A stretch of DNA of 64,000 bases, from contig NZ_JANYEK010000079.1 of NCBI RefSeq assembly GCF_025363195.1, positions 31,999-95,998 on the forward strand, read 5' to 3'. Below are positions 1 through 64,000 of the stretch, one piece after another. This stretch comes from Sphingomonas sp. (GTDB lineage: Bacteria; Pseudomonadota; Alphaproteobacteria; Sphingomonadales; Sphingomonadaceae). Numbering within the stretch: the stretch's first letter is position 1; every line of letters begins with the position of its first letter. Both the position numbers and the translations under genes were made by a program. The notes beneath the pieces are model-generated. The model had not been told where the DNA came from. It made no database searches and saw only the letters and a list, made by a program, of their open reading frames with translations.

Positions 1-1
1 C

Positions 2-880
2 AACGGGCTGTACACCAATTTGATGCCGCAGTTCGACGTGACGCAGGCGGCGTTCACCGATGGCTGCGATCGGGCGAATATCGAGGGGGCGGTGGCCGAA
101 GCGTTGGCCGCCGGGCCGCTGAAACTGATCGTGCTGGAAAGCCCGGCCAATCCGACGGCGGCGATTATCGATATCGCGCTGGTGGTGGAGATCGCCGACG
201 CGATCGGCCTGCGCAACGGGCTGAGGCCGCTGGTGGTGGTGGACAACACGCTGCTCGGCCCGATGATGCAGCGCCCGATCGCTCTCGGCGCGGACCTGTG
301 CATGACCAGCCTGACCAAATATTGCGGCGGGCATAGTGACCTGCTGGCGGGTGGCGTCTCGGGTACGGAGGCGCTGGTCGCGCCGCTCCGGTTGCTCCGC
401 ACGACCTTGGGCAGTCATCTCGATCCGTATACCAGCTGGCTGGTGCTGCGCTCGATGGAGACGCTGCACCTTCGCGTCGAGCGGGCGATGGACAATGCCC
501 GCAAGGTGGCCGAATTCCTGCGCGATGCACCCCGGGTGGCGGGTATCACGTTCCTCGGATTTCTGGCGGAGGGAACGCCGCAACGGGCGGTCTATGACCG
601 GCAGTGCAAGGCGGCAGGATCGACCTTTTCCTTCGTCTTGGCTGGCGGTGAGGCGGAGGCGTTTCGTTTCCTCGATGCGCTGAAGCTGTTGCGCTTCGCG
701 GTCAGCCTCGGGGGATCGGAAACGCTGATCACGCATCCGGCGACGACGACGCATTACGCGATTTCCGCGGCAGAGCGCGCGCAGGGCGGCATTACCGATG
801 CAACGTTGCGCCTGTCGGTCGGGATCGAGCATGTCGATGACCTGATCGCCGATCTGGCGCAGGCGCTGGACGCGATCTGA
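2..880 (+). CDS. Cys/Met metabolism PLP-dependent enzyme (5' partial)
   Basis: The reading frame is open to the left edge of the window, so the N-terminus is missing; 292 codons remain. The protein belongs to the cystathionine gamma-synthase / cystathionine beta-lyase / methionine gamma-lyase family. The PLP Schiff-base lysine lies in SLTKYCGGHSD, preceded by the cofactor-contact stretch VVVDNTLLGP, and the C-terminal substrate-domain signature SLGGSETLITHPA is intact. Family members catalyse gamma- or beta-elimination or replacement on sulfur amino acids; I cannot tell which reaction applies here. The stop overlaps the next start (TGATG), so it is probably the upstream part of the flavoprotein/sarcosine oxidase operon and may act on the same substrate pathway. 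Confidence 0.88.
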   Translation, partial: NGLYTNLMPQFDVTQAAFTDGCDRANIEGAVAEALAAGPLKLIVLESPANPTAAIIDIALVVEIADAIGLRNGLRPLVVVDNTLLGPMMQRPIALGADLCMTSLTKYCGGHSDLLAGGVSGTEALVAPLRLLRTTLGSHLDPYTSWLVLRSMETLHLRVERAMDNARKVAEFLRDAPRVAGITFLGFLAEGTPQRAVYDRQCKAAGSTFSFVLAGGEAEAFRFLDALKLLRFAVSLGGSETLITHPATTTHYAISAAERAQGGITDATLRLSVGIEHVDDLIADLAQALDAI

Positions 881-2289
881 TGGCGGTCGATGTCCATGCG
901 ATCGACGGCAAGATTCGGGCGCCGGATAGCCGCTTCGACGTCGTGGTGGTCGGCGCGGGAACCGCCGGGACGGCGGCGGCGATCGCAGCGGCACGGGGCG
1001 GCGCGAGCGTGTTGCTGCTGGACGAACATCCCGTGCCGGGGGCGCTGATCGGCACCGACGTGCCGTTCTATTTCGGTGGCCGGGCGACGGCCGCGGTGCA
1101 GCAATCGGGTCGGATGCTGGAACAGCTGTTCGGCGCCAATCCTGCCCTGGAGCAGGCCTTCGAGGTGGGCGTGGATGTACGGCTCGGCACGGTCGCGTGG
1201 GGGCTGTATGTGAATGGTCCGGCGATGCGCGCCTTGTCCGAACCTTTGCTGGGCATCGCGGATGGCGAGGCGGCGTGCATGGTCGGCTTCGACCGGTTGG
1301 TCTTGGCGACCGGCGCGCGCGACGTGGTGCTGGGCTTTGCCGGATGGTCGCAGCTGGGTGTGATGGGGGCACAGGGTTTTGCGGCCTTGCTCACGCGCTA
1401 TGATGCGCTGGCCAGCCGGCGGGTGCTCGTCGTCGGGTCGGACGCGCTCGGGCTGGAGACGGCGTTGCTCGCGCTGGCGCACGGGATTGCGGTAACCGGC
1501 ATCGTCGAGATCGCTGACCGCGTGCAGGGACCGGCACACCTTGCGGCCCAGGTTGCGGCGGCGGGCGTCGCGGTGTTCCTCGGCCACACGATTGCCGAAG
1601 CGCGCGGCGGGATTGACGGAATCCATGGCGTCACACTCTCGGACGGAGTCCGTATGCAAGACGTGGATTGCGACACGATGGTGCTCGCCATCGGCGCGAT
1701 CCCGGCGACCGAACTGCTGCTCGCCGCCGATGCCAAACCGGACGACCGCATCACGTTGATCGGTGATTGCGCCGACGTCGTGCCGCCCAGCGCCGATCGC
1801 CTGCAGGCCTGGGCCAGCGCGCTCGCAACGTACGCCCCCGTCAATACCATCGTCTGCCAGTGCGAGGACGTCACCCGCGCCGACCTGCTCGGCGTTCAGC
1901 CGCCCAACTATCTTGCCCGTCCGGAGCGCATGGCCGCGCGTTCGCTCGCGTCCTTGCAAGGTGATGGGCCGTCACACCCCGACCAGATCAAGCGCCTGAC
2001 CCGCGCCGGCATGGGCCAGTGTCAGGGCCGCCGCTGCCGCGAACAGGTGCGCTGTCTGCTCGCACAGGCCGACGGTGTCCCGCTCGACCAAATACCGGTC
2101 GCCAGTTTCCGTGCGCCGGTCCGTCCGGTCCCGCTCGCCATCCTCGCCGACTGGCAGGAGGGGGCCGACATGACCACCGGTTGGGACGTGTGGTTCGGCA
2201 TACCGACGCAGTGGACGCCCTATGCGGCGATCGGCACGCCCGCGGAGGCGGAGATCGTGTCTGGACTGGGCGGCAACATGCATGTCTGA
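880..2289 (+). CDS. HcnB/OoxA-like FAD oxidoreductase with BFD-type [2Fe-2S] site
   Basis: 469 aa. An N-terminal Rossmann FAD motif (VVVVGAGTAGTAAAIAAARGG) is followed by a second nucleotide-binding fold (VLVVGSDALGLETALLA) and an FAD-closing GD motif (ITLIGDCADV). The C-terminal third carries cysteines spaced as in BFD-like [2Fe-2S] domains: VCQCEDV, then GQCQGRRC about 60 residues later. This arrangement is known from the alpha/HcnB-type subunits of hydrogen cyanide synthase, opine oxidase and D-hydroxyproline dehydrogenase, which work with a DadA-like partner. The next gene is exactly such a partner, overlapped by 8 bp. No small HcnA-like ferredoxin gene is visible. Inferred role: electron-transfer subunit of a membrane-linked amine or imino-acid dehydrogenase. 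Confidence 0.8.
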   Translation: MAVDVHAIDGKIRAPDSRFDVVVVGAGTAGTAAAIAAARGGASVLLLDEHPVPGALIGTDVPFYFGGRATAAVQQSGRMLEQLFGANPALEQAFEVGVDVRLGTVAWGLYVNGPAMRALSEPLLGIADGEAACMVGFDRLVLATGARDVVLGFAGWSQLGVMGAQGFAALLTRYDALASRRVLVVGSDALGLETALLALAHGIAVTGIVEIADRVQGPAHLAAQVAAAGVAVFLGHTIAEARGGIDGIHGVTLSDGVRMQDVDCDTMVLAIGAIPATELLLAADAKPDDRITLIGDCADVVPPSADRLQAWASALATYAPVNTIVCQCEDVTRADLLGVQPPNYLARPERMAARSLASLQGDGPSHPDQIKRLTRAGMGQCQGRRCREQVRCLLAQADGVPLDQIPVASFRAPVRPVPLAILADWQEGADMTTGWDVWFGIPTQWTPYAAIGTPAEAEIVSGLGGNMHV

Positions 2290-3430
2290 CGGCAGCCTGC
2301 CCACGGGCGCATCGGTCGTCGTCATCGGCGCGGGGGTCACCGGCCTCAGCGCGGGGTGGTGGCTGGCGCGCTCTGGGCTCGACGTCGTCGTGATCGACAA
2401 GGGCATTGTCGGCTGGGAGGCATCGGGTCGCAATGGCGGCGGCGCATCGCATTACCAGAGCCCGCTATTCGCCGAGGAACAGCGGATGTGGCCGCAGATG
2501 GACGATCTGCTCGGCTATCCGACCGAATATGTCCGCGAACGGATCATCATCCAGCGCGATTCCGAATTGCTCGACCATTACCGCGCGGTTGGGCGGATGT
2601 GCACGGCGATGGGATATCAGGTCGACGATCTCGATGCGCGACAGGCACAGGGGATGGTTCCGCTGACCGATCACACCTGCCTTGGCGGCATCCATCTGCG
2701 CTTTGGCGGCCACGCCAATCCGCAGCGTACCGTGCAGGCCTATGCCTGGGCGTTGCAGGATCTGGGCGGGCGCGTCGTGCAGCATTGCCCGGTGCTCGAG
2801 ATTGAAACCCGGGGCGGCAAGGCGAGCGCCGTCGTCACCGCGCGCGGGCGGATCGCCTGCGATGCGCTGGTCGTCGCGGCAGGCCCGCAAACGCAAGCCC
2901 TGATCGCGCCGCTCGGCGTGTACTTCCCACTGGCAGCGGCACGCGCGGAGATGATCGTTACAGAACCCGCACCGCTGATGCCGATTGGAGGCGTGGACGG
3001 GAATGGCCTATATGGTCGCCAAACCTTACGGGGAAACCTCGTCTTCGGGGGTGGCCCGCATGAGTGGATCACCACCGCGCCGGATGGGCCACCGGGTCGT
3101 CCGACCTCTCCACTGGTCCGGAATCTCGCGCGCCGCGTGGCAGAGATGTTTCCCAAGGCCGCGGGCCTGAATGTCATCCGTAGCTGGGCCGGGGTGGTCG
3201 AGAATACACCCGATGGCCGCCCGATTCTCGACCGTCCAGCTGACCCCGGCAACCTCACCGTCGCCACTATGTCGGGCGTCGGGTTCGGCCTCTCGCCGGC
3301 CAGCGGCCATGCGATCCGCGATCTGGTGATCGACGGCGTGTGTTCCTTTGCGGAAATCTCAAAGCTCGGCCTCGCGCGGTTCGCAAGCCTCGAACCCGAT
3401 TGGCGTGAGCAGCGCGGGTGGGCCGCATGA
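2282..3430 (+). CDS. DadA/glycine oxidase-like FAD-dependent oxidoreductase
   Basis: 382 aa from ATG at 2282. The ORF track begins 20 codons earlier at 2222, but that extension is arginine-rich shadow sequence and the family motif begins right after MSDG. The FAD-binding motif is VVVIGAGVTGLSAGWWLARSG, followed by GWEASGRNGGG, typical of the DAO superfamily. The C-terminal GVGFGLSPASG closes the FAD site. Family members oxidise secondary or tertiary amines, D-amino acids or opines. It overlaps the HcnB-like gene by 8 bp and soxB by 4 bp (ATGA), so translation is coupled. It probably forms a heteromeric dehydrogenase with the preceding gene product; the substrate is unknown. Confidence 0.82.
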   Translation: MSDGSLPTGASVVVIGAGVTGLSAGWWLARSGLDVVVIDKGIVGWEASGRNGGGASHYQSPLFAEEQRMWPQMDDLLGYPTEYVRERIIIQRDSELLDHYRAVGRMCTAMGYQVDDLDARQAQGMVPLTDHTCLGGIHLRFGGHANPQRTVQAYAWALQDLGGRVVQHCPVLEIETRGGKASAVVTARGRIACDALVVAAGPQTQALIAPLGVYFPLAAARAEMIVTEPAPLMPIGGVDGNGLYGRQTLRGNLVFGGGPHEWITTAPDGPPGRPTSPLVRNLARRVAEMFPKAAGLNVIRSWAGVVENTPDGRPILDRPADPGNLTVATMSGVGFGLSPASGHAIRDLVIDGVCSFAEISKLGLARFASLEPDWREQRGWAA

Positions 3431-4683
3431 AGCGCTACTCGGCGCTGGCGCTGCTGAAAGCTGGCCTGAACGGACAGCGTGGCTGGGACCGGGCGTGGCG
3501 CGATCCCGTGCCGAAAAGCCACTATGACGTGATCGTCATCGGCGGCGGCGGGCATGGCCTGTCGACGGCCTATTACCTCGCGAAGGTCCACGGCATTCGC
3601 AACGTCGCGGTGCTTGAAAAGGGCTGGATCGGCGGTGGCAATACTGGGCGCAATACCACCATCGTGCGGTCCAATTATCGCCAGAAGGCGCTGCATGACC
3701 TGTTCGAATTCTCGCTCAAATTGTGGGAGGGGATGAGTGACGAGCTGAATTACAACGTTATGTTCTCGCCCCGTGGCGCGCTGTTTCTCGGTCATTCCGA
3801 CAGCGACTTGACGCAGCTCGCCCAGCGTGGCGATGCGCTGCGCTGTTCGGGCATCGATGCCGATCTGTTGGGCAAGGAGGAGGTGCACAAACTTTGCCCT
3901 GTGCTCGACATGTCGGAGGGCGCGCGCTTCCCGATTCATGGCGGGCTGATCCAGAAACGCGGCGGCACCGCGCGGCACGATGCGGTCGCCTGGGGCTATG
4001 CCCGCGCCGCCGACGCGTTGGGCGTGGACGTGATCCAGAATTGCGAAGTGACCGGGCTGACGATGGCCGGCGGGCGCGTCACCGGGTTGGAGACGACACG
4101 CGGCAGCATCGGCGCGGGGCGCGTCGGCATCTGCGTTGCGGGGAATAGCGGACCAGTCGCGGCGCTTGCGGGCATCAAGCTGCCGATCGAGGCGCAGACC
4201 TTGCAGGCGTTCGTCACCGAACCGGTCAAGCCGATGATCGACACGGTGATCATGTCGCAATCGCTGCATTGCTATATCAGCCAGTCGGACAAAGGCGGCA
4301 TCGTGCTCGGCGGCGATCCCGATCAGTTTCCAAGCTATGCCCAGCGCGGCCTGCCTGTCCGTATCGAGAAAGCGGCGGCGGAGGCGATTGCATTGGTGCC
4401 CGCCTTGTCGCGCCTGAGGATGGTACGGTGCTGGTCCGGCACGACGGACATGAGTTTCGACGGATCGCCGATCATCTCCGCGCTCCCGGTCGACCAGCTC
4501 TATCTCAACGGCGGCTGGTGTTATGGCGGGTTCAAGGCCACGCCCGCCTCGGGCTGGACGTATGCGCATCTGCTTGCGACGGGGCAGAGCCATCCGCTCG
4601 CTGCGCCGTTCGCGCTGGATCGCTTCGTGCGCGGCGCCACCATCGATGAAAGCGGGGTCGGCTTCATGCCGCAATTGCGCTGA
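3427..4683 (+). CDS. soxB: Sarcosine oxidase subunit beta
   Basis: 418 aa from ATG at 3427, which overlaps the previous TGA as ATGA; a GTG at 3418 is an alternative. This is the flavin-bearing catalytic subunit of heterotetrameric sarcosine oxidase, which oxidises sarcosine to glycine and a methylene unit passed to tetrahydrofolate. The FAD motif is VIVIGGGGHGLSTAYYLAK; NTGRNTTIVRSNYR is a beta-subunit hallmark. The stretch GGTARHDAV carries the histidine that bears covalent FMN in characterised enzymes. The C-terminal GGWCYGGFKATPASG closes the substrate/FAD site. It sits in the canonical B-D-A-G gene order, with soxD starting at TGATG. Confidence 0.95.
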   Translation: MKRYSALALLKAGLNGQRGWDRAWRDPVPKSHYDVIVIGGGGHGLSTAYYLAKVHGIRNVAVLEKGWIGGGNTGRNTTIVRSNYRQKALHDLFEFSLKLWEGMSDELNYNVMFSPRGALFLGHSDSDLTQLAQRGDALRCSGIDADLLGKEEVHKLCPVLDMSEGARFPIHGGLIQKRGGTARHDAVAWGYARAADALGVDVIQNCEVTGLTMAGGRVTGLETTRGSIGAGRVGICVAGNSGPVAALAGIKLPIEAQTLQAFVTEPVKPMIDTVIMSQSLHCYISQSDKGGIVLGGDPDQFPSYAQRGLPVRIEKAAAEAIALVPALSRLRMVRCWSGTTDMSFDGSPIISALPVDQLYLNGGWCYGGFKATPASGWTYAHLLATGQSHPLAAPFALDRFVRGATIDESGVGFMPQLR

Positions 4684-4946
4684 TGATGCAGATTGATTGC
4701 CCCCATTGCGGCAAGCGCGCGCAGGTGGAATTCGCCTATGAGCGCACGCTCGATTCGGTCGTGACCTTGTCGATGCCGGCGGATGAGGCGGTTGGGCGAT
4801 TATATGCGCGGGAAAATCCGCGGGGGCTGGACGATGAGTTGTGGCGGCATTCTTATGGCTGTCGACAATGGGTCGTCCTGCGGCGGCATCGGCGGACGCA
4901 TGAGATCGTCTCGGTCGAGGCGTTCGCCCAATGGCCAAGCGCATGA
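4683..4946 (+). CDS. soxD: Sarcosine oxidase subunit delta
   Basis: 87 aa. A small zinc-binding subunit of heterotetrameric sarcosine oxidase, with no catalytic role of its own. The zinc ligands are visible as DCPHCG near the N-terminus and HSYGC about 50 residues later, the spacing expected of the family. Its start overlaps the soxB stop (TGATG) and its stop overlaps the soxA start (ATGA at 4943). Length is at the shorter end of what is usual for SoxD. Codon use resembles its neighbours. Confidence 0.93.
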   Translation: MMQIDCPHCGKRAQVEFAYERTLDSVVTLSMPADEAVGRLYARENPRGLDDELWRHSYGCRQWVVLRRHRRTHEIVSVEAFAQWPSA

Positions 4947-7675
4947 CCGGGCCATCGCGACGCGGCGACAAGGGGATGTTGCGCTTCACCTTCGACGGCA
5001 AGGCGATGCTGGCGCGCGAGGGCGATACGCTGGCGGCAGCGCTGCTGGCCAACGGCATCGGGCTGGTCGCGCGCAGCTTCAAATATCATCGCCCGCGCGG
5101 CATCATGGCGGCGGGGGTCGAGGAGCCCAATGCCCTGGTGACGGTCGGTAGTGGTGGACGGACCGAGCCGAACACGCGGGCCACCGACGTGTTCGTCTAT
5201 GACGGTCTCGTCGCCGTCAGCCAGAATCGCTGGCCGTCGCTGGCGGTGGATATCGGCGCGGTGAATGGCCTTGTCGCGCGATTCCTGCCGGCGGGCTTCT
5301 ATTACAAAACGTTCTTCGGGCCGCCGTCGCGCTGGATGCTGTACGAACGTGTTATCCGCCGCGCTGCCGGGTTGGGTAAAGCCCCGGTCGCAGCGGACCC
5401 GGACCGGTTCGAACATCGCAGCGCCTTCTGCGACACATTGGTGGTCGGCGCCGGCCCCGCCGGCATCGCGGCGGCGCTGGATGCGGCAGGGGCAGGCGGC
5501 AGGGTGATGCTGGTCGAACAGGACCGTGCGCCGATCGCCTATCGCACCACGCTGGAAGCGGTGGGCGTTCGCGTGCTGCTGCGCACGACGGCATCCGGCG
5601 TGTGGGATCACGGCTTCGTCACGGCGTCGGAACGGCTGGTCGAACCGGGCCAGCCCGCCAGTCCTGGCCAGCAGGTCCAGCGCCTCTGGCATATTCGTGC
5701 GGCAAAGATCGTCCTGGCGACCGGGGCGATCGAGCGTCCCGTGACCTTCTCCGGCAACGACCGGCCCGGCGTGATGCTCGCGGGGGCGGTGACGACCTAT
5801 ATCCGGCGTTATGGCGTCCTGCCGGGGCAACGCGCCGTGATCGCAACCAACAATGACGACGCCTATGCGACTGCCTTCGCCATCGCCGATGCGGGCGGGA
5901 CGATCGCCGCGATCCTGGATTCGCGGCCCGAATTGAGTGCGGTCGCGGCCAAGGCCAAGACGCTGTTTCCCGTCTTCACCAACGCCTTCCCACTATCGGT
6001 AAAAGGCAGCGCCGGGGGCTTGAGCGTCGTGAAGGCTGATATCTGGACTGAAACATTCAGCTATCAAGCCGATCTGCTTGCGATGTCGGGCGGGTTCACG
6101 CCGACCGTTCACCTGCACAGTCAGGCAGGGGGTACACTTGATTGGCGTGAGGATATTCAGGCGTTCGTGCCCGGCGCCGGGCCGGCATGGATCACCAGCG
6201 TCGGCAGTGCGGCGGGAGAGGTCGCGCCGATCGCGCCCGCCATCGCCGATCTGCCGGATGCCAAGCACAGCTTTATCGATTTCCAGAACGACGTCGCCGC
6301 TTCGGACATCGATCTCGCCTGGACGGAAGGCTATCGCTCAGTCGAACATCTCAAGCGCTACACCACGCTTGGCATGGCGACGGATCAGGGCAAGCTCGGC
6401 AACATGGCCGCGCTCGCCCGATTGGCCTCGGCAGGGGGCGTGACGATCCCACAGGCCGGTCTCACCACCTTCCGTCCGCCCTACACCCCGCTCACGCTTG
6501 CGACGTTGGCGGGGGCGGATGGCGGCGGCCATGCCGCTCCGACGCGCCGCATCGCCTTGTACGACCGGCACCAGCGGCATTCTCCCTTATGGCAACCGCT
6601 CGGCCTGTGGCATCGCCCTCGCGCCTATCCCCAGGCTGGTGAAACGCTGCACGCCGCCGCGCTGCGCGAGGCGCGCGCCGTGCGGACGACGGCTGGTGTC
6701 GTCGATGTCTCTACCCTCGCCAAGTTCGCGGTGAAGGGGCCGGATGCTGCCGCCTTCCTCGAGATCGTCTGCGCGACCGGCATCGTCAAGCTGGCGGTCG
6801 GGCGCGGGCGCTACACCTTCATGCTGCGCGAAGACGGCATGGTAATGGACGACGGCACGGTCTGGCGACTGGGGGAAACCGACTATCTGCTGACCAGTTC
6901 GACCGGCGGAGCAGAACGGATGGAGGGGCATCTGTCCTATTGCCACCGCGTGCTGGCACCGCATTTGCGCGTGTCGGTGGTCGGGCAGCAGGAGCATCTG
7001 GCCGGAATTGCTTTGGCCGGGCCGCTAGCATCGCAGATCCTGCGCGAAGTTTCCAATATCGAGCCGCCCGCGCACATGGGGCTGGCGCGTTGCGTTGTCG
7101 CCGACGTTGCGGTGCTGGTACTGGCAGCGAGCTATAGCGGCGAGCGCGCGTTCGAAATCTATGCCGCCGGGCATGACGCCGGGCCGGTCTGGGATGGGCT
7201 GGAGGCGGCGGTCGTTGCCCGGGGCGGGTGCCCCTACGGTCTTGAAGCGCTGGAGTTTCTGCGGATCGAAAAAGGCCATGTCGTGATCGGTGGCGAGGCC
7301 GACGGGCGCACCACTCCCCACGATCTCGGCTTCACCAAGATGTTGCGCAAGGCGGGCGGTTATGTCGGGGCGCAGGCGTTGACGCGACCGGCACTGGCCG
7401 CGTCGGATCGCCTGCAACTCGTCGGCCTGGTGTCGGACGATCCGATACCGGAAGGCGGCATGCTGGTGCTCGGCAAGGACGTTCAGGGCCACGTTACCGC
7501 CGCCGCGCCACGTATTCTGGAACAAGGTGCCGTTGCCCTGGGATTGCTTGCCGGGGGGGGCGCGCGGATCGGCGAGACGTTGATCGCAACATCGCCGACG
7601 CGGGCCATGCAGACCCGCGTCATCGTCACGGTGCCGATGTTTCACGATCCCGAAGGGACGCGCTATCGTGATTGA
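4943..7675 (+). CDS. soxA: Sarcosine oxidase subunit alpha
   Basis: 910 aa from ATG 4943, which overlaps the soxD TGA; an ATG at 4931 is also possible. Domains in order: an N-terminal Fer2_4-like fold lacking cluster cysteines (to about residue 100, LRFTFDGKAMLAREG...), an NAD/FAD-type nucleotide fold (VVGAGPAGIAAALDAAG), the alpha-subunit signature DFQNDVAASDIDLA and KRYTTLGMATDQGK, and a C-terminal GcvT-like domain that binds tetrahydrofolate (VVDVSTLAKFAVKGP...). It channels the methylene group to THF. The protein is shorter than the usual 960-1000 aa. After LVEQD the sequence goes almost directly to TTLEAVGVRVLLRTT, so a segment that normally follows the nucleotide fold appears missing. 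Confidence 0.94.
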   Translation: MTGPSRRGDKGMLRFTFDGKAMLAREGDTLAAALLANGIGLVARSFKYHRPRGIMAAGVEEPNALVTVGSGGRTEPNTRATDVFVYDGLVAVSQNRWPSLAVDIGAVNGLVARFLPAGFYYKTFFGPPSRWMLYERVIRRAAGLGKAPVAADPDRFEHRSAFCDTLVVGAGPAGIAAALDAAGAGGRVMLVEQDRAPIAYRTTLEAVGVRVLLRTTASGVWDHGFVTASERLVEPGQPASPGQQVQRLWHIRAAKIVLATGAIERPVTFSGNDRPGVMLAGAVTTYIRRYGVLPGQRAVIATNNDDAYATAFAIADAGGTIAAILDSRPELSAVAAKAKTLFPVFTNAFPLSVKGSAGGLSVVKADIWTETFSYQADLLAMSGGFTPTVHLHSQAGGTLDWREDIQAFVPGAGPAWITSVGSAAGEVAPIAPAIADLPDAKHSFIDFQNDVAASDIDLAWTEGYRSVEHLKRYTTLGMATDQGKLGNMAALARLASAGGVTIPQAGLTTFRPPYTPLTLATLAGADGGGHAAPTRRIALYDRHQRHSPLWQPLGLWHRPRAYPQAGETLHAAALREARAVRTTAGVVDVSTLAKFAVKGPDAAAFLEIVCATGIVKLAVGRGRYTFMLREDGMVMDDGTVWRLGETDYLLTSSTGGAERMEGHLSYCHRVLAPHLRVSVVGQQEHLAGIALAGPLASQILREVSNIEPPAHMGLARCVVADVAVLVLAASYSGERAFEIYAAGHDAGPVWDGLEAAVVARGGCPYGLEALEFLRIEKGHVVIGGEADGRTTPHDLGFTKMLRKAGGYVGAQALTRPALAASDRLQLVGLVSDDPIPEGGMLVLGKDVQGHVTAAAPRILEQGAVALGLLAGGGARIGETLIATSPTRAMQTRVIVTVPMFHDPEGTRYRD

Positions 7676-8117
7676 CGGCGTCACCTTCACGCTAGCGCCC
7701 GCATGCGACCTGCTGTCGCTCGATCTGTGGGAGGGCGACCTGCCCGACTTGGGGCTGGTTCGCGCGCTCAGGGTCGAGCCGACGCGCTGGTGGCTGGTCG
7801 ATGCCGGCGACCGGATCGCCGGCATTGCAGCGGCATTGGGCACGCGCGGTGCGATCACCCCGTTCGGCGGCGGGATGGTCCGCGCGACGCTCACCGGGCC
7901 GGGCTGGCGGGATCTGCTGTTGGTCAGTGGCTTTTTCGATACGGAAGACCAAGGCTTCGGGCCGGGCCAGGTGGCCAGCACGGTGATCCATCACGTCCCG
8001 GTCAGGATCGCGCCGCTCGCGGACGATGTCTGCGAGCTGTTCTGCCCCGCCAGCCTGTCCGCCACGCTGGCGGATTTGTGGCGTGACGCTACGATCGCAG
8101 GCTCACCGGGGGGATGA
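7668..8117 (+). CDS. soxG: Sarcosine oxidase subunit gamma
   Basis: 149 aa from GTG 7668, overlapping the soxA stop by 8 bp. A small GcvT-like accessory subunit of the heterotetrameric enzyme. It is short for the family (often 180-200 aa) and divergent, but the C-terminal ASTVIHHVPVRIAPLADDVCELFCPASL matches the conserved end of SoxG. Position at the end of soxBDA strongly supports the call. Its stop overlaps the start of the transporter gene (ATGA). Confidence 0.85.
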   Translation: MIDGVTFTLAPACDLLSLDLWEGDLPDLGLVRALRVEPTRWWLVDAGDRIAGIAAALGTRGAITPFGGGMVRATLTGPGWRDLLLVSGFFDTEDQGFGPGQVASTVIHHVPVRIAPLADDVCELFCPASLSATLADLWRDATIAGSPGG

Positions 8118-9448
8118 CGATGACGACCGACCATGATGCACCGAGCCTGTCGCCCGCGCGCTGGTACGTCGTTTTCATCCTGTCGCTGGTCTATGCGGTC
8201 AACATCGCCGACCGCTATGTCGTCTCTACCGTGTTGGAGCCGATCCGCATCGAATTCGGCCTGTCGGATTCGGGCGTGGGCTGGCTGACCGGCGTGTCGC
8301 TCGCCTTCTTCTACATCACCATCGGCCTGCCGATCGCGCGCGTGGCCGATCGCTCCAATCGCCGCAACATCGTCGCGGCGGCGATGATCCTGTGGTCGGC
8401 GATGACGGCGTTGCTCGGCTTGACGCAGAATTATTGGCAGTTCCTGCTCGCGCGGATCGGCGTCGGCGTCGGCGAGGCGGGCGGCACGCCGCCCTCCACC
8501 TCGATCATCGCCGACAATTTTCCGCGCGGGCGGCGCGCTTATGCGCTGACGATCTATGCGCTCGGCCTGCCGCTCGGTGCATGGCTGGGATCGAGCGTGG
8601 CGGGCGCGATCGTCGATCATTTCCACAGCTGGCGCGCGGCGTTCATCGCCCTGGGCGTACCCGGCGTGATCTTCGGCCTGATCATCCTGCTGACGGTGCG
8701 CGAGCCGATCCGCGGCCGGTTCGAGATGGTGACGGAGAACAGCGCGCCCCCGGCCACCTTCCGCGAAACGTGCCGCTTCCTGTGGACCCAGCGGTCGGCG
8801 TGGCACATCAACGCGGCGGGCACGATCATCTGCCTGTGGGGCTGGGGCCTGCTGTTCTGGACGCAGACCTATTTCGAGCGCGCCTATCACCTGTCCACGG
8901 CGGAGGCCGGTGCCCGGCTCGGGACGGTCTATTTCTGGGCGGGCATCATGGCGACGATCGCCACCAGCGCGGTGCTCGCGTTGCCGCAGATGCAGGATGC
9001 GAAACGCATCGCCCGCTTCCTCGGCGCGATCGTGATCTTGTCGACCATCCCGTCCTTCATGATCTACTGGACGCATTCGCTGAAGGTGGCGACTGCGATG
9101 CTGTGGATCGTGATCCCCGCCGTGTATCTCTATGTCGGCCCGACGATGGCGTTGCTGCTCAACTTCATCCCGCCGCAGATGCGCGCGCAGGGGATGGCGA
9201 TCAGCCTGCTCACCGCCAACGTCGCCAATTTGATCGTCGCGCCTGCGGTCGTGGGCTGGGCCAGCGACATGCTCGTCGCGCCGCTCGGCAGCAATACGGA
9301 ATCGCTCCGCTACGCCCTGCTCGGATTGTCCCTGACCGGATTCTGGGCCGGCTATCATTATCTCACCAGCGTACGGACCTATGGCCCGGACGACGAACGC
9401 GTGCGCCAGGCCAGCATGGCCGTCCCGGCACGATCGCAGGAGGCCTGA
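8114..9448 (+). CDS. MFS transporter (Spinster-like family)
   Basis: 444 aa. About 12 hydrophobic segments are visible, with the first transmembrane helix at VVFILSLVYAVNIADRYVV. The cytoplasmic loop between helices 2 and 3 carries RVADRSNRRNI, the MFS motif A region. GEAGGTPPSTSIIADNFPRGRRA is typical of the Spinster/hexuronate-like clade widely present in sphingomonads. It overlaps soxG (ATGA) and precedes purU, so it is probably the uptake system for the N-methyl compound oxidised by the operon. The substrate cannot be read from the sequence. Confidence 0.87.
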   Translation: MTMTTDHDAPSLSPARWYVVFILSLVYAVNIADRYVVSTVLEPIRIEFGLSDSGVGWLTGVSLAFFYITIGLPIARVADRSNRRNIVAAAMILWSAMTALLGLTQNYWQFLLARIGVGVGEAGGTPPSTSIIADNFPRGRRAYALTIYALGLPLGAWLGSSVAGAIVDHFHSWRAAFIALGVPGVIFGLIILLTVREPIRGRFEMVTENSAPPATFRETCRFLWTQRSAWHINAAGTIICLWGWGLLFWTQTYFERAYHLSTAEAGARLGTVYFWAGIMATIATSAVLALPQMQDAKRIARFLGAIVILSTIPSFMIYWTHSLKVATAMLWIVIPAVYLYVGPTMALLLNFIPPQMRAQGMAISLLTANVANLIVAPAVVGWASDMLVAPLGSNTESLRYALLGLSLTGFWAGYHYLTSVRTYGPDDERVRQASMAVPARSQEA

Positions 9449-9454
9449 ACTTCC

Positions 9455-10309
9455 GTGCCGCATTTCATCGTCGTTTTATCCTGCCCGGATCGTCCCGGAG
9501 TGGTCGCCGCGGTCTCGGCGCATATCTTCGACTGCGGCGGAAATATCCTCGAATCCAGCCAGTATAACGACCCCGATAGCGACCGCTTCTTCCTGCGCAC
9601 GGCGTTCGTGCTGGCCGACGATGCGCGGCGGCATGCGCTGGAGGCGGGGTTTGACGATCTCGCCGCGCGCTACAGGATGCAAATCTCGCTGCGCGCCTGC
9701 GGCACGCGGCAACGGGTCCTGATCCTGGTGTCCAAGTTCGACCATTGCCTGGTCGACCTGCTTTACCGCCAGCGGATCGGCGAGTTGGATATGGAGGTGG
9801 TCGGCATCGTCTCGAACCATCCGTCGGCCGCGCTGGGCCAGCCCGATTTCGGCACGATCCCGTTCCATCACCTGCCCGTCACCACCGCGACCAAGGCGGC
9901 GCAGGAGGCGCGCATCCTTGCGTTGGTGGACGAGAGTGGTGCCGATCTGGTCGTCCTGGCGCGCTATATGCAGATCCTGTCGGACGATCTTGCCGCCGCG
10001 CTGTCGGGGCGGTGCATCAACATCCATCACAGCTTCCTGCCCGGTTTCAAGGGCGCCAAGCCATATCATCAGGCACATGCCCGCGGCGTCAAAGTGATCG
10101 GCGCGACGGCGCATTACGTCACCGCGGATCTCGACGAGGGGCCGATCATCGAACAGGATGTCGAACGAATCAGCCATGCCGATACGGCGGAAGATCTGGT
10201 GCGCAAGGGCCGGGACATCGAGCGCCGGGTGCTGTCGCGCGCGGTTGGTCTGCATCTGGAAGGGCGCGTGCTGCGCAACGGCGCCCGCACGATCGTCTTC
10301 AGGGACTGA
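9455..10309 (+). CDS. purU: Formyltetrahydrofolate deformylase
   Basis: 284 aa from GTG 9455, with AGGAGG-like sequence about 11 nt upstream. It hydrolyses 10-formyl-THF to formate and THF. The N-terminal ACT-like domain begins [19 protein letters not shown]. The C-terminal formyltransferase fold carries the catalytic Asn-His-Asp set in [19 protein letters not shown] and [14 protein letters not shown]. In many sarcosine/betaine operons PurU regenerates free THF after sarcosine oxidase has loaded it with C1 units. Its position directly behind soxBDAG and the transporter supports that role here rather than purine supply. Confidence 0.95.
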
Positions 10310-10314
10310 CCGCG

Positions 10315-11454
10315 ATGAGCCTGCTGATCCTAGCCGCCGCGACGACGATCGCGATCGATTATCGCGATGGGGCAAGCTGGCTGTGTCGACCGGGTCGGCA
10401 GGATATTTGCAGCGGCGACATCGCGAGCACGATCGTCTCGTCCGAGGGCGCGATGCGCAGCGCGGCTGTACCCAAGGCCGCCGCGCGCGACGTTGATTGT
10501 TTCTACGTGTATCCGACCGTTTCCCTCGACCCCGGCGATAATAGCGACCTGCATCCCGACGCGCAGGAACGGGACATGACGCAGGCGCAGCTCGCGCCGT
10601 TTCGCGGAGTGTGTCGCACCTTCGCGCCAATCTATCGGCAGGTCACGCTGACGGCGCTGCGCAAAGCGCTGGGTGGCAAGCCGGCTGCAGGGGATTTCGC
10701 TCTGGCGTATGCCGATGTGCGCAGCGCGTGGCGGGATTACATCGCCCATGACAATGGTGGCCGGCCATTCGTCCTGATCGGCCATAGCCAGGGCTCGGCG
10801 ATGCTGCAGCGGCTCGTCGTGGACGAGATCGACGGCAAGCCGATCCAGCGCAGGATGCTCTCGGCGATCCTGCCCGGGCGCAGCATAGCCGTGCCGCGCG
10901 GCAAAGATGTCGGCGGCGATTTCAAGGCCGTGCCGCTGTGCCGCTCGGCGACACAGACGGGCTGTGTCGTGACCTGGGCCAGCTATCGCGACACGGCGAC
11001 GCTACCGGCCAAGGCGCTGTTCGGGCGGGTGGCCGGCCCGGATATGGTTGCCGGCTGCACCAATCCCGCGCGACTTGCAGGCGGCCCCGCGCCGCTCGAT
11101 CCCGTGCTCGGGTCACCGTGGTGGGTGGGTGGCATCGCGCAATATGTGCAGCCCAAGGCAGGCTGGTCGGTGGCGGGGAAAGCCGTGCCGACCCGGTTCG
11201 TGAAGATGCCGGGCCTCCTCACCGGTGAATGCGTCGCGCGGGACGGGGCAAGTTTCCTTGCGGTCCATTTCGTGCCCGGCGATGCTCAGCCGCTGGCCGA
11301 TACGGTCGCGGGCACCGCGGCGATCGGCGACCTGGCCTATCCGGATTGGGGTTTCCACGTCGTCGATATCGCGATCGTCCAGGGCGATCTGATCCGCCTG
11401 GTCGCGCACCAGCGCGTTGCCTATCGGGCGCGGAACCCGAAAACTTGGCGGTAG
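10315..11454 (+). CDS. DUF3089 family alpha/beta-hydrolase-like secreted protein
   Basis: 379 aa from ATG 10315; the track ORF from 9745 is a frame extension through purU. The N-terminus MSLLILAAATTIAID is a short hydrophobic leader. The family hallmark VDCFYVYPTVSLDPGDNSD is present, and a nucleophile elbow GHSQGSAM fits an alpha/beta hydrolase. DUF3089 proteins are lipase/esterase-like with no well-defined substrate. It lies 5 bp after purU, so it is probably co-transcribed, and it ends at a bidirectional hairpin shared with the convergent TonB receptor gene. One possibility is release of the operon's substrate from an ester. Confidence 0.85.
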   Translation: MSLLILAAATTIAIDYRDGASWLCRPGRQDICSGDIASTIVSSEGAMRSAAVPKAAARDVDCFYVYPTVSLDPGDNSDLHPDAQERDMTQAQLAPFRGVCRTFAPIYRQVTLTALRKALGGKPAAGDFALAYADVRSAWRDYIAHDNGGRPFVLIGHSQGSAMLQRLVVDEIDGKPIQRRMLSAILPGRSIAVPRGKDVGGDFKAVPLCRSATQTGCVVTWASYRDTATLPAKALFGRVAGPDMVAGCTNPARLAGGPAPLDPVLGSPWWVGGIAQYVQPKAGWSVAGKAVPTRFVKMPGLLTGECVARDGASFLAVHFVPGDAQPLADTVAGTAAIGDLAYPDWGFHVVDIAIVQGDLIRLVAHQRVAYRARNPKTWR

Positions 11455-11482
11455 GCTCCGGCCGGGATCATCCGGCCGGAGC
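11455..11482. terminator. Bidirectional terminator hairpin between convergent genes
   Basis: A perfect 11-bp stem (GCTCCGGCCGG / CCGGCCGGAGC) with a 6-nt loop GATCAT starts one base after the DUF3089 stop and ends 6 bp before the end of the convergent TonB receptor gene. No long T-run follows on either side. Its position between two converging stops makes a shared terminator the simplest reading. Confidence 0.75.
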
Positions 11483-11488
11483 ATATCC

Positions 11489-13999
11489 TCAGAATTTCAC
11501 TTTCGCGCGTACGCCGATCGTGCGGGGGCGGGCATAGGTCACGCGGCTGCCGGCTTGATAGACCTGATAATAGGTCGCCCGCGCAATGTTCACGACGCCG
11601 ACTCCATTGGCCAGGTTGTTGCCGTACAGGCCGAATTCGAACTGCCCGACATCATAAGCGATCGACGCGCTCAGATTGTGCGATTCGGGGATCACCGCAT
11701 AGGTCTGGCTCGGGCCGCTGGCGGTCAGCTTGCCGGCGACCAACGTCGTGCTGAAATTGTTGAAGGTTGTGTTCTGGGTCGACTGATATTGATAGCCGGC
11801 CTGCAGATGCAGATCGCCGTCGCCCAACTTGTGATCGTAAAAGGCCTGCGCGTTGGCGGTGAATTGCGGGTAATAGGGTGTCCGGTCACCGTCGAAGGCC
11901 CCGACCGTGGGAATATCGCCCTTGGCATGCGAATCGTTGTACGAACCGCTCAGTGACAGCGTGATATCCGGCGTCACCTTGACCATCGATTCGAGTTCGA
12001 CGCCCTTGCTGGTGATCTTGCCCTTGTTGTCGGTGAAGAAATACGAGCAGTTCAGCCGCAAGCGCGTCTGCACGTCGCTCCAGTCGATATAATATGCGCT
12101 GGCGTTGAGCGTGATCCGGCCACCGGCCAGCTTGGCCTTTTCGCCGATCGTATAGTTCCACAATTTGTCCGGGCCGAACGTCAGCGGTGCGGCCGTGTAG
12201 CCATAAGCGGCGAGGTTCTGGGTACATTGCCCGGCGATGCCGGAATTGCCGAGCGGCACCGGCTGGTTGCCGCCGCCATAGCGAAAGCCCTTCGCGACTT
12301 CGCCGTAAATCATGAAATCGTCGTTGACGTGATAGGAGATATTGCCGCGCGGATTGACGCCGTTCGACTTCAGCGTGGCATTGGTGGTCAGCGGGACGTG
12401 ATTGACCACGCCGTAGACGCCGCTTTCGAACAGAAAATATTTCTCCTTGAAGTCGAAATATCGCAGGCCCGCCGTCAGGTCGAGCTTGGACGTCGCGTGC
12501 CATGTGCCGTCGGCATAGAAAGCGAGTTGATGCTCGTCGACATCCTGCAGGCCGGAGAAGATGTCGTCTTTCTGGAATGCCGCATCGACGGTCTGCGAAT
12601 CGTACTGGCCGCCCGGCACGTTGAATGGGCCGTAGAAATAATTCTGATAGGACAATTTGTCGAAGCCGGGCGTCGGAATGTCCTGACGCAGATGCCGCTT
12701 CTGCTTTTCGTAGAATGCGCCGACGGTCCAGCTGACCGGGCCGCCGGGTTTGGAGACCAGCCGGATTTCGCCCATGTAATCCTTCAGCTTCTGGTCGATC
12801 TGGTAGAGTTCGGCCGGCAGCGCCAGAGCAAGGGCGTTGCTATAGGCGGTCGGGGCCGGGAACAGCGGATAGCTCGTGCTGCTCGGCGCTATTCCCGATC
12901 CGTAATCCTGGAAGAAATAGCCGATCTGCGGCTCGACGCTGGCGGCGAAGCCGATCGCGCGGTCGGTATAGGCGCCGGTCGCGATCAGGTTGGCGAAGCC
13001 GACGTCGTAATCCGCGCCCAGCGTATAGAGGCGGAAGCGATCGTCCGTACCCTCAGGGCCGTTCGTCAGGATGGTGTAGGGCTTCAGCCCGTCGAAGGCG
13101 GAGTTGAGCCCGTGGGCGATACTGCGTTCGTAGGTGAAGCTGCCGTCGATCGTCAGGTCCGGCGTCGGCACCCAGCGTACCGCTACCCGGCCCTGATAGG
13201 TGTCGTTGCGGTTGGCGTTCTGCTTGTTGCGCTTGCCGATATTGTCGATGAAGCCGCCGTCGCGCCCAACATAGAAATTGGCGCGAACCGCCAGCGTATC
13301 GGACACGATCGGCAGGTTGATCATGCCGCGAAGGTTGTAGCTCGCCTCGCCGTGGTCGGTGGTCGCCGCACCGGTTTCCGCATTGCCGAAAAAGCTGTGG
13401 AGATCGGGCTTGGCCGTTACGAACCGCACCGTGCCGGCCATCGACCCGGCCCCGAAAAGCGTGCCCTGTGGCCCGCGCAGGATTTCGACGCGCTCCAGAT
13501 CGTAGATCTTCAGATCGGGCGTCTGGCCTTGGACCGAGATCGGCGTGTCGTCGAGATAGACGGCGACGAGCGAGCGATCAGACGTGTCCGACGAGGCATA
13601 ACCGCCGGTCGACAGGCCGCGCATGTTGAACTTGTTATAGCCTGGCCCGCCCTCCGTGATCGACAGCGAAGGCGTGAATTTCGCGAGATCGACCAAATTG
13701 CCCTGGCCGGATTTTGTGATCTGCTCGATGTTCACCACGGCGACCGCGATCGGCACATTCTGCAGCGACTGCGCGCCGGACCGGTTGGCAGTCACGACGA
13801 TGTCGCTGAGTTCCGAGCTTGGAGCTTGAGTGTCTGCCTTCGCGGGTTTTGCGTCCTGCGCAGCGGCGGGTGCGGCGAGACCGATGCTCGATGCGAAGGC
13901 CAACGCTGCGACGGAGGCCGTCCAGCGCAAGCCGCGGGTCATGCGATCAGCCGGCCTGGTGTCGGTCTCAAACCCGGTTTTGGTCTCGAACGGCGTCAT
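11489..13999 (-). CDS. TonB-dependent receptor
   Basis: 836 aa from ATG at 13999; a GTG at 14029 would add 10 residues. The signal peptide is long, with the hydrophobic core SVAALAFASSIGLAAPAAA and likely cleavage before QDAK. The plug domain follows: SDIVVTANRSGAQSLQNVPIAV, NMRGLSTGG and VEILRGPQGTLFGAGSMAGTVRF. A 22-strand barrel is expected, ending in an aromatic residue (VRAKVKF), the outer-membrane assembly signal. It resembles the sphingomonad receptors that import diverse organic compounds rather than a specific siderophore receptor. It lies downstream of the sulfotransferase gene on the same strand with a 170-bp gap and could serve uptake for either flanking operon. Confidence 0.95.
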   Translation of the reverse strand: MTPFETKTGFETDTRPADRMTRGLRWTASVAALAFASSIGLAAPAAAQDAKPAKADTQAPSSELSDIVVTANRSGAQSLQNVPIAVAVVNIEQITKSGQGNLVDLAKFTPSLSITEGGPGYNKFNMRGLSTGGYASSDTSDRSLVAVYLDDTPISVQGQTPDLKIYDLERVEILRGPQGTLFGAGSMAGTVRFVTAKPDLHSFFGNAETGAATTDHGEASYNLRGMINLPIVSDTLAVRANFYVGRDGGFIDNIGKRNKQNANRNDTYQGRVAVRWVPTPDLTIDGSFTYERSIAHGLNSAFDGLKPYTILTNGPEGTDDRFRLYTLGADYDVGFANLIATGAYTDRAIGFAASVEPQIGYFFQDYGSGIAPSSTSYPLFPAPTAYSNALALALPAELYQIDQKLKDYMGEIRLVSKPGGPVSWTVGAFYEKQKRHLRQDIPTPGFDKLSYQNYFYGPFNVPGGQYDSQTVDAAFQKDDIFSGLQDVDEHQLAFYADGTWHATSKLDLTAGLRYFDFKEKYFLFESGVYGVVNHVPLTTNATLKSNGVNPRGNISYHVNDDFMIYGEVAKGFRYGGGNQPVPLGNSGIAGQCTQNLAAYGYTAAPLTFGPDKLWNYTIGEKAKLAGGRITLNASAYYIDWSDVQTRLRLNCSYFFTDNKGKITSKGVELESMVKVTPDITLSLSGSYNDSHAKGDIPTVGAFDGDRTPYYPQFTANAQAFYDHKLGDGDLHLQAGYQYQSTQNTTFNNFSTTLVAGKLTASGPSQTYAVIPESHNLSASIAYDVGQFEFGLYGNNLANGVGVVNIARATYYQVYQAGSRVTYARPRTIGVRAKVKF

Positions 14000-14171
14000 C
14001 TTAGGGCCCCCCACTATATATCTTTCCACAGGATCGGCCCGGGGCTTGCAATCCGCGGCGCGTGTTCGCGCTTCGATGCGGACAGCTTTGTCCCTGCTCT
14101 TCCCATGCCCAAGCTCCCCCTAAATCCTCCAACCGAAAAACATTATAATCGGATGCGTCCATCCAATATTG

Positions 14172-16136
14172 TCATCCTGCCGTAACAGCGTCGTCTTCGC
14201 TCCGGCCCTGAAGCCCGGCGAACAGCGGTCCCAGCCAGGGTTCGAATCGCCGCCAACGCCCGACCGATCCCCGATAGATCGGCTGGCGGACTTGTTCCGA
14301 GCTGGCGGTGCGCACTGCACGGGATGTTTCGAAGAAACTTAAGCAGGCGGGGTCGAACGGCAGGCCACAATGGTCGAGCAACCGCCGCGTCTGCCCTTCT
14401 GCGTCATCGACCAGCATCTCGTATTCCACCCGCAGCACACGACCGGCCAAAACCGCGTCGAAATGCCGCATCAGCCGCACATAGGCGGCATGGTAGCGCC
14501 CGAGATCGCCAAGATCGTAGCTATAACCTTGGCCCCCAGCGAAGCTTTGAGAGAATAGCGACATGCAACAATCGCGCGCGTCCCGCCGCGCGTCGATGAT
14601 TCGCGCGCCGGGCAGCATCAGGTGGATCAGCCCGACGTGCAGGACGTTGCCGGGAAACTTGTCGACGAAATAGGGTCGATCCTTATGCCGTCGACGCTGC
14701 GTCCGCGAAATATAGTCTGTCCCCAAGGCGGCGAAATCCAGTCCGGGCAATGACGCAAGACCATCTGGGTAGGACAGACCGGCAGGCATGTGCTGGGCGA
14801 TGGCCCGGGCGATGGCCGTGAGGTCCGGCAATTCGGATGCCCCCTCAACCAGGGGATGCGAGGCGAGAATCTGCTCGACCAGGCTGGAACCGGAGCGTGG
14901 CATGCCCAGCACGAAGATCGGACCACGGGCGGCGTGGCCGACGCCTTTGCGCGAGTCGAGGAACGGCCTGTCGAAGGTTGCGATCGTGCGATCGATGAAC
15001 GCGTCGTGCGCGTCGGCATCGTGTGACACCGACAGTCTGCGCAGCGCATTGGCGCGCAGATAGTCGGCAAATGCGCGCTCATGATCGCCGCGATCTTCGT
15101 GCGCACGGCCAAGTGCGAAATGAAGATAGGATCGCGATTCGGCGTCCGGTTCGGTGCCGGAAACCAGCCGTTTCATATCGCGAATGTCCTCGGCGGTGAT
15201 CGCGCCGGTCTTCAGGTCGGCTAAGCTCCAATAGGCTTCGGCAAAAGCGGGGACGAGCCGAATGGCCGTGCGATACGCCGCCACCGCTTCGTCACGCCGA
15301 CCGAGCGCGCGGAGAGTGTGACCATAACTCTGCCAGATACGGGCATCGTCGGGTGCGAGGCGGGTAGCGCGGGCGAGCAGATCGGCGGCGTCCGCTTCGC
15401 GCGCCAGGTTCATCAGGATCGCCGCGCGCAGGGCAATGGCGGCTACCAGATCCGGTGCCGCCGCGACCACGCGGTCGATCTCAACTAAAGCAGGGCCATC
15501 TTCACCGGCGCGGTACAACGCCTCGGCACGCCGTAGCGATGCAGGCAAATAGCCTGGCGCATTAACCAGCGCGGCGCCCAGCACACGCGCTGCAGCGTCA
15601 TAGAGACCCGCAGCCATGCCGACCTCCGCGATCACGCAGGCGGCGGCGACATCGCCTGCATCCAGCCCGAAACCCGTGCGCAAGGCATCCTGAGCGGCTG
15701 CATCCCCACGTAGAAACCCGGTGATGCGCGCCTGCAAGGCAGGGCTCGATAATGTCGCCGCGAGACGCTGATCGATCCGCGAAACGCCGGCGATCATGGC
15801 GAGATCGCGCAAGGCATGGTTTGCCAACAGCGCGCCCGGATTGAGCGTGGTCGCGTGGGCGAGTGCGGCATTCGCCGCGTCGATCCGCCCGATCATTGCC
15901 TGTGCCAGGCCGAGTTCGCAGTGCACGCCCCAGGCGCGCGGCAATCGCGCCGCCAGCGGCGTGAGCAAAGCCAGCGCCCCCAGGCTGTCGCCGCACCGTC
16001 GCCGGGCCACCGCAAGCAGCAATATCGCTTCGCTCGATGGCGCGGCGCGGCTGGCCTGTTCCGCCAGCCGTCGCGCCGCCTGTGGATCGACGCCAAGCAG
16101 GCGCTTCGCTTCGGCAAGGAGAGCAGATGCTGTCAT
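14172..16136 (-). CDS. TPR repeat-containing sulfotransferase family protein
   Basis: 654 aa from ATG 16136 (MTASALLAEAKRLLG); another ATG at 16145 adds three residues. The N-terminal ~370 residues are TPR-like helical repeats (for example DARIWQSYGHTLRALGRRDEAVAAYRTA). The C-terminal domain has the PAPS-binding 5'-phosphosulfate loop (FVLGMPRSGSSLVEQIL) and a 3'-phosphate-type motif (RRDARDCCMSLFSQSF). Such TPR-sulfotransferases are common in sphingomonads, often next to TonB receptors and peptidases, and their acceptors are mostly unknown. The gene is divergent from the S15 hydrolase across a 137-bp promoter region. Confidence 0.88.
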   Translation of the reverse strand: MTASALLAEAKRLLGVDPQAARRLAEQASRAAPSSEAILLLAVARRRCGDSLGALALLTPLAARLPRAWGVHCELGLAQAMIGRIDAANAALAHATTLNPGALLANHALRDLAMIAGVSRIDQRLAATLSSPALQARITGFLRGDAAAQDALRTGFGLDAGDVAAACVIAEVGMAAGLYDAAARVLGAALVNAPGYLPASLRRAEALYRAGEDGPALVEIDRVVAAAPDLVAAIALRAAILMNLAREADAADLLARATRLAPDDARIWQSYGHTLRALGRRDEAVAAYRTAIRLVPAFAEAYWSLADLKTGAITAEDIRDMKRLVSGTEPDAESRSYLHFALGRAHEDRGDHERAFADYLRANALRRLSVSHDADAHDAFIDRTIATFDRPFLDSRKGVGHAARGPIFVLGMPRSGSSLVEQILASHPLVEGASELPDLTAIARAIAQHMPAGLSYPDGLASLPGLDFAALGTDYISRTQRRRHKDRPYFVDKFPGNVLHVGLIHLMLPGARIIDARRDARDCCMSLFSQSFAGGQGYSYDLGDLGRYHAAYVRLMRHFDAVLAGRVLRVEYEMLVDDAEGQTRRLLDHCGLPFDPACLSFFETSRAVRTASSEQVRQPIYRGSVGRWRRFEPWLGPLFAGLQGRSEDDAVTAG

Positions 16137-16273
16137 GGTCACCATCGTCACCGCTATCGTCGCCCCGCTCAAGGGGCGATACGTATTTGGCAAAAGGCTG
16201 ACAGTAAATTGCATTGGGCAGGCGCCGGGGAGAGGTTCAGCCTCGGAACTTGGAGCTGCAACGTGGAGGAAAA

Positions 16274-18340
16274 ATGGGCAGTACGAGGCGTGAATTGCTG
16301 GCGGCGGCCGCAACCGGGATCGTGCTGGGCAGCCGGGCGGCGGCTGCTGCTGCCGATGTGGATCGTTGGCAATTGCCGGCAAAAGGCAAGGTGGAGCGGA
16401 TCGAGCTGGTCGAGATCCCGATGCTCGATGGTATCATGCTGCGCGGTCGGCTGTGGCTTCCCGCCGATCCCGCCGCCCGCCCCGCACCCGTGGTGCTGGA
16501 ATATATCCCTTATCGCACCCGCGACGCCTATAGCGCTGCTGACGATCATTGGGGCGATGTGCTGGCCTCGCACGGCATCGCCTTTGCCCGCATCGATATT
16601 CGCGGAACGGGCGATTCCGACGGCTTGCTGCACGACGAATATCTCGCCAGCGAGCAGGACGATGCGGTTGAGATCATTGCGTGGCTCGCGGCGCAAAGCT
16701 GGTGCAACGGCGCGGTCGGCATGCGCGGGATTTCCTGGGGCGGATTCTCCACCTTGCAAACGGCGATGCGCAATCCTCCGGCGCTGAAGGCGATCATGCC
16801 GATGGCCTGTTCGGACCGCCGCTATACCGACGATGCGCACTATGTCGGCGGTTGCCTTGGCATGACCAACTTTAAATGGGGCGCGAATTTCAAAGCCGTG
16901 ATGGCCGCGCCGCCGGACCCTGCGATGGTTGGCGCCAAATGGCAGGCCATGTGGCGCGAGCGGCTGGAAGCTTCCCCGCCGATCATCGCCCGCTGGACGC
17001 AGCATCGTAGCGAAGATGCTTATTGGCGGCACGGATCGTTACGGTTCGATTACGGGGCGATCCAATGCCCAACCTATATCGTCGGCGGCTGGGCCGATGC
17101 CTATGTCCATTCGGTCCCGCGCATGCTCGAGGGGCTGAGCTGCCCCCGTAAGGCCCTGGTCGGCCCTTGGGGCCATACCTATGCCTGGCTTGGCGGCCCC
17201 GGCCCAGCGCTGGATTGGGCGTATGAGGAAATTCGCTGGTGGTCGCATTGGCTGCGGGGCGCGAAGACCGGGATCATGGACGGCCCCGCGCTGCGCTTCT
17301 ACCGCCCGGACACCGTGCCGGCGCAATCCGCCCCTGGTGCCACGCCCGGCTCCTGGGGGGCAGAGCACGCTTGGCCCTCGCCGTATATCGCGAAGCGAAC
17401 CTATTATTTGACGGACGATGGCCTGTCGCCGGGGCCGGGCAAGTCGACCCCGCGCACGCACCGTTCGCATAACGTTGTCGGCCTGAACACGCCTGAATGG
17501 GTGCCGTTCGGCCAGCAGGAGATGCCGGGCGACCAGCGGGCCGACGATGCCCTGTCGATCGTCTATGACAGCGCCCCACTGGCGGTCGATGTCGAACTGC
17601 TCGGGGTGCCGAACATCCGCCTGCGCCTCGCGGCCGATCGACCAGCGGCGCAAGTGGCGGTACGTTTGTGCAAGGTGCTGCCCGATGGCACGTCGTGGCG
17701 CATAGGGTATGGCCTACTCGATCTCACCCACCGCAACGGCCATGCGGCTCCCGAGCCGGTCGTCCCGGGCAAAGCCTTTAACATCGCACTCGACCTCGGT
17801 TTTCTGGCGCAGCGGCTGCAAGCCGGCGAACGTCTGCGCGTCGCGATCTCCGAAGGATTGTGGCCGTTGGTCTGGCCGTCGCCCGACAGCCCGACGTTGA
17901 CACTCTATCCCGATGCATCGGCGATTACTTTGCCAATCCGGGCGGCGCCGCTGGTCGAACCGGCGATGCCGATCGCGACCGTGGACATCGCGGCTGATGC
18001 TGGCGCGGTGAAGGTGACGATGGATATCGACGGCGACGCCATAAGGGTATCGGGCGTGTGGCCGGATACTCGGCGCACCTCGGCCAACGGCACGATCCTG
18101 TCGGGTTTTGGGCCGAACACCGATGCCAGCATCGTCCGTGATAAACCCAATACATGTCGTTGGACTGGGGAGAAAGTCAGTCGCTATCGGCGTGGCGATT
18201 GGGATTGCAGCCTGCGCGTAACGTTCGCGGTCGTCGAATCGCAGTCGTCCTGGGTCGTCGATGAACGGATCGAGGCATTTCAGAACGGCAAACGCGTGTT
18301 TGATCGCCCGCATCGCACGGTAATCGCGCGTGGAGTGTAG
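16274..18340 (+). CDS. CocE/NonD family hydrolase (S15 X-Pro dipeptidyl-peptidase type)
   Basis: 688 aa from ATG 16274, with a strong GGAGG at 16265. The track start at 16214 is an upstream extension. The N-terminus STRRELLAAAATGIVLG has twin arginines before a hydrophobic stretch and an AAAAA region, so Tat export is likely. The S15 catalytic core shows the nucleophile in GMRGISWGG, the motif FARIDIRGTGDSDG, and HTYAWLGGPGPALDW, which may carry the charge-relay region. A C-terminal jelly-roll (PepX_C) domain follows. Substrates in the family are acyl esters, amides or X-Pro peptides. It is divergent from the sulfotransferase/TonB receptor pair and may work with it on peptides or modified amino acids. 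Confidence 0.9.
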   Translation: MGSTRRELLAAAATGIVLGSRAAAAAADVDRWQLPAKGKVERIELVEIPMLDGIMLRGRLWLPADPAARPAPVVLEYIPYRTRDAYSAADDHWGDVLASHGIAFARIDIRGTGDSDGLLHDEYLASEQDDAVEIIAWLAAQSWCNGAVGMRGISWGGFSTLQTAMRNPPALKAIMPMACSDRRYTDDAHYVGGCLGMTNFKWGANFKAVMAAPPDPAMVGAKWQAMWRERLEASPPIIARWTQHRSEDAYWRHGSLRFDYGAIQCPTYIVGGWADAYVHSVPRMLEGLSCPRKALVGPWGHTYAWLGGPGPALDWAYEEIRWWSHWLRGAKTGIMDGPALRFYRPDTVPAQSAPGATPGSWGAEHAWPSPYIAKRTYYLTDDGLSPGPGKSTPRTHRSHNVVGLNTPEWVPFGQQEMPGDQRADDALSIVYDSAPLAVDVELLGVPNIRLRLAADRPAAQVAVRLCKVLPDGTSWRIGYGLLDLTHRNGHAAPEPVVPGKAFNIALDLGFLAQRLQAGERLRVAISEGLWPLVWPSPDSPTLTLYPDASAITLPIRAAPLVEPAMPIATVDIAADAGAVKVTMDIDGDAIRVSGVWPDTRRTSANGTILSGFGPNTDASIVRDKPNTCRWTGEKVSRYRRGDWDCSLRVTFAVVESQSSWVVDERIEAFQNGKRVFDRPHRTVIARGV

Positions 18341-18626
18341 GATTGCGAATGCGAACCTGGCGGCGCTCTCGATACTTTCGCTGTGGACTGTCGCCGATGG
18401 GGATGCGGTGGGCACGATTTGCCCGGGCATGGCGGCGTAAACATGGCGCGCGCATAGGGGAGCAGGCGTCAGGCCCTGCGCCGAAGCTTTTGCTCGATGC
18501 GCGTAAAGACCAGTAGGTTGAGGCTGCGAGCAGAGCGATCGTTGCCGTCTTGAATCGCGCGCTGCGACAACCACAAGCCGATCGCCTGGACCAGCCCTTT
18601 TTTAAACCCGACCGAGGCCGAAGGTC
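18341..18626. other. 286-bp region between convergent S15 hydrolase and bfr
   Basis: No convincing gene. ORFs here have no start with a ribosome site and no recognisable motif. A T6 run at about 18598-18603 follows no clear stem, so I do not call a terminator. Confidence 0.5.
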
Positions 18627-19112
18627 TCAGATCTCCTCGTTCGCGGGCTTGCTCTGCAATTGGACGTAATTCTCGATGCCCATGCGCTGGATCATCTCGA
18701 ACTGGCGTTCCAGCGTGTCGACATGCTCTTCCTCGCTGTCCAGAATCTGCCGGAACAGGTCGCGGCTGACATAATCGCGGACCTTCTCGCAATGCTCGAT
18801 CGCGTCGCGAAGCGGAGGCAGGGCCTCCATTTCCAGGTCGAGATCGGCTTGCAGCACTTCCTGCACCGATTCCCCGATGCGCAGGCGCCCGAGCAGCTGG
18901 AAATTGGGTAGGCCGTCGAGGAACAGGATACGCTCCGCGACCATGTCGGCGTGCTTCATCTCGTCGATCGATTCGTGCTTCTCGAACTCGGCGAGCTTGC
19001 GCACGCCCCAATGGTCATACAGCCGGTAATGCAGCCAATATTGGTTGATCGCGGTCAGCTCGTTCTTGAGCACCTCGTTCAGATAATCGATAACCTTGGG
19101 GTCGCCACGCAT
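18627..19112 (-). CDS. bfr: Bacterioferritin
   Basis: 161 aa from ATG 19112 (MRGDPKVIDYLNEVL); the track start 15 codons upstream is not needed. It is an iron-storage 24-mer with haem and a di-iron ferroxidase centre in the cytoplasm. Counting from this start, the ferroxidase and haem ligands fall exactly on the standard numbers: Glu18, Glu51, Met52 (haem) and His54 (DEMKH), with a second EEEH motif (LDSEEEHVDTLE) giving Glu127/His130. The bfd gene lies 97 bp upstream on the same strand, so both may be read from the Fur-like control region in front of bfd. Confidence 0.96.
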   Translation of the reverse strand: MRGDPKVIDYLNEVLKNELTAINQYWLHYRLYDHWGVRKLAEFEKHESIDEMKHADMVAERILFLDGLPNFQLLGRLRIGESVQEVLQADLDLEMEALPPLRDAIEHCEKVRDYVSRDLFRQILDSEEEHVDTLERQFEMIQRMGIENYVQLQSKPANEEI

Positions 19113-19209
19113 TGAATGTCTCCGTTCGTCCCGCAACCCTATAGCCCAGGCAAGCACACCGCACAGCTAGAAAATGGCGGATTTCTGGGAGTTTCACGGT
19201 CTGCGAACG

Positions 19210-19380
19210 TTATGCAGCAGCACGTTCCGCATCGATAATGGATCGCGCGAACGGTACGCACTGCCCGCATTTCGGCTGACGACCGAGGCTGCGATAGGCT
19301 TGGCAGGCGCTGGTCGCGCCGTTGCGGGCGGCCTCGCGCACCTGCGTTTCCCGAATCGCATTACAGACGCAAACGACCAT
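19210..19380 (-). CDS. bfd: Bacterioferritin-associated ferredoxin
   Basis: 56 aa from ATG 19380, with GAGGTGGAG about 7 nt upstream. A small [2Fe-2S] protein that reduces bacterioferritin to release stored iron. Cysteines fall at 4, 6, 38 and 41 (VCVCNAI ... PKCGQC), exactly the Bfd pattern. The ORF track starts earlier, but only this start gives the family N-terminus. It precedes bfr on the same strand and has a Fur-box-like palindromic region just upstream, in line with induction under iron starvation. Confidence 0.95.
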   Translation of the reverse strand: MVVCVCNAIRETQVREAARNGATSACQAYRSLGRQPKCGQCVPFARSIIDAERAAA

Positions 19381-19416
19381 GTGATGCTCCACCTCTCGTG
19401 GAGCATATCTAGGGCT

Positions 19417-19458
19417 AATGCGAATTGATCGCAAGCTCTTTTGCGGGTGATTCGCATT
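19417..19458 (-). promoter_or_regulatory. Candidate Fur-type operator upstream of bfd
   Basis: AATGCGAAT (19417) and ATTCGCATT (19450) form an exact 9-bp inverted repeat 24 bp apart. Inside the left part is a further small palindrome TGCGA-ATTGA-TCGCA. Both halves resemble proteobacterial Fur boxes of the AATGCGAATNNTTCGCATT type. It lies 37-78 bp upstream of the bfd start. Bfd is a classic Fur target, so this is a plausible operator. Confidence 0.6.
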
Positions 19459-19463
19459 ATGAG

Positions 19464-19490
19464 GCGCGGTGAGAATATCTCTCACCGCGC
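19464..19490 (-). terminator. Hairpin terminator after the thioredoxin-like gene
   Basis: A perfect 11-bp stem GCGCGGTGAGA / TCTCACCGCGC with a 5-nt loop, 34 bp downstream of the stop of the AhpC/TSA-like gene (minus strand). No T-run follows, so it may be Rho-assisted. It separates that gene from the bfd control region. Confidence 0.6.
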
Positions 19491-19523
19491 ATGTCGTTCA
19501 GCCGCGCAGGGCGTTCAAACAGG

Positions 19524-20108
19524 TCAGGCCTTGGCGAGCATCGCGATCAGATCCGATTCGCTCGGGCGAATCCGGTAATCCGTTTCGACGACCTTCGCCT
19601 TCACCTTGCCGTGCGCGTCGAGCACCATCGTCGTCGGATAGGGCACGCCGAATGCGATGCTGTCCGGCTTGTACTGCGGATCGCGCAGTTTGAGCGCGTC
19701 GATCATCTTGCTGCCGGCGTCACTGTACAGCGCATAGGATATGCCCTGCTTGGTCGCGAAGGCGGCAAGGTCTGCGGGCTTGTTGTAACTGACCGCGATC
19801 AGCCGGACGCCCTTGGCCTTGGCGGCGGCGGCGACCGGGCCGAGGCCCTTCAACTGGCGTTGGCAGAACGGGCACCACGCGGCGGACCGGAACAAGACGA
19901 TCATCACCGGCTTGCCCGCTGCGACCTTGGCCAAGGTCGTGGGCTTGCCGCTGCTGTCGAACAGCGATGCGGCCATTGAGACGCGGCTGCCGATCGCCGG
20001 GCCGATGCTGGCAGGGGCAGGGGTTTCGGCACTGGCGATCGCCGCCATCGTTACACCGACGGTCGCCAAGCCCAGGGTCGCAGCGGCGAGGACAGAAAGG
20101 CGGATCAT
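19524..20108 (-). CDS. Secreted AhpC/TSA-family redox protein
   Basis: 194 aa from ATG 20108, with AAGGA 7 nt upstream; the track TTG start at 20123 overlaps that ribosome site. The N-terminus MIRLSVLAAATLGLATVGVTMAAIASA is a signal peptide with cleavage before ETPAP. The mature part is a thioredoxin fold with the motif AAWCPFCQRQLKGL (CxxC), typical of AhpC/TSA-like periplasmic proteins. It may act as a periplasmic peroxiredoxin or thiol-disulfide protein. It lies downstream of purL by 55 bp but seems functionally unrelated. Confidence 0.85.
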   Translation of the reverse strand: MIRLSVLAAATLGLATVGVTMAAIASAETPAPASIGPAIGSRVSMAASLFDSSGKPTTLAKVAAGKPVMIVLFRSAAWCPFCQRQLKGLGPVAAAAKAKGVRLIAVSYNKPADLAAFATKQGISYALYSDAGSKMIDALKLRDPQYKPDSIAFGVPYPTTMVLDAHGKVKAKVVETDYRIRPSESDLIAMLAKA

Positions 20109-20163
20109 GATGCGTTCCTTCAAAGATTGCCCACGATCCTACCCCGGAATCGCGCCGAACGGA

Positions 20164-22401
20164 TCAGGCTTCCGGTAGCGCGGCGTCCTGCATCAGTGCG
20201 GGAAAGAAGCCTTCATGTGCGCTGCGCAGCGCATCCAGTGTCACGACATCGTCGCGATTGGGGCGTTCGAAGATCAGGCGCTTGCCGCCAGTGCGGCCCA
20301 TCGGCTCCGCCTCGACCCCGGCGGCGTGCGCGGCGCCGAGAAAATCCATCAGCGCGCTGTCCTCGACCGTGACGATATAGACGCCCTGATCCTCGGCGAA
20401 GAAGCTGTGCGCGCAATCGAACGGCTGCTTGCGATCGATCATCGCGCCGATCCCGCCGGCCAGCGCCATTTCGGCGATCGTCACCGCGACGCCGCCGTCG
20501 GACACGTCGTGCACGGCGGTCAGTTGGCCGAGCGTGATGGCCTCGCGGATCAGGTCGCCCGCCTTGCGTTCATGGTCGAGATCGACGCGCGGCGGCGGGC
20601 CTTCCTCGCGGCCATGACATTCGCGTAACCACAGCGTCTGGCCGAGATCGCCGCGCCGCGTGCCCACGGCGAGGATGACGTCGCCAGTGCCCTTGAAGGC
20701 GATCGTCGCGCTCTTCGACCAGTCGGCGAGCAGGCCGACGCCGCCGATTGCGGGGGTAGGGAGGATGGCCGAGCCGCCGCCGGTCGCCTTGCTTTCGTTG
20801 TACAGGCTGACGTTGCCTGACACGATCGGGAAGTCGAGCGCGAGGCAGGCTGCACTCATCCCTTCGAGGCAACCGACGATCTGGCCCATGATCTCGGGGC
20901 GTTGCGGGTTGGCGAAGTTGAGACAGTTGGTCACGGCGAGCGGCGTCGCGCCGACTGCGCTGAGATTGCGCCACGCCTCGGCCACCGCCTGCTTGCCGCC
21001 TTCGACCGGGTCGGCAAAGCAGTAGCGCGGCGTGCAGTCGGTCGTCATGGCAAGGCCCTTGGGCGTGCCGTGGACGCGCACCACCGCCGCATCGCCGCCC
21101 GGGCGCTGCACGGTGTCGCCGCCGACCATGTGGTCGTATTGCTCCCAGATCCAGCGGCGCGATGCGATGTCGGGCGAGCCCATCAGCGTCAGCAGGTCGG
21201 CAGCGATATCCTTGCTTTCGGGCACATCCACCAGCGCCTTGGCTGGCGGAGTCGGGACGTGCGGCCGATCGTAGAGTGGCGCATCGTCAGCGAGCGGGCC
21301 GAGCGGGATGTCGGCGATCGTCTCGCCTTTCCACTTCAACACCATCCGGCCGGTTTCGGTGACATGGCCGATAACGGCAAAATCCAGTTCCCATTTGCGG
21401 AAGATCGCCTCGGCGAAATCCTCGCGGCCGGGCTTCAGGACCATCAGCATGCGCTCCTGCGATTCGGAGAGCATCATCTCGTAGGGTGTCATGCCGGTTT
21501 CGCGCTGCGGCACATCGTCCATGATCAGTTCGATGCCGACGCCGCCCTTGCTCGCCATCTCGACCGAGGAGGAGGTGAGGCCCGCCGCGCCCATATCCTG
21601 AATGGCGACGATCGCGTCGCTGGACATGAGTTCGAGGCACGCCTCGATCAACAATTTCTCGGTGAACGGATCGCCGACCTGCACGGTCGGGCGCTTGGCC
21701 TCGGCATCCTCACCGAAATCGGCGCTCGCCATCGTCGCGCCGTGAATGCCGTCGCGGCCCGTCTTGGCGCCGACATAGACGATTGAATTGCCCACGCCGC
21801 TGGCCGCCGAATAGAAGATCTTGTCCTGATCGGCGACGCCCACCGTCATCGCGTTGACCAGGATGTTGCCGTCATACGCCTTGTGGAAATTCACCTCGCC
21901 GCCGACCGTCGGTACGCCGACGCAATTGCCATAGCCGCCGATGCCGTGGACGACGCCGGCGATCAGATGCTTCATCTTCGGGTGATCGGGCGAGCCGAAG
22001 CGCAGCGCGTTGAGATTGGCGATCGGACGCGCGCCCATCGTGAACACATCGCGCAGGATGCCGCCGACTCCGGTCGCCGCGCCCTGATAGGGTTCGATAT
22101 AGGACGGGTGGTTGTGGCTCTCCATCTTGAAGATCGCTGCTTGGGGTTTTCCGTCAGGTCCGGGGCCGATGTCGATGACGCCGGCATTCTCGCCGGGGCC
22201 GCAGATCACCTGCGGGCCGGTGGTCGGCAGCTTTTTCAGATGGATACGGCTGGATTTATACGAGCAATGTTCCGACCACATGACCGAGAATATGCCCAGT
22301 TCGGTGATGTTCGGCTCGCGCCCCATCGCGTGCAGCACGCGCTGATATTCTTCCGGGGACAGGCCGTGTTCGGCGACGATCTCTGGTGTGATCTGGCTCA
22401 T
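20164..22401 (-). CDS. purL: Phosphoribosylformylglycinamidine synthase subunit II
   Basis: 745 aa, the normal length of the small (PurS/PurQ-dependent) PurL. It is the ATP-dependent FGAM synthetase subunit of purine biosynthesis. The start [19 protein letters not shown] and the motif [14 protein letters not shown] (substrate and nucleotide site) are canonical. Further AIRS/AIRS_C domains are visible, for example [16 protein letters not shown] and [18 protein letters not shown]. purS and purQ are not in the window. It is probably transcribed from a promoter in 22402-22525, divergent from the PAS gene. Confidence 0.97.
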
Positions 22402-22525
22402 GCCCGCGCTGTAGCGAGGCGTTGGCGATCCGTCACCCCGTCGCTGGCAGCAGGCGCGTGGGAGAAAAAGAAAATTGCCACGCCGGATAACCTCGCCTTA
22501 ATTGTACGGCGGTTAGCAAGAGACC

Positions 22526-22960
22526 ATGGGCATGCACGACGAACGTCACTGGATCCGGCAGGTTCGTGCCCCCGCGCCGATATTGCGCACGACACATGGC
22601 GAGCCGCAAGCCGGGCTTTCCTGCTTGCCGGCTGCCTGGCAATGCGATCTGGCGACCGAGGAATTGCGCTGGTCCCGCGGCGTGTACGACCTGTTCGGCA
22701 TCGCGCCCGGCAGTCCGGTCGATCGGCGTTCGGCGCTGGAACTCTACACGCCCGAATCGCGCCGCACGCTCGATCGTCTGCGCGGCCTTGCGCTCGAAAC
22801 CTGCGGCAGCTTCACCTTCGAGGCGCAAATCCAGCGGCTCGACGGCAGCCTGCGCTGGATGCGGCTGAATGCCGATGTGCAGAAAAAAGATGGCCGCGCG
22901 GCTGTCCTGTACGGGACGAAGCAGGACATCACGGCGGAGATGTCCGCGCGGGGGTTCTAG
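22526..22960 (+). CDS. Single-domain PAS protein
   Basis: 144 aa; ATG at 22526 or 22532. The whole protein is one PAS_3-like fold with its C-cap (WSRGVYDLFGIAPGSPVD ... LRWMRLNADVQKKDGRAAVLYGTKQDITAEM). There is no attached kinase, GGDEF or effector domain, so it would have to act through a partner or be a remnant of a signalling protein. It is divergent from purL and converges with arsC, overlapping it by 4 bp. Confidence 0.75.
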   Translation: MGMHDERHWIRQVRAPAPILRTTHGEPQAGLSCLPAAWQCDLATEELRWSRGVYDLFGIAPGSPVDRRSALELYTPESRRTLDRLRGLALETCGSFTFEAQIQRLDGSLRWMRLNADVQKKDGRAAVLYGTKQDITAEMSARGF

Positions 22961-23291
22961 AGGATCGCGCGCACCAATTCCGGTGGACGGCCAAGCCGGA
23001 CACCCTTTTCCGTCTCGACCAACGGCCGCTCGATCAGGATCGGGTCGGCGATCATGGCATCGAGCACGGCATCGTCATCCGCACCGCTTATAGTCTTAGC
23101 CTTGTCTTCCGCCTTTCGCAGGCCATCGCGCGGCGTCATATCGGCGCGGGTGTATAAGGCCGCCAGCTTGGCGCGCGTCGGCGGGTGCTTGAGATAGTCG
23201 ATGACCTCCACCTCGAGCCCCGCCGTCGCATTCAGGATCGCCAGTGTCTCACGCGATTTGGAACAGCGGGAATTGTGCCAGATCGTCGCCT

Positions 23292-23295
<4 letters not shown>
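22957..23295 (-). CDS. arsC: ArsC/Spx-family reductase-like protein
   Basis: 112 aa from GTG 23295, whose codon overlaps the accC stop (GTGA), so the upstream extension in the track is wrong. It is a glutaredoxin-type arsenate reductase family member with the active-site loop [12 protein letters not shown] and the second signature [12 protein letters not shown]-like ([15 protein letters not shown]). Substrate arginines are plausible but cannot be assigned with certainty. No arsR, acr3 or arsB gene is nearby, so a role in arsenic resistance is not supported by context; a general thiol-redox role is equally possible. Confidence 0.85.
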
Positions 23296-24650
<1,355 letters not shown>

Positions 24651-24662
24651 GAGCAAATCCAT

Positions 24663-24729
24663 CCGTTCGTGCTGAGCTTGTCGAAGCACATGCCCCGAAC
24701 ACGCCCTGCGACAGGCTCAGGACGAACGG
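24663..24729. repeat. Palindromic intergenic repeat between accB and accC
   Basis: Imperfect inverted repeat with arms CCGTTCGTGCTGAGCTTGTC and GACAGGCTCAGGACGAACGG. The sequence CCTGAGCCTGTCGAA is a frequent REP-like motif in sphingomonad intergenic DNA. Its place inside the operon, between two essential genes, could form a transcript hairpin. Confidence 0.75.
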
Positions 24730-24740
24730 TATTTTTAGAG

Positions 24741-25217
24741 TCATTCTACCACGACAAGTGGCTGGTCGAACTCGACCGGCTGCTTGTCCTGCACCAGGAT
24801 CGCGGTGACGATGCCGGCGCTCGGCGCGACGATCGGGTTCATCACCTTCATCGCCTCGACGATCAGCAACGTCGCGCCCGCCGCGACCTTGTCGCCGACC
24901 GAGATGAACGGCTTGGCGCTGGGATCGGACGACAGATACACGGTGCCGACCATCGGCGATTTCACCGCATCGGCCGTGCTCGCCGGGGCGGGTGCTCCGG
25001 CTTCGACCGCGGCGGTGGCGGGGGCGGCTGCCATCGGCGCGGCGGCATATTGCAGCGGCGCGGCGGCGACGGCGGCGGCCTTGCGCGCGATACGAATCTT
25101 GCGCCCGCCATCCTCGACTTCGATCTCGGTCAGCGAGGTATCGTCGAGCAATTGCGCGAGCTGACGCACCAGGTCGACATCGATCCGCATGGCATCTTCG
25201 TTGGTATTGTCGGTCAT
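24741..25217 (-). CDS. accB: Acetyl-CoA carboxylase biotin carboxyl carrier protein
   Basis: 158 aa from ATG 25217 ([17 protein letters not shown]). The N-terminal part is a helical/basic region followed by an Ala/Pro-rich linker. The C-terminal biotinyl domain carries the biotinylation motif IVEAMKVMN, with the preceding [18 protein letters not shown] thumb region. It carries biotin between AccC and the carboxyltransferase. The gene is 66 bp downstream of aroQ and upstream of accC, the usual alphaproteobacterial order. Confidence 0.96.
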
Positions 25218-25283
25218 GCGACCCTGAACTCCTTCTACGGGATCCATACTGTTGTATCCGTCCCTTATACGGCCCGCCTCCTG

Positions 25284-25718
25284 TCAGAGACGCGCGGCGG
25301 CTTCAAGCGCAAGGACATAGGAAAGTGCGCCGAACCCGGCGATAACGCCCTTGGCTGCGCGGCTGATATGGCTGCGATGGCGGAAGCTTTCGCGTGCATG
25401 CGGGTTGGACAGGTGCACTTCGATCACCGGCGTGACGACCGCCTTCATCGCATCGAGGATCGCGATCGAGGTGTGCGTATAGGCCCCGGCATTCAGGATC
25501 ACGGCCTTGGCACCCTCGGCCTGCGCCTCGTGCAGCCAATCGACGATATGCCCTTCATGGTTTGACTGGCGCATGTCGATCTTCAGATCGAGATCGCGTG
25601 CGCGATCCTCCAGCATGCCGGCGATATCGTCGAGCGTGTCGTGCCCGTAGATATCGGGCTCGCGCAGGCCGAGCAGGTTCAGGTTCGGGCCGTTGAGGAC
25701 GTAGATGGTATCGGGCAA
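25284..25718 (-). CDS. aroQ: 3-dehydroquinate dehydratase, type II
   Basis: 144 aa, usual length. It catalyses dehydration of 3-dehydroquinate in the shikimate pathway as a dodecamer. Motifs: [19 protein letters not shown] (contains the active-site tyrosine region), [18 protein letters not shown] and [17 protein letters not shown]. It is the first gene of an aroQ-accB-accC-arsC run and divergent from thiSG across a 147-bp region that includes a palindromic repeat. Confidence 0.97.
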
Positions 25719-25782
25719 AGCGAATGGCCTTTCGGTTGCGACCCGGCATGTGCGGCCTATATCGCGTCTGTCACTCCTTTAC

Positions 25783-25853
25783 CCGTTCGTGTCGAGCGAA
25801 GTCGAGACACGGGTTCCGGGGACTGGCTTCTCGACTTCGCTCGAAGCGAACGG
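25783..25853. repeat. Palindromic repeat in the aroQ-thiSG intergenic region
   Basis: Inverted repeat with outer arms CCGTTCG / CGAACGG and inner arms TCGAGCGAAGTCGAGA / TCTCGACTTCGCTCGA. A different sequence family from the repeat at 24663 but with the same outer ends. It lies about 13 bp before the thiSG start, so it may affect its translation or mRNA stability. Confidence 0.75.
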
Positions 25854-25865
25854 CAAGGGATAAAG

Positions 25866-26897
25866 ATGAATTCCGACAATACCGTATCGATCCGCGTCAA
25901 CGGCGAACATCGCCGTATAACCGCTGGCCTGACGATCGCGCAGCTTGCCGCCGATCTCGGTCTGGTGCCGGAGAAAGTGGCGGTGGAGCGTAATCTGGAG
26001 ATCGTACCGCGTTCGACCTTGGGCGAAGTCATGGTCGAGGATGGCGACGAACTGGAGATCGTGCATTTCGTCGGGGGTGGCGACCATCCGGTCGCGGGCG
26101 GCGGCGGCGGCCATGCCCACGCGGTCAAGCCCGACACCTGGACGGTGGCAGGCAACACGTTCACCTCGCGGCTGATCGTCGGCACCGGCAAATACAAGGA
26201 TTTCGCGCAGAACGCCGCCGCCGTCGAAGCCTCGGGCGCGGAGATCGTCACCGTGGCGGTGCGGCGGGTGAACGTGCTGGATCGCAACGCGCCGATGCTG
26301 ACCGATTTCATCGATCCCAAGAAGATCACCTATCTGCCGAACACCGCGGGCTGTTTCGATGCCGAATCCGCGATCCGTACGCTGCGCCTGGCGCGCGAAG
26401 CGGGCGGCTGGGATCTGGTCAAGCTGGAGGTGCTGGGCGAGGCGAAGACGCTGTATCCGGACATGGTCGAGACGCTCAGGGCGTGCGAAATCCTCTCGAA
26501 CGAGGGCTTCAAGCCGATGGTCTATTGCGTCGACGATCCGATTGCGGCGAAACGGCTGGAGAATGTCGGTGCGGTGGCGATCATGCCGCTGGGTGCGCCG
26601 ATCGGATCGGGTCTGGGCATCCAGAACCGCGTGACGATCCGCCTGATCGTCGAGGGTGCGAGCGTGCCGGTGCTGGTCGATGCCGGGGTCGGCACCGCGT
26701 CGGACGCGGCGGCGGCGATGGAGTTGGGATGTGATGGCGTGCTGATGAACACCGCGATTGCCGAGGCGAAAGACCCGATCCTGATGGCGGCGGCGATGAA
26801 GGCGGGCGTCGAGGCGGGCCGCATGGCGTATCTGGCGGGGCGGATGGGCAAGCGCCTGTATGCCGACCCGTCGAGCCCGCTCAGCGGGCTGATCTGA
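25866..26897 (+). CDS. thiG: Fused sulfur carrier ThiS and thiazole synthase ThiG
   Basis: 343 aa from ATG 25866. Residues 1-~72 form a complete ThiS-like beta-grasp domain ([27 protein letters not shown] ... [19 protein letters not shown]). A Gly/His linker ([14 protein letters not shown]) then leads into a full ThiG TIM barrel ([16 protein letters not shown], Schiff-base lysine in [17 protein letters not shown], and [12 protein letters not shown]). ThiG makes the thiazole phosphate of thiamine using ThiS thiocarboxylate. ThiS normally needs a free C-terminal Gly-Gly, but here that pair is internal (VGGG). Either processing releases it or the fused domain has another role. No thiE, thiO or thiF is adjacent. 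Confidence 0.93.
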
Positions 26898-27679
26898 TGC
26901 GCGCGTCGCTCGCGCTGGTGGGGATGCTTGGTGCCTGTGGCGCTGCACCCCCGCCGCCGACCGCTGCGCACGACGCTGCCAAGGCGCTTAGGGCCGACGC
27001 GCCCAAGGCTAACGTTGTCGCGCTGAACCTGAAGGCGAAAGACGGTGTCACCGTCTACGGCACGCTGTACCGCGCGGCCAAGCCCCGGGCGGTGATCCTG
27101 CTGTTTCATCAGGCCGGGTCGGGCAAGGGCGAATATGTGTCGATCGCCCCGCGCCTGGTCGCGGCGGGCTACACCGCTTTAGCGATCGATCAGCGCGCCG
27201 GGGCCACGCTCTATGGCAAGAACGAAACCGCCGCCGCTCTGGGCAAGGAGGCTGGCTACCTCGATGCCCGACCCGATCTTCAGGCCGCGCTCGACTGGGC
27301 GGAGACGCAGAAGTTGCCGGTGATCCTATGGGGATCGAGCTATTCCTCCGCGCTGATCTTTCCGCTCGCGGCGAACAATCCCGGCACGGTGCGGGCTTTG
27401 CTCAGCTTCTCGCCCGGCGAATATTTCGACGGCGCGCTGGCCATCGGTCCGGCTGCGGGCAAGGTGACGGTGCCGGTATTCGTTACCACCGCGGGAACGC
27501 CTGCTGAAATCGCCACGGCTCAATCGATCGTTGCGGCGATCCCGCCCGGTAAGGCCATCGTCTATGTGCCCAAAGCCGGGGTCCACGGTTCTTCAACGCT
27601 GATCGCGACGAAGAACCCGGCAGGCGCGGAAGCCAATTGGCGGGCCGTGTTCGCGTTCCTCAAGGCCGTCGCCCCTTAG
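26897..27679 (+). CDS. Alpha/beta hydrolase, probable lipoprotein
   Basis: 260 aa, starting at TGATG overlap with thiSG. The N-terminus [20 protein letters not shown] has a lipobox (LGAC), so the protein is probably lipid-anchored. The body shows a dienelactone-hydrolase-like fold: VILLFHQAGSGKGEY (oxyanion region), a nucleophile-like GSSYSSAL, and a late histidine in KAGVHGSSTL. Substrate unknown. Coupling to thiSG may be only positional. Confidence 0.75.
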   Translation: MRASLALVGMLGACGAAPPPPTAAHDAAKALRADAPKANVVALNLKAKDGVTVYGTLYRAAKPRAVILLFHQAGSGKGEYVSIAPRLVAAGYTALAIDQRAGATLYGKNETAAALGKEAGYLDARPDLQAALDWAETQKLPVILWGSSYSSALIFPLAANNPGTVRALLSFSPGEYFDGALAIGPAAGKVTVPVFVTTAGTPAEIATAQSIVAAIPPGKAIVYVPKAGVHGSSTLIATKNPAGAEANWRAVFAFLKAVAP

Positions 27680-27703
27680 CAGCGTAGTTTTGGCAGCGGT
27701 CCC

Positions 27704-28159
27704 TCAGCAGTGGCGGGCGATCTTCAGTCCGCGCAGGAAACCGCGGCGCGCATAGCCTGCGCTGATCGCCGTATCGAGCCGGCGCTGCGCCGAGGCGGCG
27801 CCCGACACTTCACGCACGACGCCGCGGAACGGGATCAGGGAATTGACCACGGCGCGTCCGCCGACTTCGGCGATGCCCGCGCGGGGCGACGAACTGCCGG
27901 AATCCAGATCGGGGCCGAGCGACTTGGTTAGGCTGACGATCGCGCTGTTGATCTGCCCGCAACTCGTCAGTGTGGCATAGGGTGCGCGCGCGGCAGCGGC
28001 CAGCACCGGCGGGATGGAGATTCTGGCGATGCCCACATCGCGCGCCGGTTGGCTGGCGATATTGCCGGCGACTTTTATGTCGCTTTTCTTCTCTTGCGCC
28101 TGTGCCGTTACCGAAAGACCCAGGGCGAGAACGACAAGGGCGGATTTTTTTGAGATCAT
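27704..28159 (-). CDS. Secreted protein of unknown function
   Basis: 151 aa from ATG 28159 (MISKKSALVVLALGLSVTAQA), a clear signal peptide with cleavage before QEKKSD. I do not recognise the mature part. It contains one internal Cys (LTSCGQINSAIV), a C-terminal Cys (IARHC), and basic segments near the end. The track's upstream extension lacks sense. It is convergent with the lipoprotein hydrolase and lies 166 bp from the end of the anti-sigma gene. No SigF-type promoter was found in front of it. Confidence 0.6.
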   Translation of the reverse strand: MISKKSALVVLALGLSVTAQAQEKKSDIKVAGNIASQPARDVGIARISIPPVLAAAARAPYATLTSCGQINSAIVSLTKSLGPDLDSGSSSPRAGIAEVGGRAVVNSLIPFRGVVREVSGAASAQRRLDTAISAGYARRGFLRGLKIARHC

Positions 28160-28325
28160 GAAAGCGGTTCCCGATTGAGCCATGAACGCCGCAACGCACG
28201 GGACCATGATTGGACGCATTTCGTCGTCATGCGCAAGGGCAATGCCACGCAGTAGCCAACTGATGGGTGGATTCCAGCAGGTCGATCCCAAAATTCTGGT
28301 TGCGAACCGATCGATATCTTCGCGG

Positions 28326-28967
28326 CTACCAGCGCAGCGCGCGCGGCCCGATCAATGCGCCGATCATCGTCGTCACTGCGATGCCGCAGGAATACCATAT
28401 CAGGACGAATGTCGCCGAAACCTCGGTGCAGGCCAGCGCATAGATCGCCGCCGCCGCCGTGCCCGCGACCAGCCCCGCCGTCATGCCGGCGCGGCGCAGG
28501 TGAACCGGGGCCTGCCGTCGGACCGCCCACAGCAGACCAGCGAGGATCGGCAGCGACAGCACGGCGATCCGCGCCGGGCATTGCCGCCAGCTGCCGCCGA
28601 ACACCAGTTCCGGCAAGCTGGTCGATGATGCCAGCGCGATCTGCGCGATCGCGAGGATGCCGAGCAGCACCATCGGCACCGCGACCAGCCGTGCGATCCG
28701 TTGCTTGCCGCGATCCGGCCGGGCCAGTTGGTCGGCCACGACGAAAGCCGGAACGCCGATCGCCGCGACGAAGGCGAGCTTCATCAATAGTGGCAACAGG
28801 TGATCGATCTGGCCGAGACCGGGCTGCACGCCGAATACGGCCAACAGGGCACCCACGGTCACGATCCCGCCGATCACGATACCGCTGGCAAGATCCTTGC
28901 GGGTCTTGTGCTGCACCATCTGCCGACTGTCGGCGGCAAGGCTGTTGATGAGGTCGGTGGTGTTCAT
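28326..28967 (-). CDS. nrsF: NrsF-type (DUF1109) membrane anti-sigma factor
   Basis: 213 aa from ATG 28967 (MNTTDLINSLAADSRQM). The track start 29039 (MTDPSSKHDQ) is possible for read-through from the sigma gene. The shorter start fits the family N-terminus and the promoter I see inside the region 29020-29045. Six hydrophobic segments follow (LASGIVIGGIVTVGALLAVF ...). Two cysteines, in GSWRQCPARIA and YALACTEVS, match the pair thought to sense stress in Caulobacter NrsF. It should hold the ECF sigma at the inner membrane until metal or thiol stress releases it. Confidence 0.88.
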   Translation of the reverse strand: MNTTDLINSLAADSRQMVQHKTRKDLASGIVIGGIVTVGALLAVFGVQPGLGQIDHLLPLLMKLAFVAAIGVPAFVVADQLARPDRGKQRIARLVAVPMVLLGILAIAQIALASSTSLPELVFGGSWRQCPARIAVLSLPILAGLLWAVRRQAPVHLRRAGMTAGLVAGTAAAAIYALACTEVSATFVLIWYSCGIAVTTMIGALIGPRALRW

Positions 28968-29019
28968 GGGCTTCTGCGCTTTGACGAGCGGTGCGGTGCG
29001 ACGCTCTGGTTGATCATGT

Positions 29020-29045
29020 TTCGATGACGGATCGGTCATGGTTAC
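29020..29045 (-). promoter_or_regulatory. SigF-type promoter GTAACC-N16-CGAA for nrsF
   Basis: On the minus strand GTAACC (29045-29040) is followed after exactly 16 nt by CGAA (29023-29020). The -35 element overlaps the stop codon of the sigma gene. A transcript would begin near 29013 and give a leader of about 45 nt to the MNTTDL start of nrsF, so the anti-sigma would have its own sigma-dependent feedback promoter. Confidence 0.75.
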
Positions 29046-29632
29046 ACTTCCGCCTGATCGTCATGTTGTACGGATGCCGCAAGTCGGCCGAGACCGCGAT
29101 GGATATTTACTTTGACGAGCGACATGCTCTGGCCCGTCATCTGCGCCGCTTCCTCGATCGTGAAACCTTCGAGCTTGACCAGGCGGATGACCGTGGCCTG
29201 CGCCGGTTTCAAATGCGACAGCAATTCGTCCAGCACGATCGCGCTGGTCACCGCCGCGCCGTGATCCTCGACCCCGGCGATATTGTCATCCAACTCGTCG
29301 GTCAGTTCGCGGCTCATGCTGCGCAGCCGGTCGATCCATTTGTAGCGCGCGATCGCCGCGAGCCACGGTCGGAACGGGCGGTCGACCGAATAGGTATGCC
29401 GCTTGGTATGCACCGCAATCAGCGCCTCCTGCGCGGCATCCTCTACGGCGGCCGGCGGCAGGCGGCGGGCGTAATAGCGCCGCAACCACACGGTGATCTC
29501 GGACAACAGGCGATGATAGGCACCGCCCCCTCCCACGCTGGGGCCGGCATTGGCGGCGGCCATCAACCGGCCCCAATCGTCAACCGCATCGTCGTCCGCA
29601 ACGGGGCTCGCCATGTGTGGCATCTGCGCCAT
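29042..29632 (-). CDS. sigF: ECF RNA polymerase sigma factor (SigF-like)
   Basis: 196 aa from ATG 29632, with GAAGGA-type ribosome sites just upstream; the 73-residue track extension is discarded. Sigma region 2 is visible as AVEDAAQEALIAVHTKRHTYSVDRPFRPWLAAIARYKWIDRLR and region 4 as LKPAQATVIRLVKLEGFTIEEAAQMTGQSMSLVKVNIHRGL. The 3' end meets the NrsF-type anti-sigma gene, which defines the SigF group of ECF factors, known in Caulobacter to respond to heavy metals. Its probable regulon promoters (GTAACC-N16-CGAA) occur four times in the next 6 kb. None was found in front of sigF itself. Confidence 0.9.
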   Translation of the reverse strand: MAQMPHMASPVADDDAVDDWGRLMAAANAGPSVGGGGAYHRLLSEITVWLRRYYARRLPPAAVEDAAQEALIAVHTKRHTYSVDRPFRPWLAAIARYKWIDRLRSMSRELTDELDDNIAGVEDHGAAVTSAIVLDELLSHLKPAQATVIRLVKLEGFTIEEAAQMTGQSMSLVKVNIHRGLGRLAASVQHDDQAEV

Positions 29633-29814
29633 CGTCCTTCTCCGTCCTGCGCGACGATCCTCATCACCGCTGCATCCTCTCTCGGTCCGGTATCGTCCAC
29701 ATACCATGTACCAGATGTGCATGTGTTCCATGCCTGCAGCGCAGGGTGCGCAGAATTCTGGAAATATAACAGCGCGTTGAGTTTTACGAACGACGGCGGT
29801 CGAAACGGGGGACC

Positions 29815-29840
29815 GTAACCGAAGACGATTTTTCAGCGAA
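29815..29840 (+). promoter_or_regulatory. SigF-type promoter GTAACC-N16-CGAA for the 43-aa membrane protein
   Basis: GTAACC at 29815-29820, then 16 nt, then CGAA at 29837-29840. The expected start of transcription is near 29847, about 38 nt before the ATG at 29885. The site reads away from sigF. Confidence 0.78.
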
Positions 29841-29884
29841 CGTCGGGTCATGGGCCATCACGCCCAGTGCAAAGGATCGTTTTG

Positions 29885-30016
29885 ATGACTGTCGACCAAA
29901 CCCCCGCCGCCAGCCCGTTCCACGCTATGTTGCCGTTGCTCGGCACGTCCTTCGCCTTCGTCGTGCTGATCGGCGTCGGTTTCATCCTCGGCGGGTTTGC
30001 GATCATGATGAGCTGA
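29885..30016 (+). CDS. Small membrane protein in the SigF-type regulon (43 aa)
   Basis: Not in the ORF track. ATG 29885 has AAGGATCG 7 nt upstream. The product begins MTVDQTPAASPFHAML and continues with one hydrophobic segment of about 25 residues (LLGTSFAFVVLIGVGFILGG), ending FAIMMS. It is predicted to be a single-span membrane protein; I do not recognise a family. A perfect SigF-type promoter lies 45 nt upstream, so it should be induced with the bufferin operons. A LysR gene follows 62 bp later. Possible roles: modulation of NrsF, a metal-stress membrane peptide, or a partner of BufD1. The codon pattern is GC-rich as expected for a coding sequence. Confidence 0.7.
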   Translation: MTVDQTPAASPFHAMLPLLGTSFAFVVLIGVGFILGGFAIMMS

Positions 30017-30078
30017 TTGAGCGCGCAACGTATTCCGTGTCGCTGGCCACGATCCGGCGGGTCTGTTACGGGTCCGAC

Positions 30079-30966
30079 ATGGAGATGCATCAGGTCCGCT
30101 ATTTCCTGGCGATGGCGCGGAGCCTGAATTTCACGCGCGCGGCGGAGGAATGCAACGTCACGCAACCGTCGCTGACGCGGGCGATCCAGAAGCTGGAAGA
30201 GGAACTCGGCGGGCCGCTGTTCCGGCGCGAACGGTCCCGCACCCATCTTACCGATCTCGGCCGGTTGATGCTGCCGCATCTCGAACGCACCGTCGAGGCG
30301 GCGGAGGCGGCAAAGCAGATCGCGCGCGATGTCGGCAAGGCGCAGGTCGCCGCGCTGGCTCTGGGCGTCGCGTCGTCGATCGATTCCGCCGTGCTGGAGG
30401 CGGTGATCGCCGAGGTTGCCGCGGGTCTGCCTGGCTTCGAGCTGTCGGTGACCAGCGCATCGTCAGCCGAAATCATCGAAGGCGCGCTGAGCGGCACGCT
30501 CGATCTCGTGATCGTCGAACTGCCCGATGACGGGCCGGACCGGATGGAGGCGTGGCCGCTGTTCGACCAGCTCTACTACCTCGTTACCCGCGCGGATCAT
30601 CCGCTCGCCGCGCGCGCGACGGCGAAGCTGGCCGATGCACGCGACGAACCCTTTATCGACTGGGGCGGCGATGCGGCGGAACGGCTGCTCGCGGCGGCGG
30701 GATCGGTCGGCTTCACGCCCGCCATCCCGCACCGCGCCTCCGGCCCCGATCAGGTCTGTCGCCTGATCCTCGCCGGGCTGGGCAGCGCGCTGATGCCGCC
30801 GCCGCGCGGGGACGACGGGCGGTTGCGGGCGGTGCGGCTGGAGGACGTCTCGATCTCCCGCCACGTCGTGCTATCGGCGATCAGCGGACGGCGGCGGTCG
30901 ATCGCGGCGGAGGCCTTCGTCCGTGCATCGCGTGCGCGCGACTGGAAAGGCGCCTCAGTCGTCTGA
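30079..30966 (+). CDS. LysR family transcriptional regulator
   Basis: 295 aa from ATG 30079 (MEMHQVRYFLAMARSLNFT); a start 14 codons earlier in the track is not supported by the family. The N-terminal winged helix-turn-helix reads FTRAAEECNVTQPSLTRAIQKLEEELGGPLF. The C-terminal part is a LysR substrate-binding domain. Its 3' end overlaps a convergent peroxiredoxin-like gene by 12 bp. The effector is unknown. It may regulate that redox gene, but no LysR T-N11-A site has been identified by me. Confidence 0.92.
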   Translation: MEMHQVRYFLAMARSLNFTRAAEECNVTQPSLTRAIQKLEEELGGPLFRRERSRTHLTDLGRLMLPHLERTVEAAEAAKQIARDVGKAQVAALALGVASSIDSAVLEAVIAEVAAGLPGFELSVTSASSAEIIEGALSGTLDLVIVELPDDGPDRMEAWPLFDQLYYLVTRADHPLAARATAKLADARDEPFIDWGGDAAERLLAAAGSVGFTPAIPHRASGPDQVCRLILAGLGSALMPPPRGDDGRLRAVRLEDVSISRHVVLSAISGRRRSIAAEAFVRASRARDWKGASVV

Positions 30967-31593
30967 CGCGACCAGCGCGGCGATCACGTCGGCGGGATCG
31001 GCGCGTTCGCGGAAATCCGGGTCGGCATAAGCGTAAAGCACCACGCCGTTACGATCGATCAGGAAGGTCGCCGGCACCGCCATCAACCCCGCCTGCGATC
31101 CGTAAGCCAGACCAAGGTCGAGGCCGTAACCACGATAGCGATCGAGCATCGGCGCGCCGAGATGGAAGGCCAGCCCGAGATCGAGGGCGACGCCGTGATC
31201 CACGTCGCACAACATCGTCATCGGATCGACGAAGATCGTCGCCAGCGCCGCCGCCCGTCCGCCGACTTCTCCGGTAACGGCGGCAAAGGCGGCGCCCCTG
31301 GCTGCAAGTGCGGGCAGCATCGCCGCCCACGCTGCCAGCTCATGGCGGCAGAACGGACACCAGCCACCGCGATTGAAGCTCAAGACCAGCGGGCCGCCGG
31401 ACAGTAATGTACCGAGCGAGCGATAGCGGCCCTGTGCATCGGGCAAGGCGAAATCCGGGAACGTATCGCCCACGCGCGGCGCGTTGGCGCCCACACCGGC
31501 CCGACGCAGCCGATCGACCAGAATGTCGTAATGCGGCTGCCAATCGGGATTGCAGGTGGCGCGCAGCGCATCGGCGAGGCTGGTGTTGGTCAT
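30955..31593 (-). CDS. Peroxiredoxin-like (AhpC/TSA) protein
   Basis: 212 aa. The thioredoxin-like domain carries GGWCPFCRHELAAW, a CxxC with the position of a peroxidatic cysteine, and the substrate-site segment VPATFLIDRNGVV. No signal peptide, so cytosolic. The family (AhpC/TSA, DUF899-like neighbours) commonly appears with LysR regulators. It converges with the LysR gene with a 12-bp overlap. It may serve peroxide or thiol defence alongside the metal-stress genes, but no SigF-type promoter was found in front of it. Confidence 0.85.
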   Translation of the reverse strand: MTNTSLADALRATCNPDWQPHYDILVDRLRRAGVGANAPRVGDTFPDFALPDAQGRYRSLGTLLSGGPLVLSFNRGGWCPFCRHELAAWAAMLPALAARGAAFAAVTGEVGGRAAALATIFVDPMTMLCDVDHGVALDLGLAFHLGAPMLDRYRGYGLDLGLAYGSQAGLMAVPATFLIDRNGVVLYAYADPDFRERADPADVIAALVASDD

Positions 31594-31696
31594 GCCCCAG
31601 GATGGCGGGGAAGCGCGGCCGAGGGAAGCGGGCAGGGGGCATGGAGTCGATACCCGGCGCGTATGATCGGCCCAAGACTAGCGGCTATCGCTCGAA

Positions 31697-32434
31697 TCAG
31701 TCGATCGCGACGATCAGCCCGTCGCGCAACCAGGTGCCGAGGATCGCGCCGATCTCCGACGGATCGCTGTCGTGAACGTGCCGCGCGAGCGTGCAGGTCG
31801 CGGCGAAACTCGCGCCGGACAGGGTCGCGGTCAGCGCCGTCAGTTCGACCGGTTCGGTGGTGCGAAAGCTGGGCGACAGCCCGTCGCGCCATACCAACAG
31901 GCCTGCGCGTGGCATGATTTCGGGCGGCGGAGGCATGTCCCCTGTCGCCAGCGCGTTCCAGATCGCGACCGCATTGGTGCGCACGTCCCGTGCCGCGACG
32001 TGCGGGGCGAGGACGATCGTCGCCGTTTCCCAATCGACCTCGGCCAGTCTGGCGGGATCGATCGCGGGCGTATCGGCGACGGCGAAGGCTTGACGCAACG
32101 CCCGATCGAGCCACGCCAGCTCGACGACTTCCAGATCGTCGGCATGGCGCTCCGCAAACGCTTCGGCGAAGTCCGGGCCATACGCCGCCAGCGTCCAGCT
32201 GCTCGGCGGATGCTGGTCGATATAGGCGCCCGCCGCGGCCTCGAACGCCTCCTCGCCAAGCCACAAAGCGGTTTTCTCATAGGGGTCGCGCAGGCAATCA
32301 ATCAGCGTGGCGCGGTAGGCGTGGGCATAAACCGGCAGGCCGCGTCGGGAGGCCTCGGGTACATGCCGCGCCACCGCAACGTCGCCGCGCAGGATGTGGG
32401 CGCGAAAGTCGCGTTGCAGGTCGATCAGGCTCAC
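31697..32434 (-). CDS. bufC2: BufC-type partner protein (DUF2063), bufferin-2 locus
   Basis: 245 aa from GTG 32434, overlapping the bufB2 stop as GTGA; the long track ORF is a shadow of bufB2 joined to it. The N-terminus VSLIDLQRDFRAHILRGD and the following VYAHAYRATLIDCLRDPYEKTALWLGEEAF are typical of DUF2063 proteins, which bind RiPP precursors and pass them to the DUF692 oxidase. The C-terminal half is a less conserved substrate-specificity domain. It should present BufA2 to BufB2. Confidence 0.87.
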   Translation of the reverse strand: MSLIDLQRDFRAHILRGDVAVARHVPEASRRGLPVYAHAYRATLIDCLRDPYEKTALWLGEEAFEAAAGAYIDQHPPSSWTLAAYGPDFAEAFAERHADDLEVVELAWLDRALRQAFAVADTPAIDPARLAEVDWETATIVLAPHVAARDVRTNAVAIWNALATGDMPPPPEIMPRAGLLVWRDGLSPSFRTTEPVELTALTATLSGASFAATCTLARHVHDSDPSEIGAILGTWLRDGLIVAID

Positions 32435-33276
32435 GCCGCCGCCCTCAAATGGGGTGCGGCGATCGCGCGGGCCATGTCGAGTTCGCCGAGCAATACCTCC
32501 AGCGCAGGAATATCGTCGTCGCGTTCGATCATCGTCGCGACATCGCCGAGCCGTTCGACCGCCGCGCGATAGAGTGCCCAGACACCGTCCGGCACGGGAT
32601 GGTCGTGCGTGTCGATCAGCAAGCCGTCGCGCCCCTGGCTGTGCCCGGCGAGATGGACCTGCCGCACGCGATCGGCGGGAATGGCGTCGAGATATTGGAT
32701 CGCGTCGAAGTCGTGATTCTTCGCGCTGACGAACACGTTGTTGACGTCGAGCAGCAGATAGCAGCCGGTGCGGCGAGACATCTCGGCGATGAAATCCCAT
32801 TCGCCATACGCCGCGTCGGCGAACTCGACATAACTGGAGGGGTTTTCCAGCAGCATCGCCCGGCCCAGCATTTCCTGTGCGCGATCGATATTGTCGCACA
32901 CCAGATCCAGCGCCTCGCGCGTGTAGGGCAACGGCAGCAAATCGTGGCTGTTGAAGCCCTCAATTCCGGTCCAGCTCAGATGATCGGAAACCCATATCGG
33001 CTCGATCCGGTCGGCTAGCATCCGCAGGCGGCGTAGATAGTCCGGGTTGAGGCCGTCGGCCGAACCGATCGACATCGAAACGCCGTGCAGGGCGACGGGG
33101 TAATGCGCGCGCACGCGCGCCAGCACGTCGAGCGGGCGGCCGCCGTCGACCATGAAATTCTCGGAAATCACCTCGACGAAATCCACGTCCACATCGCCGT
33201 CCAGAAAGGCGGGATAATGTGGTGGGCGCATGCCGAGCCCGAAGGCGCGGGTCGGAGGCAGATCAGGGTAGGTCAT
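32431..33276 (-). CDS. bufB2: MNIO family (DUF692) RiPP-modifying oxidase, bufferin-2 locus
   Basis: 281 aa from ATG 33276. A TIM-barrel multinuclear non-haem iron oxidase: LHGVSMSIGS, VSDHLSW, LENPSSYV, LLLDVNNVFVSAKNH, VHLAGHSQG, IDTHDHPVPDGVWALY and IERDDDIPAL supply the conserved His/Asp/Glu iron ligands. Characterised BufB enzymes convert precursor cysteines to thio-oxazole-type heterocycles. It lies 62 bp after bufA2, separated by a strong hairpin, and is coupled to bufC2. Confidence 0.92.
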   Translation of the reverse strand: MTYPDLPPTRAFGLGMRPPHYPAFLDGDVDVDFVEVISENFMVDGGRPLDVLARVRAHYPVALHGVSMSIGSADGLNPDYLRRLRMLADRIEPIWVSDHLSWTGIEGFNSHDLLPLPYTREALDLVCDNIDRAQEMLGRAMLLENPSSYVEFADAAYGEWDFIAEMSRRTGCYLLLDVNNVFVSAKNHDFDAIQYLDAIPADRVRQVHLAGHSQGRDGLLIDTHDHPVPDGVWALYRAAVERLGDVATMIERDDDIPALEVLLGELDMARAIAAPHLRAAA

Positions 33277-33304
33277 CGCAACAGATCCTCGTCGCGGGAG
33301 GTAT

Positions 33305-33330
33305 CCCCGGATGCCGCGAAGCATCCGGGG
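33305..33330 (-). terminator. Perfect hairpin between bufA2 and bufB2 (attenuator/stabiliser)
   Basis: Stem CCCCGGATGC / GCATCCGGGG (10 bp, perfect) with loop CGCGAA, starting 8 bp after the bufA2 stop. There is no T-run, so it is more likely a partial terminator or a 3' mRNA-stabilising structure that lets the precursor be made in excess over its modifying enzymes. Confidence 0.65.
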
Positions 33331-33338
33331 CGTAGGTC

Positions 33339-33602
33339 TTACTTCTCGGTCAGCGTGCCGCCGGCCTTGGCGCAGGCCTTGGTCGACAGTGCCTTGAAGC
33401 CCTGGCCCTTGCACTCGTTCTGGCCCTTGCATTCATGGGTGCCGCTCTTGCAGTCGGACGTGCCCTTGCAGCTGTTGACGCCGTAGCAATGGACGACCGT
33501 GCCAGCCTTTGCGGCATTGGCGGGCGTTACGACGGCAGCACCGGCAACGGCGATGACAGCGGCGGCGGTGGCGAAGTTGATGGTTTTCGACAGGGTCGTC
33601 AT
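33339..33602 (-). CDS. bufA2: Bufferin-type RiPP precursor, 6-Cys class
   Basis: 87 aa from ATG 33602, with AGGAG upstream; the track start at 33710 crosses the promoter. The N-terminus is a signal peptide (MTTLSKTINFATAAAVIAV...VTPANA) with cleavage before AKAG. The mature ~55 residues carry six Cys in a repeating pattern: CYGVNSC, GTSDC, GTHEC, GQNEC and TKAC near the end. This matches the non-DUF2282 bufferin-2 class as I recall it. BufB-type oxidases modify central cysteines, giving a periplasmic copper-binding peptide. A perfect SigF-type promoter lies at 33651-33676. Confidence 0.87.
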   Translation of the reverse strand: MTTLSKTINFATAAAVIAVAGAAVVTPANAAKAGTVVHCYGVNSCKGTSDCKSGTHECKGQNECKGQGFKALSTKACAKAGGTLTEK

Positions 33603-33650
33603 TGTTGGTCTCCTGGAGGAATTTTTTTCTGCCCATTCGGCGATCGTTGT

Positions 33651-33676
33651 TTCGCCTGCGCAATCGCCCCGGTTAC
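33651..33676 (-). promoter_or_regulatory. SigF-type promoter GTAACC-N16-CGAA for bufA2B2C2
   Basis: On the minus strand GTAACC (33676-33671), exactly 16 nt, then CGAA (33654-33651). The expected leader to bufA2 is about 42 nt. The site begins 31 bp after the glutaminase stop. Confidence 0.82.
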
Positions 33677-33706
33677 AGATCGGAGGGCGAGCGAAAGAAA
33701 ATATTG

Positions 33707-34648
33707 TCACGATGGTATCGGGGGGTCGAACACCGACCAGCCGGTGCGCTGCACCAGCCGTTCCAGCGCCAGCGTGCCAAGCTGAGAATTGCCACGGGCG
33801 TTGAGCCCCGGCGACCAGACGGCGATGCTCGCCGTGCCCGGCACGATCGCCAGGATGCCGCCGCCGACGCCGGATTTGCCCGGCAGGCCGACGCGGAAGG
33901 CGAATTCGCCCGATCCGTCATAATGGCCGCACGTCATCATCAGCGCGTTGATCCGTCGCGCGCGCTGCATCGACACCACGCTGCGCCCGGTCATCGGGTT
34001 GCGCCCGCCCAGCATCAGATAGGCGCCGGCCTGCGCCAATTGTCGACACGTCATGGCGATGGCGCATTGGTGGAAATAGACGCCGAGCACGCGGTCGACC
34101 GCATTGTGGATATTCCCGAACGAGCGCATGTAATTGCCCAGCGCGATGTTGCGATATCCGGTCGAGCGTTCCGCCTCGGCCACCGCCTCGTCGATGAAGA
34201 TCGCCTCGTCCCCGGCCAGCGCGCGCACGAAGCGCAGCAATTCGCCGAGCACCTCGGCCGGTGCGCTATGGCCGAGCAGCAGATCGGCCACGACGATCGC
34301 CCCGGCATTGATGAACGGGTTGCGCGGAATGCCATGTTCCGATTCGAGCTGGACGATCGAATTGAACGCCGTGCCGGATGGCTCGCGCCCCACGCGCTTC
34401 CACAGTGCTTCGCCGTGCTGGCCCAGCGCCATTGTCAGGCCGAAAACCTTCGCCACGCTCTGGATCGAAAAAGCCGTCGTGGCGTCTCCCGCCAGATGAC
34501 AGCGCCCATCGGCGGTAACGATCGCGATGCCGAACCGCGCCGGATCGATCGCGGCGAGCGGCGCGATATAGTCCGCCACGGTGCCACGATCCGGCGCGTC
34601 GGCCATTTCGGCGGCGATCTCCGCCACGATGTTGCTCAGGTCCGCCAT
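33707..34648 (-). CDS. glsA: Glutaminase (serine-dependent, GlsA family)
   Basis: 313 aa from ATG 34648, with GGGAG at proper distance; the track start at 34963 runs through the bufA1 promoter and gene and is wrong. It hydrolyses glutamine to glutamate and ammonia. The beta-lactamase-like Ser-x-x-Lys motif is [10 protein letters not shown]. Further family motifs: [29 protein letters not shown] and [12 protein letters not shown]. It is placed between the two bufferin operons, reading into bufA2. Whether this has functional meaning, such as acid or metal stress, is not known. Confidence 0.95.
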
Positions 34649-34667
34649 GAATTCTCCCGCCCCGGCT

Positions 34668-34693
34668 GTAACCGATCGTTCGGCGGGCGCGAA
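34668..34693 (+). promoter_or_regulatory. SigF-type promoter GTAACC-N16-CGAA for bufA1B1C1D1
   Basis: GTAACC at 34668-34673, exactly 16 nt, CGAA at 34690-34693. The expected transcription start near 34700 gives a 100-nt leader before bufA1, with a possible stem ATGACC / GGTCAT. The site lies in the intergenic region divergent from glsA. Confidence 0.82.
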
Positions 34694-34799
34694 CCCCGTG
34701 TCATGACCGGCCTGATCGCCTCTCGGGTCATCGTGCGGCGGGCACTCCGATGTGGAGTTCCGGCGCTGGCGAGGCACATATTCGTTTTGGAGATTCAAT

Positions 34800-35066
34800 A
34801 TGACCACCCGTATTTCGGCCGCACTCGCGGCGGTCCTGGTTACCTCGCTCACCGCCGGTGCCGCGACCGCACAGGCCGCCAAGCCGATGGAAAAATGCTT
34901 CGGCGTATCCAAGGCGGGCAAGAACGATTGCAAGGCCGGCACCGGCACCAGCTGCGCGGGCACGTCCAGGATCGATTACCAGAAGAACGCCTGGAAGCTC
35001 GTTCCGGCTGGCACCTGCACCAAGATCAAGACCCCCAAAGGCGCCGGGTCGCTGACCGAGAGCTGA
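34800..35066 (+). CDS. bufA1: Bufferin-type RiPP precursor, DUF2282 (4-Cys class)
   Basis: 88 aa from ATG 34800, with TGGAG 8 nt upstream. The signal peptide [26 protein letters not shown] is followed by the mature peptide with four cysteines in the DUF2282 pattern: [14 protein letters not shown], then TSCAGTS, then [11 protein letters not shown]. This is the classic bufferin-1 precursor signature. The product is expected to be exported and to sequester copper in the periplasm after modification by BufB1/BufC1. First gene of a four-gene plus-strand operon under a SigF-type promoter. Confidence 0.93.
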
Positions 35067-35109
35067 TCGCGCGGACCCTCGTTCCAGAGGCATGAAGGGA
35101 GGTTGCGAC

Positions 35110-35943
35110 ATGAGCGTTACTGCAGGAATCGGTTTCAAGACCGCGCACCTTGCCGATGCGCTTCCGTGCCGAGCCCCCGGCCTCTGGTTCGAGGTCCATG
35201 CCGAGAATTATATGGTGGAGGGCGGTCCCCGGCTTGCCGCGCTCGTCGCGCTGGCGGACCGTCATCCCGTTTCGCTTCATGGTGTCGGCCTGTCGCTCGC
35301 CTCGGTCGCGCCACCGCCGCCCGACCATATCGTGCGGCTGCGCACCCTGGCCGATGGCATTTCCCCGACCGCGGTGTCCGACCATCTCGCGTGGCAGCGC
35401 TGGAACGGGGCGCATCATAGCGATTTCCTGCCTTTCCCCCGCACCCGTCAGGCGCTGTCGCATGCAGTGGACAATATCGACATCGTACAAGCGGCGCTCG
35501 GGCGCTCGATCATGGTCGAAAATCCCTCGCTTTATGTCGATCTGCCCGGTCATGACCTGAGCGAGGTCGATTTCCTCACCGAACTCGCCCGCCGCACTGG
35601 CTGCGGCCTGCTGCTCGACGTCAACAACGTGTTCGTCAGCGCCCATAATCTCGGTTTCAGCGCGGATGCCGTGATCGATGCCTTTCCGGCCGATCTGGTC
35701 GGCGAGATCCACCTTGCCGGGCACAGTCGCGATGCCGATCCGGATAGCCCGTTGCTGGTCGATTCGCATGCGTGTGCGATCGCCGATCCGGTCTGGGCCT
35801 TGTACGAACGGTTGATCGCCCGGATCGGCCCGCGCCCGACCCTGATCGAACGCGATGATGACATTCCCGATTTCGGCACCTTGCTCGCCGAGCGGGATCG
35901 CGCGCACGCCCTTCTCGCCGTGCGCGTGCCCGCTCATGTCTGA
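35110..35943 (+). CDS. bufB1: MNIO family (DUF692) RiPP-modifying oxidase, bufferin-1 locus
   Basis: 277 aa from ATG 35110, with GGGAGG upstream. Multinuclear non-haem iron oxidase barrel: WFEVHAENYM, LHGVGLSLAS, VSDHLAW, MVENPSLYVDL, GLLLDVNNVFVSAHN, IHLAGHS, VDSHACAIADPVWALY and LIERDDDIPD. It is clearly related to but distinct from bufB2, so the two operons are not a recent duplication. It is expected to oxidise cysteines in BufA1. It overlaps bufC1 by 8 bp. Confidence 0.93.
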   Translation: MSVTAGIGFKTAHLADALPCRAPGLWFEVHAENYMVEGGPRLAALVALADRHPVSLHGVGLSLASVAPPPPDHIVRLRTLADGISPTAVSDHLAWQRWNGAHHSDFLPFPRTRQALSHAVDNIDIVQAALGRSIMVENPSLYVDLPGHDLSEVDFLTELARRTGCGLLLDVNNVFVSAHNLGFSADAVIDAFPADLVGEIHLAGHSRDADPDSPLLVDSHACAIADPVWALYERLIARIGPRPTLIERDDDIPDFGTLLAERDRAHALLAVRVPAHV

Positions 35944-36649
35944 CGCTGCCGACTTCCAGCACGCCTTTGGCGATGCGCTGTTCGGCGCGCCGATGCTCGT
36001 CGCCGATCCGGCCCCTGCGCGCGCGCTCGCGGTCCATCGCAACACGTCGGCCAAAGCGGCGCAGGATGCGCTGGCGGACAATTTCCCCGTCGTCCGCGCC
36101 TTGGTCGGCGCGCAGGCCTTTGCCGGCGCCGCTACGGATTTCGTGGAGCAAGCGCCGCCGGTCGATCCGCGTCTGTGCCTGTACGGCGCAGGCTTCCCGG
36201 CTTTCTTTTCGCAATATACGCCGTTCGCCGAATATTCGTATCTTGCCGATGTCGGGACGATCGAATGGCTCGCGATCGAGGCGCTGTTCGCCGCCGATGC
36301 CGCCTCGCTCGACGGTGCGGCGTTCGACGCGGATCTCGATCTGGATCGACCATTGCGACTGCATCCGGCGACCCGCCATGCCCGCCTGTCATCCCCGGCA
36401 GGCAGCATCTGGCTGGCGCATCAGGCGGACGATGCGGATGCGTCGCTGGCCGACCTTGTGTGGGTCGGCGAAGCGATATTGGTCACGCGTCCGGCCGATG
36501 CGCTGATCGTCACGATCTTTCCGTCGGGCGGGGCGGCGTTCCTCGACGCCTGCCGCGCCGGCCAATCGCTTGGCGCGGCTGCCGCGGGCTGCGGTGACCA
36601 TCTGCCCGCCATCTTCGCCACGCTGACCGCCGCTGGCGCCTTCGCCTGA
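35936..36649 (+). CDS. bufC1: BufC-type partner protein (DUF2063), bufferin-1 locus
   Basis: 237 aa from ATG 35936 inside the end of bufB1. DUF2063 N-terminal helical domain: [42 protein letters not shown] and [12 protein letters not shown]. The family recruits the precursor leader region to the DUF692 oxidase. The C-terminal half is a beta-rich domain of lower conservation. Translation is coupled to bufB1, indicating a fixed complex. Confidence 0.9.
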
Positions 36650-36683
36650 TTTTCCTCTCCCGATCTCGTCCAGGACCAAGTCG

Positions 36684-37127
36684 ATGAAATACTATTCCCA
36701 GGCCGCCGAGGTGCTCGAGCGCATTCCCACCGACTTCCTGCTGCTTGGCGCGCGTTTCGGGGCGGCGGCGATCTTCTTCCTGTCGGGGCGCACCAAGGTC
36801 GATGGGTTCCTGCACATCACCGACGCGACCTATTCGCTGTTCGAAACCGAATATACCGTGCCGCTATTGCCGCCGCACATCTCGGCCTATCTCTCGACCT
36901 ATGGCGAGCATCTGTTCCCGATCCTGCTCGTACTCGGCCTGTTCACCCGCGTCGGCGCGCTCGGCCTGCTCGGCATGACGGCGGTGGTCGAGATCTTCGT
37001 CTATCCCGAAGCTTGGCCGACGCATCTTAGCTGGGCCGCGATCCTGCTGCCGTTGATCGCGCGGGGCGGTGGCCGCTGGACGCTCGACGCGCTGTTCGGG
37101 ATCGATCGTCCACGCGGCATATCCTGA
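36684..37127 (+). CDS. bufD1: DoxX family membrane protein of the bufferin-1 operon
   Basis: 147 aa with four hydrophobic segments (for example [22 protein letters not shown]). DoxX proteins are small inner-membrane proteins that occur in many bufferin/MbnH-type and thiosulfate operons; the molecular role is unclear. It lies 34 bp after bufC1 and ends the operon. The gene pattern A1-B1-C1-D1 is the one known from Caulobacter. Confidence 0.88.
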
Positions 37128-37434
37128 AATTCCGCCCGGCACCTCGTAAAGGCCGACCGAGCCGATACGACCCCAAGGAAGGCGACGGCACTGCGCACCG
37201 CGGTATAAGCGCCGACGCGAAGCGTTGCGGCGGTGTCTTTCATTGGTCTCTCCACCGCGTATACCGACCTGAGTGATACGTCAGGATCGGACTGGCATCC
37301 CCTACTAAAGAATGCGAGTATCAAATGGTATTGTTTGATAGTACCAATTCTTGGCTAGACCGGAATAGGTCGATTGGTCGAAGTATGACCGCAGCGGCGT
37401 AGCTCTTCCCCATAGGACAGGATGAAGCCCGACG
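37128..37434. other. 307-bp region between bufD1 and the fucosidase
   Basis: It holds the candidate operator at 37326 and a minus-strand ORF (start 37243, with GGAGAG before it) whose first residues MKDTAATLRVGAYTAVRSAV resemble a sphingomonad signal peptide but lead nowhere. It may be a gene remnant. No terminator was recognised behind bufD1. Confidence 0.45.
37326..37346 (+). promoter_or_regulatory. Candidate operator TGGTA-N11-TACCA upstream of the fucosidase
   Basis: TGGTATTGTTTGATAGTACCA is a partial palindrome, with an overlapping repeat TATCAAA / TTTGATA (37319-37340). TGGTA/TACCA half-sites are common in GntR- or LacI-type operators for sugar genes. It lies 89 bp upstream of the GH29 start. 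Confidence 0.45.
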
Positions 37435-39353
37435 ATGACGCATGAAGTGACCCGCCGTGCGCTGATCGCCGGAACCGTCACCCTGACCGCTGCCACGACT
37501 GCGACTCCTGCGCTGGGTCGTATGACGGTCGGCGGAGCACCAAAGCCTTGGGGGGCGCTGCCCACCGCCCGTCAGGTCGCGTGGCACAAGCGCAAGATGT
37601 ATGGGTTCATCCACTTCGCCATCAACACCTTCGTCGACAAGGAATGGGGGTATGGGGATGAGGATCCCAAGGTCTTCGACCCGACCGCCTTCGACCCCGA
37701 CCAGATCGTCGCGGCGGCCAAAGCGGGGGCGCTCGACGGGTTGATCCTGACGGCCAAGCACCATGACGGATTCTGTTTGTGGCCATCGTCGCTGACCGAG
37801 CATTCGATCAAGAACAGCCCCTATAAGAACGGCAAGGGAAATATCGTGCGTGAGCTAGGCGATGCCTGCCGACGCGGTGGGATTCCGTTCGGCATCTATC
37901 TGTCGCCTTGGGATCGCAACCATGCCGACTATGGCCGCCCGGCCTATATAGACTATTTCCGCGCGCAATTGACCGATCTGTGCACCAATTATGGCGAGTT
38001 GTTCGAAGTGTGGTTCGATGGCGCGAACGGTGGGGACGGCTACTATGGCGGCGCGCGCAAACGCCGCCAGATCGATGCCGTCCCTTATTATAATTGGCCC
38101 TCGATCGTGTCGCTGGTTCACACGTTGCAGCCGATGGCCTGCACTTTCGATCCGCTCGGTGCCGATCTTCGTTGGGTCGGCAATGAGCACGGTTTTGCCG
38201 GCGATCCGTGTTGGCCGACCATGCCAACGCGCCGTATGACGAGAGGCTTGGCAATTCCGGACTGCGCGGCGGCGAGATCTGGTGGCCGGCGGAAACCGAT
38301 GTTTCGATCCGGCCCGGCTGGTTCTATCACGAAGACGAGGATGCGCAGGTCAAGACGCCGGTGCAGTTGGTCAGGATGTTCGAAGACTCGGTCGGGCGCG
38401 GCAGCAATTTGCTGCTCAACATCCCGCCCGACCAGCGCGGGATCATTTTTGAACCCGATGTCGCCTCGCTCACCGCGTTCGGCGAAGCGATCCACGCCAG
38501 TTACGCGCGCGATTTGGCGCAAGGGGCGGTGGCGCAGGCCTCGGTCGAACGCGGCCCGCATTTTTCAGCCGCCAAGGTGCTCGATGGCCGGGAAGATACC
38601 TATTGGAGCACACCGGATGGCGTCACCACGCCGTCGCTGACGCTGGATCTTCCGCCGGGTCGCGCATTCGATCTGATCCGGATCGCCGAATATCTGCCGC
38701 TTGGCGTGCGGGTCACGCGGTTCGCGGTCGATGTAGAAGAGGGGACGAAAGGCTGGCGCGAGATCGCCGATCACGAATGCATCGGCGCACAGCGGATCAT
38801 TCGCTTGCCCGCACCGGTTACGACACGGCGGCTGAGGCTGCGCATCGTCGATGCGCCGGTTTGCCCTGCCATCACCGAAATCGCCCTGTTCCGCAGCGTC
38901 GCGCCGCGCGTGGTCCCGCGGATCCGGTCCAAAAACGCCGCCCTGCTCGATCGTTCGGCGTGGCGGATCATCGCGTCCAGCGCCCCTGGGGCCGAGGCGA
39001 TCCTCGATGGCGATGCGACCACCCCCTGGCAGGCCGGGCCGACGACGTCGCTCACGATCGATCTGGGCAAGGTGGAGCGGATGTCGGGCTTCACCCTTAC
39101 GCCCTTGCGCGATGTCACGGAGAAGTCTGGCCCACCGGCGCGCTACGCGGTCGAGACGAGCCTCGATGGCAAGCACTGGCAACCGCTGAAGGATGGGGAA
39201 TTTTCGAACATTGCCAACGCGCGGCAAACGCAGCGCGTGCGCTTCGACAGCATCGCATCGGGGCGAATGCTGCGCTTCACCTTTCCGCTGGTGGCGACCG
39301 CGGCGCCGACCATCGCGATTGCCGAAATCGGAGCCTTCGCAGCACCAAATTGA
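37435..39353 (+). pseudogene. GH29 alpha-L-fucosidase with F5/8-type domains, frameshifted
   Basis: The N-terminal reading frame (37435 to about 38223) gives a signal peptide with twin Arg (TRRALIAGTVTLTAATTATPALG), then GH29 motifs such as KMYGFIHFAINTFVDKEWGYG, TAKHHDGFCLWPS, GIYLSPWDRN and LFEVWFDGANGG. At ATGCC (38221-38225) the frame breaks. The continuation NAPYDERLGNSGLRGGEIWWPAE lies one frame off (38208..39353) and runs cleanly through a catalytic-domain end and discoidin-like C-terminal modules. One missing base between GACCATGCC and AACGCG explains it. Both parts keep coding character, so it is either a very recent mutation or a sequencing error. It would remove fucose from glycans. 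Confidence 0.85.
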
Positions 39354-39658
39354 TATACTGAACCAAACCAGTGATCCTGGCCTGCGGCCTCAGCCGAGCT
39401 TGTCGGATTCAGCGGATTTTCGTGTGCAGGCTAATCTCGCCAGCTCGTTCGTGTGCAGCGCCGTCTCGCCATCGATCGACTCCGTCTGCCAGGACTTGCC
39501 TCATAATGCGTCTTTCCATCCCGACGAAAGGATCGCATCATCACATCGTGGCATCAAACAGGGGCATCAAGCAGGGGCATCGAACACCTGTCCGATACGT
39601 CATGAAATAGCAGCATTCGGTTGGTAAAATTATCAATTCCCAGGATGATGGAAAACTT
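39354..39658. other. 305-bp intergenic region before the phosphoesterase gene
   Basis: Contains a short tandem repeat (listed separately) and no convincing gene or terminator. Confidence 0.5.
39550..39588. repeat. Three tandem 13-mers
   Basis: GGCATCAAACAGG, GGCATCAAGCAGG and GGCATCGAACACC follow each other without gaps, about 70 bp before the start of the next gene. Function unknown; possibly a short regulator-binding array or slippage product. Confidence 0.6.
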
Positions 39659-42478
39659 ATGAGCCGGTTCCTGATGACACCCCTGGTCGCCATATTGTGG
39701 CCGTCGCTCGCGTTCGGGCAGGCACTGCCGACGGGACAGCGCTTGACTCCGCTCGCGGCACCGCAGGCGCATTTCGAGCCTCTGGTCGCGCACGTCGGCC
39801 CCAATCCCGATTTTAACGCCGATGGCGCAGCGGCCATCGCGCGCAGCCCCGATGGCCGACAGATGCTGGTGCTCACCAGCGGCTTCAACCGATATAACGG
39901 CCCCGACGGGAAGACCGTCGCCGCGCAGTCGACGCAGTATATTTTTCGCTATGCCATCGACAAGCATGGCAGCAGATTGCGTCAGACCCTGACCGTGCCG
40001 AACAGCTTTTCCGGGATTGCCTGGCTACCCAATGGCCGCGGTTTCGTGGTCGGCGGCGGCGTCGACGATACTGTGCACGTCTTTGTCGACACGCCGAGCG
40101 GGTTTGCCGAACAGGGTAAGCCGATCGCGCTTGGCCATGTTGCGGGCAACGGCGCGGACGTGAAGCCTCAGGCGGCGGGGATCGCGGTCAGCCGCGACGG
40201 AGCCCGCGCGCTGGTCGCCAATTATTACAACGACTCGGTCAGCTTGGTCGATCTGCCGTCGCGCCGGGTCGTGAAGGAACTTGACCTTCGTCCGGGCAAG
40301 ATCTCGCGCGCAGCCGCAGGCACGCCGGGCGGCGAATTCCCGTTTGCGATCAGTTGGACGGCAGACGACCGTGCCTGGGTCTCCGCCCCGCGGGATCGCC
40401 AGATCGTGATCGTTGCGATCGACGGTGATGCCTTGCGCGTCACCGGTCGGATCAGGACGCTGGGCGAGCCGACGGCGCTGCTTGCCGATCCCGGCACGCA
40501 CCGCCTGTTCGCGACCGAGGACAATGCCGATCGCCTCGCAATTATCGATACCGCCTCGAGCCAGTTGATCGCCGAGCCACGCCTCGGTCTTCCGCCGACG
40601 CTGTCATCGGCAACGCCATTGGGCAAAGGCCTGAACGTCAATGGCCTCACCATGCTGCCGGACAAACGTCTGCTGGTGACGATGGGGGGCATCAATGCCG
40701 TGGCGATCGTCGCGCCATCGGCACATGGTGTCGAGGTCCAGGGCATGGTGCCCACCGGATGGTATCCCAGCGCAGTCACGGCCAGCCTGGACGGGCGACG
40801 CGTGTTCGTCGTCAATCGCAAGAGCCCGCCCGGTCCCAACCCGCTCGGCTGTGCGCCGAAGCTCGCAATCTATCGCGGCCAGCCCAATGCCTGCGGTGCC
40901 GCCAATCAATATATCTTCCAGCTCGAAAAGGCCGGGCTGCTCCAATTCCCGCTGCCGAACGCCCGCGCGTTGGCCGCGACGACGTTGCAGGTGGCGGACA
41001 ATCTGGGGCTGGAACAACCGCGTGAGCGTGCGGCGGCCGAAGCGGCGATGGTCGCGGTCCGGGCGCGCATCAAGCACGTGGTGTTCATCGTCAAAGAAAA
41101 CCGGACGTATGATCAGGTGCTGGGCGATCTCGACGTCGGCAATGGTGATCCGCGATTGGCCATCCTTGGTCGGCCGCTATCGCCCAACCACCACGCCCTC
41201 GCCCGGAAGTTCGTGACGCTCGACAATTTCTACGATTCCGGCGAGCAGTCCAGCACCGGCTGGACGTGGACCACCGCGGGCCGGGTCACCGACCTGCTCG
41301 AAAAGACCGCACCCGTAAACTATGCGGCCCGCGGGCTTGGCTATGAAGCAGAAGAGGCCGATCGGTTCGTCTATACCCAGCAGACCCCGGCCGAACGCCA
41401 TGCCACCAATCCCGCGCTGTCGACCGATCCCGATCTGATGCCCGGGCCAGCCCTGTTGACCGCCCCGGACGCCGATGACGACGACGACCACGGTCAAGGC
41501 TTCTTGTGGGATGCGGCGATCAGGAAAGGTCTTAGTGTTCGCAACTATGGCTTCTCCGATGCCTCGATCTACGATGCGGGCAAGCCGGGAGACGTGGTTC
41601 CCGCGCGCGAGCCGTGGAAGACGCATACCCGCATTTACACTCCCGGCGATCGTCTTCTCGCCAGTCGCAGCGACCCCTATTTTCGCGGGTTCGATCAGCG
41701 TCTGGCCGACTATTGGCGCGTTCTCGAATGGCAGCGGGAATATGCCGATCAGCAACTCAAGGGAACGGTGCCCACGCTCACCCTGCTGCGATTGAGCCAT
41801 GACCATTTTGGTGATTTCGACACCGCGATCGACGGGGTGAACACCGTCGAGACGGAAATGGCCGACAACGACTATGCCATCGGCCAGGTCGTCGAGACCA
41901 TCGCCAACGGTAAAGCAGCGGGCTCGACGCTCGTCTTCATGATCGAAGACGACGCGCAAAACGGTGCCGATCATGTCGACGCTCGCCGGTCCATCGCGTT
42001 GGTCGCCGGCGCAACGGTTCGACACGATGCGGTCGTGTCCACCCGGTACACGACGGTGAACATGCTCCGCACGATCGAAAGCGTGCTCGGGCTTGCACCG
42101 CTGGGCCTGAATGACGGGCTGGCAGCGCCGATGGCCGACCTGTTCGATCCGACGACGACGGACTGGAGCTATCACGCGGTGGCCGCCGACGTGCTGCGGG
42201 GGACCGCCTTGCCGATTGCAGCGGATCGGTTCGTGCAGGGGAAGACGGCTTCGACCTCTTGCCCGTCGCGCAGCGCGGCTTGGTGGGCGGCATCGATGAA
42301 GGGACAAGATTTTAGCGTCGAGGATCATCTCGATACCGCCCGCTTCAACGCGTCGTTATGGGCCGGATTGGGTCAAGGTCCCGAACCGACATCCCGCGGC
42401 GCCGCGGACTTGCGGTCAAATCGCACCGCACTGCTAGCCAACACGCCGGTGTGTTTGCAGACGCCGCAGGACCGCTAG
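39659..42478 (+). CDS. YncE-like beta-propeller fused to a phosphoesterase domain
   Basis: 939 aa. A signal peptide (MSRFLMTPLVAILWPSLAFGQA) is followed by a seven-bladed YncE/WD-like propeller up to about residue 460 (AIARSPDGRQML, GIAWLPNGRGFVVGG, GIAVSRDGARALVANYYNDSVSLVDL). A phosphoesterase/alkaline-phosphatase-superfamily domain follows: VVFIVKENRTYDQVLGDL with a metal-ligand Glu-Asn-Arg-Thr-Tyr, DNFYDSGEQSSTGW, LLRLSHDHFGDF and MIEDDAQNGADHVDARRS. The architecture is known as 'bifunctional YncE family protein/alkaline phosphatase family protein'. It is probably periplasmic; the phosphate substrate is unknown. Confidence 0.9.
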   Translation: MSRFLMTPLVAILWPSLAFGQALPTGQRLTPLAAPQAHFEPLVAHVGPNPDFNADGAAAIARSPDGRQMLVLTSGFNRYNGPDGKTVAAQSTQYIFRYAIDKHGSRLRQTLTVPNSFSGIAWLPNGRGFVVGGGVDDTVHVFVDTPSGFAEQGKPIALGHVAGNGADVKPQAAGIAVSRDGARALVANYYNDSVSLVDLPSRRVVKELDLRPGKISRAAAGTPGGEFPFAISWTADDRAWVSAPRDRQIVIVAIDGDALRVTGRIRTLGEPTALLADPGTHRLFATEDNADRLAIIDTASSQLIAEPRLGLPPTLSSATPLGKGLNVNGLTMLPDKRLLVTMGGINAVAIVAPSAHGVEVQGMVPTGWYPSAVTASLDGRRVFVVNRKSPPGPNPLGCAPKLAIYRGQPNACGAANQYIFQLEKAGLLQFPLPNARALAATTLQVADNLGLEQPRERAAAEAAMVAVRARIKHVVFIVKENRTYDQVLGDLDVGNGDPRLAILGRPLSPNHHALARKFVTLDNFYDSGEQSSTGWTWTTAGRVTDLLEKTAPVNYAARGLGYEAEEADRFVYTQQTPAERHATNPALSTDPDLMPGPALLTAPDADDDDDHGQGFLWDAAIRKGLSVRNYGFSDASIYDAGKPGDVVPAREPWKTHTRIYTPGDRLLASRSDPYFRGFDQRLADYWRVLEWQREYADQQLKGTVPTLTLLRLSHDHFGDFDTAIDGVNTVETEMADNDYAIGQVVETIANGKAAGSTLVFMIEDDAQNGADHVDARRSIALVAGATVRHDAVVSTRYTTVNMLRTIESVLGLAPLGLNDGLAAPMADLFDPTTTDWSYHAVAADVLRGTALPIAADRFVQGKTASTSCPSRSAAWWAASMKGQDFSVEDHLDTARFNASLWAGLGQGPEPTSRGAADLRSNRTALLANTPVCLQTPQDR

Positions 42479-42776
42479 ATCGCACGACCGAGATGCTGGA
42501 TGGGCGTCGGCTTCCCACGGCGGGTTCGGCGGCCGGTCGCAACACTTCGTTCTTAAACTGAGAACGGGTGCGGGCCGGTCGATCCGGAACAGGCGACATA
42601 AGGTCGTCCCATACGATCCTGAGATCGTTGCTCGAGACACGCGGCAGGATGTGCCGAGGGTCGACAGCGCCCCGTTCGCAGCGGACCGCTGCCAGCTCAT
42701 TTTCCCAATAACCCGGTCGTTGACACCGTGCACGTCGTCGCATCTATTCCTCCAAGCTAACCAGAGGGGAAACTTC
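42479..42776. other. 298-bp intergenic region before the second S15 hydrolase
   Basis: No gene, terminator or clear promoter was recognised. The track's start at 42651 in frame with the hydrolase is only an upstream extension. Confidence 0.4.
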
Positions 42777-44648
42777 ATGCGACACCGCAACGCATTGATC
42801 GGGGCGACGGCGCTTGCCGTGCTGGCCATGTCGCCGTCCGGCGCCCGCCCGCAAGCCGCGCCTCCGGCCCCCGTCGTCGCCGAATCGCCGTTCAGCTATG
42901 AGGAGGTGATGGTGCCGATGCGTGACGGGGCCAGGATGCAGACTGTCATCCTCCGCCCGCTGGGGGCGAAGGGGCCGCTGCCGATCCTGCTGCAGCGCAC
43001 GCCGTATGGCGTTCCCGGCTCGGCACCGCCCGCCGTGCCGCGCAGCTGGAAGATGCTCGCCGAGGACGGGTATATCTTCGTCTTCCAGTCGATGCGCGGG
43101 CGCTTCAAGTCGGATGGGGTGTTCACGCTGTCGACCGCCGTCCACCCGAAAGATCCGAAGGCGGTGGACGAGGCGACCGACGCCTATGATGCGATCGACT
43201 GGCTGGTGAAGAACGTGCCCGGCAACAGCGGCAAGGTCGGGATGTGGGGCGTGTCCTATCCCGGGTTCGCCGCCGCCGTCGCGCTCGCCCACCCGCATCC
43301 CGCGCTGAAGGCGGTCAGCCCCCAAGCCGCCTGGATCGATTACTGGCAGTCGGATGATCTCCACCGCAACGGCGCGTTGCGGCTGAGCTATGCGACCGAC
43401 TGGGTGTCGTCGCTGCAGCTCGACAAGACGCAGAACAAGGATTTCATCTACCCCGTCCCCGACACCTATGATTTCTTCCTCGAAAAGGGGAATGCCGCGG
43501 CGATCGACCGGGACTATTTCAAGGGCGCGGTGCCGATGTTCACCGCGTTGCTCGACCATCCCGATCATGACAGCTTCTACACCGCGCAACGCTGGACCGA
43601 CACGCTCGGCAAAACCACGGTGCCGACGCTGAACGTCACCGGCTTCTGGGATCAGGAGGATCCGTGGGGATCGTGGCAGATCTATTTCCGTCAGGCGAAG
43701 AACGACCCAAATCATCTCGCGCAGATCGTCTCCGGCCCGTGGAATCACGGCGGCTGGCAGGGCAAGGGCGATATGCTCGGCGGCATCCCGATCGGCACCG
43801 AAAGCGGCACCGAATTCCAGAACGAGATCCAGGCACCGTTTTTCCGCTATTGGCTACACGACACCGGCAAGCGACCCGACTTCGCCGCGAAGATGTTCGA
43901 GTCCGGATCATGGCGGTGGAAGACCTATACCGCGTGGCCGCCCAAGGGTGCGGTGGCGAGCGACCTGTATCTGCATGCCGACGGTTCGCTGTCCTTCACC
44001 GCGCCTGCCGCCACCGAGGGGTGCCGCGATTATGTGTCCGATCCGGCCAATCCGGTGCCGTTCCGCCGCCGCCCGATGACCGGCACCTATATCTCGCCGG
44101 ACTGGCGATCGTGGGAATCGGACGACCAGCGCTTCGTCGATCATCGCCCCGACGTGCTGAGCTATGTCACCGCGCCGCTCGACCACGATTTGACCGTCAC
44201 CGGCACGCTCGCCGCCACGCTGATGGCCTCGACCAGCGGCACCGACAGCGATTTCGTCGTCAAGCTGATCGATGTTTTGCCTTATGATAGCGACAAGACC
44301 GATCCGGCGCTCGGCAAGCTCGGCGATTATGCGAAGACGCTCAACGGCTACCAATTGCCGGTCGCGATGGACGTCCGGCGCGGGCGCTTCCTCGCCAGCG
44401 ATACCGCGCCGCAGCCGCTCGTTCCGGGCAAGGTGACGCAGTGGGACGTACCGTTGCGCGACCACGATCATGTCTTCAAGGCGGGACACCGCATCATGGT
44501 GCAGGTACAATCGAGCTGGTTTCCGATGATCGATCGCAATCCGCAGAGCTTCGTCCCCAACATCGCCCGCGCGCCCGCCTCGGCCTACGTCAAGGCGACG
44601 CAGAAGGTGTGTGCGGGGTCGAAGATCGTGCTGCCGGTGATGCGATAG
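42777..44648 (+). CDS. CocE/NonD family hydrolase (S15 type)
   Basis: 623 aa from ATG 42777, with AGAGGGGA upstream; the track extension from 42651 is discarded. The signal peptide MRHRNALIGATALAVLAMSPSGA suggests secretion. The S15 core shows PILLQRTPYGVPG, FVFQSMRGRFKSDGVF, nucleophile region GMWGVSYPGFAAAV, GPWNHGGWQGKG, and a C-terminal PepX_C jelly-roll (DVRRGRFLASDTAPQPLVPG). It is related to but distinct from the hydrolase at 16274. Typical reactions: acyl ester, glutaryl or X-Pro bond hydrolysis. Confidence 0.92.
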   Translation: MRHRNALIGATALAVLAMSPSGARPQAAPPAPVVAESPFSYEEVMVPMRDGARMQTVILRPLGAKGPLPILLQRTPYGVPGSAPPAVPRSWKMLAEDGYIFVFQSMRGRFKSDGVFTLSTAVHPKDPKAVDEATDAYDAIDWLVKNVPGNSGKVGMWGVSYPGFAAAVALAHPHPALKAVSPQAAWIDYWQSDDLHRNGALRLSYATDWVSSLQLDKTQNKDFIYPVPDTYDFFLEKGNAAAIDRDYFKGAVPMFTALLDHPDHDSFYTAQRWTDTLGKTTVPTLNVTGFWDQEDPWGSWQIYFRQAKNDPNHLAQIVSGPWNHGGWQGKGDMLGGIPIGTESGTEFQNEIQAPFFRYWLHDTGKRPDFAAKMFESGSWRWKTYTAWPPKGAVASDLYLHADGSLSFTAPAATEGCRDYVSDPANPVPFRRRPMTGTYISPDWRSWESDDQRFVDHRPDVLSYVTAPLDHDLTVTGTLAATLMASTSGTDSDFVVKLIDVLPYDSDKTDPALGKLGDYAKTLNGYQLPVAMDVRRGRFLASDTAPQPLVPGKVTQWDVPLRDHDHVFKAGHRIMVQVQSSWFPMIDRNPQSFVPNIARAPASAYVKATQKVCAGSKIVLPVMR

Positions 44649-44696
44649 GCTTGCGCGGTATCGTCCCCCGGACTTTACCCCGCCTTACTCACTACC

Positions 44697-44817
44697 GCTT
44701 GTGTCTTTCCCGGCGAAAGCCGGGGCCCAGTTACCAAGCTTTTGGTTGGGATGGGAATCCCTCGGTCACGACGATCCTTGCAACTGCATTCCCGCTTTCG
44801 CCGGGGAAGCGGCCTTG
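44697..44817. repeat. Palindromic intergenic repeat between S15 hydrolase and ABC permease
   Basis: Contains CCCGGCGAAAGCCGGGG (44709) and CCCGCTTTCGCCGGGG (44790) in opposite orientation, separated by ~60 bp. The GCTTTCGCCGGG core is a repeat motif common in sphingomonad genomes. It sits between convergent genes and may act as a terminator. Confidence 0.75.
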
Positions 44818-44856
44818 TGAGAAGATGGGTATCTACCGATCGAGACGGCCTGCGCC

Positions 44857-45648
44857 TCAGTTCTTCATCCGCCAGCCGGTGCGGAAGATCACCGCGATCA
44901 CGCCCAGACACAGCAGCATGAACAACGCCGTCACGCCGAGGCTCACGCCCACGCTGACATCGCCCTTGTCGAAGAATGCCCAGCGGAACCCGCTGACCAG
45001 ATAGACCACCGGGTTGAACAGGCTCACCGTCCGCCACGGCTGCGGCAGCATGTCGATCGAATAGAAGGCGCCGCCGAGGAACGTCAGCGGGGTGATCAGC
45101 AAGGCCGGTACGAACGAGAGTTGCTCGAACCCCTTGGCCCACACGCCGATGATGAAACCGAACAGGCTGAACGTCACGCTGGTCAGCACCAGAAACGCGA
45201 GCATCGCCAGCGGATGCGCGATCGGCAGCGGCACGAACAGCATCGCGGTCGCCAGGATGATGAGCCCGAGGATCACCGACTTGGTCGCCGCCGCGCCGAC
45301 ATAGCCCAGCACCATCTCCATCGCCGACACGGGCGCGGAGAGCAATTCGTAGATCGTCCCGGTGAATTTGGGGAAGTAGATGCCGATCGACGCGTTCGAG
45401 ATGCTCTGCGTCAACAGCGACAGCATGATGAGGCCGGGGACGATGAAGCTGCCATAGCCGACGCCGTCCACGCTCTGCATCCGGCTGCCGATCGCGCCGC
45501 CGAACACGACGAAATACAGCGAGGTGGTGATGACCGGCGTCGCCACGCTCTGCCAGATGGTGCGCAGGGCCCGCGCCATCTCGAAGCGATAGATCGCCCA
45601 TACGCCGTGGGTGTTGAAGGCGGGCGCGTTGAAAGCGGGGGCGCTCAT
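44857..45648 (-). CDS. ABC-2 type transporter permease
   Basis: 263 aa from ATG 45648, overlapping the ATPase stop (ATGA). Six membrane spans are evident: [96 protein letters not shown] and [17 protein letters not shown]. The ABC-2 signature segment [22 protein letters not shown] is clear. It forms an exporter with the ATPase encoded just upstream. Similar pairs export drugs, polysaccharide or lipid; the substrate cannot be deduced. Confidence 0.92.
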
Positions 45649-46574
45649 GCTGGTGCTCCCGGTGCGGAAACGAGATCGACGAAGATGTCCTCGAGCGACG
45701 ATCGTTCGGTTTCGAGATCCTTGAAACCGATGCCGAGTTCGCCGAGCCTGGCGAGCAATGCCGGGATATGTTCGTCCTCGGCGTTGAAGGTGTAGCGCAA
45801 TTTCGCGCCATCCTCCTCCAGCGCCACGTCCCATTCGCCGAGTTCGGCCGGCACGGCGTTCAAGGGTTCGGACAGCACGATGTGCATTTGGCGCTTGCCG
45901 AGCCGCTTCATCAGTTCGGCCTTGCGTTCGACCAGCATCAGCTTGCCATTGGCGATCACACCGACGCGGTCGGCCATCTCCTCGGCCTCCTCGATATAAT
46001 GCGTGGTGAGGATGATCGTGACGCCCTTGTCGCGCAGCTTGTGGATCAACTTCCACATGTCGCGGCGCAACGACACGTCGACACCGGCGGTCGGCTCGTC
46101 GAGGAACAGCACTTCCGGTTCGTGGCTCAGCGCCTTGGCGATCAGCACGCGGCGCTTCATCCCGCCGGAAAGCTCGCGGATCTTGGCATCGCGCTTGTCC
46201 CACAAGGACAGGTCGCGCAGAATTTCCTCGATATACCCATCATGCCCGGATTTGCCGAACAGGCGGCGGCTGAATTTCACCGTCGCCAGCACGGTCTCGA
46301 ACATGTCGACCGACAATTCCTGCGGCACCAGGCCGATGCTGCGGCGCGTCGCGCGGTAATCGCGGATCGCATCGTGGCCCATTACCGTGACCGTGCCCGA
46401 AGACGGCGTGACGATGCCGCAGATGATGCTGATCAACGTCGTCTTGCCCGCGCCGTTCGGGCCGAGCAACGCGAAGATCTCGCCCTTGGAAATGTCGAGG
46501 TCGATCGGCGACAATGCGACGGTGCCGGACCCATAGGTCTTCGACACACCGGCGATGGAAAGAATGGTGTCCAC
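45645..46574 (-). CDS. ABC transporter ATP-binding protein
   Basis: 309 aa from GTG 46574, with AAGGGG upstream. Walker [11 protein letters not shown], signature LSGGMKRRV, Walker [12 protein letters not shown] and the H-loop [12 protein letters not shown] are all present. The ~70-residue C-terminal extension ([19 protein letters not shown]...) is typical of ABC-2 exporters of the CcmA/NatA group. Translationally coupled to the permease gene. Confidence 0.95.
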
Positions 46575-46748
46575 AAGGTCCCCTTTGCAAGCCGCTGAAG
46601 TAAGGGCGGGGGGCGACGGGTACAACCAGCGCCCGTTTCGGGTCGGCCCGCAGTGCGAGCGGTGGCAGCAACCCGTTAAGCCCTGATCGGCTATGCGCGG
46701 GGGTGGCCGGTTTGATCGAATCGGTTTTGCCCGGAGCCCAGGCCAAGC

Positions 46749-47840
46749 GTGACGCTGAAATCTTTCACCCTCTGGTTACGGACGCATCTGCCCACCCAAT
46801 TGGGCGTGATCGGCCTCGTCATGCTGGTTGGTGTCGGCCTGTCGGCGCAGGCCGCCTTGCGCGCGATGACCGTGCAGCAGGCACCGGCCGAGGCGCCTGA
46901 AGCCGAAAGGATGTCCGGCTACGAAGCGGAGGATCATTTCCCCGGCGCGGCCTCGCTTTACGCCGCCGACGACAATGCCGCCCCGGCAGCCGGGACGACC
47001 GGCACCGCCGCCTTACCCGATCTGCCGATCCCGCCCGGAGCGGTGGCTTTGGCGGGCACGTCCGACACGACGGTCACCGCCGCGCAACCCTTTTCCATGC
47101 GCCTCGGCAGCGCGATCGATCGGGGCCGCGCGCTCGAATGCCTGACGACCGCGATCTATTACGAGGCAGCGACCGAGCCCGATGACGGGCAGCGCGCCGT
47201 CGCGCAGGTCGTCCTCAACCGCGTCCGCCACCCGGCCTTTCCAGGCACGGTGTGCGGCGTGGTCTATCAGGGGTCGGAACGGGCCAGCGGCTGCCAATTC
47301 TCCTATGCCTGCGATGGTGCGATGGCGCGCGCTCCGGCCAGGGCCTATTGGAACAGCGCGCTGCGCATCGCCGCGGTCGCGTTGAACGGCTACGTCTTCG
47401 CGCCCGTCGGCGAGGCGACGCACTATCACACCTATGCCGTCACCCCGGCGTGGAACCGCAGCTTGGTGATGACGGCGGCGATCGGCGCACATTTCTTCCA
47501 CCGTTGGCAGGGCTATTGGGGCACGCCGCAAGCCTTCAAACAGGTCTATCGCGGCGGCGAGCCGGTGCCGGGGCCACATCCGCGCGGGCTTTTGCCCGTT
47601 ATGGTCGCGCCGATCCCGCTGGCCGCGGTCGTCCCGCCGATTGCGGCTCAACCGATTGTCGCGGCCGTGAAACCCACGACGGCGCCGGCGGCGATCCAGC
47701 CGGCATATGCGCAAAGCGGCACATTGATGTCGCGCTACACCGCGCCGGTCGCGCCGTCCGCGCCGGTCGCTTTGACAGGTCGCACGGACGATTCGCAGAT
47801 TCTCGACCGATGGAAGGATTCCGGCAAGCCGCTGCGGTGA
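46749..47840 (+). CDS. SleB-type cell wall hydrolase
   Basis: 363 aa from GTG 46749. An N-terminal membrane anchor ([20 protein letters not shown]) is followed by a linker and a Hydrolase_2 (SleB) domain: [20 protein letters not shown] (catalytic glutamate region), [34 protein letters not shown] and [16 protein letters not shown]. The Pro/Ala-rich C-terminal tail is of low complexity. The enzyme probably cleaves peptidoglycan glycan strands. It converges with the amidase gene, which acts on the same polymer. Confidence 0.92.
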
Positions 47841-47873
47841 TGCGCCTCCCGATCCGGGAGGGTGGCGGTGAGA

Positions 47874-48947
47874 TCAGTTCGCCGCCAGCCGACGCGCGAA
47901 ATGTACTTCCACGGCGCGGCGCACGCTTTCGGCGATGCGCTGGCGGCCGTCGGCGGAATCGATGAACGCGGCATCGCTGGGGTTGGAGATGTACCCGGTC
48001 TCGAACAGGATCGAGGGCATGTCCGGTGCCTTCAGTACGACCAGGGAGGCCATGCGGTGGAAATTCGGTTTCAGCGGGATCAGCGGCTGCGCTTCGCGGC
48101 CAAGCAACCGCGCGAAGCTGGCCGAATTGTTCATCGTCTCGCGCTGCGTCAGGTCGATCAGGATCGAGGAGATATCGGTGGTGGTACCGCCGAGATCGAT
48201 GCCGGCGATGATGTCCGCCTTGTTCTCGCGCGCCGCCAGCTTGGCCGATTCCTTGTCGGAGGCGACTTCGGACAGCGTGTAGACCGACGCGCCGCTCGCC
48301 AATCCGGACCCGACACTGTCGCAATGGATCGAGATGAACAGGCTCGCCTTCAGCCGCCGTGCGATACCGTAGCGCTCCTGCAAGACGAGGAAGCGATCGG
48401 TCTCGCGCGTCAGCGCCACGCGGACGCGGCCCGATTTCACCAGATCGTCGCGGATCGCCTTGGCGATGCGCAGCGTCACGTCCTTCTCGCGCAGGCCGTC
48501 GGTCGGCGAGATCGCACCGGGGTCCATGCCGCCATGTCCGGGGTCGATCACCACCAGCGGGCGGCTGTCATCGTCGCCGTAAACCACCGGCAACGCCAGC
48601 CGCCTGGTTGTCTTGGGCACCGCCCGCGTCACTTCATAACGATGTGGGGAGTGGGCCCCGATCGGCAGTTCGAGCGTCAGATCGCGCCCCACGCGTGCCG
48701 CAGCGCGCGCATGCGGGATTCCGGCGATGTCGAGCGCGACGAGGTTGGGGCCGGCCAGCACGAATGTCGCGGCATCGACCGCGCGTCGGTCGAGATGCAC
48801 GACCACGCTATCGCTGTTCAGCGCGACGTGGTCGACCGTCGCCGCTACAGCGGGGGTGCCGGCGAACCAGCAGGCCAACAAAGCGAATATAAGGGCCACG
48901 CCGTTATAGTGCCGTGTTGAGGCCGGCGCGGTCCAGTCAAAAACCAT
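47874..48947 (-). CDS. amiC: N-acetylmuramoyl-L-alanine amidase (AmiC type)
   Basis: 357 aa. A hydrophobic leader ends ...GTPAVAA, then an AMIN domain (VVVHLDRRAVDAATFVLAGP...), then an Amidase_3 zinc domain: VIDPGHGGMDPGA (first His), LREKDVTLRIAK (Glu), LFISIHCDS (second His) and ILFETGYISN (catalytic Glu). It splits the peptide from muramic acid during cell separation. It is divergent from rne across 506 bp. Confidence 0.93.
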   Translation of the reverse strand: MVFDWTAPASTRHYNGVALIFALLACWFAGTPAVAATVDHVALNSDSVVVHLDRRAVDAATFVLAGPNLVALDIAGIPHARAAARVGRDLTLELPIGAHSPHRYEVTRAVPKTTRRLALPVVYGDDDSRPLVVIDPGHGGMDPGAISPTDGLREKDVTLRIAKAIRDDLVKSGRVRVALTRETDRFLVLQERYGIARRLKASLFISIHCDSVGSGLASGASVYTLSEVASDKESAKLAARENKADIIAGIDLGGTTTDISSILIDLTQRETMNNSASFARLLGREAQPLIPLKPNFHRMASLVVLKAPDMPSILFETGYISNPSDAAFIDSADGRQRIAESVRRAVEVHFARRLAAN

Positions 48948-49453
48948 CGGTGGAACATCCCGGTATAGTATTCGAACGCGATATTCGAACCTTGCGGACG
49001 GGGTTCGCCCGCTCGCTCCTCCGGCAGGATAGACCGGCTAAGGTTAACGGGACGTTTGCCATAAAATTGCCCGCCAGCCGGCCGGAACGTGCCAGTTGCT
49101 GTCTGTATCGGGTGGTGCTAGTCACGATAGTGCACCGAAAAGCGTGATTCATGCTTTTCCGGTTCTCTTGGCCGCACCGGATCCCCGGCGGCGGCACATC
49201 CAGGTTGACGTTCGCATGATGCATTCCCCCTGCCTTCCGCTCCGCCCGGCTTTTGCCGGCGGGAGCGCGGACGTGGCAGGCGCCCAGGGCCAGATGCCGG
49301 GGCATGCGATGCGAGCAGAGGCAGTTACTTCTATCTCAACACCTTGCAACACCGGCACGCATCAGGGTGGCAAACCGCCCCTAGCGCTGCCGCATCACAA
49401 TCGCGCGCGGCGGCCCTCAACAGGGTTCGGACCGCGCGCCCGGAGAATATTAC
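48948..49453. other. 506-bp region between amiC and rne, including the rne leader
   Basis: No gene was recognised. A hairpin near 49240-49266 (CCGCC...GGCGG with inner GGC-TTTT-GCC) lies 190 bp before rne. RNase E genes often have long structured leaders through which the enzyme controls its own mRNA; the length here would allow this. The region also must hold the amiC promoter. Confidence 0.45.
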
Positions 49454-52219
49454 ATGACAATGCGTATGCTGATCGACGCGCGCCACCGGGAAGAAACCCG
49501 CGTAGCGGTCGTCAACGGAACCCGTATCGAGGAATTTGATTTCGAATCCTCGGAGCACAAGCAGCTCAAGGGCAATATCTATCTCGCCAAGGTTACCCGG
49601 GTCGAACCGTCGCTTCAGGCGGCGTTCGTGGATTATGGCGGCAATCGCCACGGCTTCCTGGCGTTCAGCGAAATCCACCCTGATTATTACCAGATCCCCA
49701 AGGAAGATCGCGATGCCCTGCTGCGCGAAGAGGCCGAGCATGCCGCCGAGGAAGCCGCGCTGCGCGCCGAGCATGACGATGATGACGATGAGCTTCACGA
49801 GGATTTCGGCGATGGCGACAGCCATGCCGAGGGTGATGACGATCATGGCGATGATCTGGACGAGGATTCGATCGAGCGCTTCGAGGACGATGGCGGTGTA
49901 GAAGCCGAAGTCGCCGCCGAAGAGGGTGGAGAAGAGCGTCCGCGTCGCCGCAAGCGCAGCGCCACCGACGCTGCGGTCGACGATTTGCGCGAACGCCGCA
50001 CGAGCCTGCGCCACCGCTACAAGATCCAGGACGTCATCCGCCGCCGCCAGGTGCTGCTGGTTCAGGTCGTCAAGGAAGAACGCGGCAACAAGGGCGCTGC
50101 ACTGACCAGCTATCTGTCGCTGGCCGGGCGCTATTGCGTGCTGATGCCCAACACGTCGCATGGCGGCGGGATCAGCCGGAAGATCAGCAATGCAGGCGAT
50201 CGCAAGCGGCTGAAGTCGATCATGGCCGACATGCAACTGCCGCCGTCGATGGGCTGCATCGTGCGCACCGCCGGCCTGCAGCGCACGCGGCAGGAAATCC
50301 GCCGCGACTTCGATTATCTCGCCCGGTTGTGGGACGGGATTCGCGAAACGACGCTCTCATCCTCCGCGCCTGCCTTGGTCTATGGCGACAGCGATCTGCT
50401 GAAGCGAGCGATCCGCGATATCTACAACAAGGATATCGACGAGGTGATCGTCGAGGGCGAGGACGGCTATCGTCAGGCCCGCGAATTCATGAAGTTGCTG
50501 ATGCCGAGCCATGCGCGCAAGGTGAAGCATTATTCCGACGCCGTGCCGCTGTTCCAGCGCGCGCATGTCGAGGATCAGCTGGGCGCGATGTACCATCCGG
50601 TCGTGCAGCTGAAATCGGGCGGCTATCTGGTCATCAACCCGACCGAGGCCCTGGTGTCGATCGACATCAACTCCGGTCGTTCGACCCGCGAACATTCGAT
50701 CGAGCAGACCGCGACCGCGACCAATCTGGAAGCGACGCACGAAATCGCGCGTCAGTTGCGCCTGCGCGACATGGCCGGCCTGGTGGTGATCGATTTCATC
50801 GACATGGATAACGGCTCGAACGTCCGCAAGGTCGAGAAGGCGATGAAGGATGCGCTGAAAAACGATCGCGCGCGTATCCAGGTCGGTCGCATCTCGTCGT
50901 TCGGCCTGATGGAAATGAGCCGCCAGCGCCTGCGCACCGGCGTGCTCGAAGCGTCGACGCGCCAGTGCCCGCATTGCGAAGGCACCGGTCTGGTGCGCAC
51001 CGCATCGTCGGCCGGGGTCAGCGCGCTGCGCCTGATCGAGGACGAGGCGGCACAGGGTCGCGGATCGCATTTGACGCTGCACGCCAGCATGGAAGCCGCG
51101 TTCTACCTGCTCAACCGCAAGCGCGACGAACTGGCCGAGATCGAGGATCGCTACGGCGTGATGGTCCAGGTGACGGCCGACGGCGAGGCCGAGGGCGCGC
51201 GCATGTCGGTCGAGGTCGGCGGTCCGCCGCCGGCCCACGCCCCGCGCTTCGCCGCCCCGATCGAGGAGATCGAGGAGGATTATCCCGAGGACATCGAGGA
51301 TGAGGTCGAGGTCGAGGACGAGGAAGAAGCCAAACCGCGTCAGGCCCGCGAGCCACGCGAGCGCGCCGAGCGTTCGGTCGACGACGCCAATGACGACGCC
51401 AATGACGACGCGGGCGGCCGCAAGCGTCGCCGTCGTCGCGGGCGTCGCGGTCGCAATCGCCCGGAGGGTGAAGGTGAGAATGGCGAGGCGCGGGCCGAGG
51501 GCGGCGAGGATGGCGCTGCCGACGATGGTGCCTCAGCCGAGGATGCCGACACAGACGGCGAAGCAGCAGTGGACGCCAGCGGCGAACGCCCGGTCGCGAA
51601 CGAGGAAGACGGTGAAGGTCGTCGTCGTCGTGGCCGTCGCGGTCGTCGCGGTGGTCGTCGCAGCGAAAGCGAGCGGTCGGAGGGTGAGACGGTCCGTTTG
51701 GCCGAAGCGCCCGACGCCAATCTCGTCGTCGCCGAACCGACGGAGGCCCAGCCCGGAGCGGAAGCCGAGGACGCGCCCAAAAAGGGCCGCCGCCGTCCGC
51801 GCGCCCGCGCTGCCGAGCCCGCGCCAAAGGTCGCGGCTCCGGTGGTCGAGGACGCTCCGGTGGTTGCCGTCGAGCCGCAGGCCGAAGCACCGGCCAAACC
51901 GAAGCGTAGCCGCCGCAAGGCCGCCACGGCCGATGCCGCCCCGGTGGAAGCGGCTGCGGTCGACAGCCCGGCGATGATGGACACGCCGGTGTCGGAAGAA
52001 CCGGCCGCCAAGCCAAAGCGCAAGGCGCGCGCGAAGAAGGTCGATGCGGCTGCGGACGTCGGGGCACAAGCCCCCGCCATCCCGCTCCCCGCCGATGGCC
52101 TGGACGGGGCGGCACCGGTCGATGATGCTGCCGGTCCGGCAGAACGCGAGATCGACGCCGACCCCGGCGAAGCGGGCAGCCCCCGCCGCGGCTGGTGGCA
52201 GCGCACCTTCGGCGCGTGA
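49454..52219 (+). CDS. rne: Ribonuclease E
   Basis: 921 aa. The N-terminal catalytic half has the RNase H-like/S1 segments (MTMRMLIDARHREETRVAVV ... FVDYGGNRHGFLAFSEI) with a long acidic insert in the S1 domain (runs of Asp/Glu/His around residues 105-150), usual in alphaproteobacteria. Magnesium ligands lie in VSIDINSGR and VVIDFIDMDN; the zinc link is QCPHCEGTG. The C-terminal ~320 residues are disordered, with Arg-rich blocks (RKRRRRRGRRGRN) and Ala/Pro/Glu linkers that serve as degradosome scaffold and RNA-binding sites. A strong terminator follows. Confidence 0.97.
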   Translation: MTMRMLIDARHREETRVAVVNGTRIEEFDFESSEHKQLKGNIYLAKVTRVEPSLQAAFVDYGGNRHGFLAFSEIHPDYYQIPKEDRDALLREEAEHAAEEAALRAEHDDDDDELHEDFGDGDSHAEGDDDHGDDLDEDSIERFEDDGGVEAEVAAEEGGEERPRRRKRSATDAAVDDLRERRTSLRHRYKIQDVIRRRQVLLVQVVKEERGNKGAALTSYLSLAGRYCVLMPNTSHGGGISRKISNAGDRKRLKSIMADMQLPPSMGCIVRTAGLQRTRQEIRRDFDYLARLWDGIRETTLSSSAPALVYGDSDLLKRAIRDIYNKDIDEVIVEGEDGYRQAREFMKLLMPSHARKVKHYSDAVPLFQRAHVEDQLGAMYHPVVQLKSGGYLVINPTEALVSIDINSGRSTREHSIEQTATATNLEATHEIARQLRLRDMAGLVVIDFIDMDNGSNVRKVEKAMKDALKNDRARIQVGRISSFGLMEMSRQRLRTGVLEASTRQCPHCEGTGLVRTASSAGVSALRLIEDEAAQGRGSHLTLHASMEAAFYLLNRKRDELAEIEDRYGVMVQVTADGEAEGARMSVEVGGPPPAHAPRFAAPIEEIEEDYPEDIEDEVEVEDEEEAKPRQAREPRERAERSVDDANDDANDDAGGRKRRRRRGRRGRNRPEGEGENGEARAEGGEDGAADDGASAEDADTDGEAAVDASGERPVANEEDGEGRRRRGRRGRRGGRRSESERSEGETVRLAEAPDANLVVAEPTEAQPGAEAEDAPKKGRRRPRARAAEPAPKVAAPVVEDAPVVAVEPQAEAPAKPKRSRRKAATADAAPVEAAAVDSPAMMDTPVSEEPAAKPKRKARAKKVDAAADVGAQAPAIPLPADGLDGAAPVDDAAGPAEREIDADPGEAGSPRRGWWQRTFGA

Positions 52220-52241
52220 TCCGGCTTAACGGTTGAAGACC

Positions 52242-52277
52242 GGCCCTCTCCCACACCGGGAGGGGGCCGTTTCTTGT
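52242..52277 (+). terminator. Rho-independent terminator of rne
   Basis: Stem GGCCCTCTCCC / GGGAGGGGGCC (11 pairs, one G-U) with loop ACACC, followed by GTTTCTTGTTGT. It starts 22 bp after the rne stop. Confidence 0.85.
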
Positions 52278-52818
52278 TGTGACGGAAAGGGGTTTGGCGC
52301 CCGCCTTAGACCAATGTCGGTCGGTAAAACTGCCGGTACATTATCGCTTGAGCCGACATTCGGGCCACCACGCCCGTCCCGTTTTTTCATGTCTGGCGGC
52401 GCAATTTGGGAAAATCCAGCCGGGAACGGATTTCAGAAATACGGCCTTTGCTATAGGCCGCGAGCCTTACCAGCCGGCTTGCCTATTCCAATGGATGCTC
52501 CCGATTGAGGCTGTCTGCTGATCCGGTGGCCGTTTCGACAATCTCGCTCCAAGGGGCGTACTGCCCTCACGACCTCGTTGTTCAGATAGTGGCAGCGACT
52601 AACGGATGATCTGGCGAGATTGAGTATTCCCAATGCACCTGGTCATCTTATCAAACATCAGGATAAGCTGATAAATACTCGGAATTTGAATTAGCAAATA
52701 GATATAGAAACAATTTGTTACAAAAGATAGGTCTATTGCTTTGCCACTAGGCGGCCGCTGTGTCAGCATATCAGTTGCCGTCAAGCCGGCGGCGTTCGCG
52801 TTCTGAAAGGAATGTTTG
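52278..52818. other. Intergenic region after rne, AT-rich in its right half
   Basis: 541 bp with no convincing gene. From about 52600 the DNA is clearly AT-rich (runs such as AATTTGAATTAGCAAATAG), unlike the rest of the window. This marks the left side of the island that holds the next two genes. The promoter of the Cys-rich peptide must lie here. Confidence 0.5.
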
Positions 52819-53022
52819 ATGAAAAAGCTGCTAACAATCCTCTGTGCGGTAGGATCCTTCGGAATTGGCCCGGCAGTTTACGCCCTGCCAGATATCCAGT
52901 CGTCCGACTGTCGCTCCGCAAGCGTTACCGGCATGCGGACGGTATGCGAGGCTTGTGGAATATCTTCATGCTCAGGGTGTGAGATCGTCGGACATACATC
53001 GGACGGGAAACCGGTACTTTAA
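52819..53022 (+). CDS. Small secreted Cys-rich peptide
   Basis: 67 aa from ATG 52819, with GAAAGGA 7 nt upstream (the track uses a TTG one codon earlier). The signal peptide MKKLLTILCAVGSFGIGPAVYA is followed by a ~45-residue mature peptide, which has five cysteines, four of them clustered in VCEACGISSCSGCE. I do not recognise a family. The pattern suggests metal binding, a Cys-modified RiPP precursor, or a disulfide-rich peptide. It sits in AT-rich DNA, 148 bp before an unrecognised gene with a metalloprotease motif. Confidence 0.65.
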   Translation: MKKLLTILCAVGSFGIGPAVYALPDIQSSDCRSASVTGMRTVCEACGISSCSGCEIVGHTSDGKPVL

Positions 53023-53039
53023 ACGTAGGGGCGGGGAAG

Positions 53040-53069
53040 GGCGCGGCGGACGCATCCTCTCCCCGCGCC
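53040..53069 (+). terminator. Possible hairpin after the Cys-rich peptide gene
   Basis: GGCGCGG and CCGCGCC can pair across a 16-nt loop and are followed by GTGTTT. Weak, and only a candidate. Confidence 0.35.
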
Positions 53070-53170
53070 GTGTTTGACTCCCTGCCAAACGGGTTTCGTT
53101 CAGGGGTGCACATCGTACGGTATTTGCGAATGGCTAGGGGTGACTCTAACCAGATGTGTTGGATCAGAAT

Positions 53171-54109
53171 ATGCGCTTTAGTGCTGCTATTGGGCTAATC
53201 CTCTCGGCTTCCGTAACTGCAAATGTGTTTTATTCTCTTTATCCGTGTAATTTCTACAGCTGTAGTCTCGCGGATAACGTTTTTATTCTGTCGAAAGACA
53301 AGGCCAAGCGGGATTTTGCTGCGCGGGCCGTCGTTATGGCTCGGGAGCAATTTGCCCGTCTGTTTACCCCGGCGACGGAAAAGGGGTCGCTCCTGCTGGA
53401 TAAGGATATCAAGCAACCGCCGGTAATCAGAATCCAGTCGTATTGGGTCCTTAGATTCGACCCTTTCAGGCCAAAAAATCTGTCCGACGTCTTATCCGAA
53501 AACCCCCGTACCCAGAGTGTCAAGTTTGTTGGGCCTGAATATGCATCGATCAGAATGGCTGATGATGGCATGACGGGCCCTATTATCGGCAACCGCCTTG
53601 ACGTCACGAAACACGAACTGTGCCACGTATTCTTTTCTTCGTCGATGGATGGCAACAGATTCTCCGATGCGATGGATGAGATCGCCGGAATATCGTGTGA
53701 GTCGGGAAAGTCTCTTGATATCCGTCTGGACAGATTTAAGGCCCTTGCCGCAAGCGGCGTGCAAATGCCGTGGGATAAGTTCCTAGTCATGAGCCATCCC
53801 ATAAAGCGGCGAGACAAGCTGATAGCATTCTTGTCGGACAAGGCGAAGGAATCAGGTACATCCGTCAAGTTTAATGTAGATAACAAAAGCGCGCTGGGTA
53901 AAGAAATTGATCTATTTTATGCACAGTCCGCCGTTTTCGTTTTAACCTCGCAGAAAAAATGCCCGAATCAGCAAGTACTCAGCAAACTGGCTGAAAATTT
54001 GAGCCGAGGGAAAAGCTTCTCCGCCTGGCTTGCCAACAATGGGTTGGCGTGCAGTCCCCGAACCATCGGCGAGTTCAACGTGGCAGTGAACCAGGTTCTT
54101 CAACAATGA
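53171..54109 (+). CDS. Unrecognised protein with HExxH metalloprotease-like motif
   Basis: 312 aa from ATG 53171 (the track adds a TTG start five codons earlier). The N-terminus MRFSAAIGLILSASVTANVFYSLYPC looks like a signal peptide or membrane anchor. I do not recognise the family. In the middle, DVTKHELCHVFFSS contains HELCH, an HExxH zinc-ligand motif, and DAMDEIAGISCES follows about 20 residues later, where a third ligand (Glu) would be expected in a gluzincin. Cysteines (PCNFYSC, SQKKCP, LACSP) are consistent with an exported protein. The gene is less GC-rich than its neighbours and uses AT-ending codons more often, suggesting transfer. It may process the small Cys-rich peptide encoded upstream. 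Confidence 0.65.
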   Translation: MRFSAAIGLILSASVTANVFYSLYPCNFYSCSLADNVFILSKDKAKRDFAARAVVMAREQFARLFTPATEKGSLLLDKDIKQPPVIRIQSYWVLRFDPFRPKNLSDVLSENPRTQSVKFVGPEYASIRMADDGMTGPIIGNRLDVTKHELCHVFFSSSMDGNRFSDAMDEIAGISCESGKSLDIRLDRFKALAASGVQMPWDKFLVMSHPIKRRDKLIAFLSDKAKESGTSVKFNVDNKSALGKEIDLFYAQSAVFVLTSQKKCPNQQVLSKLAENLSRGKSFSAWLANNGLACSPRTIGEFNVAVNQVLQQ

Positions 54110-54155
54110 TGCCAGATGGACCAGGGGCAGGCGACCTCGAGATAAGGGGGGCACG

Positions 54156-56653
54156 ATGGAACCGATGGCCGGGTTGACCGTGATGCTGCTGCTGGGGGCG
54201 GCGGACGTGCAGCGTACGGTGGTACCTTCGGCGACGCCGCGCACGCCATCCGCACAGGCCGATCCCGGTGTGCCGGCGCAGCGCCCTGCCGCCGATCCGG
54301 CCGCGCCAAGGATCGAGTTCCTGGGCAAGGACGGCAAGCCGCTATCCCTGCCGCCCGATGTTCAGCGGCAGCTCGAGGAAGATTTGCGGAAAAGTCCGCC
54401 GCCGGTCGGGGTCGCGCGTTCGCCGGGGGATTTCAGGGCGGGCGACATCCTTGTCACCGCGTTGCGGGGATCGGTGATGTCGGACATTCCGCTGCAACGC
54501 ATTTCGGTCCCTTGGACATCAGGGCGTTCGGCGCCAGCAATGTCGAAGAATTCCTTCAGGCGCTCGGACCGCAACTGAGTAGCAATCGTGGGCGCGAGGA
54601 TCGCGGCCCGGTTACGCTGTTGAATGGCCGGCGGGTATCCGATTTTTCCGAGATCGCGCGTATTCCGACCGAGGCAATCGAACGGACGGAGATCTTTCCC
54701 GAGGAAGTGGCGCTCAAATACGGCTATCGTGCCGATCAGAAATTGGTCAACATCATAACATTTGCGCGATTCAAATCGCGGGTGGGTCAACTCAACTATC
54801 TGTTGCTGGGCGAGGGCGGTCGGGACACGCCGGGCATCATCGCCGATTATTTCGCGATTAGCGGCGATACCAGGTATAGTATCGGCGCGGATTATGATCG
54901 ATCCGGATCGCTGCTGGAAAGCGAGCGAGGCGTCGTGCAGCCATCGGGGACGCCGGATCTGGGTCGTTTTCGCACCTTGCTGCCGGAGGCCCGGCGGCTT
55001 GCCCTCAACGGACTGGTCAGTGGCACCGTGCTGAACGGCGTGTCGTCGACGCTGAATGCGCGGATCGAGGCGGTCGAGACCAACGCCCTCCTGGGTCTGG
55101 GGTTCGCAGGGCCGCTGCTACGTGACAGCGACACCCGCACCGTTGGTGTTGGAACCACGCAATTCGGCCGGATTAGCAAATGGACGTGGGCGGTCACGGG
55201 AGATTACACGCGCATCTCCACCCATGTCCTTACCGATACCGGTATCGCCGGACGCCGCGATGATGCCCGCTCGGTCGACGCGCTTGCGAATGCCGATGTC
55301 GTGCTCGCCGGCGCAGTGCTGGAACTGCCCGCCGGACCTTTGTTCACCAGCGTTCGTGGGGGAATCGACGTTCGTGATTTCACGAGCACAGCGCAGCGCA
55401 GCGGTCTGGCCGAGCGTACGGCCCTGTCACGCGACCGCGGGACTGTTCAGATCAACCTCGACCTGCCGATTCTGGGCAAGAAGGAAGCGCCTTCCCCGCT
55501 CGGCCGGCTGTCGGCGAATGCGAATTTCGCCGTCGAGCGGCTGTCCGACTTCGGTACGCTGCGCACGATCGGCTATGGCGTTTCATGGTCACCGGTCAAT
55601 GCGCTAAACCTGATCGTGTCTGCCACTGGGGAGGAGGCCGCACCAAGGGTCGAACAGCTGGGCGGACCAACGATAGTCACCCCCAATGTGCGCACCTTCG
55701 ACGTCACCCGCCGCGAGGTCGTCGACGTCACGCGCATTTTTGGCGGCAACCCGAACCTTCGTCCCGACGACCGTCATGTCGTCAAAATCGGGCTCAACGC
55801 GCAGCCGCTGTCGGCAACGGATCTCGTCTTAAGCATCGATTATGTCTCGACCCGGATCGATAATCCGATCGCGCCTTTTCCCATCCTGACACCAGAAATC
55901 GAGGCTGCGTTTCCCGACCGGTTCACGCGTGGAGCCAACGGCCGCTTGCTGGAGATCAACGACCGGCCGCTCAACTTCGCGCGTTCCCAACAGCAGCAGC
56001 TACGCCTAGGCATCAGCTTCACCCGGCCGCTCGGGCCGTTGCCGCTGGAAACGCAGAGCGCGGGACGCGTGTTCGCGAGCGAGGCTGACGTGCGTAGGGC
56101 CTACCCGGGCGCACGCGTCTTTGTCGGTGCGCCCGGAAGCCCACTCGCGCGTCGGGCCGAAAACGTGTCGAGCCGACTGTTTGCGAGCCTGTATCATAAT
56201 CTGGTTCTGGAAGATTCGATCGTGACTCGCGAAAGCGGGCCTATCCTTAATCTGCTTGATGGCGATGCAATTGATTTCCGTGGCGGCCGACCGCAGCATG
56301 AGATTGAGTTGCAAGCCGGGGCCTTCAAGCGTGGCCTAGGTATAAAGGTCACCGCCAATTGGCGGAGTGGAACCCGTGTCGACGATCTGGGGAATGTCGC
56401 CGGCAACCTGCACTTCGAAAGCCTAGCGACGGTCAACATCAACCTGTTCGCCAATCTCGCCGAACGCTTCGCCGGAGGTGCAGCATCGGCGTGGTGGTCC
56501 AAGGGTGCCCGCGCGACACTGGGGATCAGCAACCTGTTCAATGCCCGGCCACAGGTCCACGATGATACTGGCACAACCCCGCTTAGCTATCAGCCAGCCT
56601 ATCTTGATCCACTCGGCCGATCCATTTTGTTCAGTCTTCGCAAAGTTTTTTGA
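54156..56653 (+). pseudogene. TonB-receptor-like outer membrane protein, frameshifted
   Basis: The first frame (54156 to about 54509) gives a hydrophobic N-terminus (MAGLTVMLLLGAADVQ), a Pro-rich linker and GDFRAGDILVTALRGSVMSDIPLQRISV. The rest lies one frame away: LDIRAFGASNVEEFLQALGPQ, PVTLLNGRRVSDFSEIARIPTEAIERTEIF, then a long barrel ending SILFSLRKVF. One base is missing in the C run at 54509-54511 (GGTCCCTTGG). The combined protein would be about 830 aa, of the TonB-receptor-like family (small plug, no classical TonB box seen) known in sphingomonads. Coding quality is good on both sides, so the break is recent or a sequencing error. Confidence 0.85.
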
Positions 56654-56840
56654 GGAGATACCAGCGCTCGGTGTCGTGATCGTCGCCCCGATGGTCACCG
56701 AACGAGCCTAAGCCGGAATCATGCCGCGCGCCAAACCCATCCAGCGCCTCACCATATTCAACATTCATCCTCCCTCTCGCCCTTCACCCGGCATTCAGCG
56801 GCCTGGCGCCACGTCGGCTGGCGATGCGATTGCCTCCGGA

Positions 56841-58229
56841 ATGAAACTCCCCGATATGAGCATGATGAAACGCCCAGGACATAAGCCTTGGATCGCCGGA
56901 CTGGCCGTCGCGCTCCTGCTCTGGACGCAACCTGCGGCGGCGCAATCCATCCTGCGCGATGCCGAGACGGAGACGATGTTCGCGGAAATGTCGCGGCCGA
57001 TGATCATCGCTGCCGGTCTGTCGCCGACGAATGTGCGCGTGGTTATGATCAACGACGATTCGATCAACGCGTTCGTCGCCGGCGGCCAGACGGTCTACGT
57101 TCATTCCGGGCTGATCCAGGCGGCGGACAACGCCAATGAAGTGCAGGGCGTCATCGCGCACGAGCTTGGCCATATCGCCGATGGGCATGTCGTGCTGCAG
57201 GATGCCGGGGCAAAGCCGGCGCTTGGCATCTCGCTGCTCAGCATGGTGGTCGGGCTGGCCGCCGTGGCCGCCGGTGCGGGCGATGCCGGCCTGGCGATCC
57301 TGGGTCTCGGCCAGACCGCCGCGCAGGGCAAGTTCCTGGCCTTCACCCGCGTGCAGGAAGCGACGGCGGATGCGGCGGGCGCGAAGTATCTCAACGCCTC
57401 GGGCGTCAGCGGGCGCGGCATGTTGTCCTTCTTCCGCAAGCTGCAGAACCAGGAATATGCCTATGGGCTGAACAACATCGACCCCTATGCGCAGAGCCAT
57501 CCATTGAGCGGCCAGCGGATCGAGAGCCTGAAGGCGGATCTGATGAACGGTCCGTCGTGGAACGCCAAGCCGGATCTCGCGCTGGAGGAACGCTTCAAGC
57601 GCGTGAAGGCGAAATTGCGCGGGTACGTGGCCGATCCGAAGATCACGCTGAACGTCTATCCGGAAACGGACCAGAGCGTTTATGCGCATTATGCCCGCGC
57701 TTATGCGTGGCACAAATCGGGCTATCCCGACAAGGCCGATGAGGAGGCGGCGGCGCTGATCAAGGCCGATCCGCACGATCCCTATTTTCTTGAAATCCAG
57801 GGACAGATCCTGCTCGAGGCGGGCAAACCAACGAACGCCCTGGTGCCGCTGCGCGAGGCGACGGCGCGGTCGAACAATTCACCGCTGATCGCCACCACGT
57901 TCGGCCACGCGCTGATCGCGACCGACGACAAGAAGAATTATCCCGAGGCGATCACCATCCTGCGCCGCGCGGTGCAGCGCGACGACCAGAACCCGTTCGC
58001 CTGGTATCAGCTTGGCACGGTGTACGAGCGCACCGGCGACACTGCCCGCGCGATGCTGTCCACCGCCGAACAGGCCAGTCAGACCGGCAATTCGCGCCTC
58101 GCCGCCTACACCGCGCGCGGCGCGATGCAGGGGCTTATCGCCAATTCCCCGGACTGGATCCGGGCGCAGGACATCGCGATGACGGCGCAAAACGATCTGG
58201 ACGACAACCCCAAGCAGAAACGCCGGTGA
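56841..58229 (+). CDS. M48 family metalloprotease with TPR domain (BepA-like)
   Basis: 462 aa from ATG 56841; other ATGs at 56856, 56862 and 56865 are possible, and the track start at 56721 seems too early. Signal peptide core WIAGLAVALLLWTQPAAA, cleaved before QSILR. The zinc motif is IAHELGHIADGH, with the third ligand in EATADAAG. The C-terminal half has TPR-like repeats (YAHYARAYAWHKSGYPDKADEEAAALIKADP, NPFAWYQLGTVYERTGD). BepA-type proteases check outer-membrane protein assembly in the periplasm. It is coupled to a DsbA-like gene by a GTG start inside its stop. Confidence 0.9.
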   Translation: MKLPDMSMMKRPGHKPWIAGLAVALLLWTQPAAAQSILRDAETETMFAEMSRPMIIAAGLSPTNVRVVMINDDSINAFVAGGQTVYVHSGLIQAADNANEVQGVIAHELGHIADGHVVLQDAGAKPALGISLLSMVVGLAAVAAGAGDAGLAILGLGQTAAQGKFLAFTRVQEATADAAGAKYLNASGVSGRGMLSFFRKLQNQEYAYGLNNIDPYAQSHPLSGQRIESLKADLMNGPSWNAKPDLALEERFKRVKAKLRGYVADPKITLNVYPETDQSVYAHYARAYAWHKSGYPDKADEEAAALIKADPHDPYFLEIQGQILLEAGKPTNALVPLREATARSNNSPLIATTFGHALIATDDKKNYPEAITILRRAVQRDDQNPFAWYQLGTVYERTGDTARAMLSTAEQASQTGNSRLAAYTARGAMQGLIANSPDWIRAQDIAMTAQNDLDDNPKQKRR

Positions 58230-58972
58230 TCGGACGCCTGACCGGATCCCCGCTGGCGCTGGCCGGCGTGTCGCTGCTTGCCGTGGCGTTGGGCGCGGGG
58301 GGCATGTGGGTGGCCGAACGCGCCGCGCCGGGGTCGCTGTCCGGCGTCGATCAGGTGCGGGTCGAGCGGGTCGTGCGCGATTATGTTCTGGCGCATCCGG
58401 AACTGATCCCGGAGGCGATGGACCGGCTGAAACGGCGCGAGGCGGGCAAGCTGATCGCGGCCAATCGCAAGCTGATCCTGGAACCGGTCGGCGATGCTTG
58501 GATCGGCAATCCGAATGGCGATGTGACGCTGGTCGAGTATTTCGACTATAATTGCGGCTTTTGCCGGTCGAGCCTGCCGACGATCGCCGAACTCATCAAG
58601 CGCGACCCCAAGGTGCGCATCGTGTTCCGCGAATTCCCGATCCTGAGCCCGCAGAGCATCCTGGCGGCGAAGTTGAGTCTCGCGGCAGCCGAACAGGGCA
58701 AGTTCAAGGTCTTTCATGACACGCTCTATGCCGCCGGTCCCGTCAGCGATGCGACGATGGCGGCGGCCGCCAAAGCGGCGGGGGTCGACATGGCCAAGGC
58801 ATCGGCGATGGCGCCTCGGGCCGAAACCGAGATCGCCACCAACACCGCCGTCGCGCAGCAACTCGGCATGACGGGTACGCCGAGCTGGATCATCGGCGAC
58901 AAGGTGGTCTCCGCCGCTTTGTCGCTGGAGGATCTGGAGAAGGCGGTGAAGGAAGCGCGCGAAAAAAGCTGA
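58226..58972 (+). CDS. DsbA family thiol-disulfide oxidoreductase
   Basis: 248 aa from GTG 58226. A leader with one membrane segment (LALAGVSLLAVALGAGGMWVAE) is followed by a thioredoxin-like domain with the active site NCGFCRSSLP and the cis-Pro loop MTGTPSWIIGD. A helical N-terminal extension (VERVVRDYVLAHPELIPEAMDRL) is typical of the BdbD/ScsC-like clade. The protein is probably anchored in the periplasm and makes or isomerises disulfides in outer-membrane proteins, which fits its coupling to the BepA-like protease. Confidence 0.92.
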   Translation: MIGRLTGSPLALAGVSLLAVALGAGGMWVAERAAPGSLSGVDQVRVERVVRDYVLAHPELIPEAMDRLKRREAGKLIAANRKLILEPVGDAWIGNPNGDVTLVEYFDYNCGFCRSSLPTIAELIKRDPKVRIVFREFPILSPQSILAAKLSLAAAEQGKFKVFHDTLYAAGPVSDATMAAAAKAAGVDMAKASAMAPRAETEIATNTAVAQQLGMTGTPSWIIGDKVVSAALSLEDLEKAVKEAREKS

Positions 58973-58977
58973 ACCGA

Positions 58978-59172
58978 TCAGCCCTTCTTGTTGCGCCCGG
59001 CAAAGATCATCGCCGCCGCCACCGCAGCCGATCCGATCCCTACACCAAGCCCGATCGCATGGATCGGCCAGTTCTTGCCGTCCTTCTTCACGTCCTTCGC
59101 GCCGGCGCGCTCTTTGGCATCCTTGTGATGCTTGGCCGCTGCCACGATCTCGTTGGGTTCCTGCTCGGACAC
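58978..59172 (-). CDS. Small single-span membrane protein
   Basis: 64 aa from GTG 59172, with GGAG 7 nt upstream and 16 bp after the tgt stop. The track start at 59229 overlaps tgt and has no ribosome site. Residues MSEQEPNEIVAAAKHHKDAKERAG... form a charged N-terminal helix; AIGLGVGIGSAAVAAAMIFAG is a C-terminal membrane span, followed by RNKKG. I do not recognise a family. It is the last gene of the EF-hand-tgt operon and converges with dsbA 5 bp away. Confidence 0.75.
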   Translation of the reverse strand: MSEQEPNEIVAAAKHHKDAKERAGAKDVKKDGKNWPIHAIGLGVGIGSAAVAAAMIFAGRNKKG

Positions 59173-59188
59173 GTCAAACTCTCCGTCG

Positions 59189-60331
59189 TCATTTCCTACT
59201 GCGATATTCCGCACGGAAGTCATTGGCAAACATCGTCAACGTGCCCCCGGCGATTGCGCTCCGCAGATCGGCCATCAACGCTTGATAGAAATACAGATTA
59301 TGCTCGGTCATCAGCATCGCGCCGAGCATTTCGCCCGATTTCACCAGATGATGGAGATAGGCCCGCGTCCAGCCGCCGCACACCGGGCAGGTGCATGTCG
59401 GATCGAGCGGCCCCTGATCCTCGGCGAACTTCGCGTTGCGGATGTTGATGGGGCCCGCCCGCGTAAACGCCTGACCCGTGCGCCCGGATCGGGTCGGCAG
59501 CACGCAATCGAACATGTCGATGCCGCGCTCCACCGCGCCGACGATATCGTCCGGCTTGCCCACGCCCATCAGGTAACGTGGGCGGTCCTCGGGCAATTGG
59601 CCGGGTGCGAAATCGAGGCAGCCGAACATCGCCTCCTGCCCTTCACCCACCGCGAGGCCACCGACCGCATAGCCGTCGAAACCGATCGCGGTCAGTTCGC
59701 CGGCACTTTCGGCCCGCAGCCGTTCGTCGAGCGCGCCCTGTTGGATGCCGAAGATGGCGGCGTTCGCGGCATGCGCCCCGCCGCCATCAAAGGCATCGCG
59801 GCTGCGCCTGGCCCAGCGCATCGACCGCGCCATCGCGGCCGCCTGCACCTCGCGCGTCGAGGTCGTCGGCACCAGTTCATCGAACGCCATGACGATATCC
59901 GAGCCGAGCAGGCGCTGGATCTCGATCGAACGCTCCGGCGACAGGGTGTGGCGCGATCCGTCGAGATGGCTCTTGAACGTCACGCCGTTTTCGTCACGCT
60001 TGGTCAGGTCGCTGAGGCTCATCACCTGATACCCACCGGAATCGGTCAGGATCGGTCGGTCCCACCCCATGAACCTGTGCAGCCCGCCGAGCCGGGCGAC
60101 GCGCTCGGCGGTCGGGCGCAACATCAAATGATAGGTGTTGCCCAGGATGATGTCCGCGCCGCTCGCGCGCACGTCGCCGGGCTTCATCGCCTTGACGGTG
60201 GCGGCGGTGCCGACCGGCATGAATGCGGGCGTGCGAATGAGTCCGCGCCGCATCGCGATCTCGCCGGAGCGCGCCTTGCCGTCGCGCGCGTGGATGGTGA
60301 AGTCGAAACGGGGCGGCATTGCGGGGTGCAT
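59189..60331 (-). CDS. tgt: Queuine tRNA-ribosyltransferase
   Basis: 380 aa from ATG 60331; ATG 60319 (MPPRFDF) is an alternative. It inserts preQ1 into the wobble position of GUN tRNAs. Motifs: [29 protein letters not shown] (base-binding Asp), [12 protein letters not shown], the nucleophile region [14 protein letters not shown], and the zinc site [17 protein letters not shown]. Length is normal. It is preceded 6 bp upstream by an EF-hand protein gene and probably co-transcribed with it. queA is not in the window. Confidence 0.97.
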
Positions 60332-60337
60332 GGGGGT

Positions 60338-60826
60338 TCAGCGCTTCTTTTTACCGGGGATTACCGAGGGGGCGGTGCGCAACGTCAGCAATTCGGCGCG
60401 CGTCACCGATCCATTCCGGCCGGTATCGTAGCGGTCGAAGAAACTGTCGAACGTGGCCTGCAATTCGGCCAGCGTGATGCGGTTGTCATCATCGGTGTCG
60501 ATTGAATAGGGGCTCGGCACGACATTGGCGTCGCCCAGCCACGTCTTCGCCCAGTCGCTATAGTCGATATAGCCGATGTCCGGTCTGCCCTTCGCGACCG
60601 TGTCGAAGCTGCGTTTCAGGCAGGCGTGCAGTTCGTCTCGCGTCACCACCGCATCGAAATTCGCGTCGCACGCGGCGATCATCATCGCGGCTGGCTCGAA
60701 CACGATCGTCGCGAACGGCTGCGGTCGCGCGCTCTGCGCCGTCGCGCCCGGTAAAGCGGGCGCCACCTGCTGCGCGCCGGCCGGAACGGCAAGCAGTAAA
60801 GCGGCGAGGGCGAGGATCTCACGCAT
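60338..60826 (-). CDS. Secreted EF-hand protein
   Basis: 162 aa from ATG 60826; the track extends 34 codons further upstream without support. Signal peptide MREILALAALLLAVPAGA, cleaved before QQVAP. Three EF-hand-like calcium loops: DANFDAVVTRDE, DTDDDNRITLAE and DTGRNGSVTRAE. The last residues PGKKKR are basic. Such periplasmic calcium-binding proteins are common in sphingomonads and of unknown function. It lies 6 bp before tgt. Confidence 0.88.
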   Translation of the reverse strand: MREILALAALLLAVPAGAQQVAPALPGATAQSARPQPFATIVFEPAAMMIAACDANFDAVVTRDELHACLKRSFDTVAKGRPDIGYIDYSDWAKTWLGDANVVPSPYSIDTDDDNRITLAELQATFDSFFDRYDTGRNGSVTRAELLTLRTAPSVIPGKKKR

Positions 60827-61013
60827 GCGAGGGTCTTTCAGGACAGCATCGGGCTGGCATCGCGGGAACGATAAGCCAAAACCATAAGCCGGGGCGATAG
60901 CATGCACATGCACCGCCCGCATCCTCACGAACCAATAAAATCGACGCTGGTCGGTAGGCTGTCGGCTTCGCGGGACCCCGTGCCGTCAAGGCGCATTGAG
61001 GGGGTGGTTTTAG

Positions 61014-61087
61014 TGGAGCGGGCGAGGGGAATCGAACCCCTCTGACTAGCTTGGAAGGCTAGGACATTACCACTATGCTACGCCCGC
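61014..61087 (-). tRNA. tRNA-Gly (anticodon TCC)
   Basis: On the minus strand GCGGGCG pairs with CGCCCGC as acceptor stem, followed by T and an encoded CCA. The anticodon arm CTAGC-CTTCCAA-GCTAG shows anticodon TCC. The T arm is GAGGGGTTCGATTCCCCTC. 74 nt including CCA. Confidence 0.97.
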
Positions 61088-61386
61088 TCGGACTGCCTTG
61101 CAGTGGCGGGCAAATAGCGTGCGGCAGGGGCGCGGTCAACGTCCTGGTCGCGATCGGCTTACAGCACCAACCGGAACGGCGCACCGCCTGCGCCGTGGAT
61201 CAGCGCGATCGAAGGCGTGAAACTTCGGGGGAGTGACGGACGTGGGGGAGAGCGCCTGTGGCAAACTCGATCCCCCACACTGCAATCGCGCCGGTGCCGG
61301 TCTGACCGGCAGGCTCCACTCCACGAACATTGTTTTTATTGTTCGGCGTGACGACAGCGGGGCGACGCGTAACCGAAATTGCGGGC

Positions 61387-61421
61387 AAAAAAAAGGGGCC
61401 AGCCCTATAAAAGGCTGGCCC
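61387..61421 (-). terminator. Strong Rho-independent terminator (minus strand)
   Basis: On the minus strand the stem GGGCCAGCC / GGCTGGCCC (9 bp) with loop TTTTATAG is followed by CC and eight T. It is one of the best terminators of the window, with no protein gene upstream of it on that strand. Confidence 0.85.
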
Positions 61422-61500
61422 ATGAAAGTTTTAGGAGAGGATGCCTGAAAGGCACCCCCTTTGTGCAGCGCAGCATGATTTGGTGCAAGTGCGAAATAAT
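61387..61500 (-). ncRNA. Candidate small RNA upstream of a strong terminator
   Basis: The terminator at 61387-61421 has no recognisable coding sequence feeding it. The minus-strand transcript would contain a hairpin TGCCT-TTC-AGGCA (61442-61454), then an unpaired stretch with TCCTCTCCT, a Shine-Dalgarno-binding type motif, then the terminator. Just upstream lies TTTACGA-N15-TCGTAAA (61503-61531), which could be an operator or promoter element. The 5' end is a guess. No known RNA family was recognised. Confidence 0.5.
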
Positions 61501-61626
61501 TCTTTACGATTGCGTTTTGTGCACTCGTAAAGACGCCGTCGCGAGATCCGACAAGCGGACCGGGCGTTCGTGACGCTACAACATGCTTCACGGGTTGATT
61601 ACCATTGTCGCGCTAGAGCGGCAGGC

Positions 61627-62925
61627 ATGTTTCACGACGTCGCTCTTGCGCGGTCCGCCCACACCACCGATCCGCGCCCCAAATCTGCCGTGAGCACCGG
61701 GTGCGGGCTGGTCGGGCTCGCGGGGCTGTTATGTTGGGTCGCGGCGGCGCGCTGGTTTCATATGGACGGCCCCTATGCCGCCTTGGTCAACGTCGCGTCC
61801 TGCGGCGTGCCGATGATGGCGTGGGCGGTGCTGGTCGACAAGGTTCACCGCAACCCTTCCACCGGGTTCGACTGGGAGTTTGGCAGGCCGTGGCGCGAGA
61901 CGATCGACGTCAGCCTGACCAAGCTGGCCGGATTATGGGCGACCTGGGCGGCGATCGGGTTGATCTATGCCACCGGGCGCTTTTACTGGGAGGGCAATTT
62001 CCAGTTCTCGATGTGGTGTTTCGAAGCGATCGCGCCCGTGCTGTTCGCGGTCTCCGTCCCCTATATCCTGTGGCTGGATCGTCATGCGATCGAACCGAAG
62101 GACGGATGCTGGGCGTTCGGCGCCTGGCTGACGGGGCTGAGCGACCCGATCGACCCACAAGCGATCCATAACCATCTGCGGTCCTGGGGCGTGAAGGCGT
62201 TCTTCACCGCCTTCATGCTGGCGATCGTGCCGCCGGGGTTCGGCGAATTCATCCGCGGCGACGCCAGCCGCGTGCTGAGCGATCCGGTCGCGCTGGCCAA
62301 TTGGTTGATCACGTTCATGTTCGTCATCGACGTGGCGTTCGCGACGGCGGGGTACATCCTCGCGCTCAAACCGCTCGATTCGCACATCCGCAGCGCCACG
62401 CCCTATGCGGCGGGCTGGATGGCGGCGTTGATCTGCTATCCGCCGTTCATCCTGATGGGGCCGGGCGGGCCGTTCGATTATCATCCCGGCACGTCGGAAT
62501 GGTCGCACTGGTTCGCCGGACACCCGCTGATCCTGAGCATGTTCGGCGCGGTGCTGGTCGGCCTGACCGCGATCTACGCCTGGGCGACGATGGCGTTCGG
62601 CTTCCGCTTTTCGAACCTCACCAATCGCGGCATATTGACGCACGGCCCCTATGCCTTTTCGAAGCACCCGGCCTATCTGTCCAAGAACCTGTTCTGGATG
62701 ATCTCGACCATCCCGTTCCTCACCACCGGATCGCTGGCCGATGCGGCGCGCGCGACGATCCTGATGGGGCTGGTCGCGGGCATCTATTACTGGCGCGCGC
62801 GGACCGAGGAGATGCATCTTGGGCTGGATCCTGCGTATCGGGACTATAGCGCATGGATGGCCCGTAACGGCCTGGTGCCGCGGTTTTTCGGCTGGGTCAT
62901 GGGGAAGACACCCGTGGCACGATAA
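61627..62925 (+). CDS. ICMT-like isoprenylcysteine methyltransferase family membrane protein
   Basis: 432 aa from ATG 61627, with GGCAGG close upstream; the track start is 19 codons earlier. About 9-10 membrane spans. The C-terminal part carries the family region RGILTHGPYAFSKHPAYLSKNLFWMIS and EEMHLGLDPAYRDY. These motifs bind S-adenosylmethionine in isoprenylcysteine carboxyl methyltransferase relatives. Bacterial homologues have no prenylated proteins, so the substrate is unknown, perhaps a lipid or isoprenoid acid. Confidence 0.85.
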   Translation: MFHDVALARSAHTTDPRPKSAVSTGCGLVGLAGLLCWVAAARWFHMDGPYAALVNVASCGVPMMAWAVLVDKVHRNPSTGFDWEFGRPWRETIDVSLTKLAGLWATWAAIGLIYATGRFYWEGNFQFSMWCFEAIAPVLFAVSVPYILWLDRHAIEPKDGCWAFGAWLTGLSDPIDPQAIHNHLRSWGVKAFFTAFMLAIVPPGFGEFIRGDASRVLSDPVALANWLITFMFVIDVAFATAGYILALKPLDSHIRSATPYAAGWMAALICYPPFILMGPGGPFDYHPGTSEWSHWFAGHPLILSMFGAVLVGLTAIYAWATMAFGFRFSNLTNRGILTHGPYAFSKHPAYLSKNLFWMISTIPFLTTGSLADAARATILMGLVAGIYYWRARTEEMHLGLDPAYRDYSAWMARNGLVPRFFGWVMGKTPVAR

Positions 62926-62930
62926 CGCCT

Positions 62931-63037
62931 CGTCATCCTGAACTTGTTTCAGGATCCATGCGCGACGGCCCGATCCAATGGCGTCTATCCGTTGTCGAAG
63001 CGATGCGCGTGGATCCTGAAACAAGTTCAGGATGACG
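62931..63037. repeat. Long inverted repeat between convergent ICMT-like and gshA genes
   Basis: Two 28-bp arms, perfect inverted copies (CGTCATCCTGAACTTGTTTC... and ...GAAACAAGTTCAGGATGACG), separated by ~51 bp. This motif (CATCCTGAACTTGTTTCAGGATC) is a well-known repeat type in sphingomonad genomes. It lies between two converging stops and can fold in either transcript. Confidence 0.88.
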
Positions 63038-63043
63038 AAGAGC

Positions 63044-64000
63044 CTAGAACGTCAACTCGTCATAGACCTTCGACACATCGCCCTTCCACACGCCGTGATA
63101 TTTCTCCAACAACACTTCTGCCGGAACCTTGCCCGAGCGGACGACTTCCCGCAGCGGGTCGAGAAAGCCTGTCTCGTTGCTCCCGCTGGCATCCAGGCGC
63201 GCCCGCGCGGTCAGCCCCGCACTGGCGATATCCAGCACGTCGCCTGCAATATCGCGCAATTTGCGGCCACCGGCGATCGGCGCGTCCAGCCCGAGCTTCG
63301 GCACGGAATCACGCAGGTTCTGCCGCTCCTCGATCGTCCAGCCCTTCACGACATCCCACGCCGCATCCAGCGCGTTCTGGTCGTATAGCAGCCCGACCCA
63401 CAACGCCGGCAACGCACAGATCCGTCCCCACGGCCCCCCATCGGCCCCGCGCATCTCGAGGAAGGTCTTCAGCCGCACGTCGGGGAACGCGGTGGAGAGA
63501 TGGTCGGTCCAATCGTCCAGCGTCGGCTTTTCGCCCGGCAGGACGGACAGTTCACCCTTCAGGAAATCGCGGAACGACAGCCCGGCGGCGTCGATATATT
63601 TCCCGTCGCGGTAGATGAAGTACATCGGCACATCGAGCGCGTATTCGGCGTAGCGCTCGTAGCCGAAGCCATCCTCGAACACGAAGGGCAGCATGCCGGT
63701 GCGCGCGGGATCGGTGTCCGACCAGATATGGCTGCGATACGACAGCATGCCGTTGGGTTTGCCCTCGGTGAACGGCGAATTGGCGAACAAGGCGGTCGCC
63801 AGCGGTTGCAGCGCAAGCCCGACGCGGAACTTCTTGGCCATGTCGGCCTCGGTCTCGTAATCGAGATTCACCTGGATCGTGCAGGTGCGCAGCATCATGT
63901 CGAGGCCCATCGTGCCGACGCGCGGCATGTGGTTCAGCATGATGCCATAGCGACCCTTGGGCATGCGCGGCAGCTCTGCGCGCGTCTTGTCCGGCCACAT
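63044..64000 (-). CDS. gshA: Glutamate-cysteine ligase (3' partial of gene at window edge)
   Basis: The C-terminal 318 codons; the N-terminus (about 140 residues) lies beyond the right edge. The family is the plant/alphaproteobacterial GCS2 type that makes gamma-glutamylcysteine for glutathione. Visible motifs: MPKGRYGIMLNHMPRVGTMGLDMMLRTCTIQVNLDY (substrate and metal site), ANSPFTEGKPNGMLSYRSHIW and VRLKTFLEMRGADGGPWGRI. The gene ends 7 bp from a long inverted repeat. Confidence 0.95.
   Translation of the reverse strand: MWPDKTRAELPRMPKGRYGIMLNHMPRVGTMGLDMMLRTCTIQVNLDYETEADMAKKFRVGLALQPLATALFANSPFTEGKPNGMLSYRSHIWSDTDPARTGMLPFVFEDGFGYERYAEYALDVPMYFIYRDGKYIDAAGLSFRDFLKGELSVLPGEKPTLDDWTDHLSTAFPDVRLKTFLEMRGADGGPWGRICALPALWVGLLYDQNALDAAWDVVKGWTIEERQNLRDSVPKLGLDAPIAGGRKLRDIAGDVLDIASAGLTARARLDASGSNETGFLDPLREVVRSGKVPAEVLLEKYHGVWKGDVSKVYDELTF

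Follow-up and report, generated by a model that had tools for sequence, protein, structure and literature searches.

A conserved one-span membrane miniprotein encoded divergently from sigF, a candidate addition to the SigF regulon of Sphingomonadaceae

Within the 64-kb stretch of Sphingomonas sp. DNA analysed here (in the following, the window), positions 29885–30016 of the + strand (ATG at 29885, TGA at 30016) hold an ORF for a protein of 43 aa, MTVDQTPAASPFHAMLPLLGTSFAFVVLIGVGFILGGFAIMMS, that was missed both by family libraries and by the ORF track. With a probability of roughly 0.85, we regard it as a genuine and conserved one-span inner-membrane miniprotein that is transcribed by SigF polymerase from a promoter at 29815, here probably together with a lysR gene, and that is part of the SigF oxidant/metal response. 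This identity is based on the ORF, its promoter and its gene context, together with the conservation of frame, start and promoter; we infer that the miniprotein is translated and depends on SigF.

The ORF is preceded by a ribosome binding site (AAAGGA, 29871–29876, +, 8 nt 5' of the ATG), and its G+C content at codon positions 1, 2 and 3 (0.53, 0.44 and 0.88) is distributed as in genuine genes of GC-rich genomes. AlphaFold, with an input of just six sequences, predicts one helix spanning residues 11–42 (mean pLDDT 77.6). The ribosome site and the single hydrophobic segment described in the earlier note are both borne out. The protein is devoid of Cys and has three Met besides the start. Its gene is divergent from sigF (29042–29632, −), which encodes an ECF16 sigma factor; as had been proposed, the ORF can thus be rejected as a leader of sigF, since it points in the wrong direction. 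Searches of Pfam, NCBIfam, PHROG and PDB returned no family above cut-off, in line with the first reading of the sequence, which had not brought any family to mind.

The putative SigF promoter at 29815–29840 (+) is a perfect copy of GTAACC-N16-CGAA, which is the sigma-F sequence of Caulobacter (PMC3511200) and closely resembles the ECF16 consensus that has been published for Brucella (PMC8315932). The perfect box had been seen correctly, with its distance slightly overstated: 44 nt rather than 45 nt separate CGAA from the ATG. With ten fixed bases, about 0.1 perfect matches per 64 kb would be expected; four were observed in the window, all within 5.7 kb (29.0–34.7 kb), and 13 in the entire 3.07-Mb genome. 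Apart from the miniprotein box, those in the window are located ahead of nrsF (29020, −), of a bufferin gene (33651, −) and of a second bufferin-like gene (34668, +). The box ahead of nrsF (29020–29045, −) straddles the sigF stop, with 52 nt between it and an internal nrsF start (28967), and seems to give the anti-sigma factor a feedback promoter of its own; SigF boxes ahead of nrsF also occur in L103, L015–L017 and L219. The second bufferin-like precursor (34752–35919, +) scores below the BufA2 cut-off and is directly followed by a bufB homologue (48 % identical). Elsewhere in the same genome, perfect boxes were found ahead of a b561 cytochrome/molybdopterin oxidoreductase pair and of a thioredoxin-like/CcdA-type pair (L164, i.e. 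G000:C159, and L163, i.e. G000:C137).

The reading frame, on whose conservation the earlier note had staked its proposal, recurs in four further genomes of Sphingomonadaceae, as homologous ORFs that are divergent from sigF. Searches with the single sequence found no copy beyond the gene itself among 60 relatives or 295 congeneric genomes (the weak matches that were inspected proved to be unrelated frames), and a tblastn search of plasmids gave no match. An order-wide search of 401 genomes yielded a weak match in only one, G487 (E=0.009); this is not significant on its E-value alone and was accepted because the 46-aa ORF lies immediately divergent from sigF. A profile of this pair led to a 47-aa ORF in L049, and a three-member profile to G851 (E=2.2e-13) and G724 (E=2.9e-5), all of them likewise divergent from sigF. 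The core family hence comprises five members of 43–47 aa (window, G724, G487, G851 and L049; the loci L049, G888 and G944 share contig coordinates, apparently represent one genome and were counted once), which have in common the divergent position, an A-x-x-P-x-x-G motif entering the single helix, MM near its end and a SigF-type box upstream. The G724 protein is 65 % identical to that of the window over residues 1–31. When profiles were built leaving one member out, every core member ranked first against about 1070 unrelated membrane segments, with a small margin for G487 (24.6 versus 21.5 bits), and dN was below dS in both testable pairs (0.088 versus 0.50 for the core of G851/L049; 0.30 versus 0.72 for window/G724).

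Two further ORFs, in G759 and G125, are similar, lie between a nitrilase and a DUF1223 gene within a SigF cluster and carry a perfect SigF box. Their profile scores (18.3 and 14.3 bits) compare with a background maximum of 24.7 bits, while a profile–profile comparison gave P=2e-6; resting mainly on promoter and locus, with suggestive sequence similarity, they are probable rather than proven family members that lead DUF1223 operons. Counting these, the exact consensus box is found in three of the seven members (window, G759 and G125), and the other four differ by one or two bases: each core homologue sits behind a GTAACN-N16-CGNA box, with CGGA in G724, G851 and L049 and a different sixth −35 base in G487, G851 and L049. 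The box lies 38–49 nt from the start in six of the seven members and about 102 nt away in G487. A blind scan for GTAACN-N16-CGNA followed within 140 nt by an ORF of 28–75 aa that has a ribosome site and a strongly hydrophobic segment, run over a set of sigF-selected loci, retrieved two secreted Met/His-rich peptides in addition to six family members; with ten control motifs, the same scan turned up no ORF of this kind, to be read with the fact that these loci were chosen for sigF and are hence enriched in true boxes. Taken together, genera other than that of the window have the same frame, start site and helix next to sigF, behind a promoter of SigF type, and this supports the original suggestion that the SigF/bufferin regulon has a real, unlisted member here.

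The family is sparsely distributed, with Sphingomonadaceae as its only hosts seen to date. Profile searches of 50 sigF-bearing genomes of other groups matched only in L049's own genome, and in 80 genomes from the genus, almost all of them carrying sigF, the sole convincing match was G125; in G148, the divergent sigF and lysR are kept with neither a miniprotein ORF nor a SigF box between them. As to the co-occurrence with sigF–nrsF that had been suggested as a check, the core members adjoin sigF, whereas most of the sigF-bearing genomes searched lack the miniprotein, which is therefore not an obligate SigF partner.

In the window, the miniprotein gene is followed after 62 nt by a lysR-type regulator (30079–30966, +; also near the miniprotein in G724), with no terminator-like site between the two, which are probably co-transcribed. 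Next come a redoxin of AhpC/TSA type (30955–31593, −), a constant neighbour of the cluster, and the bufferin operon bufA-bufB-bufC (31697–33599, −; SigF box at 33651–33676); on the other side, sigF is accompanied by nrsF (28326–28967, −; Pfam NrsF, 1.5e-58), whose product has both conserved Cys. The order in G724 (sigF and miniprotein divergent, then NDH-2, a type II NADH dehydrogenase, and lysR on the miniprotein strand and a convergent redoxin) is that of the window with NDH-2 added. In G487, the miniprotein is followed by the convergent redoxin and then by NDH-2, and in L049 and G851 by the convergent redoxin, NDH-2 being no more than about 4 kb away. The large SigF cluster of L219 (G759:C67) has about ten SigF boxes, MsrA, DUF1223, nitrilase and thioredoxin genes as well as a second nrsF-bufB-bufC set with no sigF of its own nearby. 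A gene for a multi-span, putatively DUF417/RclC-like membrane protein adjoins relatives of the window LysR in L127–L129 and is also present in the L219 cluster (10284–10769). Overall, the neighbours (redoxin, NDH-2, DUF1223 and methionine sulfoxide (MetSO) reductases) suggest a redox defence of the envelope no less than a response to metals.

A second control layer may be superimposed. The LysR-type palindrome ATRC-N7-GYAT lies ahead of the redoxin in the window (31650, within 31646–31668), L049, L213 and L215; four homologous loci have it in the interval that separates sigF from the miniprotein. At these two positions taken together, the sites are 4741 and 5825 in L049, 4889 and 6012 in L213, 4107 in L214, and 7586 and 8616 in L215. 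The window copy at the latter position (29726–29748, between sigF and the SigF promoter) is degenerate and weak, being the tenth best in the 64 kb. The palindrome is a likely operator of the cluster-encoded LysR, which may thus act on the miniprotein promoter too. It lies right next to the GTAAC box in L049, L213 and L215, where the promoter may owe some of its activity to LysR.

What the miniprotein may do is suggested by its C-terminus. The helix of all five core members terminates in a Met cluster (IMMS, MMLMM, AMTMMM, AMTMMG and AMAMMG) in which an MM pair close to the C-terminus is invariant, and six members have three to six Met in their last 31 residues; of 57 background membrane segments, 2 have three or more. 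Both here and in relatives, SigF boxes stand ahead of genes that would suit the repair of oxidised Met, namely the b561/molybdopterin oxidoreductase and thioredoxin-like/CcdA pairs of this genome and MsrA in G759, and an ECF16 factor of Brucella controls MsrPQ-type genes together with a Met-rich peptide encoded divergently from it (PMC8315932). According to the mechanism we favour, release of SigF by NrsF would lead to synthesis of the miniprotein and its insertion into the inner membrane, with the C-terminal Met cluster presumably at the outer face, where the methionines could serve as an oxidisable sink or as Cu(I) ligands; oxidised Met would be recycled by the periplasmic MetSO reductases of the regulon using quinol electrons, to which NDH-2 may contribute. 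The protein would accordingly work like the secreted Met-rich MrpX/BcrX peptides, driven by ECF16 from the same divergent position, albeit embedded in the membrane. The Met–Met helix end, the MetSO repair genes in the regulon and the position of BcrX are our reasons for preferring this mechanism, which is put forward tentatively. Several points count against it: G125 lacks the Met tail, the window copy has only its three additional Met, and the nearest MetSO reductase genes lie outside the miniprotein operon (the b561/molybdopterin oxidoreductase pair is on a different contig, with its own SigF box). The charge pattern does not settle the topology. A SigF-made miniprotein acting as membrane-embedded Met sink or Cu(I) ligand is nonetheless the best explanation as a whole, at somewhat less than even odds, even though there are just five core members, among them G487 with its narrow similarity margin and distant promoter. 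The more specific proposal of an unannotated SigF-induced family whose outer-end methionines form a rechargeable membrane sink for HOCl or copper, recycled by the quinol-driven MetSO reductases of the regulon, is speculative and, in all its parts, rather unlikely.

Other roles have to be weighed against this. The helix might dock on a redox enzyme of the regulon (NDH-2, the DUF1223 protein or the b561-type cytochrome) and stabilise or anchor it, as CydX, a small subunit, serves cytochrome bd; size, one-helix architecture and redox gene context are typical of such subunits, and the gene immediately precedes NDH-2 in G724 and DUF1223 in G759 and G125. Yet neither a family match nor a constant enzyme partner was found, as the window has no nearby NDH-2 and G487 has it only beyond the redoxin, on the far side, which makes such a function unlikely. 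Binding of the helix to the six-span NrsF within the membrane, so as to shut off or prolong SigF activity, had been put forward in the earlier note, and it would fit the location of every core member beside sigF behind a SigF-type promoter. We consider it doubtful, given that the perfect SigF box of nrsF itself would already provide negative feedback, that nrsF is not adjacent to sigF in the G724 region examined and that the great majority of the NrsF/SigF systems examined do without the miniprotein.

The short distance to lysR, on the same strand and with no intervening terminator, could also mean that translation of the ORF, and not its product, controls lysR; this is highly improbable, because the next gene in G487, L049 and G851 is the convergent redoxin and because the residues, not merely the frame, are conserved. 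A chance open frame, to which the failure of the single sequence to find another copy in the genus might have pointed, is scarcely credible in view of the conserved frame, start, helix and promoter beside sigF in other genera, dN below dS and the empty control scans. Assistance to BufD1 is the least likely of the roles proposed at the outset, which also comprised NrsF tuning and protection from metals, and was rejected, as none of the members found has bufD in its operon.

Among known systems, BcrX of Brucella and MrpX of Azospira suillum come closest, being small, Met-enriched, encoded divergently from an ECF16 sigma gene behind a SigF-type promoter and joined in the regulon by MetSO repair (PMC8315932). 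By description, these are Met-rich repeat peptides (periplasmic in the case of MrpX) in an operon with MetSO reductase genes (PMC8315932), whereas the miniprotein, at 43–47 aa, ends with its helix (residue 42 of 43 in the window) and has far fewer Met; neither a secreted Met-rich mature domain nor an operon with msrP/msrQ-type genes is present, and membership in the MrpX family was rejected for want of such a domain. Small secreted Met/Ser/His-rich peptides resembling the MrpX type do follow SigF-like boxes at sigF loci of Acetobacteraceae (L050, L057, L082–L085, L090 and L092). The Caulobacter SigF–NrsF regulon shares the GTAACC-N16-CGAA promoter, an NrsF with two Cys, buf operons and a YedY-type oxidoreductase, but its eight genes as given in PMC3511200 include no such miniprotein and no linkage to redoxin, NDH-2 or lysR. 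BufA bufferin precursors are likewise small, SigF-driven and located in the same cluster; they are exported peptides with conserved Cys, in contrast to the miniprotein, which has no mature part after the helix and, lacking Cys and an NCBIfam (BufA) match, was rejected as a bufferin.

Membership of the miniprotein in the regulon is, as far as sequence comparison can tell, well supported, and its recurrence beside sigF with a SigF-type promoter of its own implies that the sphingomonad SigF regulon as described is incomplete. The DNA just downstream of ECF promoters can evidently reveal real small membrane proteins when inspected. In this case, copper defence by bufferins, the chemistry of redoxin and NDH-2 and a LysR regulator are tied together in one divergent control region, which offers a compact model of envelope stress handling; the miniprotein probably takes part in protecting the cell envelope from oxidants or copper.

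Follow-up and report, generated by a model that had tools for sequence, protein, structure and literature searches.

An Exported Peptide, a Gluzincin-Like Protein and a TonB-Plug Protein in a Rare Sphingomonas Operon: A Possible Self-Made Peptide Loop

Introduction

What do two small neighboring genes of no recognizable family do in an AT-rich island behind rne? The initial annotation of the 64-kb stretch of DNA analyzed here (the window), which comes from a draft genome of sphingomonad-like character (261 contigs, 88% complete), had proposed that they encode a secreted Cys-rich peptide and its dedicated protease, a unit ending at 54110 and perhaps bacteriocin-like or RiPP-like. The two genes are the front of a rare, previously uncharacterized Sphingomonas operon, and no description of this operon turned up in literature searches. 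Our tentative reading, held with somewhat less than even confidence, is that the operon was acquired horizontally and that its peptide, protease and receptor run a self-made exported-peptide loop.

The Locus and Its Insertion between rne and M48

The sharp drop in base composition reported after rne is borne out; GC content falls from 0.70–0.74 in rne to about 0.5 (0.48–0.55) at about 52.25–54.1 kb and returns to 0.6–0.66 downstream, with a 12-bp terminator-like hairpin of rne at 52241–52269. The features of the block are as follows.

52220–56720, no strand assigned: insertion, about 4.5 kb long, separating rne from an M48 peptidase gene
52819–53022, + strand: exported Cys-rich peptide, 67 aa (from the ORF, AAGGA, a signal-like N-terminus and operon position)
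53031–53072, + strand: GC-rich hairpin between the peptide and HELCH genes (by eye and fold)
53171–54109, + strand: exported HELCH protein, 312 aa, a divergent gluzincin-like metallopeptidase (from invariant motifs and an AlphaFold model)
54156–56653, + strand: TBp, a TonB-plug outer-membrane protein, in two frames (54156–54578 and 54512–56653)

The peptide ORF runs from an ATG at 52819 to a stop at 53022, with AAGGA 7 nt ahead of the ATG, and the HELCH ORF from an ATG at 53171 to a stop at 54109; both lie where they had been placed, on the same strand and 148 bp apart. The unit extends past its supposed end, as the TBp gene begins 46 bp after the HELCH ORF on the same strand and belongs to it, such that all three genes are found on the + strand inside the rne-M48 block.

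As rne and M48 are only 22–167 bp apart in the eight relatives with a measurable junction, the block in the window is an insertion. Third-position GC is also low relative to neighboring genes in several related operons, making the AT-rich look a property of the cassette; this low GC3 suggests that the cassette has been horizontally transferred, with which the insertion is also in keeping. A search for flanking repeats as marks of transposition gave chance-level matches only; we record a 14-bp inverted pair (52290/56725) with no claim of transposition. Rfam models had no match over 49–59 kb of the window, nor did a plasmid collection searched with the S. yabuuchiae protease.

The HELCH Protein

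The HELCH protein has a signal-like N-terminus, and searches of Pfam, NCBIfam and PDB sequences gave no confident match, as was also the case for the 67-aa peptide, in agreement with the earlier statement that neither gene could be placed in a family. Homology searching with both proteins was partly productive: a profile recovered HExxH relatives of the HELCH protein from 16 of the 295 genomes of the same genus and from 25 of the 401 at order level, and the peptide is left with no sequence relatives. In an alignment of the window protein with 19 relatives, H148, E149, H152, D169, E170, E177, H209-P210 and Y250 are invariant, and D169-E170 forms a WLDE-type motif downstream of HExxH. Gluzincins have this arrangement of HExxH and a later WLDE-type motif; the Glu of D169-E170 is the putative third zinc ligand, and the suggestion that HELCH and a later Glu make up a zinc-protease site has gained from this conservation. 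From these residues we infer that the protein acts by proteolytic catalysis.

The family appears to be distantly Peptidase_MA/gluzincin-like. PF13485 (Peptidase_MA_2) weakly matched three of 20 family members (best 3.5e-4), leaving the window protein unmatched, and a PDB search with the family profile returned aminopeptidase N at chance level only. The AlphaFold model of the window protein (pLDDT 76) has as its better Foldseek matches mostly M1 enzymes (LTA4 hydrolase, aminopeptidases), at E values above 0.2 that are not significant. In comparison with the Peptidase MA superfamily (PF13485, with its M1 and M61 relatives), the family has in common an HExxH and, further on, a Glu within a [D]WLDE-type motif; some relatives match Pfam weakly, and M1 enzymes are among the best fold matches; however, no family model covers the window protein and the fold matches fall short of significance. 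HELCH is the most divergent member, having a branch of 4.9 with its motif intact and about 20% identity to its own relatives; its branch is too long to be placed in the phylogeny, in which it did not group with the operon-type proteases. Among 401 family-level genomes, no closer relative exceeded about 31% identity over the matched part.

Two kinds of HExxH protein were seen. The first is stand-alone, mostly about 340–430 aa and found beside varied genes; the second is about 290 aa, and its gene either immediately precedes a TBp gene or overlaps it. Several observations concern the stand-alone kind in its own right. In another family of the order (L075, L076, L077, L008) it repeatedly lies beside a convergent gene whose product reads as a helix-loop N-terminus plus EF-hand (SESLEIR...; DTNADAYLTATDA). 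The MAG G290 holds two such genes in tandem (L104/L152; about 4330–6600 in L104), adjoined by a gene for a YchF-like GTPase, which also neighbors the HExxH family in three other genomes.

The TonB-Plug Protein

The window TBp is 49–59% identical to relatives encoded by one ORF, several of which lie directly downstream of an HExxH gene. The Plug domain (PF07715) was matched at E 0.011 in the window TBp and 0.0022 in that of genome G259, both below the curated cut-off, and a TonB-box-like DILVT was found by eye. The gene is an intact single ORF in the compared relatives and is split in the window by a frameshift near 54510, which sits beside a short C run (window 54500–54515); this may be an assembly error or true decay. 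In a TBp tree, the window protein lies inside a well-supported clade composed of operon-type TBp and TBp encoded beside a divergent response regulator/histidine kinase pair.

Related Operons and Co-Occurrence

Seven other operons from Sphingomonas and Sphingopyxis encode, in order, an exported peptide, a calycin-fold protein of about 125 aa, an HExxH protein and TBp; the window operon has the peptide, protease and TBp, without the 125-aa gene. They come from S. yabuuchiae NS355 (L145 = G025), Sphingomonas sp. Leaf21 (L143 = G366), G259, G294, S. paucimobilis NBRC 13935 (L146 = G247), G324 and a Sphingopyxis MAG (L147). The HExxH and TBp genes are adjacent or overlapping in all seven. Downstream of the Leaf21 operon (L143 5878–8177, − strand) are two genes with radical-SAM-like Cys motifs, CNLSCSYC and CDQLC; as these are not conserved at the S. 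yabuuchiae operon, they are probably unrelated.

Co-occurrence was assessed with a small-ORF filter (40–110 aa, basic N-terminus, hydrophobic core, cleavage-like site and Shine-Dalgarno-like sequence) applied to 1.3 kb upstream. Exactly one small exported ORF passed in each of the eight operons, window included, versus none in 30 control loci (13 with a stand-alone HExxH gene, 17 with TBp beside a two-component system). The filter passed four other distinct small ORFs on both strands of the 64-kb window, a background of about 0.05 per 1.3-kb strand stretch, so the small exported ORF is above chance here. Because the peptides were already known when the filter was drawn up, and the loci have a common ancestry, the co-occurrence counts as strong evidence but not as independent evidence. 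The pairing of peptide and protease genes foreseen by the initial annotation is thereby upheld, although not as a two-gene unit; TBp is the constant third partner, and the calycin-fold protein is present in seven of the eight operons.

The Exported Peptides

The window peptide reads MKKLLTILCAVGSFGIGPAVYA followed by LPDIQSSDCRSASVTGMRTVCEACGISSCSGCEIVGHTSDGKPVL, the cleavage site between the two being our own reading, and its mature part holds five Cys. A homology search with the 67 aa gave chance-level matches only, most of them containing stops, and the NCBIfam scan gave a weak lipoprotein-signal match only. The peptide has the same position, size and export signal as the product of the first gene of the seven related operons (57–64 aa); it is therefore by position and export signal that it is tied to them, as the mature sequence is not shared. 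Since the mature peptides of the relatives have no or two Cys, the Cys-richness that had been remarked upon is real in the window and peculiar to it. A general Cys-rich metal-binding peptide was considered and dropped, as the Cys are not conserved and the idea rests solely on those of the window peptide.

In pairs of related peptides dN is much lower than dS, and this extends to the mature part (dN 0.03 and dS 0.37 for S. yabuuchiae against Leaf21), which indicates that the relatives' peptides are translated and constrained by purifying selection. One type has no Cys (YDVYEVTD-GGGYY) and another has two (C-V/I-P ... C-F/Y); the G294 peptide is a separate type with two Cys, and the window peptide a type with five. 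The mature peptides of G247 and G324 are 26% identical where TBp is 68% identical, versus 63% and 62%, respectively, for G247 and L147. Peptide type thus appears partly uncoupled from receptor distance, as ligand types are.

Behind the peptide gene, the hairpin at 53031–53072 is weak against shuffled sequences in the window (z −1.6) and in G294 (z −1.1), and strong at the same place in the six other related operons (z −3.3 to −6.6); no terminator-like T run was found at it by scan. It is a possible attenuator or mRNA-stability element and hints that the peptide may be produced in excess over the downstream proteins.

The Calycin-Fold Protein and the Two-Component Version

The protein of about 125 aa is predicted to fold as a barrel of the calycin/lipocalin type (pLDDT 79; best Foldseek E 2.7e-3, probability 1.0), and its family had no confident match in the Pfam and NCBIfam models scanned. 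Its gene is absent from the window operon and had no match elsewhere in the draft genome. Ten further loci (L211–L220) carry the 125-aa gene and TBp facing the same kind of kinase pair, with neither peptide nor protease; they form a conserved four-gene module, in which a response regulator and histidine kinase face the calycin-fold protein and TBp, and which looks like a sensing or uptake system. In G150 (L107), the kinase opposite a stand-alone HExxH gene also has a related sensor region (E 5e-13). The core is thus TBp, often accompanied by the calycin-fold protein; its partners are either a two-component system or an exported peptide plus protease, and the peptide is dispensable in some versions.

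A Proposed Self-Made Peptide Loop

In the proposed loop, the most parsimonious reading, Sec would export the small peptide, as its signal sequence implies; the exported gluzincin-like protein would trim or degrade it in the periplasm; and TBp would recognize the mature peptide, either alone or carrying a ligand, and move it across the outer membrane, with the calycin-fold protein of the relatives as a putative carrier or adaptor. This reading draws on the gene order common to seven other operons, the small exported ORF in eight of eight operons versus none of 30 controls, the low dN of the relatives' peptides, the invariant catalytic motif, the position of the window TBp within a clade holding operon-type TBp, and the partial independence of peptide type from receptor distance. 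Against it stand the mature sequence of the window peptide, which is unlike that of its relatives; the very divergent HELCH, unplaced among operon-type proteases; the frameshifted TBp and the calycin gene missing from the window genome; and the use of TBp and calycin-fold protein with a two-component system, where peptide and protease are lacking. The window copy may be partly dead, unless the TBp frameshift is a sequencing error.

Alternative Explanations and Known Systems

Fus of Pectobacterium and YddB/PqqL of E. coli use an M16 protease on an imported foreign protein (PMC6793856). By analogy, TBp would import a foreign protein or peptide for the gluzincin to cut in the periplasm, the small peptide being an accessory subunit or cofactor of receptor or protease, an account that is unlikely but deserves real weight. 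Published systems of this kind place a TonB-dependent transporter and an exported protein of zinc-metalloprotease type in a single operon (PMC6793856), and TBp with the calycin-fold protein does occur without the peptide. However, the protease here is an unrelated HExxH protein rather than M16 (there was no Pfam match to M16, whose motif is not the HExxH of the window protein), and the operon encodes a peptide of its own, present in all protease-bearing operons, missing where the protease is missing, and changing in type between close receptors, a pattern easier to reconcile with a ligand than with a subunit. That the peptide is a metallophore re-imported by TBp after the protease frees the metal is very improbable; metallophore peptides with TonB receptors are known and the mature window peptide has five Cys, but most related peptides have none or two, so Cys metal binding is not the common function, and there is no metal-linked gene in the operons.

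There is similarly a slim prospect that the small ORF serves as a regulatory leader, such as an arrest peptide that monitors secretion, and acts through the hairpin on the downstream genes. Its export signal and short length would suit this role, as would the hairpin that immediately follows the stop codon in most operons; yet the mature part is conserved within types and wholly different between them, unlike a fixed arrest motif, the window and G294 have a weak hairpin, and the scan gave no terminator-like T run. Decay is a separate matter: it is improbable that the window block is a remnant of genuine mobile-operon genes that no longer work. The TBp frameshift near 54510, the calycin gene not found in the genome and the very long HELCH branch speak for this; against it, neither the peptide ORF nor the HELCH ORF is interrupted, the motif and the export signals are retained, and a single frameshift in a draft so fragmented may be an error.

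Closer to home, lasso-peptide clusters with an isopeptidase and a TonB-dependent receptor (sphingocin, astexins) occur in sphingomonads and Asticcacaulis, for which a siderophore-like loop has been proposed (PMC11006600). They resemble the window operon in that a genome-encoded small peptide is neighbored by an enzyme that cuts peptides and by a TonB receptor, again in this bacterial group, and the proposed loop would run much as theirs does; however, the peptide here carries a Sec signal rather than a leader, the enzyme is an HExxH protein and not an isopeptidase, and the genes form one operon. A Pfam scan of nine neighboring genes (42.6–62.9 kb) found no lasso B (leader protease) or C (cyclase) gene, and neither the window operon nor the scanned neighbors hold modification, immunity or dedicated export genes. 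Membership among lasso peptides, bacteriocins or RiPPs was dropped for lack of a modification gene, and the bacteriocin-like or RiPP-like character first proposed is not sustained, there being no peptide-modification or bacteriocin gene among the scanned neighbors.

Bufferins (BufA) are likewise small Sec-exported Cys-containing peptides; the 67-aa peptide, in contrast, matched no BufA model in the NCBIfam scan, and it is accompanied by a protease and a receptor instead of DUF692/BufB. Elsewhere in the window, a BufA2-type bufferin peptide is encoded at 33339–33602 (− strand; NCBIfam NF050166, E 6e-30) with an apparent downstream partner at 32431–33432 (− strand; DUF692-like start by reading), and a second, divergent Cys-containing exported peptide lies at 34800–35066 (+ strand; NF050166 at E 0.006).

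Significance

The protease, peptide and calycin-fold families all lack a confident match in the Pfam and NCBIfam models scanned. Taken more broadly than the favored loop, the operons could represent a pheromone-like or carrier-peptide loop with exchangeable Sec-exported peptides, a dedicated gluzincin and a cognate TonB-dependent receptor, the calycin-fold protein and receptor having a version that runs on a two-component system; this remains speculative and rather unlikely. If the peptide is the ligand of the receptor, the operon would amount to a compact Gram-negative system, one that exports a plain ribosomal peptide, cuts it and takes it up again through a matched TonB-type receptor. Sphingomonads have many orphan TonB receptors, and such a system would offer a tractable test for the ligands of some of them.
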